Assembly: GCF_011742555.1 (NCBI RefSeq)
Contig: NZ_JAAQQR010000003.1
Span: 496,001 to 560,000 of the forward strand
Source: Luteibacter jiangsuensis
Lineage (GTDB): Bacteria > Pseudomonadota > Gammaproteobacteria > Xanthomonadales > Rhodanobacteraceae
DNA length: 64,000 nt
Direction: 5' to 3'
A program made the position numbers and the translations under genes. Under the pieces are notes generated by a model. The model had not been told where the DNA came from. It was given only the letters and a program-made list of their open reading frames with translations, and did not search any database. Positions 1 through 64,000 of this stretch are shown here, in pieces (the stretch's first letter is position 1; each line of letters starts with the position of its first letter).

Positions 1-14
1 GACCATTCGACCGC

Positions 15-974
15 ATGCGCCGCTTCCTTCCCGACGGCTTCACTCTTTCCCTCGTCCTGACGGTGCTGCTGGCGAGTCTGCTGCCCTGCCGCGGTGCGGT
101 GGCCAACGTCTTCGAGATCGCAACCGACCTTGCCATCGCGCTGCTGTTCTTCCTGCATGGCGCCAAGCTGCCTCGCGAAGCCGTGCTGGCGGGCATGAAG
201 AACTGGCGCCTTCATGCGACGGTGCTTGCCAGCACCTTCGTCCTTTTCCCCGTACTGGGGCTCGTGCTGCGACCGGTGCTCGCGCCCCTGGTCACGCCGG
301 ACCTCTACCTCGGCATCCTGTTCCTGTGCACGCTGCCGTCCACGGTGCAGTCGTCCATCGCCTTCACATCGATCGCCCGCGGCAACGTACCCGCGGCGGT
401 GGTGGCGGCGTCAGCGTCGAGCCTGCTCGGCATCTTCATCTCGCCCCTGTTGGTCGGCTTGTTGATCGCCGGCACCGGGCATGGCGGCATGTCGTGGCAT
501 TCGGTGGGCGCGATCGTGGTGCAGCTCTTCATTCCGTTCGCCGCAGGACAGATCGCGCAGCACTGGATCGGCGGCTGGGTGCGCGCGCATGCCAGGTTGC
601 TGAGCTTCGTCGACCGGGGGTCGATTCTGTTGGTGGTCTATACGGCCTTCAGCGCAGCGGTGCTGCAGGGACTATGGCACCGCTTGCCGCCGCCGGTGCT
701 GGGTGGCCTCGTCGTCGCCAATGTCGTGTTGCTTGCCCTTGCGTTGCTGGCGACGCGCTATGGCTCGCGTGCGTTGGGCTTCTCCCGCGAAGACGAAATC
801 ACCATCGTCTTCTGCGGTTCGAAGAAAAGCCTGGCCGCCGGCGTGCCGATCGCCAAGGTGCTGTTCGCGGGACATCCGCTGGGCATGATCGTGCTGCCGA
901 TCATGCTGTTCCACCAGATCCAGCTGATGGTTTGTGCGGTGCTGGCGCGCCGCTACGCGTCGCGCACATCGTAG
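15..974 (+). CDS. Bile acid:sodium symporter family (YfeH-like) membrane transporter
   Basis: The protein (319 aa) is almost entirely hydrophobic, with about nine or ten membrane spans. The early segment LLFFLHGAKL, followed by the conserved run FVLFPVLGL, is the signature of the SBF-like subfamily represented by E. coli YfeH. The family belongs to the bile acid/sodium symporter superfamily and sits in the inner membrane; the natural substrate of this branch is not settled. The start at 15 gives the usual family length and N-terminus, but the frame stays open to the window edge, so a slightly earlier start cannot be excluded. The stop codon lies inside the head of the downstream inverted repeat. 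Family assignment is firm; substrate is unknown. Confidence 0.82.
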   Translation: MRRFLPDGFTLSLVLTVLLASLLPCRGAVANVFEIATDLAIALLFFLHGAKLPREAVLAGMKNWRLHATVLASTFVLFPVLGLVLRPVLAPLVTPDLYLGILFLCTLPSTVQSSIAFTSIARGNVPAAVVAASASSLLGIFISPLLVGLLIAGTGHGGMSWHSVGAIVVQLFIPFAAGQIAQHWIGGWVRAHARLLSFVDRGSILLVVYTAFSAAVLQGLWHRLPPPVLGGLVVANVVLLALALLATRYGSRALGFSREDEITIVFCGSKKSLAAGVPIAKVLFAGHPLGMIVLPIMLFHQIQLMVCAVLARRYASRTS

Positions 975-1096
975 GAGCGCGCCCTGCGCGCGACATGTTT
1001 TGAGGCCATGCCTTGGAGCTGGCGCGCCAGCTTGAAGACAGGTGCAAAAACATGTCGTACCCGACGCGGGCATAAACGCGCAGGGCGCGCTCCTAC
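971..1096. repeat. Inverted REP-type element with GTAG head
   Basis: Two oppositely facing copies of a hairpin unit close this element: GTAGGAGCGCGCCCTGCGCG at 971-990 and its exact reverse complement at 1077-1096. Each unit can fold on itself (GCGCGC/GCGCGC), and the pair can also form one long stem. A further palindrome, AGCTGGCGCGCCAGCT, lies in the middle at about 1018-1033. The element fills the gap between two convergent genes and may act as a bidirectional terminator or mRNA stabiliser. The tetranucleotide GTAG before a hairpin matches REP sequences mobilised by RAYT transposases; no RAYT gene is in the window. Confidence 0.75.
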
Positions 1097-1127
1097 AGTT
1101 CAATGGCTGAATTGGCGCAATCCTGGC

Positions 1128-2717
1128 TCAATGCCGGAAGTGGCGCACTCCGGTGAACACCATGGCCATGTCGTGTTCGTCGGCGGCGGCGATCACTTCG
1201 TTGTCGCGCATCGAACCGCCGGGCTGGATCACCGCACGGATGCCTGCGGCGGCCGCGGCATCGATGCCGTCGCGGAACGGGAAGAAGGCGTCGGAGGCCA
1301 TGGCGCTGCCGGGCACGACGAGGCCGGCTTCCTCGGCCTTCAGGCCGGCGATCTTCGCGCTGACCACGCGGCTCATCTGTCCGGCGCCGATGCCGATCGT
1401 GCGGTGGTCTTTCGCGTAGACGATCGCGTTGGACTTCACCATTTTCGCGACACGCCAGGCGAACAGCATGTCGTCGAGTTCGGCCGGCGTGGGCTGCCGC
1501 TTGCTAACCACCTTGAGTTCGTCGCGGCCCACCTGGCGGTGATCGGCGGTCTGCACGAGCAGGCCCGAGCCCACGCGCTTCACGTCGTGCGTGTTGCGCC
1601 CCTCGCCCAGGGGGATTTCCAGCACGCGCACGTTGGCCTTCTTCGCGGCTTCGGCCACCGCGTCCTCGGATACCTGCGGTGCGATCAGCACTTCGACGAA
1701 CTGCCGCTTCAGGATCGTTCTGGCCGTTTCCGCGTCGAGCGGACGGTTGAAGGCGATGATGCCGCCAAAGGCGGAGGTGGGGTCGGTGGCATAAGCCAGT
1801 TCATAGGCCGCCAGGGGATCGGCGGCCACGGCCACACCGCACGGGTTGGCGTGCTTCACGATCACGCAGGCCGGCGCGTCGAACTGGCGCACGCATTCCC
1901 AGGCGGCATCGGCGTCGGCGATGTTGTTGAAGGAGAGTTCCTTGCCCTGGAGCTGGCGGAAGGTGGCCAGCGTGCCCGGCGCCGGATAGAGGTCGCGGTA
2001 GAACGCGCCCGCCTGGTGCGGGTTTTCGCCGTAGCGCAGGTCCATGACCTTCACGAAGCGGCCGTTCGACTGGGCCGGGAATTCGGCGCGGCCGGCAATG
2101 GCCGTGTGCGCCTCGTCGAGGCTGAGGCCGGAGAGGTAGTCGCTGATGGCGCCGTCGTAATCCGACACCCGGTTGAACGCGGCAACGGCGAGGCGGAAGC
2201 GCGTGGCGCGCGAGAGGCCGCCCCTGGTTTCGATTTCCGCCAGTGCGTCGTCGTACTGCGCGGGATCGGTGAGCACGCCCACGTCGTTCCAGTTCTTCGC
2301 CGCCGCGCGAAGCATCGCGGGGCCGCCGATGTCGATGTTCTCGATGGCATCTTCCAGCGTGCAGGCCGGATCAGCCACGGTGCGCTCGAAGGGGTAGAGG
2401 TTGAGCACGAGGAGATCGATCGGAACGATGCCGTGCTCGGCCATGACCGCGTCGTCGGTGCCGCGGCGGCCGAGCAGGCCGCCATGCACGCGCGGATGCA
2501 GCGTCTTCACGCGGCCAGCCATGATCTCGGGGAAGCCGGTGAGGTCGCCCACGTCGCGGACGGGAATGCCGGCCTCGCGCAGCGCCTTGGCGGAGCCGCC
2601 CGTGGAGAGGATTTCGATGTTCGCGGCGGCGAGGCGCCGGGCGAGTTCGGTCAGGCCCTGCTTGTCGGAAACGCTGACGAGCGCGCGGCGGACGGGAACG
2701 AGATCGGGCGTGGGCAT
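1128..2717 (-). CDS. purH: Bifunctional AICAR formyltransferase / IMP cyclohydrolase
   Basis: This 529-aa protein catalyses the last two steps of de novo purine synthesis: transfer of a formyl group from 10-formyl-THF to AICAR, then ring closure to IMP. An N-terminal MGS-like IMP cyclohydrolase domain (about residues 8-155, with the segment [10 protein letters not shown] near 71-80) precedes the transformylase domain, where KHANPCG at 288-294 supplies the Lys-His pair expected at the active site. The open frame runs further upstream, but the ATG at 2717 gives the normal family N-terminus; upstream residues have no family character. It lies 58 bp downstream of fis on the same strand, an arrangement familiar in Xanthomonadales. 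Cytosolic, constitutive housekeeping enzyme. Confidence 0.97.
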
Positions 2718-2775
2718 GGGCAATCCGGGGGAGGAAAGCGCGCCATTATAGCCGTCCGGGCGGACGGCGGCCGGA

Positions 2776-3057
2776 TCAGGAGATGCCGTGGGCGGCCAGC
2801 TTCTTGCGCAGGGTGGCGCGATTGATGCCGAGCGCCGCGGCGGCGCGGCTCTGGTTGCCGTCGTGGAAGGAGAGCACTTCGCGCAGGAGAGGGCCTTCGA
2901 CCTCACGGATGACGAGGGCATGCAGCCCTTCGCCGCACTCCGTGTCGCCGATGTCGGCCAGGTAACGACGTACCGTGCGGCTGACGCATTCGCTGAGGGC
3001 GCTCTGCATGGAGGTTTCGTTCGCAGCCTCGGCAGCAGTCAGTCTCACAGCGTTCAA
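2776..3057 (-). CDS. fis: Fis-family nucleoid-associated DNA-binding protein
   Basis: The product (93 aa) ends in the factor-for-inversion-stimulation [23 protein letters not shown] followed by [13 protein letters not shown], nearly identical to the Fis/NtrC C-terminal helix-turn-helix. Fis bends DNA and regulates rRNA, supercoiling and growth-phase genes. I chose a TTG start at 3057 because an AGAGGGG ribosome site precedes it and the length then matches the family; the first ATG (3009) would give a 77-aa protein that still contains the HTH. In many gammaproteobacteria fis is cotranscribed with dusB; here it instead leads purH. The frame upstream of 3057 remains open but is low-complexity. 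Confidence 0.9.
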
Positions 3058-3232
3058 GGCATTCCCCTCTCGCAGGCCGGGGCGAGTGCTCCGGTCGGTT
3101 CTTGTTGTATGGTCGCTTGGGTGGCGGCCCGGACACACCTCGTCGGGGTGGTCGGACGTCGCGAAGGGGACCGAGTGTACTCGCCCCGGACGACGAAGTG
3201 CAGGCTTGCAAAAAGAAATTTTTTCGAACGGC

Positions 3233-4048
3233 TCAGTCGAAGGTGAAGGCGAAAGCGACGGCCTTCTGGCCCGGGTCTTGCACTTCGAACACCATCGCCG
3301 TGGTTGCGCCGGCAGCCAGCCCGCGGGCCCGCGCGCTCGCGTCACCCACGTAGTCTTCGGGCTGGAAGCGGCGCATCGCGAGATGCTTTCCGTCGGCGTC
3401 CGAAAGCACGATGGTCACTACCGGATACGGCTGCGCGAATGCGGCATCGTTTCGCACGCTTGCGGTGATGAGCAGGCCGTCGTTCACGGAGGGATGCTTC
3501 TCCACGTCGCGAGCGAGAAGGCGCAGGCGTTCGGGCGCGGACACCAGCGGCAGGCGGCAGCCAAGGAACGCGCAGCCGGTCTCGATCATCGGGCCCACCG
3601 TGGGATCGGCGATGAGCGCATCGCGCTTCGCCCATGCCAGCTGCATGCCGAGGCCAACGACGAGCACCATGCACACGGCGACCCACGCCGCGGTACGCCA
3701 GGAGCGTCGCCGCGGCTTCGCGAAACGTGGCGTGAAGGTCAGCCGCGAGAAGTCTTCGCCGGCGTCTTCCGCCACGGCGGGCTCCGATGTCGTCTCGAGT
3801 GGCTCCTCGACGGGCTCGGGTGTTGCCCGGCGCGGACGGAACACCGCCACGTCGGCCAGCGGTGGGGCCTGGTCCAGCGCGTGCTCGGCCAGCCGGGTGA
3901 ACGGTTCCGGCGGGAGGTGCGCCGAAAGCGTGCCCAGCGCGTTGAAGACGGTGTCGCAGTGGCCGCAGCGCAGGCACCCGCAAGCGGGAACCAGCTGTTC
4001 CGCTTCCAGCTTGTAGACCGTGAGGCATTCCGGGCACTGCGTATACAT
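3233..4048 (-). CDS. Zinc-ribbon, DUF3426 membrane protein
   Basis: A 271-aa protein beginning with an MJ0042-type zinc ribbon: CPECLTVY near residue 5 and CLRCGHCDTVF near 25 give the cysteine pairs. A linker of about 90 residues rich in Pro, Glu and Arg follows, then one transmembrane helix (AAWVAVCMVLVVGLGMQLAWA, written here only in outline, about residues 142-162) and a periplasmic DUF3426 domain of about 100 residues. In proteobacteria such proteins commonly sit between prmA and fis, as here. Function is unknown; the cytosolic zinc ribbon plus periplasmic domain suggests signalling or assembly, which is inference. prmA starts on the other strand 73 bp away. Confidence 0.88.
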   Translation of the reverse strand: MYTQCPECLTVYKLEAEQLVPACGCLRCGHCDTVFNALGTLSAHLPPEPFTRLAEHALDQAPPLADVAVFRPRRATPEPVEEPLETTSEPAVAEDAGEDFSRLTFTPRFAKPRRRSWRTAAWVAVCMVLVVGLGMQLAWAKRDALIADPTVGPMIETGCAFLGCRLPLVSAPERLRLLARDVEKHPSVNDGLLITASVRNDAAFAQPYPVVTIVLSDADGKHLAMRRFQPEDYVGDASARARGLAAGATTAMVFEVQDPGQKAVAFAFTFD

Positions 4049-4121
4049 CCGTGAAGTCTAACGCGCGGTGCCCATGCGTGCCGGTAGAATCGAGGGCCCG
4101 TTCCCCCGCACTGGCCCCACG

Positions 4122-5024
4122 ATGCCCTGGCTCGAACTTTCCCTGACGATCCGTGCCGCCGAGCAGCCGCGCGTCGAAGCCGCGCTGGAAGATCTCGGCG
4201 CCCTGTCCATCACCTTGCAGGACGCCGATGCCGAGACGCCCGACGAGGAGGCCATCTTCGAACCGGGCGTGGGAGAGATCCCGCTGTGGAACCAGATCGT
4301 CCTGAATGCCCTCTTCGACGCCGACGCCGACAAGCGCGGCCTTACCGCGGCCATCGCCGACGACCTGCCCTTCATCGAGCCCGCGCAGATCGGCTGGCGC
4401 ATGGTGGACGACCAGGACTGGGAGCGCGCGTGGATGGACCAGTTCAAGCCGATGCCGTTCGGGCGCCGGCTGTGGGTGTACCCCTGGAACATCGAGCCGC
4501 CCGAGGATGGCAGCATCGTGGTCGTGCGTCTCGACCCCGGCCTTGCCTTCGGCACGGGCACGCATCCCACCACCGCGATGTGCCTGGAATGGCTCGACGG
4601 CCAGCAGCTGGCGGGCAAGCACGTGCTCGATTACGGCTGCGGTTCCGGCATCCTCGCCATCGCGGCGTTGAAGCTGGGTGCCGCGCACGCCATCGGCATC
4701 GACAACGATCCGCAGGCGCTGCTGGCCTCGCGTGACAACGCCGAGCGCAACGGCGTGCACGGCGATCTGGACGTCTATTTGCCCGGGGAAGCGCCGGAGG
4801 CACTGGCCGACCTGCTGGTGGCGAACATCCTCGCCGGCCCGCTCGGCGAACTCGCGCCCACCTTCGCCGCCGCGGTGAAGCCCGGTGCGCCGTTCGCGCT
4901 GTCGGGCATCCTGCACGGCCAGCACGAGGAACTGCTGGCGCGCTACGCCGAGTGGTTCGAGGGACTTGAGGTGCGCACGCTGGAGGATTGGGTGCGCATC
5001 AGCGGCTATCGCAAATCCGGTTGA
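4122..5024 (+). CDS. prmA: Ribosomal protein L11 lysine methyltransferase
   Basis: PrmA trimethylates ribosomal protein L11 using S-adenosylmethionine. The 300-aa product has the family layout: an N-terminal L11-recognition domain (about 1-60), the segment GTGTHPTT at 144-151, and the SAM-binding motif LDYGCGSG at 169-176. The ATG at 4122 was preferred over an earlier in-frame ATG (4068) because MPWLEL is the typical start and length. A TAGAAT sequence at about 4085-4090 is a possible -10 element with no clear -35. Divergent from the DUF3426 gene and convergent with accC across a repeat. Confidence 0.95.
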   Translation: MPWLELSLTIRAAEQPRVEAALEDLGALSITLQDADAETPDEEAIFEPGVGEIPLWNQIVLNALFDADADKRGLTAAIADDLPFIEPAQIGWRMVDDQDWERAWMDQFKPMPFGRRLWVYPWNIEPPEDGSIVVVRLDPGLAFGTGTHPTTAMCLEWLDGQQLAGKHVLDYGCGSGILAIAALKLGAAHAIGIDNDPQALLASRDNAERNGVHGDLDVYLPGEAPEALADLLVANILAGPLGELAPTFAAAVKPGAPFALSGILHGQHEELLARYAEWFEGLEVRTLEDWVRISGYRKSG

Positions 5025-5040
5025 GCGGCCGGTGACTTCT

Positions 5041-5120
5041 GTGGGAGCCGCTTCAGCGGCGATCCCGCGGCAGCGGGCAAGCTGGCCGCGAGCACCCATC
5101 GCCGCTGAAGCGGCTCCCAC
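5041..5120. repeat. REP pair (BIME-like) with GTGGGAG head
   Basis: An 80-bp element bounded by GTGGGAGCCGCTTCAGCGGC and its reverse complement. Each end forms its own hairpin (GCCGCT/AGCGGC with a 2-nt loop) and the ends can pair with each other; the core CCCGCGGCAGCGGGC is a third hairpin. The same architecture recurs at 7636, 23590, 45122, 46814 (three copies) and 62779. It separates the convergent prmA and accC genes. Confidence 0.9.
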
Positions 5121-5132
5121 ATCCCACGACTC

Positions 5133-6497
5133 TCACACCGGCGGCGGCGTTTCCTTCTGCTCGGCCATGCGCTTTTCCAGGTAGTGGATGTTCTGTCCAC
5201 CCTGCTGGAAGCCGACGTCGGCCATGATGCGCTGCTGCAGCGGGATATTGCACTTCACGCCTTCGATCACCGTTTCCGCCAGGGCCATGCGCATGCGCGC
5301 GATGGCGGTGGCGCGGTCCGGGCCGTGCACGATGATCTTGCCGATCATCGAGTCGTAGTTGGGCGGAATGCGATAGCCGTCGTAGAGATGCGTGTCCACA
5401 CGCACGCCGGGGCCGCCCGGCGCCTCGAAACGCTTCACCGTGCCGGGGCTCGGCATGAAGGTGTCCGGGTCTTCGGCATTCACGCGGCACTCGATGGCAT
5501 GGCCGGTGAGCACGACGTCTTCCTGGCGAATGGACAGCTTGTGGCCGCTGGCGATCATCAGCTGCTCGCGCACGAGGTCGATGCCGGTCACCAGCTCCGT
5601 CACCGGATGTTCCACCTGGATGCGGGTGTTCATCTCGATGAAGTAGAAGCGGCCGTTCTCGAACAGGAACTCGAACGTACCCGCGCCGCGATAGCCGATG
5701 CGGATGCAGGCGTCGACGCACACCTTGCCGATCTGCTCGCGCAGTTCCGGCGTGATGCCCGGTGCCGGCGCTTCCTCCACCACCTTCTGGTGGCGGCGCT
5801 GCATGGAGCAGTCGCGTTCGCCGAGATGGATGGCGTTGCCCTGGCCGTCGGCGAGCACCTGGATTTCCACGTGCCGCGGATTTTCCAGGAACTTCTCCAT
5901 ATAGACCTGATCGTTGCTGAAAGCCGCCTTGGCTTCCTGCTTCGTCATCACGATGGAGTTGGCGAGGTGGGCCTCGGTGCGCACCACGCGCATGCCGCGA
6001 CCGCCGCCGCCGCCCGCAGCCTTGATGATCACGGGGTAGCCGATTTCGCGGGCGATGCGGATGTTCTCGTCCACGTCGTCGCCGAGCGGGCCGCCGGAAC
6101 CGGGCACGCACGGCACGCCCGCGGCCTTCATGGCGCGGATGGCTTCCACCTTGTCGCCCATCAGGCGGATCACGTCGGCCGTGGGGCCGATGAAGACAAA
6201 GCCCGACTTCTCCACCTGTTCGGCGAAGTTGGCGTTTTCCGACAGGAAGCCGTACCCCGGATGGATTGCTCCGGCGTCGGTGATTTCCGCCGCGGCGATG
6301 ATCGCCGGAATGTTGAGGTAGCTCTCGGCCGAGGGGCCCGGGCCGATACATACCGATTCGTCGGCCAGGCCGACGTGCTTGAGGTTGCGATCGACGGTGG
6401 AATGCACCGCGACCGTCTTGATGCCGAGCGCGTTGCACGCGCGCAGCACCCGCAGCGCGATTTCGCCGCGGTTGGCAATGACGACCTTCTCGAGCAT
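5133..6497 (-). CDS. accC: Acetyl-CoA carboxylase, biotin carboxylase subunit
   Basis: AccC carboxylates the biotin on AccB with bicarbonate and ATP, the first half-reaction of malonyl-CoA formation for fatty acid synthesis. The 454-aa protein starts [16 protein letters not shown], the standard N-terminus, and carries the ATP-grasp glycine loop (K159, GGGGGRG at 162-168) and the late [13 protein letters not shown] motif. The frame is open far upstream, overlapping accB in another frame, but that extension is spurious. It lies 11 bp downstream of accB, which is the usual accBC operon. Length is normal and nothing is missing. Confidence 0.97.
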
Positions 6498-6508
6498 GCG
6501 TCGTGGCC

Positions 6509-6970
6509 TCAGGCGATGACGAACATCGGTTCGTCGAATTCCACCGGCTGGCCGTTCTCGACCAGGATGGCGACGACGGTACCGGCAACGTCGGCCTCGA
6601 TCTGGTTGAACATCTTCATGGCTTCGATGATGCCCAGCGTCTCGCCGGCCTTCACCTGCTGGCCCACGCTGGCGAACGCCGGAGCGCCCGGCGTCGAGGC
6701 GGCATAGAAGGTGCCCACCATGGGGGCCTTCACCACATGGCCCGGCGGCAGGCCGGGTTCGGCGGCGGGGGCGGCCGGCGCGGCGGCCGGTGCGGCCGCG
6801 GCGGGTGCCGGCGCCACGGGCGCGGCGATCATCTGCGGTGCGGCCACGGCGACGCCGCCCTTGGGCACGCGCGAGAGACGGACCACTTCCTCGCCTTCCT
6901 TGATTTCCAGCTCGGCGAGGTTGGATTCCTCGAGCAGGTCGATGAGTTTCTTGATCTTGCGCAGGTCCAT
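6509..6970 (-). CDS. accB: Biotin carboxyl carrier protein of acetyl-CoA carboxylase
   Basis: A 153-aa BCCP. The N-terminal helix region [16 protein letters not shown] binds AccC; an Ala/Pro-rich linker (about residues 41-75) leads to the biotinyl domain, where EAMKM at 116-120 places the biotinylated lysine at 119. It carries carboxybiotin between AccC and the AccAD carboxyltransferase. The ATG at 6970 matches the family start. It follows aroQ by 56 bp and precedes accC by 11 bp, the conserved aroQ-accB-accC order of many gammaproteobacteria. Confidence 0.97.
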
Positions 6971-7026
6971 GGGACAAACCTTCTGGTGGTGGGGCGGGCG
7001 CGCCGGGCGCGCCACGAAAGGATTTT

Positions 7027-7476
7027 TCAGGCCGCCGGGACGGCGAGTCGGAGCAGGACGGCTTCCAGTGCCAGACGGTAGCTGTCGCCCCCGAAACCGC
7101 AGATCGTGCCGGCTGCGATGTCCGACACATAGGAGTGGTGCCGGAACGGCTCGCGGGCGTGCGGGTTCGACAGGTGGATTTCGATGAACGGAATGGCCAC
7201 CCCGGCCAGCGCGTCGCGCAGGGCGATCGAGGTGTGAGTGAAGGCCGCCGGATTCAGCAGGATCCAGGCCGTGCCTTCGTCGCGCGCCTGGTGGATGCGG
7301 CCTACCAGTTCGTGCTCCGCGTTCGACTGGAACCAGCCCAGGTCGTGACCGGCTGCCTGGGCGCGGGTCTGGAGCGACGTATTGATGTCGGCCAGGGTCT
7401 CGCGGCCATACACCGAAGGTTCGCGCACTCCGAGCAGATTGAGGTTGGGTCCGTGCAGGACGAGGATCCTGGCCAC
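7027..7476 (-). CDS. aroQ: Type II 3-dehydroquinate dehydratase
   Basis: AroQ converts 3-dehydroquinate to 3-dehydroshikimate in the shikimate pathway. The 149-aa length is typical of the dodecameric type II enzyme. Recognisable are HGPNLNLLG at 8-16, the flexible-lid tyrosine Y23 in [12 protein letters not shown] in the middle, and EIHLSN with the conserved histidine near 101. It is the first gene of a probable aroQ-accB-accC operon. The 250 bp upstream contains a REP pair and no other gene on this strand. Confidence 0.97.
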
Positions 7477-7635
7477 TGTTCACCTTTTAGCGGGTCCGGC
7501 TCCCCCGGTTCGCGGCGCAGTGTGCGCCTGTCGCCGCAGGTTGTCCAGTTCGATGGAGTTCGGCGCAGTTCGCTGGAGATCGAGACTTTCCACACGCAGC
7601 CGTATGGTTTGGCTTGCCTTGGAACCCTCAACACT

Positions 7636-7715
7636 GTGGGAGCCGGCTTCGCCGGCGATCCCGCGGCAGCGGGCCGGCTTGTGGCAAGCACCCATCGCCG
7701 CTGAAGCGGCTCCCA
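7636..7715. repeat. REP pair with GTGGGAG head
   Basis: Same family as 5041-5120, but the left hairpin is the GCCGGCTTCGCCGGC variant while the right keeps GCCGCTGAAGCGGC; the final C of the right head is lost. It lies upstream of aroQ and 10 bp beyond the 3' end of the DUF1415 gene, so transcripts of the DUF1415 operon would end in it. Confidence 0.88.
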
Positions 7716-7725
7716 AGCAAGACGA

Positions 7726-8292
7726 TCAGGAAAACAGCTCCCGCCACCCCTCGTGCCCCAGCTTCTCCAGCGTTTCCATGTTCGTCTCGAAGATCGCGGC
7801 GGCGTCGGGGAACGCGGCTACCGCGCGGTCGATGCTGGCTTCGCGCAACAGGTGCAGGGTGGGGAAAGGCGAACGGTTCGTGTAGTTGGTGATGTCGTCG
7901 GCCGCCGTGCCCTCGAACTGGAAATCCGGGTGGAAGCTGGCCACCTGGATATCCCCTTCCAACTGCAGGTCGGCCACCGCGGCATCCGCGACTTCCAGGA
8001 ATTCGTTGAAATCCATGAAGTCGGCGAGCACGAAGGGGTGGATCAGGAGCGTGGTGTCCACCGCCTCGGGATCGGTGTCGCGCAGCAGTTCGAGCTCGCG
8101 CACCAGATCGGCGTGCAGTTGCAGCGGTTGCTGCGCGTCGCTTACGACATACCTCACCTGGCCCTTCCGCTGCACCGCCTTGGCGAACGGACAGAGATTG
8201 AGGCCGATGACGGCGTGTTCCAGCCAGAGGCGCGTGGCCTCGATGGCTTCGTCGTGCGAGGGCGGGGCGTTCATGGTGGTGTGGCTAGCCAT
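7726..8292 (-). CDS. DUF1415 family protein
   Basis: A 188-aa soluble protein with the DUF1415 features: LWLEHAVIGLNLCPFAKAV near residue 22 (with a conserved cysteine), DTTLLIHP in the middle, ASFHPDFQF and NYTNRSPFPTLHLLRE towards the end. The function of the family is unknown. Its start overlaps the 3' end of the TlpA-like gene by 22 nt; a second ATG at 8274 would begin just past that stop and is equally possible. Position at the end of the cutA-dsbD-tlpA run hints at a link with thiol redox or metal stress, which is inference only. Confidence 0.88.
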   Translation of the reverse strand: MASHTTMNAPPSHDEAIEATRLWLEHAVIGLNLCPFAKAVQRKGQVRYVVSDAQQPLQLHADLVRELELLRDTDPEAVDTTLLIHPFVLADFMDFNEFLEVADAAVADLQLEGDIQVASFHPDFQFEGTAADDITNYTNRSPFPTLHLLREASIDRAVAAFPDAAAIFETNMETLEKLGHEGWRELFS

Positions 8293-8810
8293 TCGTCGAG
8301 TTCTTTCTGGCTGAAGGTGCCCAGCTTGCGCCGCACGATACGCCCGTCGGTACCGATGAGAACGCTATAAGGCAACACGCGGCGCATGTTGCCGAATGAA
8401 AGCGAGCCGCCAGGCGCGTCCGTATCGGCAAGCAGCACGGGGTACGCCACCGGACGCGAGGCGAGAAAACCGCGCACGGCCCCGGCGGTGTCTTCGGCGA
8501 CACCGACGACGGCCACGTTCCGGTCTCTGTAGCGCACGGCGTTCTCGCTCAGCAAGGGCATCTCGCGCCGGCAGGGTGCGCACCAGGTGGCCCAGAAGTT
8601 CACCAGCACGCGCTTGCCGCGCCAGTCCGAGAGCTGGCGTGGCTTGCCGTCGACCGTGAGGAAGGTGGCGTCGGGCGGAAAGTCGCCCACGTCGGCCACC
8701 GTGATGCCCTGCGGCGGCGGTGGATGGAGGCGCCGGTGTTCGAGATAGAGGCCTGTCGCTGCCGCGGCGACGGCCAGGGCGACGATCAAGAACGTCGGGC
8801 TACGGATCAT
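8271..8810 (-). CDS. TlpA/ResA-like membrane-anchored thioredoxin
   Basis: A 179-aa periplasmic thioredoxin-fold protein: an uncleaved N-terminal signal anchor (about residues 6-22), a short proline linker, then a TlpA-type domain with the redox motif WCAPC at 76-80 and a conserved cis-proline region VLPYSVLI. Such proteins reduce periplasmic disulfides, often for cytochrome c maturation, and take electrons from DsbD. The start overlaps the dsbD stop as ATGA, so translation is probably coupled to dsbD, which fits a donor-acceptor pair. The exact client is not visible. Confidence 0.9.
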   Translation of the reverse strand: MIRSPTFLIVALAVAAAATGLYLEHRRLHPPPPQGITVADVGDFPPDATFLTVDGKPRQLSDWRGKRVLVNFWATWCAPCRREMPLLSENAVRYRDRNVAVVGVAEDTAGAVRGFLASRPVAYPVLLADTDAPGGSLSFGNMRRVLPYSVLIGTDGRIVRRKLGTFSQKELDEWLATPP

Positions 8811-11038
8811 GGCCGGGCGGCTGCCTCGAGCGCCTTCTCCACGGTGTCGTAGGTAAGCACGGTGGACAGCTTCGTGCCTTCGCCGCCGCCCTTCGGGTAC
8901 ACCACATAGAGCGGCACGCCCACGGAGTGGTACTGCTCGAGGAAGGCGGCGATGGTGGCGTTCACGTCGGTCCAGTCGCCCTTCATGTAGACGGTGCCGG
9001 TACGTTTCAGGAGAGCGCGGAAGGCGTCCGTGTCCAGCACCGCATGCTCGTTCGCCTTGCAGGTGATGCACCAGTCGGCGGTCATGTCGACCAGCACCGG
9101 TGTGCCGGCGGCGCGCAATTCGGCGAGTTTCGCGGGCGAGTAGGGCACCGAGCCGTCCGCCGCCGTGGTGACCGTCTGCGGTGCGGGGAGCCCGTGCACC
9201 GTCCAGAGGGCGGCGGCGGCGCCCAAGGCGAGCACGCCGGTGAACACCCAGGACAGCGCCCGGCCGCCGCGGCTGCGGCCGTACCACCACAGCGCCATGG
9301 CCAGCAGCACGCCACCAGCCAGCACGAGCGCGGCGGCATCCGCGCCGCGCTGCTTCGTCAGCACCCACAGCAGCCACACCGCAGTGAGGTACATCGGGAA
9401 GGCCAGCGCCTGCTTCAGCGTTTCCATCCAGCGCCCCGGTCGCGGCAGCAGCCGCGCGACCGCGGGCACGAAGCCGATCACGAGGAAGGGCAGCGCAAGG
9501 CCCAGGCCCAATGCGAGGAAGATCAGGAAGGCCACGGTCAACGGCGCCGCGAAGGCGAAGGCGATGGCCGAACCCATGAACGGTGCCGTGCACGGGCTGG
9601 CGACCACCACGGCGAGCACGCCGGTGAAGAAGTCGCCCGAACGGCCCGAGCGTGCGGCCAGCCCGCTACCCACGCCGCCGAGCGAACCGCCGATCTCGAA
9701 CACGCCGGACATCGACAAGCCCACGGCGAGCATCACGTAGACGAGCACCCCGATGGCCAGCGGCTGCTGGAACTGCGCGCCCCACTGGATGCCGTGGCCC
9801 GCGGCGCGGATGCCGACGATGATCAGGCCGAGCACGGCGAAGGCCACGAGCACGCCGGCCGTGTACCAGAGCGCGTGGCGGCGTGCGGCCGCGTGACTCT
9901 CGCCGCTTTCCAGCACGGTGACTGCCTTCAGCGAAAGGACCGGCAGCACGCAGGGCATGAGGTTCAACACCAGGCCGCCGAGGAGTGCGAGACCGATGGC
10001 GGCGATGAATCCGACCGGCGCATCGCCGCCCGGCGCCATGCCCGGCGGGGGCGGCGTCGGGGCCACCTCGGCGGGAGCGGCGGCGGGCTGTGGCGTCTCG
10101 GTGGCGCTGCCGACCGAGGCCGTTCCGGCCGCGAGGTCCACGTTCACGCGGCGCTTCATCACCGGATAGCAGATGCCGTTTTCCAGGCAGCCCTGGTAGG
10201 ACACGTCCACGGCCAGGGAGGTGGCCTTCGCGGCGCCTTCCAGGGGGACGGGCAGTTCCACCTGGTCGAAGTAGACGATGGTGTCGCCGAAGTGCTCGTC
10301 GTGGTGCGCGGTGCCGCTGGGCCAGTCCGGTTCGCCGGCGCTCACGCCGGCAGGGGAGACCACGGCGATCTGCGTCTTGTCGCGGTACAGGTAGTAATCC
10401 TTTGGCATCGTCCAGCGCAGCAGGAGGCTGCCGTGGTCCTTTACCAACGCCTCGAAGCGGAAGGCCTGCTCGGCGGGCAGGGGCTGTGCTTCGCTACCCT
10501 GCGTGACCGCCACGGGGGCGCCGAGCAGCGCCGCGGCATTGGCGGGCGGCGTGGCGGCTGCCGCCGTGGGGATGGTGGAAGGCCCCCCGATCGTCAGCGT
10601 CAGATGCTCGGTGTTCGGCGGGTAGCAGATCTTCGGCTCGACCTCGTGGCAGCCCTGGTACTGGACGTTGAGCGCAATCGTCTTTGCACCTGCGTCGGCC
10701 AGGGTGTAGGGCACCGTGGCCTCGATGTCGCCGTGGTAGATCTCGACGTCGCCCAGGTACTCGTCGTGCTCCTTCAGGCCGTTGGGAAGGCTCGGTTCGC
10801 CGAGCTTCACCGCCGCCGGGTCCGCCGCGGCGATCTTGATTCGCCCGCGATAGAGGTAATAGTCCGGCGCGATGCGCCAATGGAGCTTCACCGTGCCCGG
10901 CTGGCTGGCGTCCGTCGTGAGATGGAAGGCCTGGGTGACGGGCAGGAGATCCTGCTCATCCTGGGCAAGGGCCGGAAGGGCGGCGAACAGACCGAGGCCG
11001 GCGGCGAGGAGCAGCGCGCGGCGGACAACAGACATCAT
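8807..11038 (-). CDS. dsbD: Thiol:disulfide interchange protein DsbD with two N-terminal alpha domains
   Basis: DsbD moves electrons from cytosolic thioredoxin to the periplasm. After a signal peptide (1-25) the 743-aa protein has two DsbD-alpha domains: the first with C130 and C138, the second with C284 and C290 (the canonical five-residue spacing in YQGCLENGICYP). The eight-span core carries the cysteine pair C363 (LMPCVLP) and C483 (SPCTAP), and the C-terminal thioredoxin-like gamma domain has CITC at 657-660. E. coli DsbD has one alpha domain and about 565 residues. The start at 11038 was chosen for the signal peptide. Downstream of cutA, as in E. coli, and coupled to the TlpA-like gene. 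Confidence 0.95.
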   Translation of the reverse strand: MMSVVRRALLLAAGLGLFAALPALAQDEQDLLPVTQAFHLTTDASQPGTVKLHWRIAPDYYLYRGRIKIAAADPAAVKLGEPSLPNGLKEHDEYLGDVEIYHGDIEATVPYTLADAGAKTIALNVQYQGCHEVEPKICYPPNTEHLTLTIGGPSTIPTAAAATPPANAAALLGAPVAVTQGSEAQPLPAEQAFRFEALVKDHGSLLLRWTMPKDYYLYRDKTQIAVVSPAGVSAGEPDWPSGTAHHDEHFGDTIVYFDQVELPVPLEGAAKATSLAVDVSYQGCLENGICYPVMKRRVNVDLAAGTASVGSATETPQPAAAPAEVAPTPPPPGMAPGGDAPVGFIAAIGLALLGGLVLNLMPCVLPVLSLKAVTVLESGESHAAARRHALWYTAGVLVAFAVLGLIIVGIRAAGHGIQWGAQFQQPLAIGVLVYVMLAVGLSMSGVFEIGGSLGGVGSGLAARSGRSGDFFTGVLAVVVASPCTAPFMGSAIAFAFAAPLTVAFLIFLALGLGLALPFLVIGFVPAVARLLPRPGRWMETLKQALAFPMYLTAVWLLWVLTKQRGADAAALVLAGGVLLAMALWWYGRSRGGRALSWVFTGVLALGAAAALWTVHGLPAPQTVTTAADGSVPYSPAKLAELRAAGTPVLVDMTADWCITCKANEHAVLDTDAFRALLKRTGTVYMKGDWTDVNATIAAFLEQYHSVGVPLYVVYPKGGGEGTKLSTVLTYDTVEKALEAAARP

Positions 11039-11087
11039 GTCGACTCCATGGATCGATACGGCGACGAAACCGCGACAACGTCGGTCA

Positions 11088-11450
11088 TTATGACCGGGGG
11101 ATTCCGGATTGGCTTGCACGTGTCGTGGGCACCCCGGCCTCCAGCCAGGCGAGGTAAGGCGCGTGGCCTTCCACCAGAGGCAGGGCGACCACCTCGGGCA
11201 CCTCGTAGGGATGGTTGGCGAGGACGAAAGCCTCGACGTCGGGGAAGGCCTCGCGGACCGTTTTCACGATCAGCAGGTCTTCGCCGTCGGTGACCACCTC
11301 GCCTTTCCAGCGGTAAGTGGACCGCATGCCCGGCAGGTGGTTCACGCAGGCGGCGAGACCCGCCTCGACGAGGCCGCGCGCCAGGGCGGCGGCCGGTTCG
11401 CCTTGCGGACAGGCGATAAGGATGGCGACAGGCTGGGACATGACGACCAT
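11088..11450 (-). CDS. cutA: Divalent-cation tolerance protein CutA
   Basis: A small trimeric cytosolic protein (120 aa) of the CutA1 family, with ILIACPQGEPAAALARGLVE at the N-terminus, AACVNHLPGMRSTYRWKGE, and the C-terminal VVALPLVEGHAPYLAWL. The family is linked to copper/divalent-cation tolerance in E. coli, although its molecular role is unsettled. The ATG at 11450 is preferred because GAGGGG lies about 5 nt upstream; the ATG at 11441 is the alternative. It precedes dsbD by 49 bp on the same strand, the same cutA-dsbD order as in E. coli, and probably shares its promoter. Confidence 0.93.
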   Translation of the reverse strand: MVVMSQPVAILIACPQGEPAAALARGLVEAGLAACVNHLPGMRSTYRWKGEVVTDGEDLLIVKTVREAFPDVEAFVLANHPYEVPEVVALPLVEGHAPYLAWLEAGVPTTRASQSGIPRS

Positions 11451-11564
11451 TGTGCCCCCTCGGCCGCGTCTTTTTTGCACCGGTGCCCTTGAACGGGTAT
11501 CGCACGGCGCCATCTGTCGGTGATCGAAGGGCCTTCCTGATCGGTGGGACCTTTGGCTAAAATT

Positions 11565-11591
11565 CTGGCACTCACCCTGGCCAAGTGCTAA
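11565..11591. promoter_or_regulatory. CIRCE operator of groESL (HrcA-binding)
   Basis: The sequence CTGGCACTC, nine intervening bases, then AAGTGCTAA matches the CIRCE consensus TTAGCACTC-N9-GAGTGCTAA at 7 of 9 and 8 of 9 positions with exact spacing. CIRCE is bound by the repressor HrcA, which itself needs GroEL to stay active, giving heat-inducible feedback. A TAAAAT at 11558-11563 just upstream is a plausible -10 element, so bound HrcA would cover the start of transcription. The operator lies 48 bp before the groES start codon. Confidence 0.9.
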
Positions 11592-11639
11592 CAGGGTGTA
11601 CTAATTTCCTTGTCTGTCAATCACATGGTTGGAGAAGTC

Positions 11640-11933
11640 ATGAGCAAACTGCGCCCGCTGCACGATCGCGTCATCGTCAAGCGTCTCGAGGAAGAGCGTG
11701 TTTCGGCCGGTGGCATCGTCATCCCCGACAGCGCCACCGAGAAGCCGACCCGCGGCAAGGTCATCGCCGCCGGTAACGGCCGCATCCTGGAAAACGGCTC
11801 GGTCCGCCCGATGTCGGTGAAGGAAGGCGAGACCGTCCTGTTCGGCAAGTACGCCGGCCAGGAAATCAAGATCGACGGCGAAGAGCTGGTCTTCCTGAAG
11901 GAAGACGACATCGTGGCGATTCTGGAGGCGTGA
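11640..11933 (+). CDS. groES: Co-chaperonin GroES
   Basis: The 97-aa product begins [19 protein letters not shown] and contains the mobile-loop region ([18 protein letters not shown], about residues 22-39) that contacts GroEL. It forms the heptameric lid of the GroEL folding chamber in the cytosol. The start at 11640 follows a GGAG ribosome site 5-6 nt upstream. First gene of the groESL operon under a CIRCE operator; the 102-bp gap to groEL contains a structured repeat. Confidence 0.98.
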
Positions 11934-11936
11934 AGC

Positions 11937-13679
<1,743 letters not shown>

Positions 13680-13708
13680 GTCCCGCTCTCCATCTGTGCG
13701 TTACAAGC

Positions 13709-13747
13709 GAAGGAGTCCCGCGCAAGCGGGGCTCCTTCGTCGGTTTT
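13709..13747 (+). terminator. Rho-independent terminator of groESL
   Basis: A near-perfect stem GAAGGAG(T)CCCGC / GCGGG(G)CTCCTTC with a GCAA tetraloop ends at 13738 and is followed by a short T-run (TTTT at 13743-13746). It marks the end of the groESL operon and the left boundary of the AT-richer islet. Confidence 0.8.
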
Positions 13748-13815
13748 GGGAGATTGGAATGTCCGATTTTCTCAAGCGACTAACGGAAGAACATCAAACA
13801 AGAAGGAGTGTCACA

Positions 13816-14271
13816 ATGCTTACTTGCCGGTTTCGGCTGAACAATCTGCCCATAAGTACGCTAACGGTCGGCGCGAGCAGTTTCCCTGCCTTCTCTGGCG
13901 AAGAAGGGCGCATCAATACTGTCTTGCAACAGTGCGTCCCGAATGGCCCAATTCCACGGGGAACGTATTACATCGTTGACCGGGAATCCGGTGGGCGCCT
14001 GGGTGAGTTGAAGGACAAGTTCAAGAAGGCGAACTGGTGGTTCGCACTCTATGCCGATGACCCGAAGACCGACGACCACACATTTTGTGAGAGCGTCATG
14101 CGCGGGCAATTTCGGCTGCATCCATCCGGGTGGACCGGACAAAGTGCCGGATGTATCACGCTGCCGTTCATGCATGATTTCCTTTCACTCCGGCAAATCA
14201 TTCTCTCTCAAGAGATGTTCGATATGCCGTGTGCTGACATGAAGGCGTATGGTCAAGTGATCGTCGTATGA
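13816..14271 (+). CDS. DUF2778 (Tlde1-like) putative L,D-transpeptidase effector
   Basis: A 151-aa protein with the DUF2778 pattern: CRFRLNN start, PIPRGTYYIVDRESGGRLGEL (about 45-65), NWWFALYADD (73-82), and the YkuD-like catalytic signature with H102 in LHPSG and C113 in SAGCITL. Members named Tlde1 are type VI secretion effectors that cut or exchange peptidoglycan peptides in the target periplasm. I chose ATG 13816 because AAGGAG lies 7 nt upstream; an ATG at 13759 would add 19 uncharacteristic residues. There is no signal peptide, as expected for T6SS cargo. Its end overlaps the next gene (ATGA). Base use is AT-richer than groEL. Activity and secretion are inferred from family. Confidence 0.75.
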   Translation: MLTCRFRLNNLPISTLTVGASSFPAFSGEEGRINTVLQQCVPNGPIPRGTYYIVDRESGGRLGELKDKFKKANWWFALYADDPKTDDHTFCESVMRGQFRLHPSGWTGQSAGCITLPFMHDFLSLRQIILSQEMFDMPCADMKAYGQVIVV

Positions 14272-14531
14272 GGCGTTTTCTGACGCCCGTTCTGTGGGTG
14301 ATCTGGATACTGTTTGTGTCGATCGTTGTCATTGTCATGGAGGCGATCACGAGTCCCGCCGATATCCCACCGAGAAGTTTGATCGTGGAGCTTTTGGGTG
14401 GCTATGGCAGCGGCGCTATCTCGCAGGCGGGCGATACGTCGCTGATCATTTGGACATTGGAGCGCATTCTTCCAGCTCACCTGGCGATCTGCCTCACATG
14501 GCGAGCGTTCAAGGCAGTGTTCTTGCGATAG
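14268..14531 (+). CDS. Small membrane protein, candidate immunity partner of the DUF2778 effector
   Basis: An 87-aa protein starting in the stop of the effector gene (ATGA), so the two are probably translated together. It opens with a strong hydrophobic helix (about residues 7-25, VLWVIWILFVSIVVIVM), followed by a stretch likely outside the cytosol (26-58) and a second, weaker hydrophobic segment near 59-78. Immunity proteins against periplasmic peptidoglycan effectors must act in the periplasm, which a membrane-anchored protein could do. No family was recognised; the immunity role rests only on position, size and topology. Confidence 0.6.
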   Translation: MRRFLTPVLWVIWILFVSIVVIVMEAITSPADIPPRSLIVELLGGYGSGAISQAGDTSLIIWTLERILPAHLAICLTWRAFKAVFLR

Positions 14532-14624
14532 GTCGATAGCTCACTGTTGCCTGCCGTGGTCGCATGAAAAGCGACTACGTGCAGGCGTGCCATGTCGTGT
14601 CTCGCTATGTCATTTATGCGACAC

Positions 14625-14679
14625 GCTGGCGCCAGCATGTGGGAATACCTTTGGGAGCACACCCTGTGCGCGCTGATCG
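14625..14679. repeat. Degenerate copy of the GTAG-headed REP element
   Basis: The perfect palindrome GCTGGCGCCAGC (14625-14636) is followed by TTGGGAGCACACCCTGTGCG (14651-14670), whose stem GCACA/TGTGC and CCC loop parallel GTAGGAGCGCGCCCTGCGCG of the element at 971-1096; that element also has a GCTGGCGCGCCAGC palindrome. This looks like a decayed half-element lying between the immunity candidate and the next gene. The rest of the 173-bp gap shows nothing else. Confidence 0.5.
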
Positions 14680-14704
14680 TTTCGCGAGACGCAACAGGAC
14701 GGTA

Positions 14705-15208
14705 TTACTTCATGACAGTCGCCAGGAAAGGCCATTGATCCTCATGGCCAAAATCGCCGCGAGTCAATTCGCGAAGGTTCTTTCCTTCCCTTAAGAGAAT
14801 CTGATCGACCTCGTCGGCAACGGCAAACGGGAAGCCCACAATGGTGACATCGAAGCCTGCAAGGATCGCCATGCGTCCGTTGCGGTCATAGGCGACCCAC
14901 TCGGGAGAAACGCGGGCGGGATTTTGCTCGTCTGCAGCGAATGCATCCCAGTCCATCTTAACGAGTACATCTGGCGGTTCGGGCTGACCTATCGGCGCAT
15001 AACCACAAACCAGACAAGTAGCTTCAGGCACAGCCACGCGGATTGCTTCCCAGAGCTGCCGAGGCATGCGGTGGACGCCGTAGCGATTCCGCTCCAGGGC
15101 AGCACCTCTCCAGTTTGGGAGCGCGAACGCATCGGGAGTTCCTTCGTCTTCAACGAAAAAATGCGAGCGGGCTTGGTGGATTGCCATCGGCGGGACAACC
15201 TCAATCAT
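14705..15208 (-). CDS. Uncharacterised protein in AT-richer islet
   Basis: A 167-aa soluble protein I do not recognise. Composition is protein-like throughout: a predicted helix with MPRQLWEAIRVAVPEA near residue 48, a single CLVCG pair near 65-69, and an alternating hydrophobic segment GRMAILAGFDVTIVGFPFAVADEVDQIL near 110-137, followed by a charged tail. No signal peptide or membrane span. Two starts are possible, ATG 15208 (weak GAGG upstream) and ATG 15187. It faces the effector/immunity pair, convergent with it. It could be another immunity or regulatory protein, but nothing in the sequence proves that. Confidence 0.6.
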   Translation of the reverse strand: MIEVVPPMAIHQARSHFFVEDEGTPDAFALPNWRGAALERNRYGVHRMPRQLWEAIRVAVPEATCLVCGYAPIGQPEPPDVLVKMDWDAFAADEQNPARVSPEWVAYDRNGRMAILAGFDVTIVGFPFAVADEVDQILLREGKNLRELTRGDFGHEDQWPFLATVMK

Positions 15209-15405
15209 GCTGGCTGCCTCATGGAAGCGGCTCCGCTTTCGGCGGAGGTGGATTCGGATGTCACAAAACCCTTCGTTGTCCGTGACGACGTTCGAATCTT
15301 GCCGGCCAGCGGGCGAGATTCATGGCGCTGTCATTTGAGCGGGAGTATTTCCGACTTCGCGGGCATTCCTCTAGAGAACTTCATCGACAAGGACGGGGCG
15401 AGGAC
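15209..15405 (+). other. Intergenic stretch with possible coding remnant before the ferredoxin
   Basis: About 197 bp without an intact gene. One forward frame reads through about 15235-15409 without a stop, its last residues ([21 protein letters not shown]) look protein-like, and its stop overlaps the ferredoxin ATG as ATGA. Upstream of 15209 this frame runs antisense to the better-supported gene at 14705-15208, so if it is coding it is the 3' remnant of a lost gene once coupled to the ferredoxin. Confidence 0.25.
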
Positions 15406-15708
15406 ATGAAATACAAAGTGAAACTGCAAAACGCGGAAGAAGGGCTCGACGCGACAATAGACGTGCCCGATGACGAGCGCATTTTGGAGGCGGCCGAAGC
15501 TCAAGGAATAGGTTTACCCTACATATGCAGAGTCGGCGCCTGCAGCGCTTGCGTCGCGAAGTTAATAAGCGGCAAGGTAGATCAGAGCGATCAAAGCTAT
15601 CTCGACGATGATCAAGTGCGGCAAGGGTATGTATTAACGTGCGTTGCGTTCCCTCGGTCCGATTTAACCTTGAGGACGCATTGCGAGAAGGAATTACTAT
15701 TAACTTAG
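15406..15708 (+). CDS. Plant-type [2Fe-2S] ferredoxin
   Basis: A 100-aa stand-alone ferredoxin with cluster ligands C41, C46, C49 and C79, exactly the CX4CX2CX29C spacing of plant and cyanobacterial ferredoxins (CRVGACSAC, then VLTC). It is acidic and lacks any targeting signal. It would carry single electrons between a reductase and an acceptor; neither is nearby. A GAGG ribosome site sits 3-4 nt before ATG 15406. The gene uses codons rare in its neighbours (for example TTA, CTA, TTA in a row at the 3' end), which points to recent acquisition. The convergent MdoB-like gene ends 5 bp away. Confidence 0.85.
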
Positions 15709-15713
15709 GGCAA

Positions 15714-17609
15714 CTACTGCCCCGCGCCTTCGGCCGCGCCTTGCTCGATCGCACTGCGTCGCTGCGCGATGGCGCCTGCATCAGGTGCCGCATACTGTGC
15801 CAGTAGCGGGTCGAGCTTTCGCTTCAGTCGCAGCATCGCCACATTGCTCATCGAGATGTCGGCGTACTTCTGCATGGGGTCTTCCGCGGGCGTCGGGGCT
15901 TCCGGTGCGTGCGTGAGCGCGGCGAGTTTCGGTGCCACCACCTGGGTGAGGGCGAAATAGGCGTCGTCGTGCACGCCTGCCTGTTCGAGCAGCTTGCCCG
16001 GGAGCATCCAGGCGGCGACATCTTCCTTCGCTGGCGCGGGGCCATCGCCGTGCGCGTCGATGAGGATGTAAGGCACCGTCTGGTTGAACATGTTGGAACC
16101 GCCCGCGAAACCCACCTTGTCGAAGGTTTCCGTGAGCGCCGGCAGGTGGTCGCCGTAGAACAGCAGCAGGGTCGGACGCTCGCGATGCTTCAGAAGATCG
16201 GCGAGCCGGCCCAGTTCCGCATCGGCGTGGCGCATGTGGTAGACGTAGTTGCGGAACTGCAGCTTCGCCTCGTTGCTGATGCCTTCCGGTGCCGGAATGG
16301 CATCGCGTTCCTTCGTGTCGATGTTGGCGGAGTTGTCGTACGGTCCGTGCGCTTCCATGCTGATGGCAAAGACGAAGCGAGGCGGCCCCGAATCGCGTAG
16401 CTGGTTCATGATCTCGTCGGTCATGGCGCTGTCTGCCATGTAGGCACCGTCCTTCCTGTAATCCTTCGGGAAGTCCGGCTGCGACACGAAGCGGTCGAAG
16501 CCCAGCGACTTGAAGGCAGCCGTGCGGTTCCAGAACCCCGCGTCGTTGCCGTGCACCGCGATGGTTTCGTAGCCGTGCGAACGGAGCGTGCGCACCATGC
16601 TCGGAACCACGCCGCTGTGCATCTGCAGGTAAGGGAACTGCATGTCCGGGAAGTAGCGCAGCGAAAGCCCGGTCAGCACTTCGAACTCGGTGCGGATCGT
16701 GCCGCCACCGTACGTCGGCACGTGCAGCTGGCCGCTGCTGGCATGCCTGGCCAGGCGGTGCAGGTTCGGGGCGAACTGTTGGCCTTCCATGCCACGGATG
16801 ACGGACGGATCGAAGAACGATTCGCTCTGTACCACCACGATGTCGGGCGTCTGCCGCTGGTTCTCGGCTGCCGCGCTCATGTGCCGGCGCAGGTCGCTGT
16901 CGCTATCGGCGATGAAACGGCCGGCTTCGGCCGCGTCGGGCTTCGCTTTTTTCTTTCCGGCATTCTGCAGCCGGAACTGCATGATCGTGGTGACCACGCC
17001 GTTGTAATGCGCGTTACCCGCCGCGGACCACGGCTGGAGGCCCAGGCGGTCCTTGTCGTACAGCGCGGACCATGCCGGCGTGCCCGCCAGCAGCGTGCCG
17101 ATCAGGGTCACGAGCGCCACGCCGGCGACGAGACGGCGCCCGCGCGTGCGCCGAGCGAACAGCGGTGGCTCGAAGCGGGCGGCGAGAACGACGAGGCCGA
17201 TCACGGCAAGGATGGCCAGATAAGGAAGCGGGCTGGACGGCAGGTAGCCGCCAAGGAGATGCGCGCCGCCGTTCTTCAACTGCCCGACCATGCGGAAGTC
17301 CGAAGGGAGCAGCGGGGAGCCCAGGTTCTTCATCTTGATGTCGCTCACCACGAGCACGGCGCCCTGCGCCATGAAGGCGATGCCGAACGAAAGCCAGGGG
17401 CGGCGGGTGAGTACCAGGAGCAGACTGGCCAGAAGCAGGCCCGGAAACGCGTTGGCCAGCAGGTGCAACGGGCGCGAGGACCACTCCAGGCTGGCCACGC
17501 CGGGGTTCCCGTCGAGGAAACCGGTATAGAGGATGAAGGCGACGGCGAGGCACAGCGGCAGCGCCACGCGGCCCGCGAGGTCTCGCCAATGGTTGGAATC
17601 GGCCGTCAT
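15714..17609 (-). CDS. LTA synthase/MdoB-like membrane phosphoglycerol transferase
   Basis: A 631-aa protein with about five N-terminal membrane helices (to about residue 195) and a periplasmic sulfatase-fold domain. Motifs of the LtaS/OpgB family are visible: DIVVVQSESFFDP (metal-binding Glu), YGGGTIRTEFEVLTG with the likely catalytic threonine, HGNDAGFWNR, and LLFYGDHLPAL near the end. Relatives transfer glycerophosphate from phosphatidylglycerol to an acceptor such as lipoteichoic acid or osmoregulated periplasmic glucans; in Gram-negatives a glucan is more likely. ATG 17609 follows AGAGGA. No glucan-synthesis genes are nearby, so the acceptor is open. Confidence 0.85.
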   Translation of the reverse strand: MTADSNHWRDLAGRVALPLCLAVAFILYTGFLDGNPGVASLEWSSRPLHLLANAFPGLLLASLLLVLTRRPWLSFGIAFMAQGAVLVVSDIKMKNLGSPLLPSDFRMVGQLKNGGAHLLGGYLPSSPLPYLAILAVIGLVVLAARFEPPLFARRTRGRRLVAGVALVTLIGTLLAGTPAWSALYDKDRLGLQPWSAAGNAHYNGVVTTIMQFRLQNAGKKKAKPDAAEAGRFIADSDSDLRRHMSAAAENQRQTPDIVVVQSESFFDPSVIRGMEGQQFAPNLHRLARHASSGQLHVPTYGGGTIRTEFEVLTGLSLRYFPDMQFPYLQMHSGVVPSMVRTLRSHGYETIAVHGNDAGFWNRTAAFKSLGFDRFVSQPDFPKDYRKDGAYMADSAMTDEIMNQLRDSGPPRFVFAISMEAHGPYDNSANIDTKERDAIPAPEGISNEAKLQFRNYVYHMRHADAELGRLADLLKHRERPTLLLFYGDHLPALTETFDKVGFAGGSNMFNQTVPYILIDAHGDGPAPAKEDVAAWMLPGKLLEQAGVHDDAYFALTQVVAPKLAALTHAPEAPTPAEDPMQKYADISMSNVAMLRLKRKLDPLLAQYAAPDAGAIAQRRSAIEQGAAEGAGQ

Positions 17610-17713
17610 CACATCCTCTTAGCAGTCGCGCCCGCGCCTTCAGGGCATGGGACTGTAACGTAGCTGACATGAATGCGTTGTCCGGGGAGTGGAAAGGGTT
17701 CATGCGCCGTTGC

Positions 17714-17740
17714 GGCGGGCCCGGCGGGCCCGGCGGGCGC
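17714..17740. repeat. Three 9-bp GC repeats upstream of glnE
   Basis: Two exact copies of GGCGGGCCC and a third with one change (GGCGGGCGC) lie in tandem in the 173-bp divergent gap between the MdoB-like gene and glnE. It is probably a slippage-prone low-complexity tract; no regulatory role can be read from it. Confidence 0.6.
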
Positions 17741-17782
17741 CGGGCGGGGCGCGGCTTCGGCCAAGCCATGGCCTGAGGCACA

Positions 17783-20680
17783 ATGCGGCGGATGACCAGT
17801 CCAGTCCCAGCCCGGCGTGAGAGCGACTCGCTGCGCACGCTTATCGATCAGCGCTACGCCGACCTCATGGCGGCCTGCCGCGCGGCCCGTATTCCTGTCC
17901 ATGACGACGCCGGCGTCGCCGAGCGGATCCGGCGCACGCTCCTCGCTTCGGATTTCGCCTTCGACATCCTGCGACGGCAGCCGGAATTGCTTTCGCCCGC
18001 CGGCCTGGAGCGTTTTCGCGCGAACGCCGACGCGGCAACGCGCGGCGCGACGCTCGAGCTTCCGGACGACGAAGAGCGCTGCATGGCCGTGCTTCGCCGG
18101 TTTCGGCATGCGGAGGCGGTTCGCATCGTCTTCCGCGACGTAAACGGTCTGGACGAGCTGGACGACACGCTCTCTTCGACCAGTGCGCTCTATGAGACGT
18201 TGCTCGAGGTGGCCCTGCGCTGGTCGGAGGCGTCGCTGCATGCGCGTTACGGACGCCCGCGCGATGCCTCGGGCCACGCCCAGCGCATGGTGATCCTCGG
18301 TTTCGGCAAGCTCGGCGGCAACGAGCTGAATTTTTCCTCGGACATCGACCTCGTGCTCGCCTACGCCTCGGGTGGCGAAACGGACGGCTCGCGCCCGCTG
18401 GACAACGGCGAATATTTCGTACGCGAGGCGAGGCAGCTCGTGCGGCTGCTTGCCGAGCCCACGGTGGACGGCATTTGCGCGCGGGTGGATCTTCGCCTTC
18501 GTCCGTTCGGGCAGTCCGGACGCCTGGCCCTGCCGTTCTCGGCGATGGAACAGTACTACCAGCGTGAAGGAAGGGACTGGGAGCGATACGCCTGGATCAA
18601 GGCACGTCCGGTCGCCGGCGACCGCGTGGCGGGGCGCGAATTGCAGGACATGCTTCGTCCGTTCGTCTACCGCCGTTATCTCGACTACACGGCTTTCGCC
18701 GGCTTGCGCGAGATGAAGGCGCTGATCGACGCCGAGGTGGCCCGCAAGGACCTGGCGGGCAACCTCAAGCTCGGCCCCGGCGGCATCCGTGAGATCGAAT
18801 TCATCGTGCAGCTCACGCAGATGATCCGCGGTGGGCGCGATCCCGCATTGCGCGTGCGCGGGCTCTTGCCTGCGCTGCGTGCGTGCGAGGCGCGCGGGTA
18901 CATTCCGGCGGCGCGCGCGAAGTCGTTGCGGGCGTCGTATGTCTTCCTGCGCCGGCTGGAGAACCGCGTGCAGATGCTGCGCGATGCGCAGACACACGAC
19001 ATTCCGGACGACGAATTGTCGCGCGAGCGGCTCGCGCTCGGCATGGGGCACGCCTCCTGGGACGAGCTGGCGGTCGAACTGGCCAAGCATCGCGACGAGG
19101 TGTCCGCGGAATTCGCAGCGGTGCTCATGCCCGATGCTGGGGACAAGGCTTCGGTCCCGGTTGCGGACGTCGCGCTGTGGAAGGCGGCGCGCGACGAGAC
19201 CTTGACCGACGCCATGATGGAGGAGGCGGGTTTCGTGCCGGGCCGCGAGGTGGCCGACGAACTGGTGAAGCTTCCCCGCGCGGCGTCCGTGCGGTCGATG
19301 TCGGCGCGGTCGGCGGAACGCCTGGAACGCCTGATGCCCCAGTTGATCGACGCGGCACACCAATCCGTGGCGCCCGCCGCCAGCCTCCTTCGTCTTCTCC
19401 GTCTCGTGCAGGCGGTGGCGCGCCGCTCGTCCTACCTTGCGCTGCTCGACGAACAGCCGAATGCGCGCCGGCGTGTCGCCACCGTCTTCGCCGACAGCGC
19501 GTTTCTCGCGGAGCGGGTGATCGCACAGCCCTTGCTGCTCGACGACGTGCTGGACCCGCGCATCGACCAGCTGCCGCTGAAGCGCGCCGACATCTCTGCC
19601 GACATCGCCCGGACCCTGGGCGCGCTCGATGAGCGCGACGCGGAACGGGAGCTCGAACGCATCAACGAATTCCGCTCCAGCATCGCCTTCCGGCTGGGGC
19701 TGGCGTTCAACGACGGCCGCGCCGACGCCACCGCCACGGCGCGCCGCCTCGCGGGTCTGGCCGAGGCTGTGATCGCGGCGATCGTCGCGCTCGCCACGCG
19801 CGAACTCACGGCGCAGCACGGCCGGCTACCCGGCGAAGGCAGCGGCTTCGCGGTGCTCGGCTACGGCAGCCTGGGTGGAGAAGAACTCGGTTTCGCGTCC
19901 GACCTCGACCTTGTTTTCGTGTACGACGGAAAACGCGCAAACGCGATGAGCGACGGTCCCCGCCCCGTGGACGGCACCCGCTGGTACCAGCGCCTCGCAC
20001 AGCGCGTCATGCACTGGCTGAGCGCGCAGACGCATGCGGGACACCTCTACGAAGTGGACACCCGCCTGCGCCCCGATGGCTCGAAGGGTCTGCTCGTGGC
20101 CAGTGTCGACGCCTTCGAGGCTTACCAGCGCGATCGCGCATGGACGTGGGAGCACCAGGCGTTGTTGCGTGCGCGCCCCGTGGCGGGCGATCCCGTCATC
20201 GGCGAAGCGCTCTCGGCCATTCGCCGCGATATCCTCGCCACCCCGCGCGATCCGGAGCGCGTCCGCGCGGAGGTCGGCGCGATGCGCGCGCGCTGGCGGG
20301 GCGAGCGCGATCGGTCCGACGCCACGCGCATCGATCTCAAGCAGGGCAGGGGCGCATTGATCGACATCGAGTTCATCCTGCAGGGCATGGTGCTTGCGCA
20401 TGCGTCGTCGCATCCGTCCATCCTGGATACGCCGGCCAGCAGCGTGCTGATCGACACGCTTCGCGACGCGGGGCTGCTGTCCGGAATGCAGGCCGATACG
20501 CTGCACGTCGCCCACGCGGACCTGTTGCAGGCCGGCCTCGCGTGTACGCTCGACCTCCGCTCCCGCATCGCGGCGCGTACGCCCGCGCTGGACGCCCTCT
20601 GCGCCGGCGTGGAGCAGGTCACGCGCGAACTCGGCTTCGACTTCGGCGCGCGTACCGAGCCGGCGGCGCAGGGTGCCTGA
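17783..20680 (+). CDS. glnE: Bifunctional glutamine synthetase adenylyltransferase/deadenylase
   Basis: GlnE adds AMP to, and removes it from, glutamine synthetase according to nitrogen status signalled by PII. The 965-aa protein shows both nucleotidyltransferase halves: GFGKLGGNELNFSSDIDL near residue 173 (deadenylase half) and GYGSLGGEELGFASDLDL near 693 (adenylylase half), each followed by a helical domain. Start may be ATG 17783 or 17792 (MTSPVP); neither has a strong ribosome site. The next gene, a nucleoside hydrolase, follows after 49 bp on the same strand. Confidence 0.96.
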   Translation: MRRMTSPVPARRESDSLRTLIDQRYADLMAACRAARIPVHDDAGVAERIRRTLLASDFAFDILRRQPELLSPAGLERFRANADAATRGATLELPDDEERCMAVLRRFRHAEAVRIVFRDVNGLDELDDTLSSTSALYETLLEVALRWSEASLHARYGRPRDASGHAQRMVILGFGKLGGNELNFSSDIDLVLAYASGGETDGSRPLDNGEYFVREARQLVRLLAEPTVDGICARVDLRLRPFGQSGRLALPFSAMEQYYQREGRDWERYAWIKARPVAGDRVAGRELQDMLRPFVYRRYLDYTAFAGLREMKALIDAEVARKDLAGNLKLGPGGIREIEFIVQLTQMIRGGRDPALRVRGLLPALRACEARGYIPAARAKSLRASYVFLRRLENRVQMLRDAQTHDIPDDELSRERLALGMGHASWDELAVELAKHRDEVSAEFAAVLMPDAGDKASVPVADVALWKAARDETLTDAMMEEAGFVPGREVADELVKLPRAASVRSMSARSAERLERLMPQLIDAAHQSVAPAASLLRLLRLVQAVARRSSYLALLDEQPNARRRVATVFADSAFLAERVIAQPLLLDDVLDPRIDQLPLKRADISADIARTLGALDERDAERELERINEFRSSIAFRLGLAFNDGRADATATARRLAGLAEAVIAAIVALATRELTAQHGRLPGEGSGFAVLGYGSLGGEELGFASDLDLVFVYDGKRANAMSDGPRPVDGTRWYQRLAQRVMHWLSAQTHAGHLYEVDTRLRPDGSKGLLVASVDAFEAYQRDRAWTWEHQALLRARPVAGDPVIGEALSAIRRDILATPRDPERVRAEVGAMRARWRGERDRSDATRIDLKQGRGALIDIEFILQGMVLAHASSHPSILDTPASSVLIDTLRDAGLLSGMQADTLHVAHADLLQAGLACTLDLRSRIAARTPALDALCAGVEQVTRELGFDFGARTEPAAQGA

Positions 20681-20729
20681 TCCGTCGGCGGGCGCTATGC
20701 TGTGCGGCCTTTACGGAAAGCCATCGACG

Positions 20730-21662
20730 ATGAACCGAGTTCCGTTGCTGATCGACACCGACCCCGGCGTGGACGACGCGCTGGCCATCCTCATGGCGCA
20801 CGAACACGCGGACGTGGCCGCGCTTACCGTCGCCGCGGGCAACGTCGGCCTCGGTCATACCGTGCGTAATGCCCGCACCCTGGTCGATCTTCTCGGCGCG
20901 CGCACCCCTGTCTTCGCCGGCTGTCCCTCGCCCCTCGTGCGCGAGCCCGACGAAGACGCCGCCTTCGTGCACGGCGCGGACGGATTCGGCGACGTGGGTT
21001 TTGCCGAGCCGGCCCATGCGGCCGAGGCCGAGCACGCGGCGCTGGCCTTGCTCAGGCTCACCCGCGAGCGTCCGGGTGAACTCACCCTCGTCGCCCTCGG
21101 GCCCCTCACCAACCTGGCGCTCGCCGTGCGCCTGGACCCGACCCTGCCGGAGCGCGTGAAGCGGCTGGTGATCATGGGCGGCGCCGTGACCGGCCACGGC
21201 AACACGGGCAAGGTGCCGGCCGAGTTCAACATCGGGTTCGACCCGGAAGCCGCGCACGTGGTCTTCGAGGCGTTCCCGATGTTCGATCTCGTGGACTGGG
21301 AAGCCACGGTGCGCCACGCATTCCCGGACGACCTCTACGAACGCTGGGTTGCCTCGGGCGACCGCCGGGCCGCCTTCTTCGAGAAGATCTTCGGCACCGC
21401 GAGGCGCTTCAACGCCGAACACGAGCGCACCGGCTTCATCGCGGCCGACGCGCTGGCCATGGCCGTGGCACTGGACCCCGCCATCGTGGAGCGGGCGGAA
21501 ACCCGCCACGTGGCCGTGGAACTCGACGGGCGGCTCACTCGCGGCGCCACCGTGGTGGACTGGCATCGCCGGCTGGGCGGCAAGGCCAATGCCCGGATCG
21601 TGCTGGAGGTGGACCAGGCCCGCTTCGGCGACCTGATCGCCCGGGCCCTGGGCGTTCCCTGA
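20730..21662 (+). CDS. Inosine/uridine-preferring nucleoside hydrolase
   Basis: The 310-aa product begins with the calcium-binding fingerprint [15 protein letters not shown] (residues 5-19) of nucleoside hydrolases and retains the middle motif GPLTNLALA and IMGGAV. The enzyme splits ribonucleosides into base and ribose for salvage. ATG 20730 gives the family N-terminus; the open frame extends 19 codons further but without character. Substrate preference cannot be told from sequence by eye. A separate promoter for rpmE2 begins right after it. Confidence 0.93.
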
Positions 21663-21681
21663 TTCCGCAGCCTCCGGCCGG

Positions 21682-21710
21682 TTGCCAAGCGGCCGGGCGC
21701 TGGCTACAAT
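21682..21710 (+). promoter_or_regulatory. Sigma-70 promoter of rpmE2
   Basis: TTGCCA (21682-21687), a 17-bp spacer and TACAAT (21705-21710) form a good vegetative promoter; the -10 matches the consensus at 5 of 6 positions. It lies 38 bp before the rpmE2 start codon and just past the nucleoside hydrolase stop. Confidence 0.7.
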
Positions 21711-21748
21711 GCCGCTCTTTTCACCCCGCTATTTCTCAGGTTCAAGCC

Positions 21749-21994
21749 ATGAAAGAGAACATCCACCCGAACTACCAGCCGGTGGTCTTCCAGGACCTCT
21801 CGTCCGACTTCGCGTTCCTCACGCGTTCGACCATGTCCAGCAAGGAAACCGTCAAGTGGGAAGACGGTAACGAATATCCCGTGATCAAGCTCGATATCAC
21901 CAGCCACTCGCACCCGTTCTACACGGGCAAGCAGAAGACGCTGGACGTCGGCGGCCGCGTCGACAAGTTCCGTCAGCGCTACGGCAAGAAGTAA
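21749..21994 (+). CDS. rpmE2: 50S ribosomal protein L31 type B
   Basis: An 81-aa L31 with the type B insertion and C-terminus ([24 protein letters not shown]). The zinc-binding cysteines of type A L31 are absent; there is no cysteine in the protein. In many bacteria the cysteine-free paralogue replaces the zinc form during zinc limitation, but in Xanthomonadales it can be the main form. It has its own promoter and a strong terminator, so it is a single-gene unit. Confidence 0.96.
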
Positions 21995-22046
21995 GAAGCT
22001 TTACATCCGCGCGCCGCCTGCGGGGTGGCGTTTCGCGAGGATCGAG

Positions 22047-22084
22047 GACACGGGGCGAGCCGAAGCTTGCCCCGTGTCTTTTTT
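22047..22084 (+). terminator. Rho-independent terminator of rpmE2
   Basis: A 14-bp perfect stem GACACGGGGCGAGC / GCTTGCCCCGTGTC (one G-T wobble in RNA terms) with a CGAA loop is followed by six T residues (22079-22084). It is 53 bp after the rpmE2 stop. Confidence 0.92.
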
Positions 22085-22259
22085 GCGTCCCGCGCACACG
22101 AACCTCTAACGGACGTTTGAACTACCGCTGTGCGATAATGGGGAACTTCGGCCGCACGTAGCGGCCGGTACGACACCTTCCCCAGGGTGCCGTTTCCCAA
22201 AATCCCTACGTCGTTTCGCCTGGCGGAACGGCGGGAACAGAGACGAAGAGGAGCTCGCC

Positions 22260-23555
22260 GTGTCCGACGCCAAAACCGTCAAATTGGTCGATGAATCCAA
22301 CAAGCCCGTGAGCGAACTGCCGGTTATCGGCGGCACGCTCGGCGCCGAGTGCGTCGACATCGGCACGCTGTACAAGGACACCGGCTACTTCACCTACGAT
22401 CCGGGTTACGGCAGCACCGCCAGCACCAAGAGCGCCATCACCTACATCGACGGCGACAAGGGCGTCCTGCTCTATCGCGGCTACCCGATCGAGCAGCTGG
22501 CCGAGAAGTCCACCTTCCTCGAAACCTCGTACCTGCTGCTGAACGGCGAACTGCCGAACAAGGACCAGTTCGCGAAGTTCGAGCACGACATCACGCATCA
22601 CTCGATGATGCACGAGAACCTCAAGTTCTTCCTGCGCGGCTTCAACCACGACGCGCACCCGATGGCCATGCTTGCCGGCTCCATCGCCTCGCTGTCGGCG
22701 TTCTACCACGACAAGCTCGACGTCGATAACCCGGAAGACCGCAAGCTTGCCGCCATCCGCCTCATCGCGAAGATGCCGACGATCTCCGCCGCCATCTACC
22801 GTCACTCGATCGGCTGGCCCACGCGCTATCCGCGCAACAACCTCGAGTACGTCACGCGCTTCCTGCACATGATGTTCGAAGTGCCCAGCGAGCCGCTGGA
22901 ACTGAATCCGGTGGTGGCCAAGGCGCTCGACCTGCTCTTCATCCTGCACGCCGACCACGAGCAGAACGCCTCCACGTCCACGGTGCGCCTCGTCGGTTCG
23001 ACCGGCGCCAATCCGTATGCGTCGATCGCCGCGGGCATCACCGCGCTGTGGGGTCCCGCACACGGTGGCGCGAACGAGGCCGTGCTCAAGCAGCTCGAGG
23101 AAATCGGCTCGGCCGACAAGGTCGAGACGGCGGTCAAGCGCGCGAAGGACAAGAACGATTCCTTCCGCCTGATGGGCTTCGGCCATCGCGTGTACAAGAA
23201 CTTCGACCCGCGCGCGAAGATCATCCGCGAGATGTGCCACAAGGTGCTGAACGAGCTGGGCGTGAACGACCCGCTGCTCGACGTGGCCATGAAGCTGGAA
23301 GAGGCCGCGCTGAAGGACGACTACTTCGTCGAGCGCAAGCTGTACCCGAACGTCGACTTCTACTCGGGCATCATCTACAAGGCCCTGGGCATCCCCACCG
23401 AGATGTTCACCGTCATGTTCGCCATCGCGCGTACGTCCGGCTGGATCTCGCACTGGATCGAGCAGCACGAAACCCCGGGATCGCGCATCGGCCGCCCGCG
23501 CCAGATCTACACCGGCGCCGACGTTCGCGACTACGTTCCGAGCGACAAGCGCTAA
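22260..23555 (+). CDS. gltA: Citrate synthase
   Basis: GltA condenses oxaloacetate and acetyl-CoA, the entry step of the TCA cycle. The 431-aa length and motifs ([10 protein letters not shown] with the catalytic His near 230, GFGHRVYKN near 305, and the final RPRQIYTG) mark the hexameric type II enzyme of Gram-negatives. It starts with GTG at 22260 behind a clear GAGGAG site. The 265-bp leader contains the rpmE2 terminator, a GATAAT that may be the -10, and a GC-rich palindromic stretch around 22150-22165 (GGCCGCACGTAGCGGCC). Confidence 0.97.
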
Positions 23556-23562
23556 AAAAAGA

Positions 23563-23587
23563 GCCCCGCGAAAGCGGGGCTTCTTTT
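23563..23587 (+). terminator. Rho-independent terminator of gltA
   Basis: The stem GCCCCGC / GCGGGGC with a GAAA tetraloop is preceded by A7 and followed by TTCTTTT, 7 bp after the gltA stop. The flanking A and T runs would let it work in both directions. Confidence 0.93.
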
Positions 23588-23589
23588 AT

Positions 23590-23669
23590 GTGGGAGCCGC
23601 TTCAGCGGCGATGGGGGCTTGCGGCAAGCTTGCCCGCTGCCGCGGGATCGCCGCTGAAGCGGCTCCCAC
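23590..23669. repeat. REP pair, inverted-core copy
   Basis: Same family as 5041-5120, but the core between the two end hairpins is in the reverse orientation (reads GCCCGCTGCCGCGGG on the + strand). Both ends are the GCCGCTTCAGCGGC variant. It starts three bases after the gltA terminator T-run and ends 24 bp before the stop of the convergent gene. Confidence 0.9.
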
Positions 23670-23692
23670 AGAACTAGTTTCGGCCCCCAAAC

Positions 23693-24349
23693 TCACGTCG
23701 ACGCGTTGAACGCCTCGATGTCTTCTTCCGCCAGCAACTCCTGCACCATGGCCGCCGTGGCGCGGCGCATGGGGCGCTCGTCCACCCGGTCCATCGGTGC
23801 CTGACGCAGCGCGTCCATCGGCAGCACGGTGAGATCGAAGGGAATGCCGTCCGCCCCGAACAGCAGCACGGTGTGCTCGCTCTGTTCCGTGGGCGACCAG
23901 CGCAGACGGCGTGTCTGCGTTTGCAGCGGTATGCCCTGCTCGCGCAAGAACATACCGGGGGCCTCAGGGTCGTCGCTGTAGACGTGGAGGCAGACAGCCG
24001 AATGTTCGTCGGCGGTGCCTTCGAGCACCGCGCCTACCAACCGCGTGTCGAAGCCGCGGAGGAAGCGCATGGCCTCCACAGCCGCCTCGCGGCGGGCGCG
24101 CAGGGCCTGCGGTTGCGTGTCGCCGTGGAAGAGGCGCTGGTGTTCGCGCAGCGCGTCCTCGATCTCGTTGTTGCGGGGAAGGGCCTGCGTATCGACGATG
24201 CCGAGCCGTTCGGCCGCCTTCAGCTTCGCGTGGTGGAAGTCACGGATGCCATGCTCGCTCATCAGGCGTGCCGCCTCCTGGGCGACGAGGACGCGATTGC
24301 GCTGCGTCCGGTCCTGGGCATGGATCCTGTGGTGTTCGCCTCGTGCCAT
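23693..24349 (-). CDS. Conserved uncharacterised protein downstream of mrcA
   Basis: A 218-aa soluble protein of unknown function. The N-terminal half is helical and basic (RNRVLVAQEAARLMSEHGI, then HHAKLKAAERLGI), the middle has GFDTRLVGAVLEGTADEHSA followed by LHVYSDDPEAPGMFL, and the C-terminal third has VLLFGADGIPFDLTVLPM. The middle segment recalls the start of nucleotidyltransferase-like folds, but no complete catalytic signature is visible. It follows mrcA by 57 bp on the same strand, so it may be cotranscribed with the penicillin-binding protein. Confidence 0.75.
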   Translation of the reverse strand: MARGEHHRIHAQDRTQRNRVLVAQEAARLMSEHGIRDFHHAKLKAAERLGIVDTQALPRNNEIEDALREHQRLFHGDTQPQALRARREAAVEAMRFLRGFDTRLVGAVLEGTADEHSAVCLHVYSDDPEAPGMFLREQGIPLQTQTRRLRWSPTEQSEHTVLLFGADGIPFDLTVLPMDALRQAPMDRVDERPMRRATAAMVQELLAEEDIEAFNAST

Positions 24350-24406
24350 GACTCACCCCCGTGTGGTGTGTGCGTGTGTCAGGCGCGCGCCGGTGCGTGG
24401 CGCGCG

Positions 24407-26965
24407 TCAGAAGATGTCGTAGGCGTGTTCCTGCTGTTCCTCCTGTTGCTTCTGCGTCGCCTGCTCGCGAAGACGGTCGACGTCTTCAACCTTCATGATC
24501 TCGTTCATGCCGCCCGGCGAGGGCAGCCCCGTACCCGGGTCGATCTGCACCGTGGCGATGCCCGGCGGCATGGCGAGGGAGTGGGAAGGCTTGTCCTTGA
24601 GGACCGCGCCCATGTAATCCATCCAGATCGGCAGCGCGGCCTTGGCGCCGAACTCGCCGCGCCCCAGCGAACTGAAGTCGTCGAATCCGACCCACACCGC
24701 GGTGGACACGTCGCCGTTGAAGCCGACGAACCAGGCGTCGCGATGGTCGTTCGTGGAACCGGTCTTGCCCGCGATGTCGTCACGGCCCAGCGCCTTGGCC
24801 GCGGCGCCCGTGCCACGCTTCACCACGTCCTGCATGAGCGAGGTCACGAGGTAGTCGTTGCGCACGTCGATCACGTGCGGCGCCAGCTTCGGTGCTTCCG
24901 ACGCATCGGCATGCGCGTCCGCCGGCAGCACGGCGTCGCCGGTGCCGCTGCCCGCGGCGGTGCCGGCGGTCGCGGGCTTGGCGGGAATGAGCGCCGTGGA
25001 CGCCTGTGTCGGCGGACCGGGCGGTGTGGGATTGAGCAGACGTTCCTGGCAGTCGGCGCAGGCGCGTTCGGGATTGGCCACGTACACCGGATTGCCGTCG
25101 CGGTCGTCGATGCGCGAGATGAAATAAGGCGTGACCAGATAACCGCCGTTGGCGAACACGGCATAGCCGCGTGCCATGCTCATCGGCGATACCGAGGCCG
25201 TGCCCAGCGCCAGCGAGAGGTTCTGCGGCAGCGCGTCCGGCGTGAAGCCGAAGCGTGTCATGTAGTCGCGCGCATAACGCAGGCCGATCGCGTCGAGCAG
25301 GCGCACCGAGACGAGGTTCTTCGACTTCACCAGGGCCTCGCGCAGGCGCATGGGCCCGTCGAACTTGCCGTCATCGTTCGAAGGGGTCCACATGCCGTCC
25401 GGGCGGGAAGGATCGGGGAAGGCCACCGGCGCGTCGTTCACGATTGACGCGGGCGTGAATCCGCGATCGAAAGCGGCCGAATAAAGGTAGGGCTTGAAGC
25501 TGGAGCCCGGCTGGCGGGCCGCCATGACGGCGCGATTGAATTTCGAGCGCACGAAGCTGAAGCCGCCGACGAGCGCGCGTACCGCGCCATCTTCCGGGTC
25601 CAGCGACACCAGTGCCGCCTGCACGGCGGGAATCTGGGTAAGGCGCCATTCTAGCTTCGGCTCGGGCTTGGGCGCGTTGGCATCGGTGGCGACGTCTTCG
25701 TTGACCTCGTCCTTGGCGGCATGGAACAGCCGCACCACGTCGCCGCGCTTGAGCACCGCGTCCACGCGGGTCGGCGCCGCGCCTGCGCGGCCCTCGTTCA
25801 CGTAGGGCCGGGCCCAGGCCATGGACTCCAGGCTGAGCGTGACGGTTTCCTTGGGCGAGAGGTACACCTTCGCCTCCTTCGCGCCTGTCTCCGTGACGAT
25901 GCCGGGAATCATGCCCGCCACGCTTGTGTAGCCGGCGAGAACGCGGTCGTAATCGTCAGGACCGGCCTGGGCCGGCAGTTCCTCGTGACCCTCGGGGCCG
26001 CGGTAGCCGTGCCGGCGGTCGTAGGCGGAGAGCCTGCCGCGCAGCGCCTCGTTGGCGGCAGCCTGGCTGTCGCTGGGCACCGTGGTGTGCACGACGTAAC
26101 CCTCGGTGAGGGCGTCGTTGCCAAGCTTCTCCAGCACCTGCTGGCGAACCATCTCGGCAAGGTAGGGTGCGTCCACCTCGATCTGCTGTTCGTGCGGGAA
26201 CGCGTCGTTCGGTTCCTGGACGGCCTGGTCGTATTCGGCCTGGGTGATGAAGCGGTTGCTCAGCATCTGCCCAAGCACCCAGTTGCGCCGCGCGAGCAGC
26301 CGCTTGGGATTGTTGATGGGGTTGACCACCGACGGCAGCTGGAAGGTGGAGGCCAGCGCCGCGCACTCGGCCACGGTCAGCTGGTCGAGCGTCTTGCCGT
26401 AGTAATAGGCGGCCGCGGCCGCCAGGCCGTACGAACGGTGCCCGAGGAACATCTTGTTGATGTAGAGCTCGAGAATCTGGTCCTTGCTGAGCTCGTTCTC
26501 CATGCGCAGGGCGATGAACATCTCCGTGAGCTTGCGCGAATAGAGCTTCTCGGGGCTCAGGAAGAAGTTGCGTGCCACCTGCTGAGTGATGGTGGAGCCG
26601 CCAGGGCCCTTGTCGCCGCCGGACACGATCACATGGATGCCGGCACGCGCGATGCCGTGCCAGTCCACGCCCGGGTGGCTGTAGAAGTCGGCGTCTTCCG
26701 CCGACAGCACGGCGTTCTTCAGCCGCGCGGGTACGTCGGCGATATGCACCGGAATGCGCCGGGTTTCACCGAATGAGGCAATGAGGCGTCCATCGGAGCT
26801 CAGCACGCGCAGGGGCACCTGCATGTGGTAGTCGCGAAGCACAGCCACGGACGGCAGACGCGGGGCCAGCAGCCAGTAGGCGACGCCCACGGCGCCAACC
26901 ACGAAAAGGATGCCGGCCAGGGCCAGGTACAGCGCATAGCGCAGCAGACGCTTGAGAATTCGCAT
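24407..26965 (-). CDS. mrcA: Penicillin-binding protein 1A (bifunctional transglycosylase/transpeptidase)
   Basis: A class A PBP of 852 aa that polymerises and cross-links peptidoglycan at the inner membrane. One N-terminal anchor (about 10-33) precedes the glycosyltransferase domain with E90 in the AEDADFYSHPG motif and GGSTITQQVARN near 122-133; an OB-like insert follows, then the transpeptidase domain with the nucleophile S488 in SSFK (488-491) and a late KTGSTND motif. Length and OB insert fit PBP1A rather than PBP1B. It is divergent from pilM, a conserved neighbourhood in gammaproteobacteria. Confidence 0.95.
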   Translation of the reverse strand: MRILKRLLRYALYLALAGILFVVGAVGVAYWLLAPRLPSVAVLRDYHMQVPLRVLSSDGRLIASFGETRRIPVHIADVPARLKNAVLSAEDADFYSHPGVDWHGIARAGIHVIVSGGDKGPGGSTITQQVARNFFLSPEKLYSRKLTEMFIALRMENELSKDQILELYINKMFLGHRSYGLAAAAAYYYGKTLDQLTVAECAALASTFQLPSVVNPINNPKRLLARRNWVLGQMLSNRFITQAEYDQAVQEPNDAFPHEQQIEVDAPYLAEMVRQQVLEKLGNDALTEGYVVHTTVPSDSQAAANEALRGRLSAYDRRHGYRGPEGHEELPAQAGPDDYDRVLAGYTSVAGMIPGIVTETGAKEAKVYLSPKETVTLSLESMAWARPYVNEGRAGAAPTRVDAVLKRGDVVRLFHAAKDEVNEDVATDANAPKPEPKLEWRLTQIPAVQAALVSLDPEDGAVRALVGGFSFVRSKFNRAVMAARQPGSSFKPYLYSAAFDRGFTPASIVNDAPVAFPDPSRPDGMWTPSNDDGKFDGPMRLREALVKSKNLVSVRLLDAIGLRYARDYMTRFGFTPDALPQNLSLALGTASVSPMSMARGYAVFANGGYLVTPYFISRIDDRDGNPVYVANPERACADCQERLLNPTPPGPPTQASTALIPAKPATAGTAAGSGTGDAVLPADAHADASEAPKLAPHVIDVRNDYLVTSLMQDVVKRGTGAAAKALGRDDIAGKTGSTNDHRDAWFVGFNGDVSTAVWVGFDDFSSLGRGEFGAKAALPIWMDYMGAVLKDKPSHSLAMPPGIATVQIDPGTGLPSPGGMNEIMKVEDVDRLREQATQKQQEEQQEHAYDIF

Positions 26966-27121
26966 GGAGGGGAAGGGGTCACCGCCTTGTGGGTCGGGGC
27001 CGAGTATAGAGCCAAGCCGCTGATCGGGCGGGGCCCCGGAATTCGACCGGGTGTTAAGGGCGTCCGCTAACCCGGTGACTGGATTTGTGAATTAGTGCCG
27101 GTAAGGCCCCCCTTGGGCCCG

Positions 27122-28258
<1,137 letters not shown>

Positions 28259-28259
<1 letters not shown>

Positions 28260-29005
28260 TGGCACGCATAAACCTGCTCCCCTGGCGCGCCGAGCGCCGC
28301 AAGCAACGCGAGAGGGAGTTCTACATCCAGCTTGGCCTCGCCTTCGGTGCCGCGCTCGTGGTGCTGATCGCCTGGTCGTTCTGGATGGACGCCCGCATCG
28401 ACAACCAGGGCGACCGGAACACTTACCTGCAAGGCGAAATCAAACAGCTCGACGACCGCATCGCGAAGATCAAGGATCTCGAGAAGGTTCGCGCCGACCT
28501 GCTCCAGCGCAAGCAGATCATCGAGCAGTTGCAGGCCAACCGCTCGCAGATGGTTCACCTGTTCGACGAACTGGTGAAGACGATTCCCGCCAGCGCGCGC
28601 CTCTCGGGCATGAAGCAGTCGGCCCAGTCGATGTCGCTGGACGGTGTGGCGCAGTCGAACTCCAGCGTGGCCGAGTACATGCGCAACATCGAAGGCTCGC
28701 CGTGGATGGGGCACGTCGATCTGCGCAAGACGGAAAACACCCACGACGGCTCGCGCATGCCGTATCGCTTCGGTCTCGACGTGCGCCTGAACAGCCCGTC
28801 GGACACCGCTGCGGATGCGGCGCCCGCCGCTGCCGGAGCGGCCGCTACCACGCCGGACGGCGGGGCCGCCGTGCCGGCACCGCTGGTCCAGGCCGCCCAA
28901 TCCGCGACCGGCACGCCGGCACCCGCCGCCGCGAACCAGGCGCCTGCCGCGCCCGCACCGGCCAGCCCGCCTGCCGCGCCCGCGCCCGCAGGAGCCAAGC
29001 CATGA
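28259..29005 (+). CDS. pilN: Type IV pilus alignment protein PilN with long Ala/Pro tail
   Basis: PilN (248 aa) has the short conserved cytosolic sequence INLLPWRAERRKQRE that inserts into PilM, one membrane helix (about 22-42), a coiled coil (about 55-95) and a periplasmic ferredoxin-like domain to about residue 180. The last 65-70 residues are almost only Ala, Pro, Gly and Thr, which ordinary PilN proteins (about 180-200 aa) lack. The start shares bases with the pilM stop, and the pilO ATG overlaps its own stop. Confidence 0.93.
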
Positions 29006-29658
29006 AATTCCTTGACGATCTGCGCAACCTCGATCGCCACAACGTCGGTGGCTGGCCGAAGTCGATCAAGCTCTTCTTCACCGGCCTCGTGTTCGTGGTG
29101 GTCCTGCTCGCCGGCTGGTATTTCCAGATCAGCTCCCAGCAGGACGACCTGGCGAACGCCGAGAGCCAGGAAGAACGGCTGAAGACGGAGTTCTCGGCCA
29201 AGCAGGCGAAGTCGGCCAACCTGGAAGCGCTGGAACAGCAGCTGGCCGACATGCAGGACATGCTGCGCACCCTGCTGCGCCAGTTGCCCAGCAAGACCGA
29301 GATGCCGGAGCTGCTCATCGACATCTCGCAGACGGCCCTGGCCGCCGGCATCGAGAACGAACTGTTCCAGCCCGGCCCGGAAACGCCGAAGGACTTCTAC
29401 GCCGAGAAGCCGATCACCCTGCGCATGGTGGGCACCTACCACCAGTTCGGCACGTTCATCAGCGGCGTGGCCTCGCTGCCGCGCGTCGTCATCCTGACAC
29501 TGCACGACGTGTCGCTTAGCCCGAAAGACGCGGGCAAGGACGGCAAGGGCGGCTCCGGCCTCCTGGTCCTGCAGGGGACGGTGAAGACCTACCGCTACCT
29601 CGACGACGACGAACAGCCGAAGAAGCCGGCGACGACGGCGAAGGGGAAGAAAAAGTGA
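29002..29658 (+). CDS. pilO: Type IV pilus alignment protein PilO
   Basis: A 218-aa bitopic protein: short cytosolic lead (NLDRHNVGGWPKSIKL), one membrane helix (about 26-44), a coiled coil rich in Glu, Gln and Ala (48-90), and a ferredoxin-like periplasmic domain (about 100-185), with a basic tail. It pairs with PilN and binds PilP. ATG 29002 sits behind GGAG and overlaps the pilN stop (ATGA). The stop overlaps the pilP start. Confidence 0.95.
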   Translation: MKFLDDLRNLDRHNVGGWPKSIKLFFTGLVFVVVLLAGWYFQISSQQDDLANAESQEERLKTEFSAKQAKSANLEALEQQLADMQDMLRTLLRQLPSKTEMPELLIDISQTALAAGIENELFQPGPETPKDFYAEKPITLRMVGTYHQFGTFISGVASLPRVVILTLHDVSLSPKDAGKDGKGGSGLLVLQGTVKTYRYLDDDEQPKKPATTAKGKKK

Positions 29659-30185
29659 TGACCCGCCCTTCCGCCATCCTGCGTTCCCTCGGCCTCGGCG
29701 CGTTCGCGCTGCTGGCCCTCGCCGGCTGCACGCGCGGCACGTCCGACCTGCGCGAGTGGGTCGATGCGGAAAAGCACAAGAAAGGCGTGCCGATTCCGCC
29801 GCTGCCGGTCATCCGCACGTTCGAGACCTTCGCCTACCAGGACCAGGGCGCCCGCGATCCGTTCAGCCCCAGCTCGGCCGAAATGGACACCGCCGCTTCC
29901 AACGGACCACGGCCCGACGAGAACCGTCCGAAGGAGCCCCTGGAAATGTTTTCCCTGGACAGCCTGAAGATGGTTGGCACGGTTGGTGCTGGTGCCAAGC
30001 TCGAGGCACTCGTGAAAGACCCTGGCGGCGTGATCCACCGGGTCCACCGTAATGAATACATGGGGCAAGCCTACGGCCGGGTTACGGCCGTCGGGGAGGA
30101 CCGTATCGATCTGGTCGAGCTGGTGCCAAACGGCGCCGGCGGTTGGATGGAGCGTCCGGCAAGCATCGCGGTCGGTGAGAAATAA
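29658..30185 (+). CDS. pilP: Type IV pilus lipoprotein PilP
   Basis: An inner-membrane lipoprotein (about 175 aa): signal peptide with the lipobox LAGC near residue 23-24, an unstructured stretch, the conserved segment QGARDPF, and a small beta domain (about 85-165) with LKMVGT. It bridges PilNO to the secretin PilQ. ATG 29658 overlaps the pilO stop (TGATG). Ten bases separate it from pilQ. Confidence 0.94.
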   Translation: MTRPSAILRSLGLGAFALLALAGCTRGTSDLREWVDAEKHKKGVPIPPLPVIRTFETFAYQDQGARDPFSPSSAEMDTAASNGPRPDENRPKEPLEMFSLDSLKMVGTVGAGAKLEALVKDPGGVIHRVHRNEYMGQAYGRVTAVGEDRIDLVELVPNGAGGWMERPASIAVGEK

Positions 30186-30195
30186 GAACTCGGGG

Positions 30196-32481
30196 ATGAC
30201 GCACATGACGACCAAACTCAATCATCTGCCGGGTAGCGCGCGCCACCGGCCGCGGCGCTGGATCCTCGGCGCCGCCATGGCTCTCGCGGGAGCCTTCGCC
30301 GGCAATGCCGCGGCGGCGAACGCGCTGCAGAAGGTCAGCTACGACGCGCAGCCCGGCGGCCGCGTGGAGCTGACCCTGGCGTTCTCCGAACGGGCACCGG
30401 AGCCGAAGGTCTTTACGACCAGCAATCCGCCCCGCATCGCCATCGACCTGCCCGACACCGCGAACGCGTTCAGCACGCGTCATATCGACATCGGCAAGGG
30501 CGCGACCTCGGGCGTTTCGGTGATATCCGCCGGCGGCCGCACCCGCGTCACCGTGGAGCTGTTCCGGGATTCCGCCTACAAGACCCGCGTCGACGGCAAG
30601 AACCTCGTGGTCACGGTCAACAACGGTCCGACCGGCGCCACCACCACCACGGCCATCGTCTCGGATCCGACCAAGGCGCTGCCGTCCAGCGCCGGCACGC
30701 CGCTGTCGAACATCGACTTCCGCCGTGGCCAGAACGGCGAAGGCCGTGTGCTGGTGACCCTCGGCTCGGCCACGTCCACGCCGGAGATGCACCGCGAAGG
30801 CGACCATGTCGTGGTGAGCCTGCCGGGCACCTCGCTGCCACCGAAGCTCAACCAGCGCCTCGACGTGCTCGATTTCGCCACGCCGGTGCAGTCGATCGAA
30901 CCCAGCTCCCGTCCGGGCGGCGCCCGCCTCGACATCCGTACCCGGGGCGAGGTCGAAGTGTCGGCCTACCAGAACGGCACCGAGTACGCCGTGGAAATCG
31001 CACCGAAGAAGGTCGCCGCGCCGACGGGCAAGGCCGCGAAGGGTCAGGAACCGACGTATTCGGGTTCCCGCCTGACCTTCAATTTTCAGGACATCCCCGT
31101 CCGCTCGGCCCTCCAGCTCATCGCCGACGAAGCCAAGCTCAACCTCGTGGCATCCGACAGCGTGGGCGGCAGCGTCACCCTGCGTCTCGTGAACACCCCG
31201 TGGGACCAGGCGCTGGACGTGATCCTGCGCGCCAAGGGGCTGGACAAGCGTCGTAGCGGCAACGTCGTGTGGATCGCTCCGCAGGCCGAACTGGCCAGCT
31301 ACGAGCAGAGCCTCGCCGATGCCCGCCAGAAGGCTGAAGACTCCGCCGAGCTGGTGTCCGACTACATTCCGATCAGCTACGGCAAGGCGGAAGACATCGC
31401 CAAGCTGCTCACCCAGGGCAGCCTGCAGGGCGGCGGCGGTTCCACCGGTGGCAGCACCCGCGGCTTCCTCTCGCCGCGCGGCAGCGTCTCTTTCGACGAC
31501 CGCACGAACACCCTGCTCATCAACGACACGCCGGACAAGATCCGCGACCTGCGCGAACTCATCGGCACGCTCGATCGCCCGGTGCAGCAGGTGCTGATCG
31601 AATCGCGCATCGTCGTGGCCACGGACCAGTTCACGCGCCAGCTGGGCGTGCGCTGGGGCGCCCAGGCGTTCAACCACAACAATGCCAACCAGATCATCGG
31701 TACCACCCCCGACCTGAGCAGCGGCGGCACCGGCACGACCGGCGGCGGCACCGGCGGACTCGTCACCAGCGTTCGCAACAGCGACGTGAACTACGCCAAC
31801 GCGGTCAACCAGTACATCGCCAACGGTTCGACCGGTACGTTGCCCACCCGCCAGCCGTACACGCTGCCGGGCGGCTACAACGTCAACCTTCCGGTCTCCA
31901 ATCCGTCGGGCAGCATCGGTCTCGCCATCCTCGGTGCTAACTACCTCGTCGACCTGGAATTGTCGGCGGCGCAGACCGAAGGCCGCAGCGAGGTGATCTC
32001 CAGCCCGCGCGTCATCACGGCGAACCAGCAGGAAGCCGTCATCAAGCAGGGTACGCAGATCGGCTACGTGACCTACCAGGCCTCCAGCTCGGGCGGCGGC
32101 GCGCAGAACGCCACCGTGCAGTTCAAGGACGCCGTGCTCGAACTGCGCGTGACGCCCACCATCACCGCCGACAGCCGCGTGTACCTGAAGATCAACGTGA
32201 AGAAGGACGCCCTCGCCGGCAACACGCCGTCGCCGGGCGGTGGCTTCGTCCCCTCGATCGATACGCGTGAGATCAACACCTCGGTGCTGGTCGACAATGG
32301 CCAGACCGTGGTTCTCGGTGGCATCTACGAGATCACCAAGACCAACACCACGGACAAGGTGCCCGGCCTGGGCGATATCCCCGGTATCGGCGTGCTGTTC
32401 CGCCGTACGAACCGCGGCAACAACAAGGCCGAGCTGCTGATCTTCGTCACGCCGCGCATCCTGAGCGATACGTTGCAGTAA
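30196..32481 (+). CDS. pilQ: Type IV pilus outer-membrane secretin PilQ
   Basis: A 761-aa secretin through which the pilus crosses the outer membrane. Order: signal peptide (cleaved after GNAAAA, about residue 36), two AMIN domains that bind peptidoglycan (about 40-280), an N0/STN domain (RLTFNFQDIPVRSALQLIAD near 290-310), an N1 domain, and the C-terminal secretin barrel with VEVISSPRV-type motif SEVISSPRVITANQQEA and the late VPGLGDIPGIGVLFR. Two Gly/Ser/Thr-rich inserts are present. ATG 30196 and 30205 are both possible starts. Confidence 0.96.
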   Translation: MTHMTTKLNHLPGSARHRPRRWILGAAMALAGAFAGNAAAANALQKVSYDAQPGGRVELTLAFSERAPEPKVFTTSNPPRIAIDLPDTANAFSTRHIDIGKGATSGVSVISAGGRTRVTVELFRDSAYKTRVDGKNLVVTVNNGPTGATTTTAIVSDPTKALPSSAGTPLSNIDFRRGQNGEGRVLVTLGSATSTPEMHREGDHVVVSLPGTSLPPKLNQRLDVLDFATPVQSIEPSSRPGGARLDIRTRGEVEVSAYQNGTEYAVEIAPKKVAAPTGKAAKGQEPTYSGSRLTFNFQDIPVRSALQLIADEAKLNLVASDSVGGSVTLRLVNTPWDQALDVILRAKGLDKRRSGNVVWIAPQAELASYEQSLADARQKAEDSAELVSDYIPISYGKAEDIAKLLTQGSLQGGGGSTGGSTRGFLSPRGSVSFDDRTNTLLINDTPDKIRDLRELIGTLDRPVQQVLIESRIVVATDQFTRQLGVRWGAQAFNHNNANQIIGTTPDLSSGGTGTTGGGTGGLVTSVRNSDVNYANAVNQYIANGSTGTLPTRQPYTLPGGYNVNLPVSNPSGSIGLAILGANYLVDLELSAAQTEGRSEVISSPRVITANQQEAVIKQGTQIGYVTYQASSSGGGAQNATVQFKDAVLELRVTPTITADSRVYLKINVKKDALAGNTPSPGGGFVPSIDTREINTSVLVDNGQTVVLGGIYEITKTNTTDKVPGLGDIPGIGVLFRRTNRGNNKAELLIFVTPRILSDTLQ

Positions 32482-32502
32482 GCCGCACCACGCTCCGAAT
32501 CG

Positions 32503-32531
32503 AACGCCCGCCTCGCGCGGGCGTTTTTTTT
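32503..32531 (+). terminator. Rho-independent terminator of pilMNOPQ
   Basis: The stem AACGCCCGC / GCGGGCGTT with a 5-nt loop runs into T8 (32524-32531), 22 bp after the pilQ stop. Confidence 0.93.
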
Positions 32532-32666
32532 GACCGAAAGGCGCAAGAATCAGGCAGTCGCAAGGGCCGCGTGGCTGTGCGGGGGTGGGGCCGATGACCT
32601 CCGGCCCTAAACTTATTGGCGGTGCTGTGGTCTGATCGGGCCTTCGCCTTGTCCGGGATGCCCACG

Positions 32667-33659
32667 ATGTCAGCTACGCCCATTGCCGCCACGCCGCTCC
32701 AGGACGCCTTCGTCCGCCTGCGCGAGGACCTGGCCACCGGCATCATCGGTCAGCCGCACCTGGTCGAATGCCTGCTCATCGCCCTGCTGGCCGACGGCCA
32801 CCTGCTGGTGGAGGGCGCCCCGGGGCTCGCCAAGACCACGGCGATCAAGGCGCTGGCCACCCGTGTGGAGGCCGACTTCCACCGCATCCAGTTCACGCCG
32901 GACCTGCTGCCGGCCGATCTCACCGGTACCGACATCTTCCGGCCGCAGACGGGCAGCTTCGAGTTCGAGCGCGGTCCGCTTTTCCACAACATCGTGCTGG
33001 CCGACGAGATCAACCGCGCCCCGGCGAAGGTGCAGTCGGCGCTTCTGGAAGCCATGGCCGAGCGGCAGATCACCATCGGGCGGCGCACCTGGCCGTTGCC
33101 GGACCTGTTCATGGTCATGGCCACGCAGAACCCCATCGAGCAGGAAGGCACCTTCGCGCTGCCGGAAGCCCAGCTGGACCGCTTCCTCATGCACGTGACC
33201 ATCGGTTACCCCGATGCCGACGCGGAACTGGCCATCCTCCGCCTTGCGCGCGAACAGGCGCGCGAGACGCTGCATCCGGCGGCCAGGCCGGTGCACATGT
33301 TGACCCCGGCAGACGTATTCGCGGCGCGCGAGGCGGTGCTGGCCGTGCACATGGCGGAGCCGCTCGAGCTCTACATCACGCAACTGGTGGTCGCGTCGCG
33401 CGATGCCGGACGCTACGGCCAGGAGCTGGCCCGCTGGATCGCCTGGGGCGCGAGCCCGCGTGCCACGATCGCGCTCGATCGCTGCGCCCGTGCGCATGCC
33501 TGGCTGGCCGGCCGCGACTATGTCGTGCCGGACGACATCCACGCGATCGCGCACGAGGTACTGCGGCACCGCGTGCTGCCCAGCTACGAGGCGGAAGCCG
33601 AGGGCGTGCGCATCGATACCGTGATCGACCGCCTGCTGGACCTCGTGCCGCTGCCGTGA
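32667..33659 (+). CDS. MoxR-family AAA+ ATPase
   Basis: A 330-aa AAA+ chaperone-like ATPase with Walker A GAPGLAKTT at 50-58, Walker B IVLADEINRAP, the sensor region MATQNPIEQEGTFALPEAQLDRF and a lid domain. MoxR proteins help mature or activate partner complexes and almost always stand beside VWA-domain genes, as here. Start ATG 32667 or the slightly earlier ATG 32658. Its stop overlaps the GTG of the DUF58 gene, opening a six-gene unit in which each gene overlaps the next. Confidence 0.92.
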   Translation: MSATPIAATPLQDAFVRLREDLATGIIGQPHLVECLLIALLADGHLLVEGAPGLAKTTAIKALATRVEADFHRIQFTPDLLPADLTGTDIFRPQTGSFEFERGPLFHNIVLADEINRAPAKVQSALLEAMAERQITIGRRTWPLPDLFMVMATQNPIEQEGTFALPEAQLDRFLMHVTIGYPDADAELAILRLAREQARETLHPAARPVHMLTPADVFAAREAVLAVHMAEPLELYITQLVVASRDAGRYGQELARWIAWGASPRATIALDRCARAHAWLAGRDYVVPDDIHAIAHEVLRHRVLPSYEAEAEGVRIDTVIDRLLDLVPLP

Positions 33660-34576
33660 GCGCCGTGGCCCCCATCGCCGATGGGCGCGTCCATGTGTCG
33701 CTCCCGGAACTCATCGCTCTGCGTTCGCGAGTGGCGCGCGCCCCCGCGCCGTCCGTGACCTCGCGCGTGCAGCGCAGCGGCCAGCGGCCCAGCCGCCTGC
33801 ACGGCCGCGGCATGGATTACGCCGAATCGCGCGTGTACCAGGCCGGCGACGATGTGCGCCGGATGGACTGGCGCCTCACCGCGCGAAGCGGCGTGGCGCA
33901 TACCAAACTGTTCCAGGAAGAAAGGGAAGGGCGGCTGCTCATCCTGCTCGACACCAACGTCAGCATGCGCTTCGGCACGCGCACCCGCTTCAAGTCGGTG
34001 CAGGCGGCGCGGGCTGCCGCCATGGCCGCGTGGTACGCCGTGCGCGGTGCCGACCGCGTGGGCGTGCTGGCTTTCGGCGGACAGCGCCAGCTGTTGCGCC
34101 CGCAGGGCGGATCGCGCGGGGCACTGGCCGTGGCCGGTGCGCTTGCCGCGTGGGATGCGCTGCCGCCCGGCGAAGACGAGTCGTTATCGGCGGCGCTGCA
34201 GCGCGCCGGCCGGCTCATGCACGGGGCCTCCCGCGTGTTGCTGGTGAGCGACGGTTTCGCGGTGGATGCGGCGGCGCGCGGGCGCATGCTCGGCCTCGTC
34301 GCCAAGGCCGAGGTCGCGGTGCTCACCGTCGCCGATCCACTGGAGCTGTCCGAACCGCCGGCGGGCCGCTATCCCTTCGCCCATCGTGGCGTGCACTACG
34401 ACGTGGTGTTGCAGGGCGAACGCCAGCGCAGCGACTTCGCGCGCAGCCTGGGCGAGGGCCATCGTCGCCTGGACGAACTTTGCGACAGCCTCGGGCTTCG
34501 CCATCGCACCCTCGACACGAGCGCCGATCCGCTCGATGCGGTCGTGGCCCTGCTCGGCACGGCAAGGGGACGCTGA
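33656..34576 (+). CDS. DUF58 (VWA-like) protein of the MoxR/Bat operon
   Basis: A 306-aa protein with the DUF58 signature YAESRVYQAGDDVRRMDWRLTAR (around residues 60-82, shown here as key features GDDVRRMDW) followed by a VWA-like fold beginning LLILLDTNVSM, where D-x-N-x-S takes the place of the usual D-x-S-x-S metal site. DUF58 proteins are the constant partners of MoxR ATPases. It starts at GTG 33656, overlapping the moxR stop, and ends overlapping the next ATG. No membrane span; probably cytosolic. Confidence 0.9.
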   Translation: MSAVAPIADGRVHVSLPELIALRSRVARAPAPSVTSRVQRSGQRPSRLHGRGMDYAESRVYQAGDDVRRMDWRLTARSGVAHTKLFQEEREGRLLILLDTNVSMRFGTRTRFKSVQAARAAAMAAWYAVRGADRVGVLAFGGQRQLLRPQGGSRGALAVAGALAAWDALPPGEDESLSAALQRAGRLMHGASRVLLVSDGFAVDAAARGRMLGLVAKAEVAVLTVADPLELSEPPAGRYPFAHRGVHYDVVLQGERQRSDFARSLGEGHRRLDELCDSLGLRHRTLDTSADPLDAVVALLGTARGR

Positions 34577-35058
34577 TGCCAGCCAACGGTCCCGAACTGC
34601 GCGACATCCACGTGCCGCACGTGTCCATGTGGTGGCCGCTCGCCCCGGGCTGGTGGCTGCTCCTTGCGCTACTGCTGGCTGCCGCGATCGCACTCACTGT
34701 TTTCCTGCGCCGGCGCGCGGCGTGGCGGCGTTTCGTGGATGCGTCGCTTGCGGATCTGCGCACCGCAACGGCGCGGCATGCGGAAGATGGCGACACGCTC
34801 GCCTTCGCCGCCACCGCGAGTCAGCTCGTTCGCCGCGTGGCGCGTTTCCGCGACCCGCGCAGTGCGACGCTGTCCGGTGCCGCATGGCGCCAGGCGCTTG
34901 CCGCCATCGCACCGGATCGGGACGTGTCGCGCCTCGCGGCATTGGACGAAGCGAAATACCGCCCGGTGGCGGACATCGACGTGCGTGAGACGGCGGCCGC
35001 CGTCGAGGCGTGGGTACGCAAGGCGCTGGCCAGGAGGCGCTCGCATGTCGCTGCCTGA
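34576..35058 (+). CDS. DUF4381 membrane protein of the Bat operon
   Basis: A 160-aa protein with the DUF4381 start (ELRDIHVPHVSMWWPLAPGW), one membrane helix (about 24-46, WWLLLALLLAAAIALTVFL) and a basic helical cytosolic domain of about 110 residues ending with WVRKAL. Members occur only in MoxR-VWA operons; they are thought to belong to the membrane complex, but no activity is known. The start shares bases with the DUF58 stop (TGATG), and the next gene begins 14 nt before this one ends. Confidence 0.88.
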   Translation: MPANGPELRDIHVPHVSMWWPLAPGWWLLLALLLAAAIALTVFLRRRAAWRRFVDASLADLRTATARHAEDGDTLAFAATASQLVRRVARFRDPRSATLSGAAWRQALAAIAPDRDVSRLAALDEAKYRPVADIDVRETAAAVEAWVRKALARRRSHVAA

Positions 35059-36031
35059 GTTCGCATGGCCCTGGATGTTCCTCGCGCTTCCGCTGCCCTG
35101 GGTGCTGCGCCACGTGCTGCGTCCGCTGAAGCCGGCACAGGCGTTGAACCTGCCGCAGCCGGGCCTGTCCCTCGTGCAGTCCTCGCTCGCCCGCGCGCCT
35201 TTCGCGGCCACGGTGCTGCTGGCGCTTGCGTGGTTGTGCCTCGTAGTGGCGGCGGCGCGTCCGCAACACCTTGGGCCGCCGGAGCCGCAGCGTCGCAGCG
35301 GCCGCGCGTTGATGATGGCGGTGGATCTGTCCGGCAGCATGTCGCTCGACGACATGCAACTGGCGGGACGGCAGGTGACGCGGTTCGCCGCCGTGGAAGC
35401 GATCGCCGGCGATTTCATCGACCGCCGTGCGGGCGACGAACTGGGCCTGATCCTGTTCGGTTCGCAGGCGTACCTCGTCACGCCGCTCACGTACGACCTG
35501 GATGCCGTGCGCGCGCAGCTGCATGGTGCCGTCGTGGGTCTTCCAGGGCGGGAAACCGCCATCGGCGATGCCCTCGCCGTGGCCGTGAAGCGTCTTGTCG
35601 ACATGCCGGAAGCGGCGCGCGTGGTCGTACTGCTGACCGACGGCGTGAACAACGCCGGTTCCATCGCGCCGCGCGAAGCGGCCCGCGCGGCCAAGGCGGC
35701 CGGGGTACGCGTGTACACCATCGGCATCGGCGCGAATGCGATGCGCGTGCCCGATTTCTTCGGGACCCGCGTCGTCAATCCTTCCGCTGACCTGGACGTG
35801 GGCATGCTCACCGACATCGCCAACCAGACCGGCGGGCGCTTCTTCCGCGCCACCGACACGGACCAGTTGGCGGCCGCCTATCGCGCCATTGACGAACTGG
35901 AGCCTGTGCCGCAGCAAGGTGCCGCGTTGCGGCCCCGCTTCGAACTCTTCCGCTGGCCACTGCTCGCCGCGCTGGTCCTGTTCGGCATCGCCGTGTTGCC
36001 CCGTTATGTGGGACGAAGGGCCGTCGCATGA
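35045..36031 (+). CDS. BatA-type VWA membrane protein
   Basis: A 328-aa protein with two N-terminal membrane helices (about 8-25 and 53-71), a von Willebrand A domain with an intact MIDAS site DLSGS at 94-98, followed by LTDGVNNAGSIAP, and a C-terminal membrane helix (about 302-322). The VWA domain faces the periplasm. Bat (Bacteroides aerotolerance-like) proteins are implicated in envelope stress, but the mechanism is unknown. It overlaps both neighbours, consistent with one complex made in fixed ratio. Confidence 0.92.
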   Translation: MSLPEFAWPWMFLALPLPWVLRHVLRPLKPAQALNLPQPGLSLVQSSLARAPFAATVLLALAWLCLVVAAARPQHLGPPEPQRRSGRALMMAVDLSGSMSLDDMQLAGRQVTRFAAVEAIAGDFIDRRAGDELGLILFGSQAYLVTPLTYDLDAVRAQLHGAVVGLPGRETAIGDALAVAVKRLVDMPEAARVVVLLTDGVNNAGSIAPREAARAAKAAGVRVYTIGIGANAMRVPDFFGTRVVNPSADLDVGMLTDIANQTGGRFFRATDTDQLAAAYRAIDELEPVPQQGAALRPRFELFRWPLLAALVLFGIAVLPRYVGRRAVA

Positions 36032-37923
36032 AGACGTGGCTTGCCGATTTCCATTTCCTCGAACCGCGCTGGCTCTGGCTGCTGCTTCTCGTGCCCGTGC
36101 TCGCCTGGATCGGCAGCCGGCGCAAGGCGGGGGAGCGCATGCTCGCCCGCCTCGCCGATCCTGCCCTGCTGCCTTATCTGCTCGACGGCACGCCGTCCGC
36201 GTCGCGCGGCCCAGTCGCGGCATTTATCTGTGCCGCGGTGCTGGCCGTGCTCGCGCTCGCCGGCCCCACCTGGGACAGACAGTCGCAACCGTTGTTCGCC
36301 GAGCGTTCCGCGCAGGTCGTCGTCGTGTCGATGTCGCCTCATATGCTCTCGCACGATGTCGTTCCCGATCGCCTGAGCCGTGCGCGCTACAAGGTGCGCG
36401 AGCTGTACGCCGCCAATCGCGGCGGCATGAACGCGCTGGTGGCGTACACGGGCGAAGCTTTCACCGTGGCGCCGCTCACGACGGACGCGCACAGCGTGGA
36501 CGACCTCCTCGCCGCCCTGGCACCGGACACGATGCCGGTGGACGGCGACGACCCCGCCAAGGCGATCGATATGGCGGCCGATCTCATCCACCGCGCCGAC
36601 CTCCGCGGCGGCTCCATCGTGCTGGTGACCGACCGGGCCGACGCCGCCGCCGCGGCGGCAGCCCGGCGCGCGCGTTCGGCGGGCGACCGGGTTTCGGTAC
36701 TCGGCATCGGCAGCGAACGCGGCGGCCCCATCGCGACCGACGACGGCGGGTTCCTGAAGGATGCGCGCGGAAACATCGTGATGGCACCGCGCGACGACGC
36801 ATCGCTTGCTGCCGTGGCGGACGCGGGTGGCGGGCGTTTCGTCGCCGTCGCCGACGACGATTCCGACGTGACCGCCCTGGCCGGGCTTGCACACGGCGAA
36901 GGCGACGGCAAGGCCGTGGAAGGCGCCGCGTCGGGCCAATGGCAGGACCGCGGCCCATGGCTGCTGCTGCCCTTGTTGCCGATCGTGGCGCTCGCGTTCC
37001 GGCGTGGCTGGCTGCTGGTGTTCGCCTTGGCGCTGCTGCCGCTGTCGCCCGCACGCGCGGATGGCGTCACCGATGCCTTCCGCACGCGCGACCAGCAAGC
37101 CGCACGCGCGCTCGCCGCCGGCGACGCGCATCGCGCACAGGCCCTTGCGGAAGATCCTGCGCTGCGTGGTGCCGCCGCGTATCGCGCAGGCGATTACGCC
37201 GCGGCCGAGGCATCCCTCGCGCAACGCGGCGACAGCGACTCGCAGTACAACCTCGGCAACGCGCTGGCGAAGCAGCAGCGCTACGAGGACGCGCTGGCTG
37301 CCTACGATCGCGCGCTGAAAGCGAATCCGCACAACGAGGACGCCGCCGCGAACCGCAAGGCCGTGGCCGACTTCCTGAAGAAACAGCAGGAAGAGAACAA
37401 GCAGAACCAGGACAAGCAGGGCGGCAAGGGCGGCCAGGACAAGGATCCGAAAAACCAGTCCGGTGAGCGCAACCAGCAGCAGGGCCAGCAGGACGGCAAG
37501 GACGGCCAGCAGGGCGAACAGGGCAAGCAGTCCGGTGCCGACGGCAACGGGAACGGTCAACAGCAGGGCAATCAGGACAAGGCCGGCGAGGGCGAAGGCG
37601 GCGATCGCAGCAAGGACAACGGCAAGGCCCAGGCGCCGCAGGGCGACGCCGAAGCGAAGTCGCAGGCGGAACGCGCACAGGCGCAGGAAGCGCAGCAGGC
37701 GCTGAAGCAGAAGATGGACGAGGCCCTCGCGGCGAAGAAGGCAGCGCAGGACAGCGGTAAGGAGCACGACCTCGGTGCCGTCTCCAGCGACGACGCGTCC
37801 TCGAAGCTGCCTGCCGATGTGCGGCGTGCGCTGATGCGTGTGCCCGACGACCCGGGCGGTCTGCTACGGAGGAAGTTCATGCTCGAATACCAACGCCGCC
37901 ATGGCGCGGAGCCGGAAGAATGA
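36028..37923 (+). CDS. BatB-BatC fusion: VWA domain with altered MIDAS plus TPR domain
   Basis: A 631-aa protein combining what are two genes elsewhere. Residues 1-310 are BatB-like (two membrane helices, VWA). The metal site expected as DxSxS reads SMSPH at 101-105, so the first Asp and third Ser are lost. Around 310-345 a membrane segment is followed by a signal-peptide-like stretch ending PARA, then a BatC-like part: TPR repeats (about 400-455, YNLGNALAKQQRYEDALAAY), a low-complexity tail rich in Gln, Lys and Gly (452-560) and a helical end. It overlaps BatA (ATGA) and BatD (ATGA). Confidence 0.9.
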   Translation: MKTWLADFHFLEPRWLWLLLLVPVLAWIGSRRKAGERMLARLADPALLPYLLDGTPSASRGPVAAFICAAVLAVLALAGPTWDRQSQPLFAERSAQVVVVSMSPHMLSHDVVPDRLSRARYKVRELYAANRGGMNALVAYTGEAFTVAPLTTDAHSVDDLLAALAPDTMPVDGDDPAKAIDMAADLIHRADLRGGSIVLVTDRADAAAAAAARRARSAGDRVSVLGIGSERGGPIATDDGGFLKDARGNIVMAPRDDASLAAVADAGGGRFVAVADDDSDVTALAGLAHGEGDGKAVEGAASGQWQDRGPWLLLPLLPIVALAFRRGWLLVFALALLPLSPARADGVTDAFRTRDQQAARALAAGDAHRAQALAEDPALRGAAAYRAGDYAAAEASLAQRGDSDSQYNLGNALAKQQRYEDALAAYDRALKANPHNEDAAANRKAVADFLKKQQEENKQNQDKQGGKGGQDKDPKNQSGERNQQQGQQDGKDGQQGEQGKQSGADGNGNGQQQGNQDKAGEGEGGDRSKDNGKAQAPQGDAEAKSQAERAQAQEAQQALKQKMDEALAAKKAAQDSGKEHDLGAVSSDDASSKLPADVRRALMRVPDDPGGLLRRKFMLEYQRRHGAEPEE

Positions 37924-39632
37924 ACGTGCGCAGTATCCTGCTCGGCATCGTGCTGGGATGTTTGCCGTGCCTTGCCTGGGCGCAGGACGCGGCGCCGGTG
38001 GCGTCGCTCGACCGCAGCAAGGTCGGTGTGGGCGAGACGGTCACGCTCAATATCGAGATTGCCGACCAGACGACCGAGTCGCCGGACCTTTCTCCGCTCA
38101 CCCCGGATTTCGTGGTGCTCGGCACGTCCACGAACCACACCTTGAGCATCGTCAACGGCAGGCGCGAGTCACGCACCATCCTGGGCATCGCGTTGCGCCC
38201 GCGGCGCGAGGGTCACCTCACCGTGCCGCCCCTCAGCATCGGCGGCCAGCAGACGCAGCCCGTGTCGCTGGACGTGGTGGCTTCCAACGACACCGGTCCC
38301 GCAGCGGCCGACCGGCCCGTGGTGCTGGAAGGCACGGCAGATCCGACCAAGGCCTACGTGGGCCAGCAGATCGACTACACCTTGCGCCTCTATTTTGCGG
38401 TGAACCTCGCCGACGGGCAGTTGGGCGATCCCTCCGCCGAAGGCGCCGAGGTGCGACGCATCGGGCAGGACGCGAATTACCAGGCAATGCGGGGCGGCCG
38501 CCGGTTCAACGTCGTCGAACGGCACTACGCCATCTTTCCGCAGCACGCCGGCACGCTCGAGATCCAGCCACCCACGTTCCAGGGCACGGCCGTGGACCCC
38601 ACTGACGCCAACTCTTTCTTCGGTGCTGGCGAACCGGTGAATGCCGTTGCCGAAAAGCTCCGCGTCGAGGTGAAGGGCCGTCCGGCGTCCGCCACCGACG
38701 GCGCCTGGATTCCGGCTCGCGACCTGAAGCTCGCGCTCGACGGATTGCCGCCCGACGGCAAGGCGCGCGTCGGTCAGCCGATCACACTGACCATGCGCCT
38801 CAGCGCCACCGGCATGCCGTTCGAAGCGCTGCCCGCGTTGTCGCTGCCCACCCTGGACGGCGCCGACGTCTATCCCGACAAGGCAGTGACCGGCGGCGGC
38901 GTGAGTGGTCCCTGGGTGACCGGTCGCCGCCAGCAGGGCTTCGCGGTGGTTCCCACCCGGGCGGGCACATTGCATATCCCGGCCACCACGCTGCACTGGT
39001 GGAACGTGGTCACGGACAAAGCCGAGGTCGCCACCGTGCCCGCGCACGATATCGTGGTGACGCCGGGGGGCGCGGCGAGTGCCGCACCGCCCGCCAACCC
39101 GGCCGCGAAGGCGCCCGCAGCGGATACGCCGGCACCGGCGCCCGCGTCTGCCGGCACCGCGGCGACGTCACCTGTTCCCGTGACCGGCGATGCGATGCCC
39201 TGGCGATGGTTGTTCGTGGGCGTGCTCGCGCTGTGGCTCCTGACGCTTGCCGCATGGTTCGTGTTCGCCCGGCGTCACCGCTTGCGCAAGCCGGCGACCA
39301 CGCCCGCCGATGCCGAGGCACCCTTGCGCGAACGCGCGGCACACAAGCGGTTCCTTGAGCTGGCGGCCGGTAACGATCCGGCGGCCATCGAGCGGGGGTT
39401 GCTGCAATGGGCTCGCGCGGTCCGCCCGAGCGTCCGTTCGCTGGGCGGTCTGTCGGACCAACTTCGCGACGGCCCGCAAACGCAGGCCATCGCGGCATTG
39501 CAGCGTGCGCGTTTTGCGGACGGTCCCGTTCCGGGTGCGGCGCTGCGCGACGCCTTCGCCAAGGGATTCGACTGGAAGGTATCGCCGCCCGCCGATACCG
39601 CCCCGGGCCTGCCGCCGCTCTATCCCCGCTAA
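37920..39632 (+). CDS. BatD/oxygen-tolerance-like membrane protein
   Basis: A 570-aa protein: signal peptide cleaved after AWA (about residue 21), a large periplasmic region of beta-sandwich domains (about 25-375, with VGVGETVTLNIEI and YVGQQIDYTLRLYF), an Ala/Pro linker (about 385-420), a membrane helix (about 425-450) and a cytosolic helical domain. It matches the BatD (oxygen tolerance) family that closes Bat operons. It starts in the stop of the BatB/C gene. The convergent macrodomain gene ends 8 bp beyond it, with no visible terminator. Confidence 0.9.
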   Translation: MNVRSILLGIVLGCLPCLAWAQDAAPVASLDRSKVGVGETVTLNIEIADQTTESPDLSPLTPDFVVLGTSTNHTLSIVNGRRESRTILGIALRPRREGHLTVPPLSIGGQQTQPVSLDVVASNDTGPAAADRPVVLEGTADPTKAYVGQQIDYTLRLYFAVNLADGQLGDPSAEGAEVRRIGQDANYQAMRGGRRFNVVERHYAIFPQHAGTLEIQPPTFQGTAVDPTDANSFFGAGEPVNAVAEKLRVEVKGRPASATDGAWIPARDLKLALDGLPPDGKARVGQPITLTMRLSATGMPFEALPALSLPTLDGADVYPDKAVTGGGVSGPWVTGRRQQGFAVVPTRAGTLHIPATTLHWWNVVTDKAEVATVPAHDIVVTPGGAASAAPPANPAAKAPAADTPAPAPASAGTAATSPVPVTGDAMPWRWLFVGVLALWLLTLAAWFVFARRHRLRKPATTPADAEAPLRERAAHKRFLELAAGNDPAAIERGLLQWARAVRPSVRSLGGLSDQLRDGPQTQAIAALQRARFADGPVPGAALRDAFAKGFDWKVSPPADTAPGLPPLYPR

Positions 39633-39639
39633 GACCGGG

Positions 39640-40146
39640 CTACACCTGGGCGCGGTAGATGTCGGTCATCCGCGTGCCGAAGGTGCAGAAGACCACGCGC
39701 TCCGGAGTCCACTCGGCGTGGCGGATCGTCGTCACGGCGACCTCCGCTGCCGCTTCCGGCGGGTAGCCATAGATGCCCGCGCTGATCGCCGGGAAGGCGA
39801 TCGAATCGTGGGCCAGTTGCCGTGCGATTTTGAGGCAATTCTTATAGCAGTCGGCCAAAAGGCCAGGTTCGCCGCGGTCACCGCCATGCCAGACTGGCCC
39901 GACCGTATGGATCACGAAGCGCGAGGGCAGGTCGAATCCCGGCGTGTACCGGGCTTCCCCCGTCGGGCATCGCACGCCCCTGCGCACTTCCGGCAAGGCA
40001 CGGCATGCCGCCAGAAGCGCCGGCCCGGCGGCGCGGTGTATCGCACCGTCGACACCGCCGCCGCCCAGGAGCGATTCGTTCGCGGCGTTCACGATGGCAT
40101 CCACCGCCAGGGTGGTGATATCCGTTTCGATCACTTCGACTTTCAT
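39640..40146 (-). CDS. Macrodomain protein (O-acetyl-ADP-ribose deacetylase, YmdB-like)
   Basis: A 168-aa single macrodomain. The ADP-ribose pocket motifs are present: [22 protein letters not shown] (key residues NAAN and GGGGVD) near 20-40 and [10 protein letters not shown] near 120. YmdB-type enzymes hydrolyse O-acetyl-ADP-ribose and mono-ADP-ribosylated proteins, and YmdB also modulates RNase III in E. coli. ATG 40146 follows a strong AAGGAG site. It is divergent from marR, with 74 bp between the start codons and a palindrome inside. Confidence 0.92.
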
Positions 40147-40165
40147 AGGAAAACTCCTTGTGACG

Positions 40166-40182
40166 GCCAAGTGGCAATTGGC
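40166..40182. promoter_or_regulatory. Candidate operator between macrodomain gene and marR
   Basis: GCCAA-N7-TTGGC is a perfect inverted repeat with a 17-bp span, a size typical of MarR-family sites. It abuts TACGAT (40183-40188), a possible -10 for marR, so a bound dimer would block that promoter and perhaps the divergent one. Binding by the adjacent MarR protein is inferred from position. Confidence 0.45.
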
Positions 40183-40220
40183 TACGATGTCCGGGACAAA
40201 GCAGCGATCCACCAAGGGCC

Positions 40221-40679
40221 ATGGCCGAACTCAAAGCCGAAGATATCTCGTTCGCATACCTCATCAACGACGTGACCTTGCTGTTCCGCAAGCACTTCGA
40301 CCGGAGGGCTGTGCGTTTCGGCCTTACCCGCGCCCAGTGGCGCGCCCTGAAGGCGCTGCATCGTCGCCCCGGCATGCGTCAGAACGAACTGGCCGAACAG
40401 CTGGACATGGAACCCATCGCCGTGGGCCGCGTCATCGATCGCTTGCAGTCGGCCGGCTTCGTCGAACGCCGGGCCGATCCGAAGGACCGTCGCGCCTGGC
40501 GCCTGCACGACACCGACCAGGCCCGCGGCGTCATCGACGACATGGAGGACATCGCGCGCGGCCTGCGTCGCGATGCCACCCAGGGCATCTCCACCGAAGA
40601 GCTTCAGACCATGCTGGCCGTGCTCGACCGCATGAAGGAAAATCTCCAGGGTCTGGACGGGCCGGACGAGGAAAGCTGA
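40221..40679 (+). CDS. MarR-family transcriptional regulator
   Basis: A 152-aa winged-helix regulator: [65 protein letters not shown] is the MarR DNA-binding core in outline (helices about 33-85, wing DPKDRRAW about 87-94). MarR dimers usually repress adjacent efflux genes until a phenolic or drug ligand binds. It lies directly upstream of, and on the same strand as, the MFP and RND genes, which it probably controls. Confidence 0.92.
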
Positions 40680-40773
40680 GCGCCGGTCAACCTACGGCGG
40701 GGATGTGCGTTAGCTTTTACGGATAACCGTCCTTGAACCCAGTCCGCGCCTCCCCAGCGTGGCGACCGATCCG

Positions 40774-41937
40774 ATGGATTCGGCCGGAGCCCACATGCAG
40801 CGATCCCCCGGGAAGAAACTCCTCCTCATCGTCGGCCTCGTGGTCGTCGCGGTCGTCGTTTTCGGGCTGTGGCGGCAACATGGCAAGGGCGGTGGCGAGG
40901 CCGTCACAGGGGCCGCCGCCAAAGGCGCGTCGGCGGGCGTTCCGGTCACGGTCGCCACGGCCACGCGGGGCGAAATCGATCTTTCCCTCAAGGTGATCGG
41001 ACGGGCCGAGGCCTATTCCACCGTGAACGTGCGCTCGCGTGTCGACGGGCAGCTGGAATCGCTGGCGTTCACGCCGGGAAGCCACGTGAAGAAGGGCGCG
41101 TTGCTCGCGAAGGTCGATCCCCGCCCGTTGCAGGCGGCGTATGACGAAGCCATGGGCAACGTCGCGCGCGACCAGGCCCAGCTCGTGAAGGCCGAGGCCG
41201 ATCTGGCCCGATACCAGAACATGCTCGGGAAGGGTTTTGTCAGCCGCGCCGATTTCGACCTCTACAAGGCCAACCTCGGCGTGGCCCGCGCCGCCCTCGA
41301 GAGCGACCGCGCTGCCGCCAGGGCCGCCAAGACGCAACTCGACTTCACCACCATCGTGGCGCCCTTCGATGGCGTGACCGGCGCGCCGCTGGCCTACCCG
41401 GGCGCGACGCTCAATGGCGACACCACCGACATCGTCGTGCTCAACGAGGTGGACCCCATCCGCGTCGCCTTCTCCATTCCCGAGGACAGCCTCGCGGCCG
41501 TGCGCAACAGCGCGCGACGCGGCAGCCTGCCGGTGCACGCGAAGATCCCGGGCGACGACGGCGAGCCGTTGACGGGCGAACTGGAATTCATCGACAACGC
41601 GGTGGATGCCACCACGGGAACCATCGTGCTCAAGGGTCGGTTCGCCAATGCCGACGGGCGGCTCACGCCCGGCCAGTTCGCGGAAGTGACGCTGCCGACG
41701 ACACGGCTGCTCGACGCGGTGAGCATTCCGGTGGTGGCATTGCAGAGTTCGACCGAGGGCACCTTCGTCTTCGTGGTGAAGAAGGACGGCAGCGTCGAAC
41801 AGCGCACGATCACCACGGGCGCCACCACCGCCGATCGCGTGGTGGTCGACAAGGGATTGCAGGCGGGCGAACGCGTGGTGACGGAAGGCCAGATGCTGCT
41901 CGTCGACGGCGCGCGCGTGCGCGTCGACGAGGGTTGA
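40774..41937 (+). CDS. RND efflux periplasmic adaptor (membrane fusion protein)
   Basis: A 387-aa adaptor of the MexA/MdtA type with an N-terminal membrane helix (about 12-30), a lipoyl half-motif GRAEAYSTVNVRSRVDGQLE, a coiled-coil hairpin (about 110-175), DFTTIVAPFDGVTGAPLAYPG, and a C-terminal beta-barrel and membrane-proximal domain. It links the RND pump to an outer-membrane channel. There is no lipobox, so it is anchored by the helix. Start may be ATG 40774 or 40795. Ten bases separate it from the pump gene. No outer-membrane factor gene is present here. Confidence 0.93.
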   Translation: MDSAGAHMQRSPGKKLLLIVGLVVVAVVVFGLWRQHGKGGGEAVTGAAAKGASAGVPVTVATATRGEIDLSLKVIGRAEAYSTVNVRSRVDGQLESLAFTPGSHVKKGALLAKVDPRPLQAAYDEAMGNVARDQAQLVKAEADLARYQNMLGKGFVSRADFDLYKANLGVARAALESDRAAARAAKTQLDFTTIVAPFDGVTGAPLAYPGATLNGDTTDIVVLNEVDPIRVAFSIPEDSLAAVRNSARRGSLPVHAKIPGDDGEPLTGELEFIDNAVDATTGTIVLKGRFANADGRLTPGQFAEVTLPTTRLLDAVSIPVVALQSSTEGTFVFVVKKDGSVEQRTITTGATTADRVVVDKGLQAGERVVTEGQMLLVDGARVRVDEG

Positions 41938-41947
41938 GGGCGCGCCC

Positions 41948-44900
41948 ATGAACCTGCCGGAACTCTGCATCCGCCGGCCGGTGATGACCACGCTGCTGAT
42001 GGCGGCGCTGGTGATCTTCGGTATCGCCGCTTATCCGAAGCTGCCGGTGAACGAACTGCCCAACGTCGACTTCCCGACGATCAACATCAGCGCGAGCCTG
42101 CCGGGTGCCTCGCCGGAAACGATGGCGTCGTCGGTGGCCACGCCCCTCGAGGCGCAGCTGTCGACCATCGCCGGCATCGATTCGATGACGTCGTCCAGTT
42201 CGCTGGGCTCCACGAACATCACCGTCACCTTCGCGTTGGACCGCAGCATCGACGGCGCCGCGCAGGACGTGCAGGCGGCCATTTCCGCCGCGACCCGACA
42301 GCTGCCGCGCGAGATGCCGACGCCACCCACCTATCGCAAGGTGAACCCGGCCGACGCACCCATTCTCTTCCTCACCATGCAATCGTCCACGCTGCCGCTT
42401 TCGACGGTGGACGACTACGCCGAAACCGAACTGGCGCAGCGCCTCTCGATGGTGGATGGCGTGGCGCAGGTGAACGTCTACGGCTCGCAGAAATACGCGG
42501 TGCGCATCGCCGTCGATCCGGATCGTCTCGCCGCAACGGGCATCGGCGTGGATCAGATGCGCGATGCCATCGCCGCCGCCAACGTGAACAAGGCGACGGG
42601 CTCGCTCAACGGGAAGCGCCAGTTGCTGTCGATCCGTTCGGACGGACAACTGATGCGCGCGGCCGACTATGCGCAGGTGGTGGTGGCGTATCGCAACGGT
42701 GCACCCGTTCGCCTGTCCGATATCGCCACACCCCACGACAGCGTGCAGGACGACCAGAAGGCCAGCTGGTTCAACGGCGGGCGTTCGATCACCCTCGCCA
42801 TCCAGCGCCAGCCGGGCGCCAACACGGTGGAGACGGTGGACAAGATCCTCGCGCTCCTGCCCGGGTTCAAGGAAACCTTGCCGCCTTCGGTGAAACTGAG
42901 CGTGATGTACGACCGCTCGACCTCGATCCGGGAATCCGTGCACGACGTGCAGTTCACGCTGGTGCTGGCCGGCGTGCTCGTGGTGCTGGTGATCTACCTG
43001 TTCCTCGGCAATGCCTCCGCCACCCTCATTCCGGCCGTGGCCTTGCCCATCTCCGTGCTGGGCACCTTCGGCGCGATGTTCGCCCTCGGTTACAGCCTGG
43101 ACAATCTTTCCCTGCTCGCGCTCACGCTTGCGGTGGGCTTCGTCGTGGACGACGCGATCGTGATGCTCGAGAACATCATGCGTCACATCGAAGCGGGCGA
43201 AGCGCCGTTCGAAGCTGCCGTGAAGGGTGCCAACGAGATCGGCTTCACCATCTTCTCCATGACCCTGTCGCTGGTGGCTGTGTTCATCCCGGTGATGTTC
43301 ATGGGCGGCATCGTCGGCCGGCTGTTCCACGAGTTCGCGGTGGTCATCAGCGTCTCGATCCTCATCTCGGGCTTCGTGTCGATCACCCTCACGCCCATGT
43401 TGTGCAGCCGCTTCGTCAAGGCGCATGCGCACGACAAGCCGAGTTTCATCGTGCGCTGGTTCGACCGGGGCTTCACCGCCGTGTCGGACGGTTACGCACG
43501 TTCGTTGTCGTGGGGCATGCGGCATCCGCGCACCGTGCTCGGCGTGTTCGCGCTGAGCCTCGTCGCGACAGGTGTGCTTTTCGTGGTCACGCCCAAGGAC
43601 TTCATTCCGGCCGGCGACAGCGGGCAGTTACGCGTGACCACGGAAGGCCCGACCGACATTTCCTTCGCCGCGATGTCGGCACGCCAGCAGGCGCTGGCCG
43701 CCATCGCGCAGCAAGACCCGAACATCGAAGCGGTGATGTCCAGCGTCGGTGCGGGCGGACCGCGCGCCACGGCGAATGCAGGATCCATGCTCCTGCGCCT
43801 GAAACCGCGGGCCGATCGTGGCTACACCACGCCCGACGAGGTGATCCAGGAGCTGCGCCGCAAGTTCGCCGAAGTGCCGGGCATCCGCACCTATATCCAG
43901 AATCCCCCCGCGATCCAGGTCGGAGGGCGGCAATCGAAGGCGCAATACCAGTACACGGTGCAGTCGACCGACCTGCATGCGCTTTACGACTGGTCGGGCC
44001 GCCTCGTGGCCGCGTTCCAGAAGCTGCCCGGCTTCCAGGATGTGACCACCGATCTCGATCTCAATAGCCCATCCATGGTCGTGACGGTGAATCGCGACAA
44101 GCTCGCGCCGCTGGGCCTCACCATGGACCAGGTGCAGACGGCGCTCGGCACCGCGTTCGGCGAGAATCAGATCTCGACGATCTACGGCGCCGCCACGCAG
44201 TACTGGGTGATCCTCCAGGTGGAACGGCGCATGCAGGACGATCCCGCCGTGCTGTCGCGGCTCTATGTCACCTCGGATAGCGGCAAGCTCATTCCCTTGA
44301 ACACGGTGGCGAGCTTCCAGCGCGTGCCGCAGGTGCTCACGGTAAACCACCAGGGCCAGCTGCCGGCGGTCACGGTGTCGTTCAACCTTGCGCCGGGCGT
44401 ATCGCTGAGCGACGCGGTGGCGAGCATCGACCGCGCGACCACCGACATGAAACTGCCGCCCACGCTCAGCGGTTCGGTGCAGGGCACCGCGCAGGCCTTC
44501 CAGGATTCGGTGAAAGGCATGGGCCTGTTGCTCCTGCTGGCCGTGTTCGTGATCTATCTCGTGCTCGGCATCCTCTACGAGAGCTTCATCCATCCGTTGA
44601 CGATTCTCTCCGGCCTGCCCGCCGCCGCGGTCGGCGCGTTGCTCACGCTGGTGATCTTCAATGCGTCGCTCGACCTGTTCGCGTTCGTCGGCATCATCAT
44701 GCTGGTGGGCATCGTGAAGAAGAACGCGATCATGATGATCGACTTCGCGCTGGAGCGGCAGCGCGAGGCAGGCCTGGCGCCGTTCTACGCCATCTACGAA
44801 GCATGCCGGGTGCGTTTCCGCCCCATCATGATGACCACGATGGCCGCTTTCGCGGGCACGCTGCCCATCGCGCTGGGCATCGGCGCCGGTGCGGAAACGC

Positions 44901-45049
44901 GGCGTCCTCTGGGGCTTGCGGTGGTGGGTGGACTGATCGTGTCGCAGATCCTGACGCTCTACCTCACGCCGGTGATCTACCTGTACATGAATCGCCTGCA
45001 GGACAGGCTGGCGCCGGCGAAGAAGCTGGAAACCACGCCGGCGCACTGA
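41948..45049 (+). CDS. RND multidrug efflux transporter (AcrB/MdtBC superfamily)
   Basis: A 1033-aa proton-driven pump with twelve membrane helices and two large periplasmic loops. Key features: ICIRRPVMTTLL-like start (LCIRRPVMTTLLM), the proton-relay DD in VGFVVDDAIVML (about residue 395-405), GANEIGFTIFSMTLSLVAVFIP, and KNAIMMIDFALE in the second half. The sequence resembles the MdtB/MdtC or MuxB/C branch more than AcrB. Probably regulated by the upstream MarR. Substrate unknown. Confidence 0.94.
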   Translation: MNLPELCIRRPVMTTLLMAALVIFGIAAYPKLPVNELPNVDFPTINISASLPGASPETMASSVATPLEAQLSTIAGIDSMTSSSSLGSTNITVTFALDRSIDGAAQDVQAAISAATRQLPREMPTPPTYRKVNPADAPILFLTMQSSTLPLSTVDDYAETELAQRLSMVDGVAQVNVYGSQKYAVRIAVDPDRLAATGIGVDQMRDAIAAANVNKATGSLNGKRQLLSIRSDGQLMRAADYAQVVVAYRNGAPVRLSDIATPHDSVQDDQKASWFNGGRSITLAIQRQPGANTVETVDKILALLPGFKETLPPSVKLSVMYDRSTSIRESVHDVQFTLVLAGVLVVLVIYLFLGNASATLIPAVALPISVLGTFGAMFALGYSLDNLSLLALTLAVGFVVDDAIVMLENIMRHIEAGEAPFEAAVKGANEIGFTIFSMTLSLVAVFIPVMFMGGIVGRLFHEFAVVISVSILISGFVSITLTPMLCSRFVKAHAHDKPSFIVRWFDRGFTAVSDGYARSLSWGMRHPRTVLGVFALSLVATGVLFVVTPKDFIPAGDSGQLRVTTEGPTDISFAAMSARQQALAAIAQQDPNIEAVMSSVGAGGPRATANAGSMLLRLKPRADRGYTTPDEVIQELRRKFAEVPGIRTYIQNPPAIQVGGRQSKAQYQYTVQSTDLHALYDWSGRLVAAFQKLPGFQDVTTDLDLNSPSMVVTVNRDKLAPLGLTMDQVQTALGTAFGENQISTIYGAATQYWVILQVERRMQDDPAVLSRLYVTSDSGKLIPLNTVASFQRVPQVLTVNHQGQLPAVTVSFNLAPGVSLSDAVASIDRATTDMKLPPTLSGSVQGTAQAFQDSVKGMGLLLLLAVFVIYLVLGILYESFIHPLTILSGLPAAAVGALLTLVIFNASLDLFAFVGIIMLVGIVKKNAIMMIDFALERQREAGLAPFYAIYEACRVRFRPIMMTTMAAFAGTLPIALGIGAGAETRRPLGLAVVGGLIVSQILTLYLTPVIYLYMNRLQDRLAPAKKLETTPAH

Positions 45050-45121
45050 AACTCGCTTGCCTTATATGGAACCGGCTTGCCCTGCGAGATATGAGACTTG
45101 CAGTGGTGTGAAATGCCTTAT

Positions 45122-45250
45122 GTGGGAGCCGGCTATGCCGGCGATCCCGCGGCAGCGGGCAATCTTGTCGCGAGCGTCCATCGCCGCTGAAGCGGCTCCC
45201 ACACAAAGCGATCCGAACGCTTTGTGTGGGAGTCAGCTTGCCGGCCAAGG
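45122..45250. repeat. REP pair followed by an extra half-element
   Basis: A full GTGGGAG-headed pair (45122-45202; left hairpin GCCGGCTATGCCGGC, right GCCGCTGAAGCGGC) is followed by an inverted repeat ACACAAAGCG...CGCTTTGTGT (45200-45227) and a decayed third head GTGGGAGTCAGCTTGCCGGC (45226-45245). It fills the gap between the convergent RND and M28 peptidase genes together with about 70 bp of unremarkable sequence. Confidence 0.85.
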
Positions 45251-45268
45251 ACAGCAGCCATGCCTCGA

Positions 45269-46711
45269 TCAATCGTGCGCGCCGTCGTTCTTGAAGGCAT
45301 CCGGCGCGGAGCCGAAATCGCCGTTCGCCTGCGCGGCCATGTACGCAAACGCCGCATACACCGCCACGTTCTGGGCGAGGGCCTTCGGGTCGATCTTGTC
45401 GAGCGTGTCGTTGGCGTTGTGGTGGTAGTCGAAGTAGTCGGTGCCGTCCTGGGTGAGCGACAGCGCCGCCATGCCCTTCGCGTGCATCTGCGACAGGTCG
45501 GAACCGCCGCCGCCGGGCTTCGTCGCGTCGTATGCCACGCCGATGGGCTCGATCACCTTCGCGATCTGTTCGATGGCGCCGCGCGCTTCCGGCTTCACGC
45601 TGGCGCTCATGCGCCAGATGCGGCCGGCACCGAAGTCGGACTCCGTTCCCAGCTGGAACTTCGAGACCTCTTTCGCATGCGCTTCGGCGTACGCGCGGCC
45701 GCCCCAGAGGCCCATCTCTTCGTTGGCGAACGCGATGACGCGAATGGTGCGGTCCGGACGCTGCGGCATGTCCTTGATCAGCTTGGCGGCCGCCGCGGCG
45801 ATGGCGACGCCGGCGCCATCGTCGATGGCACCCGTGCCGAGATCCCAGGAATCGAGGTGGCCGCCGATGGCGACAACCTGATCGGGATGCTTGCGGCCGG
45901 TGACTTCGGCGATCACGTTCGCGCCTTCATACGTTCCGGCAAAACCGACGTCGAGGTCGAGCTTCAGCGTGACCGGCTTGCCTTCCTTCAGCACGCGCTC
46001 CAGCTGGTCGGCATCAGGCAGCGACAGCGCAGCAGCGGGAATCGCGTCCTTCGGATCGCGGAAGCCGGTGACGCCGGTATGCGGCGTGCGGCTGTGCGGA
46101 TCGGTGCCGGCGGAGCGCAGCAGATAGGCGGCCGCACCCATCTTCGCGGCGAGCACTGCGCCCATGGTGCGCGTGGCCGAACCCATGCCGTAGTCGTGGC
46201 CGTCCTTCTGCCGCTGCATGTGCGTGCTGACGTAGACGATCTTGCCCTTCACGGAGGCGGGGTCGGCCTTCTTCAGCGCATCCAGATCGTCGAAGCCGAC
46301 CACTTCGGCGGTGAGGCCGCCCTTCGGCGTGCCTGCGGAATAACCCAGCGCCGTCAGGAGCAACGGTTGCGGGAAGGGCGAGACGATCTCGGCGTGCTCG
46401 CTGCGGCGCTGCCACAGCGGATAGCTCACCTTTTCGGTGTAGACCTTGTCGAAGCCCATCGCCTTGAACTTCGCCACCGTCCAGGCCACGCCACGCGCAT
46501 CGGCGGCACTGCCGGCGACGCGGGGGCCCACTTCGGTGGTCAGCTGACTCACGAACTCGTAGCCAGTGTTGTCGTTCATCGCCCGGTCGCGCAGTTCGGT
46601 GGCGGCGGTGACCGCCTTCTGCGGAATCGTGGTGGCCTTGTCGGCGGCATGGGCGGAGAAGGCAAGCGCAAGGCACGCGGCAAGCGCGTGGAGTCGGAGC
46701 GTGTGACGCAT
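45269..46711 (-). CDS. Secreted M28-family zinc metallopeptidase
   Basis: A 480-aa exported aminopeptidase/carboxypeptidase-like enzyme. A signal peptide (cleaved after AHA, residue about 23) is followed by a PA-domain insert (about 130-250) and the M28 catalytic core, with zinc ligands expected in GGHLDSWDLGTGAIDDGAG (His and Asp), the catalytic ANEEMG pair and a late H in YFDYHHNANDTLDKI. It probably trims peptides in the periplasm or outside the cell. Single-gene unit flanked by repeats on both sides. Confidence 0.93.
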   Translation of the reverse strand: MRHTLRLHALAACLALAFSAHAADKATTIPQKAVTAATELRDRAMNDNTGYEFVSQLTTEVGPRVAGSAADARGVAWTVAKFKAMGFDKVYTEKVSYPLWQRRSEHAEIVSPFPQPLLLTALGYSAGTPKGGLTAEVVGFDDLDALKKADPASVKGKIVYVSTHMQRQKDGHDYGMGSATRTMGAVLAAKMGAAAYLLRSAGTDPHSRTPHTGVTGFRDPKDAIPAAALSLPDADQLERVLKEGKPVTLKLDLDVGFAGTYEGANVIAEVTGRKHPDQVVAIGGHLDSWDLGTGAIDDGAGVAIAAAAAKLIKDMPQRPDRTIRVIAFANEEMGLWGGRAYAEAHAKEVSKFQLGTESDFGAGRIWRMSASVKPEARGAIEQIAKVIEPIGVAYDATKPGGGGSDLSQMHAKGMAALSLTQDGTDYFDYHHNANDTLDKIDPKALAQNVAVYAAFAYMAAQANGDFGSAPDAFKNDGAHD

Positions 46712-47166
46712 GTGTAACCCCCGGGGACGGAAAGACCGATTATTGCGCCGGGGTGCCGGCGGCGAGTAGGCCGGAAGTCACGGAAGCCGTTCGCCAAGGG
46801 CCTGTTGTCTCTTGTGGGAGCCGGCTATGCCGGCGATCCCGCGGCAGCGGGCCACGTTGTCGCGAGCCCCCATCGCCGCTGAAGCGGCTCCCACACAAAG
46901 CGGCTCCCACACAAAGCTCGAAGAAACCTCTGTGCTGGAGATCTTCTGTGGGAGCCGGCTATGCCGGCGATCCCGCGGCAGCGGGCCACCTTGTCGCAAG
47001 CGCCCATCGCCGCTGAAGCGGCTCCCACACAAAGCTCGAAGAAACCTCTGTGCTGGAGATCTTCTGTGGGAGCCGGCTATGCCGGCGATCCCGCGGCAGC
47101 GGGCCACGTTGTCGCGAGCCCCCATCGCCGCTGAAGCGGCTCCCACCCAGAGCATGCGCGAGCCGC
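46712..47166. other. 455-bp gene-free region dominated by repeats
   Basis: Between the M28 peptidase start and the mscL stop there is no gene. The first 100 bp must contain the peptidase promoter, but no convincing -35/-10 pair stands out. The rest is the triple repeat array described separately. Confidence 0.7.
46814..47146. repeat. Three-copy tandem array of REP pairs
   Basis: Three complete GTGGGAG-headed pairs begin at 46814, 46948 and 47066. Each has the left hairpin GCCGGCTATGCCGGC and the right GCCGCTGAAGCGGC. Copies two and three are separated from the previous one by the same linker (ACAAAGCTCGAAGAAACCTC... to ...GAGATCTTCT), giving a period of 118 bp between copies two and three; copy one carries an extra 16-bp duplication GGCTCCCACACAAAGC at its end, making its period 134 bp. 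Copies one and three have the same core (CCACGTTGTCGCGAGCCCCC), copy two differs at two positions. Confidence 0.93.
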
Positions 47167-47577
47167 TCAGGGCGCCCGATTCTGCTGCTTCAACAGATCG
47201 CGGATTTCCGTGAGCAGGGCCACGTCGGCCGGTGGTGCCGCCGGCTTGGCTTCCTCGCGGTGGGTGAGGCGATTGATGGCCTTGACCACCAGGAAGATGG
47301 CGAACGCGATGATGACGAACTGGATGAGCACGTTGATGAAGACACCGTACTGCACGGCTACCTCGGCCGTCTTGGTGGCTGGATCGCCGGGCTTCAGCAC
47401 CCACTTCCAGTCCGAGAAGTCGATGCCGCCAATGGCGTAGCCGATCGGCGGCATGATGATGTTGTCGACCAGCGAGGTGACGATCTTGCCGAACGCGGCG
47501 CCGATCACGACACCGACAGCAAGGTCGACCACATTACCCCGCAGCGCGAATTTCTTGAATTCCGCGATGAAGCTCAT
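47167..47577 (-). CDS. mscL: Large-conductance mechanosensitive channel
   Basis: MscL (136 aa) opens under membrane tension to release solutes in hypo-osmotic shock. The N-terminal amphipathic helix [16 protein letters not shown], first pore helix [20 protein letters not shown] (16-35) with the Gly/Ala hinge, second helix [20 protein letters not shown] (about 80-99) and a cytosolic bundle helix ([10 protein letters not shown]) are all present. The third repeat copy ends 21 bp before its stop codon and so may serve as the transcript end. Confidence 0.97.
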
Positions 47578-47647
47578 CGGCCCTTCTCCTCATGGCATGG
47601 CAGCGAACGAATGAAGTTAGCGGTCCCTATGTAGGCACTTCGCGAAG

Positions 47648-48334
47648 TCAGGCGACGCGGCCTTCCAGGGTGGCGACACCTTCCAGCGTGGCGCGGAAGG
47701 TGTCGCCGCGGGTGAGCGCGGCCACCCCGGCGGGTGTACCGGTGTAGACGATATCACCGGCCTTCAACTCGAACAGGCGCGAAAGCGCGCTGAGGATTTC
47801 CGGCACGTCGAGCACCATCTCGCCCAGTGTGGCCTGCTGGCGCACCTCGCCATTCACTTCGAGCGCGATGCGCGTGTTCGCGGATATCGTGGCCTCGCCG
47901 GCCGGCACCAGTGCCGACACCGGGGCGGAATGGTCGAAGCCCTTGGCCACGTCCCACGGCGCGCCCTTCGCCTTGGCCAGCGCCTGCAGGTCGCGGCGGG
48001 TGAGGTCCAGCCCCACGCCATAGCCCCAGACGAGCCTGGCGGCCTCATCAACGGAAAGATCTGAGCCACCGGCGCCGAGGGCGACTACCATCTCCACTTC
48101 GTGGTGCAGATCCTGTGTGGCGGACGGGTAGAGCACGTCCGCACCATCGGTCACGATGGCATCGGCCGGCTTGGTGAAGAACATCGGATTGGCCTTGTCC
48201 ACCGACGCGCCCATTTCGCGGGCGTGGTCGGCGTAGTTGCGGCCGATGCAGAAGATGCGGCGGACCGGGAAGCGCTCGGCGCGTCCGGAAACGGGGATGC
48301 TCGACTGGGCCGGAATGGGGATCACGGTTTTCAT
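47648..48334 (-). CDS. Fumarylacetoacetate hydrolase family protein
   Basis: A 228-aa enzyme of the FAH/HpcE superfamily, which includes acylpyruvases, oxaloacetate decarboxylases and oxopent-enedioate hydrolases. Visible features: FCIGRNYADHAREMG near 28-42, the metal ligands in HHEVEMV (about 77-83), DLTRRDLQ, and YTGTPAGV near the end. The compact length fits the YcgM/FAHD1-like branch that acts on acylpyruvates. Divergent from the ABC operon, with an interlocked palindrome 14 bp before its start codon. Confidence 0.9.
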   Translation of the reverse strand: MKTVIPIPAQSSIPVSGRAERFPVRRIFCIGRNYADHAREMGASVDKANPMFFTKPADAIVTDGADVLYPSATQDLHHEVEMVVALGAGGSDLSVDEAARLVWGYGVGLDLTRRDLQALAKAKGAPWDVAKGFDHSAPVSALVPAGEATISANTRIALEVNGEVRQQATLGEMVLDVPEILSALSRLFELKAGDIVYTGTPAGVAALTRGDTFRATLEGVATLEGRVA

Positions 48335-48347
48335 CGGCCAAGCCTAG

Positions 48348-48364
48348 CAGGTGACACCTGTCAC
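48348..48364. promoter_or_regulatory. Interlocking palindromes between FAH-family gene and ABC operon
   Basis: CAGGTGACACCTG (48348-48360) is a perfect 13-bp palindrome, and it overlaps GTGACACCTGTCAC (48351-48364), whose 6-bp arms are also perfect. The stretch is 14-30 bp upstream of the FAH-family start and about 90 bp upstream of the ABC operon start, so it is well placed to control one or both directions. The regulator is unknown. Confidence 0.45.
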
Positions 48365-48451
48365 GGCAGATGACTGATGCGCGGAAGTGGTGCACGGTCC
48401 CCGCGGGAACGCATGATCTTGCTGCCGACACGGCATTGGGGAAAAGGGAAG

Positions 48452-49705
48452 ATGACTTCGAACACCGAGCTGCTGCGGCAGCTGAAGATCGACAAATCGG
48501 CCAGGGAAGCGCCGGGCGACGGGGGAGGGTCCGGGGGGCGGGCCGTGTGGATCGGCCTGGCCGTGCTGGTCGTGCTGCTCGCCCTGGGTGGTGGCGCCTG
48601 GTTCTTCCTCGCGCACCGGCCCGTGGAAGTGCGCACCGCCACCGCCGTGGCGCCGAGCGCAAGCGCCGAGGCGGGCGCGGTCCTGCAGGCTACCGGTTAT
48701 GTCACCGCGCGCCGGCAGGCGACGGTGTCGGCACAGATCACGGGCACGCTCACCGAGGTGCTTATCGAAGAGGGCGACCGGGTGAAGAAGGGGCAGGTGC
48801 TTGCCCGCCTCGAAGACAACGCCTTGCGTGCGAGCCTCGACTCCGCCCGGGCCAACGCCGCCGCGGCGCACGCCAACGTGCTGCAGACCGAGGCGCAGCT
48901 CACGCAGGCGCGGCGCGACGCCGACCGGCAGGAAGCCCTGGTGGGCCGCGGGCTCGTCTCGAAGCAGCTCGCCGAGCAGGCGCGCACGCAGGCCGATACG
49001 TATCGCGCCCAACTCAACACGGCACGGCGGCAGGCCGAAGCCGCCGATGCACAGGTGGGCGTGGGGCAGGTCAATCTCGATTACACCGTCGTGCGCGCAC
49101 CGTTCGACGGCGTGATCACCGACAAGGCCGCGCAGGTGGGCGAGATCGTCTCGCCGCTGTCCGCGGGTGGCGGCTTCACCCGCACGGGCGTGGGCACCAT
49201 CGTCGATATGGATTCGCTGGAAATCGACGTGGACGTCAACGAGGCCTATATCGGCCGCGTGCAGGCCGACATGCCGGCCGAAGCCGTGCTCGACGCGTAC
49301 CCGGAATGGCGCATTCCCGCGCACGTGATCGCCATCGTGCCGGCCGCGGATCGCGGCAAGGCCACGGTGAAGGTGCGCGTGGCCCTCGAACAGAAAGACG
49401 CCCGCATCGTGCCCGACATGGGTGTGCGCGTGTCTTTCCTGGAGCGGCGCGCTCCTTCCCAGGCCAATGCGCCCAAGGGCGTGCTGGTTCCTGCCGACGC
49501 CGTGGTCCGCCGCGACGATCGCGACGTGGTCTACACCGTCGCCGAAGGCAAGGCAGCGCGCCGCCCCGTGAAAGCCGCGAACCAGGCCACCGGCGACATG
49601 CGCCTGGTGACCGACGGCCTCGCCGCAGGCGACACGGTCATCGTTTCGCCGCCTTCCGATCTCGCCGACGGCGCCGCCGTCCGCACCGCCACCACCACGC
49701 CCTGA
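48452..49705 (+). CDS. MacA-like periplasmic adaptor of an ABC exporter
   Basis: A 417-aa membrane-fusion protein: a cytosolic lead of about 40 residues, one membrane helix (about 38-58), lipoyl half-motif TGYVTARRQATVSAQITGTL, a long coiled-coil hairpin (about 110-190), NLDYTVVRAPFDGVITDK and C-terminal beta domains with VLVPADAVVRRDD. ATG 48452 follows AAGGGAAG. It begins a four-gene operon with an ATPase and two permeases and would connect them to an outer-membrane channel. No channel gene is nearby. Confidence 0.9.
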   Translation: MTSNTELLRQLKIDKSAREAPGDGGGSGGRAVWIGLAVLVVLLALGGGAWFFLAHRPVEVRTATAVAPSASAEAGAVLQATGYVTARRQATVSAQITGTLTEVLIEEGDRVKKGQVLARLEDNALRASLDSARANAAAAHANVLQTEAQLTQARRDADRQEALVGRGLVSKQLAEQARTQADTYRAQLNTARRQAEAADAQVGVGQVNLDYTVVRAPFDGVITDKAAQVGEIVSPLSAGGGFTRTGVGTIVDMDSLEIDVDVNEAYIGRVQADMPAEAVLDAYPEWRIPAHVIAIVPAADRGKATVKVRVALEQKDARIVPDMGVRVSFLERRAPSQANAPKGVLVPADAVVRRDDRDVVYTVAEGKAARRPVKAANQATGDMRLVTDGLAAGDTVIVSPPSDLADGAAVRTATTTP

Positions 49706-49723
49706 TACGTACGGAGACAGAAC

Positions 49724-50410
49724 ATGGCCACCCTGATCGACATCCAGGATCTTTCCAAGGTCTACGAGCGCGGCCGCCAGAAGGTCGAAGTGCTGCACGG
49801 CGTGAACCTCAAGATCGAGGAAGGCGACTTCCTCGCGCTGATGGGGCCGTCGGGCTCGGGCAAGACCACCTTGCTGAACCTCATCGGGGGACTCGACACG
49901 CCGACGGGTGGCAGCATTACCGTGGCAGGCGACCGCATCGACCGGCTCGGCTCGGGCGCCCTGGCGAAGTGGCGCGCGGCGCACGTGGGTTTCGTGTTCC
50001 AGTTCTACAACCTGATGCCGATGCTCACCGCGCAGCGCAACGTGGAACTGCCGCTGCTACTGACGAAGCTTTCCGGTGCGCAGCGAAAGAAGAACGCTTC
50101 CGTGGCCCTGCAACTGGTGGGGCTGGCCGACCGCGCCACGCACAAGCCGTCGGAACTGTCGGGCGGCCAGCAGCAGCGCGTGGCGATCGCACGCGCCATC
50201 GTGTCCGATCCCACGCTGCTCGTTTGCGACGAGCCCACCGGCGATCTCGACCGCCAGTCGGCCGAGGAGATCCTGGGGCTGCTGCGCGAGCTCAACCGCG
50301 AGCACGGCAAGACCATCGTGATGGTGACGCACGATCCGAAGGCCGCCGAGTACGCGAACCATACCCTGCACCTCGACAAGGGCACCCTCGTCGAACAGGC
50401 CGTGGCGTGA
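49724..50410 (+). CDS. ABC transporter ATPase, MacB/LolD type
   Basis: A 228-aa stand-alone nucleotide-binding subunit: Walker A GPSGSGKTTLLN (about residues 40-51), the MacB/LolD-type FVFQFYNLMPMLTA Q-loop, signature SGGQQQRVAIARAI, Walker B LLVCDEPTGDLD and the H-loop VMVTHDP. Members power mechanotransmission complexes that drive periplasmic export without transporting through the membrane core. It lies 18 bp after the adaptor and 16 bp before the first permease. Confidence 0.95.
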   Translation: MATLIDIQDLSKVYERGRQKVEVLHGVNLKIEEGDFLALMGPSGSGKTTLLNLIGGLDTPTGGSITVAGDRIDRLGSGALAKWRAAHVGFVFQFYNLMPMLTAQRNVELPLLLTKLSGAQRKKNASVALQLVGLADRATHKPSELSGGQQQRVAIARAIVSDPTLLVCDEPTGDLDRQSAEEILGLLRELNREHGKTIVMVTHDPKAAEYANHTLHLDKGTLVEQAVA

Positions 50411-50426
50411 CGCGGGGGATGCCGGC

Positions 50427-51593
50427 ATGAAATACCTCCATCTCATCTGGGCCGCGCTGTTCCGGCGCAAGGCACGCACCTTCTTCACCCTGGTGTCGAT
50501 CCTCGCGGCATTCCTGCTGTTCGGCATGCTCGATGCCACCCGCGCGGCGTTCTCCTCCGGAGGCAGCGTGGTCGGGGTCGACCGTCTCATCACCACCTCG
50601 CGCTATTCCATCATCCAGTCGTTGCCCGCCAGCCTCGCCACGCGCATGCAGGCGGTGCCCGGGGTGAAGACCGTGGGCTATGCGAACTGGTTTGGTGGTA
50701 TCTATCAGGACCCGAAGAACTTCGTGCTCAGCTTCGCGGTGAGCGACAACTATCTCGATATCTACCACGAGATCGTTTTGCCGCCGGAGCAGCGCAAGGC
50801 TTTCGAGAGCACGCGCACCGGCGCCATCGTGGGCGAGGCGCTGGCCAAGCGTTTCGGCTGGAAGGTGGGCGACAAGATTCCGCTGCAGTCCACTATCTTT
50901 CCGCAACGCAACGGCGACAAGACCTGGCCGTTCGACCTCGTGGGCATCTACACGCCCGCGAAGGGTGCGGCCAACGGCACCGATCAGCAGTTTTTCTTCC
51001 ACCACAAGTATTTCGAGGACGCCAATGCCTTCCAGAGCGTGGGCACCACGGTGGGCTGGTATGCGGTGCAGCTGACCTCCGCCGACAAGGCCGATGCCGT
51101 GGCCAAGGCCATCGACGCGCTTTCCGCCAACTCCGACCACGAGACGAAGACGCAGACGGAGCAGGCCTTCAACGCCTCGTTCGCGAAGCAGCTCGGCGAC
51201 ATCGGGCTGATCGTGTCGGCGATCATGGGCGCCGTGTTCTTCACGCTGATCCTGCTCACGGGCAACACGATGGCGCAGGCTGTGCGCGAGCGCACGAACG
51301 AGCTGGCCGTGCTGAAGACCATCGGTTTCTCCAGCGGCAGCGTGCTCGGCATGGTGCTGGCGGAGGGCATGCTCCTGCTGTTGCTTGGCGGGGTGATCGG
51401 CCTGGGGCTGGCGGGTGTCATCGTGCCCATCGTGGCCAAGGGAAGCGGCGGCATGTTGAACCTGCCGCCGATCGGCGTGCAGACCTGGGTGCTGGGCCTC
51501 GTGCTGATGCTGGCCATCGGCGCACTTGTCGGCGCGCTGCCCGCCATCCGCGCCATGCGGCTGAACATCGTCGACGCGCTCGCCGGTCGCTGA
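50427..51593 (+). CDS. ABC permease, MacB/FtsX type (first of two)
   Basis: A 388-aa protein with the four-helix FtsX topology: one helix near the start (about 17-40), a periplasmic MacB-type domain of about 230 residues, and three C-terminal helices (about 270-295, 315-350, 355-380). The conserved ERTNELAVLKTIGFS segment lies before the third helix. It pairs with the second permease, so the exporter is probably a heterodimer rather than a MacB homodimer with fused ATPase. Confidence 0.92.
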   Translation: MKYLHLIWAALFRRKARTFFTLVSILAAFLLFGMLDATRAAFSSGGSVVGVDRLITTSRYSIIQSLPASLATRMQAVPGVKTVGYANWFGGIYQDPKNFVLSFAVSDNYLDIYHEIVLPPEQRKAFESTRTGAIVGEALAKRFGWKVGDKIPLQSTIFPQRNGDKTWPFDLVGIYTPAKGAANGTDQQFFFHHKYFEDANAFQSVGTTVGWYAVQLTSADKADAVAKAIDALSANSDHETKTQTEQAFNASFAKQLGDIGLIVSAIMGAVFFTLILLTGNTMAQAVRERTNELAVLKTIGFSSGSVLGMVLAEGMLLLLLGGVIGLGLAGVIVPIVAKGSGGMLNLPPIGVQTWVLGLVLMLAIGALVGALPAIRAMRLNIVDALAGR

Positions 51594-51605
51594 GGAGACA
51601 CACCG

Positions 51606-52928
51606 ATGAAACGTGCAAAGACATTCGCCGCCAACGTGCTCACCCTGCTCGTGGTGGCCGCGTTCCTCGCGATCTGGATCGCACTGCCGTGGCCCGGCAT
51701 CGTCGCGCTGGCCGTGGCGCTGGCCATCTGGATGGCCGTGACCCGACGCGGCCGGCAGACCTGGGAAGTGACCAAGGTGGGGCTCGCCACGGTCACTCAG
51801 CGGCTGGGTTCCTCGTCCGTCGTGGTGGTGGGCATCGCCGGCGTGGTGGGCGTGCTCGTGGCCATGCTCGCCATGAGCGAAGGTTTCGCCGATACCCTGC
51901 GTGCCACCGGCAACGATCGCACCGCCATCGTGCTGCGCGGCGGATCGCAGGCGGAACTCAACTCCATCCTCGATCGCGACAGCGCCAACGTGGTGATTCA
52001 GGCACCCGGGGTGAAGAAGGACGCGGAAGGCAAACCCATTGCCTCCGGCGAACTCGTGGTAGTGGCCAACCTGCCGCGCAAGGGCGATCCCAACAGCGAC
52101 TCCAACGTGCCCATCCGTGGCGTGAGCGAAGACGTGTGGAAACTGCGCGATCAGGTGAAGATCGTCGAAGGGCGGAAGTTCAACCCCGGTCTGCGCGAGC
52201 TGATCGTCGGCAAAGGCGCCCGCGAACAGTTCGAGGGCCTGGACGTCGGCAAGAGCATTCGCCTCGCCGGACAGACCTGGACCGTGGTCGGCACGTTCGA
52301 ATCAAACGATGCCCTGGAATCGGAACTGTGGGGCGACACGCAGAGCGTGGCCTCGGCGTATCGACGCGGCAGCAGCGTGCAGTCGGTGACGGTGCTGCTC
52401 GACTCGCCCAAGGCATTCGATACCTTCAAGGCCAGCCTCGCTGCGGACCCGCGCCTGAAAGTGGACGTGAGCACCACGCGCGAATACTTCGGCAAGCAGT
52501 CCGAAGGGCTGACCAAGGTGCTGCGCGCGGTGGGCATCACCGTGGGCATCATCATGGCGATCGGCGCCGTGTTCGGCGCGCTCAACACAATGTTCGCGGC
52601 CATCCAGGCTCGCGCACGGGAAATCGCCACGCTTCGCGCCATCGGCTTCCGCGGTTTGCCGGTGGTGGTGTCGGTGATGCTGGAAACGATGCTGCTGGCG
52701 CTATTGGGCGGCGTGATAGGTGCCGGTATCGTGTGGATCATCTTCAACGGCTATACGGCTTCCACACTTGGATCCAATTTCAGCCAGGTGGTCTTCCGCT
52801 TCCACGTGAGTGGCAGCCTGCTCTGGACCGGCATCAAATGGGCGCTGGCCATCGGCTTCATCGGCGGATTGTTCCCAGCGCTGCGCGCCGCGCGGGTGCC
52901 GGTGACCACGGCGTTGCGCGAGTTGTAA
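51606..52928 (+). CDS. ABC permease, MacB/FtsX type (second), with extra N-terminal helices
   Basis: A 440-aa partner of the preceding permease, 12 bp downstream. The FtsX-like core (helix about 75-97, periplasmic domain, then three helices from about 315, with REIATLRAIGFRGLPVVVSVM) is preceded by about 60 residues that form one or two additional hydrophobic segments (VLTLLVVAAFLAIWI and GIVALAVALAIWMAV). The usual four-helix fold does not need these. Last gene of the operon. Confidence 0.92.
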   Translation: MKRAKTFAANVLTLLVVAAFLAIWIALPWPGIVALAVALAIWMAVTRRGRQTWEVTKVGLATVTQRLGSSSVVVVGIAGVVGVLVAMLAMSEGFADTLRATGNDRTAIVLRGGSQAELNSILDRDSANVVIQAPGVKKDAEGKPIASGELVVVANLPRKGDPNSDSNVPIRGVSEDVWKLRDQVKIVEGRKFNPGLRELIVGKGAREQFEGLDVGKSIRLAGQTWTVVGTFESNDALESELWGDTQSVASAYRRGSSVQSVTVLLDSPKAFDTFKASLAADPRLKVDVSTTREYFGKQSEGLTKVLRAVGITVGIIMAIGAVFGALNTMFAAIQARAREIATLRAIGFRGLPVVVSVMLETMLLALLGGVIGAGIVWIIFNGYTASTLGSNFSQVVFRFHVSGSLLWTGIKWALAIGFIGGLFPALRAARVPVTTALREL

Positions 52929-52959
52929 ACGCGGCGCCGGGCACGTGCGGCGGCGCGGC

Positions 52960-53886
52960 TCAGTGGGACGAGTCGCCGCCGCTGCGCAGTGCTGTCGCAT
53001 CCCTGCGCGGGGGCGAACCGAACATGCGCGTGTACTCGCGGCTGAACTGGGAAGGGCTTTCGTAGCCCACGCGATAGGCGGCGGTTTCGGCATTGGCCTG
53101 GCCCGCCACCAGCAGGTGTCTGGCTTCCAGTAACCGTAACTGCTTCTGGAACTGCAGCGGCGTCATCGACGTGAGTGCCTTGAAGTGCCGATGAAACGCG
53201 GACGGGCTGAGCTGGGCCATGCCCGCCAGCTCGTCGATGCGCATGGGCTCCGCGAAGTTGGCACGCAATGTCTGCACGGCGCCGAGCACGCGCCGCGTGC
53301 CCGGATCGCCGAGCGTCACCTTCGCTACGTCGGCGGCGTGCGGCCCCGTCAGCAACCAATACGCGATCTCGCGCTTGATCAGGGGCGCCACATGGGGAAT
53401 CGCCTCCGGTGTATCCAGCAGCCGGACGAGGCGCAGCACACAGTCCGAGAGCGGACCGTCGTAGTGCGTGACGAACACCCCGCGCGCCACGCCTGGCGAA
53501 GGCTTTACGGGTGTCGGCAGTTCCTCGATCACCTGACCAAGCAAGCTCGGATCCAGACCGATGGCGATGCCGAGGAACGGCTCGTCCGGGCTGGCCTGCA
53601 CCACGCGGCTGAAGGCAGGCATTTCAACGCTGACCACCAGCGCCTGTCCCGGTCCGTACTCGTAGCGGCGCCCACCGAAGGCGCTCCACTTGGCTCCCTG
53701 CGCCACCACGCATAGGGAGGGCCGGAACAGCACCTGCGACTGGTGCGGCAGCTCCGCGCGCATGATCACCACGTCCTCGATCGCAGTGAACCACGGCGAC
53801 GTGCCGCCTTGGCTTTCGGTGTAGCGCTTGATGGCGTCGAGCAGGGGGCGCGACATGGGGTATCCGAGGGCTAGTCGAGATGCCAT
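52960..53886 (-). CDS. AraC-family transcriptional regulator
   Basis: A 308-aa regulator with the AraC_N (type I) ligand-binding domain (about 35-190; PSLCVVAQGAKW, AFSRVVQASPDEPFLGI) and the two-HTH AraC domain (about 205-300; MRIDELAGMAQLSPSAFHRHF, then AYRVGYESPSQFSREYTRMFGSPP). An ATG at 53856 (MSRPLLDAIK) is the more usual family start; neither start has a strong ribosome site. It is convergent with the ABC operon and is not clearly tied to any neighbour. Such regulators often control an adjacent reductase or exporter. Confidence 0.9.
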   Translation of the reverse strand: MASRLALGYPMSRPLLDAIKRYTESQGGTSPWFTAIEDVVIMRAELPHQSQVLFRPSLCVVAQGAKWSAFGGRRYEYGPGQALVVSVEMPAFSRVVQASPDEPFLGIAIGLDPSLLGQVIEELPTPVKPSPGVARGVFVTHYDGPLSDCVLRLVRLLDTPEAIPHVAPLIKREIAYWLLTGPHAADVAKVTLGDPGTRRVLGAVQTLRANFAEPMRIDELAGMAQLSPSAFHRHFKALTSMTPLQFQKQLRLLEARHLLVAGQANAETAAYRVGYESPSQFSREYTRMFGSPPRRDATALRSGGDSSH

Positions 53887-53996
53887 GCATCCTATCCCGG
53901 ATGGGGTCCTCCCCCGCGGCGGGTGGCAGGATCGGGCAAGAAAGTGCCCGGTTCAGGCAGCTGGTCGCGTCGCATCGTCATGGGGCAGGGTCCCGG

Positions 53997-54278
53997 ATGC
54001 TGCGCCTTTTCGGCAACCGAACCGCAATGTCTTGCGCTTTCTGCGCAGGGGCTCGTATAACCTCGCGACGCGACGCCATCCGGGCCTTTGACGTCTCGGA
54101 CTCTCGCGCATCAAGGTACTGGCACGCTAGCTATGACAGGACTCGGTTTCTGCTCGCGCTGGAGCCGAAGGAATTTGTCGACGATCCATACCTCAGCGAG
54201 CACATTCTCGACCGTGATCCCGAGGCATGGGAGATCTTTTCCAAAGTGAGCCGGCGCATGGAGGCGGAAGGCGCCTAG
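53997..54278 (+). CDS. Small uncharacterised protein at start of second AT-richer islet
   Basis: A 93-aa candidate protein beginning at ATG 53997. The first 35 residues are basic with a CAFC pair; the C-terminal 55 are acidic and well-behaved (LLALEPKEFVDDPYLSEHILDRDPEAWEIFSKV). No family recognised, no membrane span. The ribosome site is poor and the upstream frame is open to 53880, so the start is uncertain. The C-terminal half looks coding from its composition; the whole gene is only moderately supported. Confidence 0.4.
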   Translation: MLRLFGNRTAMSCAFCAGARITSRRDAIRAFDVSDSRASRYWHASYDRTRFLLALEPKEFVDDPYLSEHILDRDPEAWEIFSKVSRRMEAEGA

Positions 54279-54345
54279 CTTCAAGCTTCATGAGGCCGCC
54301 AGCAAGAGCTTTGCCGGACACAAGCCGCGAGTGGGAGTGATACAC

Positions 54346-54768
54346 GTGCTTGACTACGATCAATTGAAACTCTTCTTTCAGGTGGTTGTCGGGGTAATCT
54401 TCGACCCTCGTCACATCGAGGGCGACGCGAACCCTATACGCGTGCTGGGAAGGATGGAGAAGGAGAGTCGCGCATTGGCTGCTAAAGGCCTACGCCTGGG
54501 CATATCTGACGCGATATCGATGCTGAGGGATGAGCGGCCAGAAACAATTGCTGCTCTTTCTGCGAAGCTGGAAGAGGCCGGAGCGCCCTCCATCGAGATG
54601 ATTCGCGCCTATCTGTCAAAAAAGTGGGCGGCCATCGTCAAGCACGGCTCCATAGAAACCGATGAGCAGTTCTACCTGGTGAGGGAGCTTGTCGATGATC
54701 CGGGCCTCACATCGGCGGACCGCGACAGATTGAACCATATGCTCGACGTCTATGAGGCGATGCGCTAG
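54346..54768 (+). CDS. Uncharacterised helical protein
   Basis: A 140-aa soluble protein starting at GTG 54346 behind GGGAG (a GTG at 54331 is the alternative). It begins LDYDQLKLFFQVVVGVIFDP and is mostly amphipathic helix, with AISMLRDERPETIAALSAKLEEAG in the middle and LVDDPGLTSADRDRLNHMLDVYEAM at the end. No signal peptide or motif of known function. Third-position A/T is visibly higher than in the ABC operon. It could be an immunity-type or accessory protein; I have no positive evidence for that. Confidence 0.6.
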   Translation: MLDYDQLKLFFQVVVGVIFDPRHIEGDANPIRVLGRMEKESRALAAKGLRLGISDAISMLRDERPETIAALSAKLEEAGAPSIEMIRAYLSKKWAAIVKHGSIETDEQFYLVRELVDDPGLTSADRDRLNHMLDVYEAMR

Positions 54769-54856
54769 GTCGATTATCTCGTTCAGGCTGATCTTGCAGC
54801 CGATCGGTGGGTGTTTCACTGAAGCGGTGGGTACAGCCATGACCGAGGGGGATGAA

Positions 54857-55252
54857 GTGCATAGCAGGACGTCCTTGTTGGTCGCGCTGGCATTCCTTGC
54901 ATCCTGTACCTGGGTCGAGAAGCCAAGGGCGGATACGGATCCCTTGTTGGTGGATGTGCTGACTCGGCCTGCCACGTACGAAGGAAAGACAATTACCGTG
55001 GAAGCATGGATCAGCTTGGCGGACGAAGATCACAATTTGTGGCTGGGTTCCGATGATCACGAACGATGGGATATGCGCAGATGCATAGCGCTTACCCGAT
55101 ATGATCACGTTTCTGATCCTTCATTGCTGAATGGAGAGCGCGTTCGTGCCACCGGCATCGTGCGCAACGATGCCTCTTTCAATCGGTCGATCGTTCGATT
55201 GGGTGCTTGCCGCAATTTGGCGCTCGAGCTGGTTAAAGTCGCGCCAATATGA
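54857..55252 (+). CDS. Small lipoprotein with probable OB-like fold
   Basis: A 131-aa lipoprotein: signal peptide MHSRTSLLVALAFLASC with the lipobox cysteine at about 17, then a beta-rich domain (LVDVLTRPATYEGKTITVEAWI, NGERVRATGIV, RNLALELVKV) whose pattern of strands resembles OB-type small periplasmic proteins. GTG 54857 has a strong GAGGGG site 6 nt upstream; an ATG at 54839 would add six residues. Function unknown. Located at the outer or inner membrane facing the periplasm. Confidence 0.65.
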   Translation: MHSRTSLLVALAFLASCTWVEKPRADTDPLLVDVLTRPATYEGKTITVEAWISLADEDHNLWLGSDDHERWDMRRCIALTRYDHVSDPSLLNGERVRATGIVRNDASFNRSIVRLGACRNLALELVKVAPI

Positions 55253-55383
55253 CAGGGGTTAGGATGTTGGGTTGTTTATCGGGGGTGGTGTTCTGGGTGG
55301 TGGCCCGCCCTGACAGGTCATGACTGATGGAGTCCGTGCCGCATGCTTTTTTCCCTTGACCGAAAAACCTGAGATGGAATCGG

Positions 55384-55680
55384 ATGGAGATTCTGATGAT
55401 CGTTTCCGGTGCCATGTGCTTCCTGGCGGTAGCCGTCTACCTATTCTCCATGGGGCGGATTGCCATCCTCATGCAGAGGGCGGGTATTAAAGAGATCGGC
55501 CTGGCCGATCCGAATGGCCAAATTCGGCTCATAAAGTCGGTGTTCTGGAAGAATGGGATGGAAACACGATTCCACGATTCGCACAGGCGCCTCGTGACTA
55601 CAGCTCGAATCTCCGGCGTCATCGGCCTCGTGCTGGTCGTGACAATATCCTTCGCCGTCGTGATGGGCTACTTGCACTGA
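55384..55680 (+). CDS. Small two-helix membrane protein
   Basis: A 98-aa protein with a hydrophobic helix at each end (about 4-27 and 72-95) and a short polar loop of about 45 residues containing VFWKNGMETRFHDSHRR. No known family recognised. It follows a 130-bp gap in which nothing was found and lies 19 bp before the next gene. Such hairpins are common among immunity proteins and membrane stress proteins; no choice can be made from sequence. Confidence 0.6.
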   Translation: MEILMIVSGAMCFLAVAVYLFSMGRIAILMQRAGIKEIGLADPNGQIRLIKSVFWKNGMETRFHDSHRRLVTTARISGVIGLVLVVTISFAVVMGYLH

Positions 55681-55699
55681 TGGCAGATTGGCCCCTCGT

Positions 55700-56101
55700 A
55701 TGAGGTCTGTTCACATGGGCAAAGTTCGTCGAAGTCGGGGAGCGTCAGCCCTCTTGCTGGCGCTGGCCGCCCTATGGCCGGGCGCCGTTCTGTCCAACCA
55801 ACAACGCGAGATGACGCTCTCCGAGAAAGTGGAAAGCTCTGACCTGGTGCTCATGGCGAGTATCGTCGCCGTGGGCGGCGGGGAGTGCCTGGGCATGCAT
55901 CGGTGCGCCAGACTAAACGTAGCCACCACGCTCAAGGGGACGGGTCCCGTTGATATGGCGGTGCTCTTCGATGGCCCCATCGCCGAAGAGAATCCCCTTT
56001 GCTGCGAGGTGGGCCAGACCTATTTGTTCTTTCTGAAGCGAACGAAGGGGTCCTACTTCCAATCGACCAACGGTCCGTTTGGCATCTACCGAGTCAATTG
56101 A
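55700..56101 (+). CDS. Small secreted protein, NTR/TIMP-like pattern
   Basis: A 133-aa exported protein: signal peptide (about 1-31, ALLLALAALWPGAVLS), then SDLVLMASIVAVGGGECLGMHRC, a strand with VATTLKGTGPVDMAVLF, a CC pair, and VGQTYLFFLKRTKGSYF. The order surface-exposed Cys, -KG-, Cys, G-x-x-YLFFL is the pattern of netrin/TIMP-like OB domains, but this is a by-eye resemblance. Start may be ATG 55700 or 55715. Four cysteines suggest disulfides formed in the periplasm. Confidence 0.6.
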   Translation: MRSVHMGKVRRSRGASALLLALAALWPGAVLSNQQREMTLSEKVESSDLVLMASIVAVGGGECLGMHRCARLNVATTLKGTGPVDMAVLFDGPIAEENPLCCEVGQTYLFFLKRTKGSYFQSTNGPFGIYRVN

Positions 56102-56132
56102 GGCACCCACACTGCAACAGGAGTCTGCTGAG

Positions 56133-56687
56133 ATGGAACATGTTCTTTCTCGTTTGATCATGGCTACGGCCCTGTCGTTGGTCGGTACAGCCGATGCAGC
56201 GTCTACAGGGTCTGGCGCTGCGAGACAGGCTCCTGCCGCGATGCCGGAACGAGTGTGTGAGATTCGGCAGAGAGCTTGGTGCATTACTCAAGCCGACTCA
56301 ATCATTACGGACATCCCGGCATGGGCACAAACTGATGCAGACCATACCTGGCGTATACACCACAGGAGATATCCCGATTCGAATCTGGTCGTCTTTGAGC
56401 CGCGAGGTTGTCGTAAGGCGCTTGCAGATACGGTGGAGCCGATTCGCTTTTCACATGGTGTGATGTGGGAAGGGGCTCCATGGGACGAAATTCTCGTGCG
56501 TCTGCGCAAAGACGGAACCTGTGACCTGACCCTTCGTGTGCCGGTATGGGTGGAAGGCTCTCCCGACTGGCCCTTCAACGAAGGACGAGTGAATCTGGTG
56601 GCATGCAAAGACGAGGCCTGCACATTGAATCAGCCGACCATCGCCGACCTGACCGACAAATATCAGCCACTGCGCGAGAGCAAATGA
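56133..56687 (+). CDS. Uncharacterised exported protein with conserved-looking cysteines
   Basis: A 184-aa protein with a cleavable signal peptide (cleaved after ADA, about residue 22) and a mature part of about 160 residues with six cysteines, including VCEIRQRAWC and VACKDEACTL. Repeated WAQTDADHTW and FEPRGCRKALADTVEPIRF segments show no known motif. ATG 56133 was chosen for the signal peptide; GGAG lies somewhat far upstream. Last gene of the AT-richer run, 143 bp before the reductase gene, and that gap shows only the reductase ribosome site. Confidence 0.65.
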   Translation: MEHVLSRLIMATALSLVGTADAASTGSGAARQAPAAMPERVCEIRQRAWCITQADSIITDIPAWAQTDADHTWRIHHRRYPDSNLVVFEPRGCRKALADTVEPIRFSHGVMWEGAPWDEILVRLRKDGTCDLTLRVPVWVEGSPDWPFNEGRVNLVACKDEACTLNQPTIADLTDKYQPLRESK

Positions 56688-56830
56688 ATGCCTGTTCGTT
56701 GAGGTAGCGAGGTGTACCTTCTACTTTTGTGTCGCGCCACCAGTATCAGGCAAGAAACCGCCCAATTCCGGCATTCGTCCCCACCACGCAGGCGCCTAAT
56801 CTTCCCGTCATCACCCAACGGGAGTGCGTC

Positions 56831-57601
56831 ATGCAAGGTTCCGAATCCAAAGGCCGCATCGCGGTAATCACCGGCGGCAGCCGAGGCCTGGGCCGCAATA
56901 CGGTGCAGCACCTGGCCCGTCGCGGGGTGTCCAGCATCTTCACCTATCACTCCAACGAGACAGAGGCCAAGGCCGTCGTCGAGATGGCGGCCGCGGAAGG
57001 CGCCAGAGCCGTGGCCCTCCAGCTCGACACCGGCGATACAGCCGCATTCCCGGCGTTCACGCAGCGCTTGCGGGAAACCTTGCGGCAGCTGGGAGCCGAA
57101 AGTTTCGACTACCTCGTGCACAACGCGGGCACCTCGCACCACACGCCGATCGAGGACACGACGGAGGCTCAAGTCGACGCCCTTTATCAGGTGCACTTCA
57201 AGGGCGTGTTCTTCCTGACGCAGGCGTTGCTTCCCTTGCTGCGCGACGGCGGTCGTATCGTGACGGTGTCCAGCGGGCTCACTCGCGTGGCCATGCCGGG
57301 CAGTGCCCCTTATGCCGCAATGAAGGGTGCCGTGGAAGTTCTCACGCGCTATTTCGCCAAGGAGCTGGGGCCGCGCGGCATCACGGCGAACTGTGTCGCG
57401 CCCGGCGCGGTAGCCACGGACTTCAGCGGCGGCATGGTGCGGGACAACCCCGAAGTGAATCGCAGGGTGGCGGAGTTCACCGCGCTCGGTCGTGCCGGCG
57501 TGCCGGACGATATCGGACCGATGATCGCGTCGCTCCTTTCGGACGACAACCGCTGGGTCAACGGGCAGCGCATCGAAGTGTCGGGCGGGATGCTGTTGTA
57601 A
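56831..57601 (+). CDS. Short-chain dehydrogenase/reductase
   Basis: A 256-aa classical SDR with the NAD(P) fingerprint TGGSRGLGRN near residues 14-23, the NAG motif (HNAGTSHHTP), the catalytic YAAMK (Tyr and Lys) and a C-terminal GQRIEVSGGM typical of FabG-like proteins. The basic residue after the glycine-rich motif suggests NADP. Substrate cannot be assigned. ATG 56831 follows GGAG by 6 nt. The AraC regulator at 52960 is too far away to link with confidence. Confidence 0.9.
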   Translation: MQGSESKGRIAVITGGSRGLGRNTVQHLARRGVSSIFTYHSNETEAKAVVEMAAAEGARAVALQLDTGDTAAFPAFTQRLRETLRQLGAESFDYLVHNAGTSHHTPIEDTTEAQVDALYQVHFKGVFFLTQALLPLLRDGGRIVTVSSGLTRVAMPGSAPYAAMKGAVEVLTRYFAKELGPRGITANCVAPGAVATDFSGGMVRDNPEVNRRVAEFTALGRAGVPDDIGPMIASLLSDDNRWVNGQRIEVSGGMLL

Positions 57602-57620
57602 CGGGTCTGCGCTTCCGGGA

Positions 57621-57836
57621 TCAGTCGCGCCAGGTGCTCGCCGCGGCGGCACGTGCGTCGGCGCCACTCACGCACTGGCGCGCATCGAGCGACCACGATC
57701 CTCCGCCGTGGATGCAGGCGTCCACGGCGGCGAGTTCCTGGGCAAGGCCGCGTGGATCGGGCGCTTCCGGATGGAATCGTTGGCAGGAGGCGAGTGCGGC
57801 AATGGCCACGCCGAATAGCGTGGTCAGTCGCGCCAT
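57621..57836 (-). CDS. Small lipoprotein of unknown function
   Basis: A 71-aa lipoprotein: signal LTTLFGVAIAALASC with lipobox cysteine at about 18, then a short mature part with two cysteines in VDACIHGGGSWSLDARQCV, a spacing seen in many tiny Xanthomonadales lipoproteins. ATG 57836 gives the signal peptide; an upstream ATG at 57890 would bury it. Its 3' end lies 19 bp from that of the reductase gene, convergent. Confidence 0.65.
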   Translation of the reverse strand: MARLTTLFGVAIAALASCQRFHPEAPDPRGLAQELAAVDACIHGGGSWSLDARQCVSGADARAAAASTWRD

Positions 57837-58006
57837 CCACCAGCGGCGCCTGCGCGGGCAGGCGAAAGGTATCGATCCGGTTCCAGCCAAGGCCTCACTC
57901 CCGTAACGAGGCAGGCCAGCCTAGGGAGTCGTGAGAACAACGGACATCGAATAATTCTGAAAACGGCCAACGGTGGGTCCGCTATGGGACCCACGTCACA
58001 CTCGCG

Positions 58007-58918
58007 TCAGGCTTTGCGGACCCGCATCATCGTGATGATGCCGACGCCCACCAGGATGATGGCCATACCGGCGAGGTCGAACCCGCCCACATGCTCGCCC
58101 GCGAGGGCCACGCCGAACAGCACGGCGACGGGCGGATTCACATAGGCATAGCTGGTGGCAAGCGCGGGGCGCACCGTCTTCAGCACGTAGAGGTAAGCGC
58201 TGAAGGCGACGATCGAGCCGAAGACCACCAGGTAGGCGAGCGCCATCGTGGCGCCGGCTTCCGGATGGGCCGGCACGCGCTCACCGTGCAGCAGCGCGAT
58301 GATGGCCAGCGAGACGCTGGCGCACAGCATCTGCGCGGCGGTGTTCATCGGCCCCTTGGGCATGTCCTGTCGCTTCGACCACACCGACCCGAAGGCCCAC
58401 GACATCGCGGCGACGATCAGTGCGATGGCCCCCAGCGGCGAACCGGACAAGCCGGCGCCGAGGTTCAGCACGATCACGCCGACGAAGCCGAGCAGGAGCC
58501 CCGCGGTTTCACCACGCGAGGGCCATTCGCCGTAGATGCCGCCGAAGACGGCGGCAAACAGCGGCATGCTCGCCACCGCCACGGCGGCGATGCCGGAACT
58601 CACCGATTGTTCCGCGAAGCAGACGAGGCCGTTGCCGCCTGCCAGCAGCAAGGTGCCTACGATGGCCGCGTTCTTCCACTGACGCGCCGTGGGCAAGGCT
58701 TCGCCACGAAGCCGCAGCACGGCAAACAGGAGCACGCCGGCGACGGCGAAGCGGAGGGACGCCAGCATGAAGGGCGGATAGCTCACCAGCGCGTAGCGGA
58801 TGGCCAGGTAGGTGGAGCCCCAGATCACATACAGGGCGAACAACGACAGCGGCACCAGCCAGCGCGGATCGGACACGGCGGTGACAGGGGATGGGTTGGT
58901 ACAGGCGGTGTCTGACAT
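58007..58918 (-). CDS. EamA-family (YedA-like) drug/metabolite exporter
   Basis: A 303-aa ten-helix transporter made of two EamA repeats; the first opens with LFALYVIWGSTYLAIRYAL and the second with ALIVAAMSWAFGSVWSKR. Both belong to the DMT superfamily, and the segments VIWGSTYLAIR and GNGLVCFAEQ match E. coli YedA. Inner-membrane exporter of unknown small molecules. No adjoining regulator; the next gene upstream is an Ada-like protein on the same strand 93 bp away. Confidence 0.9.
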   Translation of the reverse strand: MSDTACTNPSPVTAVSDPRWLVPLSLFALYVIWGSTYLAIRYALVSYPPFMLASLRFAVAGVLLFAVLRLRGEALPTARQWKNAAIVGTLLLAGGNGLVCFAEQSVSSGIAAVAVASMPLFAAVFGGIYGEWPSRGETAGLLLGFVGVIVLNLGAGLSGSPLGAIALIVAAMSWAFGSVWSKRQDMPKGPMNTAAQMLCASVSLAIIALLHGERVPAHPEAGATMALAYLVVFGSIVAFSAYLYVLKTVRPALATSYAYVNPPVAVLFGVALAGEHVGGFDLAGMAIILVGVGIITMMRVRKA

Positions 58919-59011
58919 GGGGGAAGTCCGGGTCGTTCGCAGCGCGTCGCGCGCTGCGAATCGTGCAAGATATCGCTGGCCGACCCAGGGCGGTAGCGAA
59001 ACCTTTCGGAG

Positions 59012-59887
59012 TCAGGCTTGAGCCGGTTTCATGGCCCGCTCGGTGGCGAGCAATTGCTGCTTGATCTCCAGGCCCCAGCGCCAGCCGCCCAGGCTGCCGT
59101 CCTCGCGGATGATCCGGTGGCAGGGCACCAGCAGGGCCAGCTTGTTGCTGCCGCAGGCCCGCCCGATGGCCCGGGCGGCCTTGGGCACGCCCAGCTTCGC
59201 GGCCAGTTCGCCGTAGCTCAGGGTTTCGCCGCGGGGGATGCGGGTGAGTGCGTCCCATACGCGCCATTGGAAGGCCGTGGCGGCCACGTCCAGCGGCGGC
59301 ATGGCCGGCGCGTCTCGATCGCTCCAGCCCAGTTCGCTGGCCACGCGGCCGATCACGGCATCCAGCCATTCCTCGCGGCCTTCGTCCACGCGCTCGCGCT
59401 GGGCAAGGGGGAACTCCGCCGCCAGCCTCGCTTCCAGCTCGGTGTCGGTATCGCCGAGCGTGACCGCGCAGATGCCTTTCGCGGTGGTGGCGACCAGCAA
59501 CCGGCCCAGAGGTGTGCCGGTGGTGGTGTAGCGGATGGAGGCGCCTGCGCCGCCGGCGCGGTAGCTGGCCGGGGTCATGCCGAGGCGGCGATCGCTTTCC
59601 TCGTACACGCGGCTGCCCGAGCCGAATCCGGCTTCGTAGACGGCGTCGGTCACGGCGGCGCCCTCACGCAGCGCCTCGCGCAATTGGCCGAAACGGCGGG
59701 CGCGGGCGTATTCGGCCGGGCTGACGCCGTAACGGCGACGGAAGGCGCGTTGCAGGTGCGTGGGGCTCAGCCCCGCGATGGCCGCGAGGCTGGCGAGATC
59801 GGTGGCGCTGTCGCCGCTTTCGAGGGCGGCACGCACGCGTTCAAGGGCGTCGTCGGCAGCGGGCATGGGGCGGATCTGGGCATTCAT
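59012..59887 (-). CDS. Ada-like O6-methylguanine-DNA methyltransferase with AraC-type HTH
   Basis: A 291-aa protein with an N-terminal AraC HTH (about 15-110; LASLAAIAGLSPTHLQRAFRRRYG) and a C-terminal MGMT domain with the suicide cysteine C256 in VPCHRII and the DNA-binding ATAFQWRVWDAL. The N-terminal zinc/methylphosphotriester domain of full Ada, with its sensor cysteine, is absent, so it repairs O6-methylguanine but cannot be switched on like E. coli Ada. ATG 59887 has a perfect AAGGAGG site. Confidence 0.92.
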   Translation of the reverse strand: MNAQIRPMPAADDALERVRAALESGDSATDLASLAAIAGLSPTHLQRAFRRRYGVSPAEYARARRFGQLREALREGAAVTDAVYEAGFGSGSRVYEESDRRLGMTPASYRAGGAGASIRYTTTGTPLGRLLVATTAKGICAVTLGDTDTELEARLAAEFPLAQRERVDEGREEWLDAVIGRVASELGWSDRDAPAMPPLDVAATAFQWRVWDALTRIPRGETLSYGELAAKLGVPKAARAIGRACGSNKLALLVPCHRIIREDGSLGGWRWGLEIKQQLLATERAMKPAQA

Positions 59888-59954
59888 GGTGGCCTCCTTC
59901 ATGGAAGCCAGCGTAGGACGAGGCCACCCCCGTCACCATCCGCTTCTTGCGGCG

Positions 59955-60233
59955 TCAGTGATGGACGGGCCGGCCCTGGCGGATGACCACGAACTCGCCC
60001 TCGAGGACGTCTGGATCTTTCGGGGCCGGGCGCGCGCCGCCACCCGCCATGCGGGCACGGGACAGCTTCCACTGGCGCACGGCAAGGAAAACCAGGCCGC
60101 CCGCGAACAGCACGCCGAGCACGACCACGCCAAAAACGAGCAGCACGCCGACCACGGCAAGGCCAAGCACCAGCGACAGGGCGCGGACGAGGGGATTGCG
60201 CGAACGGCGAATGGGCGGGAAGACAAGACGCAT
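59955..60233 (-). CDS. Small membrane protein with Gly/Pro-rich tail
   Basis: A 92-aa protein with a basic start (RRSRNPLVRAL), a long hydrophobic stretch forming one or two helices (about 19-52, VLGLAVVGVLLVFGVVVLGVL then FAGGLVFLAV) and a short cytosolic tail ending DPDVLEGEFVVIRQ. The tail pattern recurs in small proteins of Xanthomonadales; function unknown. It is divergent from the Rieske protein gene. Confidence 0.7.
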   Translation of the reverse strand: MRLVFPPIRRSRNPLVRALSLVLGLAVVGVLLVFGVVVLGVLFAGGLVFLAVRQWKLSRARMAGGGARPAPKDPDVLEGEFVVIRQGRPVHH

Positions 60234-60314
60234 TGGTTAAAAATCCGTATGTGGCACAATGACATGCATGTGAGCCCTGTACCTTGGGGCATACCGCCCC
60301 CATAGACAAGTGCC

Positions 60315-60662
60315 ATGACGACTACCTCCCAGGCGACTCCTCTCTGCCAGCTGGCGGACATTCCCGACGGCAACGCCATCGAAGTCGAGGCCTTCGTGAA
60401 CGGGGAGACGGAATCCCTGATGGTGTATCGCCATGGGGCCGAGGCACGGGCCTATTTCAATGTGTGCCCCCATGCGGGTCGCCGCCTGGACTACGTGCCG
60501 GGCAAGTTCCTGGTGCGTAGCGGGCAGATCATCTGCGCTGCGCATGGGGCCACCTTCACGGCCGACACGGGTGACTGCACGGCTGGGCCTTGTCGGGGCG
60601 ACCGGTTGCGGGCGGTGTCGGTGGCGGTGATCGATGGGGTGGTTCGGCTTGCCGGAGCCTGA
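60315..60662 (+). CDS. Stand-alone Rieske [2Fe-2S] protein
   Basis: A 115-aa soluble Rieske domain with ligands C51 and H53 (CPHAG) and C74 and H77 (CAAHG), the C-x-H / C-x2-H pattern of Rieske ferredoxins. It lacks a membrane anchor and any signal, so it is a cytosolic electron carrier of the dioxygenase-ferredoxin or NirD-like type. No oxygenase or nitrite reductase partner is present in the window. Its stop codon lies within the head of the downstream repeat. Confidence 0.88.
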   Translation: MTTTSQATPLCQLADIPDGNAIEVEAFVNGETESLMVYRHGAEARAYFNVCPHAGRRLDYVPGKFLVRSGQIICAAHGATFTADTGDCTAGPCRGDRLRAVSVAVIDGVVRLAGA

Positions 60663-60800
60663 GTCGCTGGGCTCCTGCTTTCGCAGGAGCGACGGCAATC
60701 TGAGAGCGGCTCAAATCGTCGCTCCTGCGAAAGCAGGAGCCCAGCGCCTTACGTCTCGCATGCCCGTCGCCCCTGCGAAGGCAGGGGCTCAGCGACTCAC
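60661..60800. repeat. Inverted repeat with three CTCCTGC/GCAGGAG hairpins
   Basis: Three hairpins lie in a row: CTCCTGC/GCAGGAG at 60673-60690, again at 60723-60740 in opposite orientation, and CCCCTGC/GCAGGGG at 60771-60788. The outer ends TGAGTCGCTGGGCTCC and GGGGCTCAGCGACTCA are near-perfect inverse copies, so the whole 140 bp can also fold as one stem. This is a third repeat family, distinct from the GTGGGAG and GTAG families. It begins exactly at the Rieske stop codon and ends 10 bp before the stop of the convergent permease gene. Confidence 0.85.
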
Positions 60801-60809
60801 GTCCCCGCC

Positions 60810-62651
60810 TCAGCGGTACATCAGATTGATCGTAACCAGCGTCAGTACGAGGATCAGCGCGGTCAGCGGCAGACCCACGCGCAGGAAATCTTTCGATCGG
60901 TAGCCGCCGGGGCCGGCCACCATCATCAGTGCCGGGTGGCCCGACGACAGCAGGAAGGTGTTCGACGAGGACACCGCCACGATCAGCGCGTAGGCCGATG
61001 GGTTGCCGCCCGTGGTGACGGCCACGCTGATGGCGATGGGCACCATCATCACCGTCGCGCCCACGTTCGACATCACCTGCGAGAACAACAGCGTGAGCAC
61101 GGCGATGGACAGCTGCAACGTCCACTGCGGCGCATGGCCGAGGATCTGCAGAACTTCCTGCGCGATCCACGACGCGGTACCCGTGGAATCCATCGACCAG
61201 CCCAGCGGAATGAGGCAGGCGGTGACGAAGATGGTCTTCCAGTTGATGGCCTTATAGGCCTCGTCCATGTTCAGCACGCCGGTGAGCAGCATGCCCACGG
61301 CGCCCGTCATCATCGCCACCGACAGATCGAGGTGGGTGAACAGGGCCAGGCACTTCGCCAGCACGAAGAAACCCACGGCCTGCCAGATCTTGCCGGGGCG
61401 CTGCTCTTCCTTCGGAATGTCGGTGACCACGACGATATCGCGGTCTTCCTCCGCCAGCATGAGGTCGCGCCACTTGCTGTGCAGCACCAGGGTATCGCCC
61501 GCGCGCAGCGTCACGGCGCGCACATCCTCGCGGAACACCTCGTCGCCGCGGTTCACCGCCAGCACGGATATGCCGAAGCGCTTGCGCAGGCGCAGGTCGC
61601 CCACGCTCTGCTTGATGAAGCGCGAACTGGGCGGCACCACGGCTTCGGAAATACCCGCGCGCGTGGTGTTGAACTGCTCGCCCAGCTGGCGCATGCGCAT
61701 CGACACGCGGCACAGCTGGTTGTTCGCGAACGCCATGATCGCGTCGCGCGGGGCGAGCACGCCGAGCACGGTACCCACCCAGATCATCTGGTCGGACGGC
61801 GGCGCCACACGGCTTTCGTTGCCGTTCTTGATGGCCAGGATCAGCGGCGCGCCGTGCAGTTGCTCCACCTCGCCGATGCTCATGCCCACCAGGGGGCTCT
61901 CGGCCGTGACCGTCAGCTCGGCCGTCTCGCCGGCGATGCCGTACGTGTCGGCGAAATAGCTTTCCGTGCGGCCTGGGGTGACCTTCAGGCGATCGTCTTC
62001 GCGCTCTGGAAGGAGCTTGCGCGTGAAGAGGTAGAAGAACAGCACGCCTGCCCCGGCCAGCACGAGGCCGACCGGCGTCACGCTGAAGAGCCCGAATTTC
62101 GGAATGGTGTGGGCGCCGGGCGGCAGGTTGCTGTTCGCGCTGGCGATCAGGTCGTTGAGGACGATCAGCGGCGAGTTCGCGATCAGCGTGGTGTTCGTGG
62201 CCGTGAGGATGCAGAAGGCCATGGGCAGCAGTAGCCGCGACATCGGCACGCCGGTGCGCGCGGACAGGCGGCTGGTCACGGGGATCATCAGCGCGGCCAG
62301 CGCCTGGCTGGGGATCACCGCGCTGAACAGGCTGGTGACGCTGTTCACCACCACGCCCAGGCGGGATTCCACGCCGCGGGCCATGCGCATGACGAACGCG
62401 GCGGTTAGGTTCAGCACGCCGGCGCGGTCGAGCCCGGCGCCCATGATCATGATGGCGATGATCGCGATGACGGCGTTGCCGGCGAAGCCGTTGAACACCT
62501 GGTCGCCGGGGATCAGCCCGGTAAGCCCGATGGTGACCACCACGAGCAGGGCCACCATGTCGGCCCGGATCCACTCCAGAACGAGCATGAGCATGGTGAA
62601 GCCCACCAGGCCCAGCACGAGGATCATTTCGGGAGTGAGTGTGAGTGCCAC
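60810..62651 (-). CDS. SLC13/DASS-type permease with two TrkA-C domains
   Basis: A 613-aa inner-membrane transporter: N-terminal helices, an SLC13-type helix-hairpin region (LMIPVTSRLSARTGVPMSRLLLPMAFCILTATNTTLIANSP), then two RCK_C/TrkA-C regulatory domains in the cytosolic loop (about 220-410; ESPLVGMSIGEVEQLHG and RFIKQSVGDLRLRKRFG), and a second transport half with VMSNVGATVMMVPIAISVA. Such proteins carry dicarboxylates, sulfate or other anions; the substrate is not visible. The 130 bp upstream hold only a REP pair. Confidence 0.9.
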   Translation of the reverse strand: MALTLTPEMILVLGLVGFTMLMLVLEWIRADMVALLVVVTIGLTGLIPGDQVFNGFAGNAVIAIIAIMIMGAGLDRAGVLNLTAAFVMRMARGVESRLGVVVNSVTSLFSAVIPSQALAALMIPVTSRLSARTGVPMSRLLLPMAFCILTATNTTLIANSPLIVLNDLIASANSNLPPGAHTIPKFGLFSVTPVGLVLAGAGVLFFYLFTRKLLPEREDDRLKVTPGRTESYFADTYGIAGETAELTVTAESPLVGMSIGEVEQLHGAPLILAIKNGNESRVAPPSDQMIWVGTVLGVLAPRDAIMAFANNQLCRVSMRMRQLGEQFNTTRAGISEAVVPPSSRFIKQSVGDLRLRKRFGISVLAVNRGDEVFREDVRAVTLRAGDTLVLHSKWRDLMLAEEDRDIVVVTDIPKEEQRPGKIWQAVGFFVLAKCLALFTHLDLSVAMMTGAVGMLLTGVLNMDEAYKAINWKTIFVTACLIPLGWSMDSTGTASWIAQEVLQILGHAPQWTLQLSIAVLTLLFSQVMSNVGATVMMVPIAISVAVTTGGNPSAYALIVAVSSSNTFLLSSGHPALMMVAGPGGYRSKDFLRVGLPLTALILVLTLVTINLMYR

Positions 62652-62778
62652 TAGCCGGCTATCCGGGTCCGGTCGGTTGGAACGTGCGGTGGCATGGTCT
62701 TGCCAGGCTGTGGTGTTGCCGCAGGAGTATACGCGTTGGGCGTGGACAAGGGCTGAAGCTGGCGACGTTCGAAGCGCT

Positions 62779-62860
62779 GTGGGAGCCGGCTATGCCGGCG
62801 ATCCCGCGGCAGCGGGCAAGCGTGCCGCGAACGCCCTATCCCCGCTGAAGCGGCTCCCAC
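62779..62860. repeat. REP pair with GTGGGAG head
   Basis: Same family as 5041-5120; left hairpin GCCGGCTATGCCGGC, right GCCGCT-type with one change (CCCCGCTGAAGCGGC). It lies between the start of the SLC13-type gene and the stop of trmB. Confidence 0.88.
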
Positions 62861-62883
62861 AGTGCGCTTCCGAGGTCGAGGGA

Positions 62884-63597
62884 TCAGCCTTCCACGCGCT
62901 CGTACAGAAAATCCCACACCCCATGCCCAAGCCGCGTGCCGCGACGCTCGAAGTGGGTTTCGATGCGCCACGCGGGACGTTCGGCCGCCTGACCGGGGCC
63001 CACGCGATTGCGCCAGCCCGGCGCCGCTTCCATCGTCTCGCGCATGTGTTCGGCATAGGCCTCCCAGTCCGTGGCCAGGTGCAGCAGGCCGCCGGGCGCC
63101 ATGCGCGAGGCGAGCAGTTCCACGAACGCGGGCTGCACCAGACGGCGCTTGTTGTGCCGCTTCTTGTGCCACGGGTCCGGGAACCAGATGCGCACTTCCG
63201 ACAGGCTGCCCGGCGGGATCTCGTGCTCCAGCACTTCCACGGCGTCGTGCTTGTACAGCCGCACGTTGCCCGCGTCGCGCGCGGCGAGGGCATTCATGAG
63301 GCGGCCCACGCCCGGCCCATGCACTTCCACGCCGATGTAGTCGCGGGCGAGGTCGTGCTCGCTGGCCCAGGCCAGCGCTTCGCCGTTGCCGAAGCCGATT
63401 TCCAGCACGCGCGGCGCGGCGCGCCCGAATGTGGCGTCGAGGTCGCGCTCCTTGCCGGTGTAATCCAGGCCGAAGCGCGCCCAATGGTCGTCGAAGGCGC
63501 GCTGCTGCGCCGGGGTCATGCGGCCTTCGCGCAGCACGAAGCTGCGGATGCGGCGGTGGAACGGCGCGTCGCCCTGGGTGTCGTCGTCGTGCGCCAT
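62884..63597 (-). CDS. trmB: tRNA (guanine-N7)-methyltransferase
   Basis: TrmB makes m7G46 in the tRNA variable loop. The 237-aa protein has SAM motif [12 protein letters not shown], the acidic [11 protein letters not shown], the family hallmark [16 protein letters not shown] and a C-terminal [10 protein letters not shown] with the conserved TD. The start MAHDDDTQG is unremarkable; length is normal. It begins two bases before the stop of thiG, the usual thiG-trmB order in gammaproteobacteria, so the two are one transcript. Confidence 0.96.
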
Positions 63598-63599
63598 CG

Positions 63600-64000
<401 letters not shown>

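Follow-up and report, generated by a model that had tools for sequence, protein, structure and literature searches.

The window analysed here, 64,000 nucleotides of DNA from Luteibacter jiangsuensis, carries a block of six small genes inserted between the genes of an AraC-family regulator and an SDR-family reductase. Judged by the neighbours of its gene relatives, this island is likely a small, horizontally acquired heterogeneous polyimmunity locus, i.e., a set of predicted orphan immunity genes with the toxins in other strains. Loci of this kind are already known; the antidote families are unnamed in the libraries searched. Such islands read as strings of hypothetical proteins. Here, four protein families (ORF3 through ORF6) each gain a predicted partner toxin. 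The site is made up as follows.

53960 to 56740, + strand: the whole inserted island of small genes
52960 to 53856, - strand: AraC-family regulator, island flank (Pfam AraC_N, E 7e-46 on 52960-53886)
56831 to 57601, + strand: SDR-family reductase, island flank (Pfam adh_short_C2, E 1e-52 on 56729-57598)
53927 to 53959, no strand: left member of a pair of imperfect 33-bp direct repeats, the two copies sharing 79% identity
56741 to 56773, no strand: right copy of the flanking direct repeat, 79% identical to the left copy

The AraC and SDR genes have been separated by an insertion. Matches of the genome G008 stop at 53959 and resume at 56740, and GC drops in the island. Nothing lies between the two match ends in G008; the AraC and SDR genes are joined, which is an empty site. 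In 12 further genomes among the matches listed, the AraC and SDR matches are 125-357 bp apart. Island DNA is present in two of 23 genus genomes, the window genome and Luteibacter sp. SG786. The flanking repeat of the SG786 island measures 46 bp at 78%; in G008 and in G001, inspection by eye shows a single copy between AraC and SDR. The immediate island neighbours are the AraC and SDR genes, without a recombinase gene among them. A tRNA as insertion target finds no support, the window holding no tRNA gene. A scan for sigma-70 promoters returned 0, versus 1.3 in shuffles.

The composition is atypical. GC is 0.54-0.60 in 500-bp windows from 54000 to 56999 versus 0.62-0.74 elsewhere in the 44-64 kb region. 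For the island genes, GC3 ranges from 0.56 to 0.75, whereas the 52 other called genes of the window average 0.86 (sd 0.05), with one among them (14705-14956) equally low at 0.63. By a model trained on long genes of the window itself, their host-codon score per codon lies between -0.22 and +0.15, compared with a mean of 0.43 (sd 0.13). Because the G008 site is empty, island DNA occurs in two of 23 genus genomes and the composition is atypical, we conclude that the island was acquired. Atypical composition and sporadic distribution would equally suit a phage- or plasmid-borne cargo of other function, an explanation to which we give next to no credence: the six proteins have zero PHROG matches (E <= 0.1), there is no tRNA target, and an ORF5 relative is absent from one viral-contig scan. 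The six island genes are listed below, together with one gene fragment.

53997 to 54278, + strand: ORF1, 93 aa, probably what is left of a longer small gene (partial match to an L094 protein)
54346 to 54768, + strand: ORF2, 140 aa, no signal peptide seen (relatives in family genomes)
54857 to 55252, + strand: ORF3, 131 aa, lipoprotein-like, predicted immunity protein (relatives in L100 and L102)
55258 to 55320, + strand: last 21 codons of a 134-aa membrane-protein gene which is whole in SG786 (90% identity, E 3e-9)
55384 to 55680, + strand: ORF4, 98 aa, predicted to be a membrane immunity protein, with two hydrophobic segments (relatives in L154 and L155)
55715 to 56101, + strand: ORF5, 128 aa, signal-peptide-like N-terminus (by eye), predicted immunity protein (NtA/NTR-like profile matches)
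56133 to 56687, + strand: ORF6, 184 aa, signal-peptide-like N-terminus, predicted immunity protein (relatives in L111 and L112)

The six ORFs span 53997-56687, all on the + strand, with gaps of 31-131 bp; their lengths depend on the start codons which we picked. No Pfam or NCBIfam model scores above cut-off for any of the six proteins, sub-cut-off matches being limited to weak ones for ORF3 and ORF4, and PADLOC (E <= 1) gave zero matches. The original prediction, made from the letters of this DNA, had described just such an AT-richer run of six consecutive, unrecognised + strand ORFs of 93-184 residues between an AraC gene and a reductase, with contrasting codon use, at least three signal peptides or lipoboxes, and one two-helix membrane protein. 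All of this agrees with our data: reading by eye shows a lipobox-like LASC in ORF3 and N-termini resembling signal peptides in ORF5 and ORF6, and the two hydrophobic segments of ORF4 have 19-residue Kyte-Doolittle means of 2.6 and 2.5. The genes are not spread across the order with normal composition: they are AT-rich, and a given island gene is matched (E <= 0.01) in 5 to 10 of 147 sampled family genomes. The original prediction had proposed an acquired envelope, immunity or competition module. Acquisition and immunity hold up; the island does not look like a module with an envelope function, and a weapon gene was not found in it.

We favour immunity because relatives of four of the six genes, ORF3, ORF4, ORF5 and ORF6, sit directly behind genes which encode an Rhs core and a variable tip. 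Such adjacency to an Rhs-core (TIGR03696) gene is seen at 6 of 12 well-matched loci (E <= 1e-10, outside G000 and G022) and at 7 of 21 loci examined. About 0.2% is expected, from 193 core matches in 23 genomes of the genus only, at an assumed 4,000 genes each; the binomial probability is about 8e-14, a value which treats the loci as independent, which they are not. The 21 contexts leave out the weakest matches, i.e., G137, G027 and G117 for ORF1, G187 for ORF2, G040 and G175 for ORF3, G192 for ORF4, G052 for ORF5, and G178, G190, G111, G136, G059 and G030 for ORF6. An adjoining Rhs tip is absent at six of the 12 well-matched loci and in 12 of the 21 contexts, including the single ORF1 locus and all five ORF2 loci.

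One may ask whether the island is rather an acquired module with an unrelated role in the envelope or in stress, its relatives lying near Rhs genes by chance as both collect in variable regions. ORF1 and ORF2 lack a tip partner, three of six ORF5 loci at E <= 1e-10 are without a tip, and all six proteins are unnamed in any library searched, as such a module would allow. Against it speaks the immediacy of the position, from a 13 bp overlap to a 3 bp gap between tip gene and relative in intact cases, in four families and behind different tips; moreover, the sister island in SG786 carries a published immunity domain, ComJ (Zhang et al., 2012, PMC3482391). We consider this module highly improbable and stay with the polyimmunity locus, in which several tandem, unrelated immunity genes are predicted by adjacency for ORF3 through ORF6.

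Individually, the pairings are as follows. An ORF3 relative in L100 (45% in one search, 47% in another) begins where the Rhs-core tip gene ends, and a weaker one in L102 sits behind a homologous tip tail. In L154, the end of an Rhs-core tip gene overlaps a 58% relative of ORF4; in L155, a 37% relative follows a tip as the second gene. L111 has two tandem ORF6 relatives behind an Rhs-core tip gene, L112 a weaker one. In L104, L107 and L109, an Rhs-core tip gene immediately precedes the ORF5 relative; in L105, L106, L108 and L110 none does. DUF4265-like genes adjoin the ORF3 and ORF5 relatives behind the tips in L100 and L104. Beyond the core region the four partner tips are mutually unrelated, any likeness past the core covering at most about 40 residues; HExxH is present in two of the four. 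For the L112 partner of ORF6, the M6 peptidase model TIGR03296 gives a match below its cut-off (E 4e-6, 26.9 of 110.8 bits), lying partly over the Rhs core; with the tip pair of ORF6, the match is to a gingipain R2-labelled chain (E 0.005). PDB profile searches gave a best E of 0.65 for ORF3 and zero matches up to E 10 for ORF6; the structure prediction of ORF6 from two rows has a mean pLDDT of 41.2, an unusable model.

ORF5 merits separate treatment. The profile of its family matches agrin NtA chains in the PDB at E 2e-4. Pfam NtA is matched by five of eight family members (best 0.0011) and NTR by one (0.011); one member matches DUF4131 equally well (0.00099), and the window protein by itself matches neither NtA nor NTR. 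The likeness to an NtA/NTR-type OB-fold is one of the family profile. An AlphaFold model from two rows is unusable (mean pLDDT 42.7). The HExxH motif is what suggests that the partner tips of ORF5 are peptidases; their PDB profile has a single match, a pilin, at E 0.16. TIMP is a metalloprotease inhibitor with an N-terminal, zinc-binding Cys1, whereas the predicted mature ORF5 (by eye) starts with Asn-Gln. For this reason ORF5 is not filed as a TIMP, and a Cys1 mechanism is rejected. A point of likeness is the HExxH motif of the partner tips of ORF5. According to PMC3439447, agrin NtA, lacking TIMP's Cys1, does not inhibit MMPs. The island draws attention to short Rhs proteins that have signal-peptide-like starts of their own, and to ORF5 as a possible NTR-fold inhibitor of an HExxH toxin.

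ORF1 is probably a remnant: its sole good relative, a 131-aa protein in L094, is matched only over its C-terminal 61 residues, by residues 32-92 of ORF1 (54%, E 5e-19). No toxin was found beside that relative. For ORF2, a profile search of 233 family genomes hit seven, namely G000, G022 and 5 of the other 231, with zero new loci, and a scan of genome contigs returned SG786 alone. All five ORF2 contexts fetched are without an Rhs tip nearby.

The SG786 island, at the same site, holds four other genes, among them a DUF4265+ComJ fusion protein. Each strain keeps a broken piece of a gene found whole in the other: ORF4 is broken in SG786, and the window retains the 21-codon fragment listed above. 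Thus, antidotes turn over between close relatives at one site. These broken genes and the apparent truncation of ORF1 might also speak for decayed toxin-immunity cassettes, in which tips once present were deleted and the antidotes are functionless, decaying leftovers. Compared with SG786, dN/dS is 0.23-0.37 for ORF2, ORF3, ORF5 and ORF6 (ORF1 has two changes only and ORF4 is broken; both are left out), above the 0.05-0.07 of the flanking AraC and SDR genes as decay would have it, yet still below 1 in all four, which supports their coding status. Further, neither island holds any trace of a tip: for eight tips, the best match is E 0.7 in the window island and 0.01 over 30 residues in that of SG786. 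Decay would require the clean loss of four unrelated tips, and we regard it as improbable. The Rhs proteins of the window genome, compared with these tips only, lack them as well.

In the polyimmunity locus which we prefer, a Luteibacter lineage received the block at its AraC-SDR site, and the island genes would be transcribed together. The best reading is that the predicted antidotes are mostly envelope-targeted, against rivals' Rhs toxins. ORF3 as a lipoprotein, and ORF5 and ORF6 by their signal peptides, would act in the periplasm, ORF4 in the inner membrane. Each of these four would bind and block one kind of putative C-terminal toxin of competitor-delivered Rhs-core proteins and protect its host; ORF2 may do likewise in the cytoplasm.

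As a separate observation, 88 of the 150 core matches listed in the 23 genus genomes lie in open frames under 600 aa, in line with the short Rhs proteins mentioned above.

A wider and rather doubtful proposal is that Luteibacter and its family run a polymorphic toxin system built on short Rhs proteins exported by Sec. These would consist of a signal peptide, an Rhs core of about 100 residues and an envelope-acting toxin tip, and toxin-free islands would trade periplasmic antidotes. ORF5 would then be a bacterial NTR/OB-fold inhibitor of a zinc-metallopeptidase toxin, a counterpart of TIMP at the level of the fold with a different contact chemistry.

Several known systems bear comparison. The Bacteroidales acquired interbacterial defense arrays (cited in PMC10539506) are likewise horizontally acquired arrays of orphan immunity genes; they belong to another phylum and face T6SS effectors, and no mobile element is seen at the window island. 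The putative T6SS immunity islet of Salmonella Typhi also consists mainly of predicted orphan immunity genes, the effectors of which are absent from the genome (PMC7400221). Its partners belong to T6SS and CDI, in contrast to short Rhs proteins with signal-peptide-like starts here. In Serratia marcescens Db10, an orphan antidote against another strain's Rhs tip was shown experimentally to protect (PMC10539506). It follows an active Rhs-immunity pair within a T6SS cluster and acts on NADase tips, whereas the window island is tip-free and its partners are predicted. Closest are the heterogeneous polyimmunity loci (Zhang et al., 2012, PMC3482391). In several of them, though not all, a recombinase gene is adjacent; it is not required, and is absent beside the window island. 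The window families differ in being unnamed in the libraries searched and in that most members carry envelope signals. Shared are tandem, same-strand small genes of unrelated families with short gaps, freedom from toxins, a content which varies between close relatives, and a fused immunity protein with ComJ in the sister island of SG786.

Six consecutive small open reading frames of unrecognised family had been predicted on the plus strand between an AraC gene and a reductase. They are present, and the reductase is an SDR protein. The genome to which the window belongs measures 4.33 Mb over 20 contigs. The features of the interval are:

52960-53856, minus strand, AraC gene, island flank, from family match
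53927-53959 and 56741-56773, island-flanking direct repeat, imperfect (33 bp, 79%)
53997-56687, plus strand, ORF1-ORF6 (93, 140, 131, 98, 128 and 184 aa) between AraC and SDR, gaps 31-131 bp
56831-57601, plus strand, SDR gene, island flank, from family match

The family libraries searched gave no name for any of the six. The predicted contrast in base and codon composition was confirmed: GC falls to 0.54-0.60, and GC3 of ORF1-ORF6 is 0.56-0.75 versus 0.86 ± 0.05 in the 52 other called window genes, one of which is equally low. Likewise, the envelope signals expected in at least three frames were found when N-termini were read by eye; that of ORF3 resembles a lipobox, those of ORF5 and ORF6 signal peptides. 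ORF4 with two hydrophobic segments is the candidate two-helix membrane protein.

The AraC-SDR island is an insertion. The alignment of the relative G008 to the window ends at 53959 and restarts at 56740 with no sequence between. In at least 12 further genomes (G001, G003, G005, G007, G009, G010, G012, G013, G019, G029, G041 and G054, among the matches listed) the AraC and SDR matches are 125-357 bp apart, a hand-counted distance between matched stretches. Island DNA is present in two of 23 genus genomes, the window genome and Luteibacter sp. SG786; nine others have short matches only (26-65 bp, E 1e-4 to 0.008). This distribution, together with the empty site in G008, agrees with the block-wise acquisition originally suspected. 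The flanking repeat is the longest direct repeat of the examined stretch. Its SG786 version has 46 bp (78%), and the uninterrupted AraC-SDR intervals of G008 and G001 each have a single copy, as judged by eye. It may be a promoter-region or regulator site duplicated on insertion. Elsewhere in the window a palindrome-rich repeat of ~84 bp, beginning GTGGGAGCCGGC, has four copies (45122, 46814, 46947 and 47065), with one more in the fetched SG786 stretch; this repeat resembles a REP-type element.

Relatives were sought in 147 genomes sampled from a larger family set. At E <= 0.01, ORF1 through ORF6 matched in 6, 8, 8, 5, 9 and 10 genomes, respectively, counting the window genome and SG786; the weakest matches may be chance. 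Contexts were fetched for 21 loci. Excluding the window genome and SG786, 12 have E <= 1e-10 (ORF1, 3 and 4 one each, ORF2 two, ORF5 six, ORF6 one tandem pair). At six of these 12 the relative of ORF3 (L100), ORF4 (L154), ORF5 (L104, L107, L109) or ORF6 (L111) is positioned directly behind a gene with an Rhs core (TIGR03696) and a variable end, the tip; this favours immunity among the envelope, immunity or competition roles of the original prediction. The core was confirmed by scanning five of the six genes, and for L154 by a core match from the genus-wide search; the L109 tip is broken. The 23 genus genomes contain 193 Rhs-core matches; at an assumed ~4,000 genes each, 0.2% of genes picked at random would follow an Rhs core, a rate from the genus only. 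Given this restriction, and since the loci depend partly on one another, the binomial probability of six in 12 (~8e-14) should be read as an order of magnitude. No adjoining tip is present at L094 (ORF1), L095 and L096 (ORF2), and L105, L106 and L108 (ORF5).

Among the nine weaker loci, the ORF6 relative of L112 (E 2e-5) comes immediately after an Rhs-core tip, and at L155 one gene separates the ORF4 relative (E 3e-10) from a tip. A weak ORF3 relative (E 2e-4) follows a stand-alone 88-aa frame (L102:7511-7777) which lacks an Rhs core and is homologous to the L100 tip end (44%). L097, L098, L099 (ORF2), L101, L103 (ORF3) and L110 (ORF5) have no adjoining tip. Over all 21 loci, seven relatives are directly behind a tip, two more loosely, and 12 are without. 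AT-rich small-gene runs with ORF1- or ORF2-like members occur at L094:5445-9920, L098:3957-11010 and L099:4526-11170, the last including a DUF4262 protein; possibly these are further immunity islands.

Intact partner proteins have ~300-350 aa, with a signal-peptide-like start, the Rhs core and the variable end. Short Rhs proteins of this layout are seen at L100, L104, L107, L111, L112, L154 and L155, and open frames below 600 aa hold 88 of 150 genus core matches (among the matches listed). Along their tip ends L104 aligns to L107, L111 to L112, and the L102 tail to L100. In every other pair the alignment covers the core and no more than ~40 residues past it, so ORF3, 4, 5 and 6 would answer four unrelated tips. 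Tips of ORF5 partners carry HELGGH or HEIVGH, those of ORF6 partners HEITH or HELGH, and L112 has a sub-cut-off match to M6 peptidases; the variable ends are predicted to be toxins, and peptidases. Seven Rhs-core matches, of which six exceed the cut-off, were counted in the window genome. Against these loci the partner tips align across the core and no further than ~55 residues beyond it, thus no cognate tip was seen among them. Three Rhs-core genes of the window genome (~360-380 aa) lie inside 8.4 kb (L158:4419-12752), two of them adjoining (10536-12752).

Island content turns over between close relatives. At the same site SG786 has ORF1, 2, 3, 5 and 6 and four extra genes: one of 302 aa that overlaps ORF3 and combines a DUF4265 domain (E 5.5e-22) with a ComJ domain (E 5.1e-17), one of 134 aa and membrane-protein-like, and two of 176 and 144 aa. 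The final 21 codons of the 134-aa gene remain in the window, and SG786 still matches ORF4 over its residues 1-46. Such broken genes speak for some decay, as does dN/dS, which is 0.23-0.37 in ORF2, 3, 5 and 6 versus 0.05-0.07 in AraC and SDR. The main rival explanation is that toxin-immunity cassettes used to occupy the site and decayed there; yet the islands show no trace of a tip, which argues against decay as the sole account. Between window and SG786, dS is 0.018 (ORF1), 0.066 (ORF2), 0.086 (ORF5) and 0.105 (ORF6), below all 12 compared flanking genes (0.159-0.436). Exchange of most of the island between the lineages after their split would explain these low values, with the caveat that codon bias differs between island and flanks; a separate history would explain the dS of ORF3 (0.317).

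An NtA-type OB-fold is a lead for ORF5. Its family profile retrieved agrin NtA chains from the PDB (E 2e-4, eight rows; 0.015, four rows). Scanned singly, five of eight members matched Pfam NtA (best 0.0011), one NTR (0.011) and one DUF4131 (0.00099); window ORF5 itself matched none of the three. An AlphaFold model from two rows had a pLDDT of 42.7. According to excerpts of PMC3439447, NtA is an OB-fold resembling the inhibitory domain of TIMP-1 but, lacking Cys1, is not an MMP inhibitor. Mature ORF5 is predicted to begin with Asn (cleavage site by eye), hence TIMP chemistry is not expected. A literature search linking netrin-like and TIMP proteins to immunity proteins gave no paper.

Most likely, the island is what Zhang et al. 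(2012; PMC3482391, as excerpted) call a polyimmunity locus, i.e., antidotes without their own toxins, held against the toxins of rivals. The island antidotes would be retained in this manner, ORF3, ORF5 and ORF6 in the periplasm, judging from their N-terminal signals, and ORF4 in the membrane, a placing that fits tips with signal-peptide-like starts. We infer that the tips are toxic, that the ORFs bind them and protect, and that the island is co-transcribed. DUF4265 proteins recur: one follows the ORF3 relative in L100, and a DUF4265-like protein follows the ORF5 relative in L104. ComJ is listed among immunity domains, with the nuclease ComI as its toxin (excerpts of PMC3482391). Among listed titles joining Luteibacter, Rhs and immunity none concerned such islands. 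Polyimmunity and orphan immunity as such are already established. For an orphan Rhs immunity protein of Serratia protection was demonstrated by experiment (PMC10539506, as excerpted), whereas that by the island is predicted.
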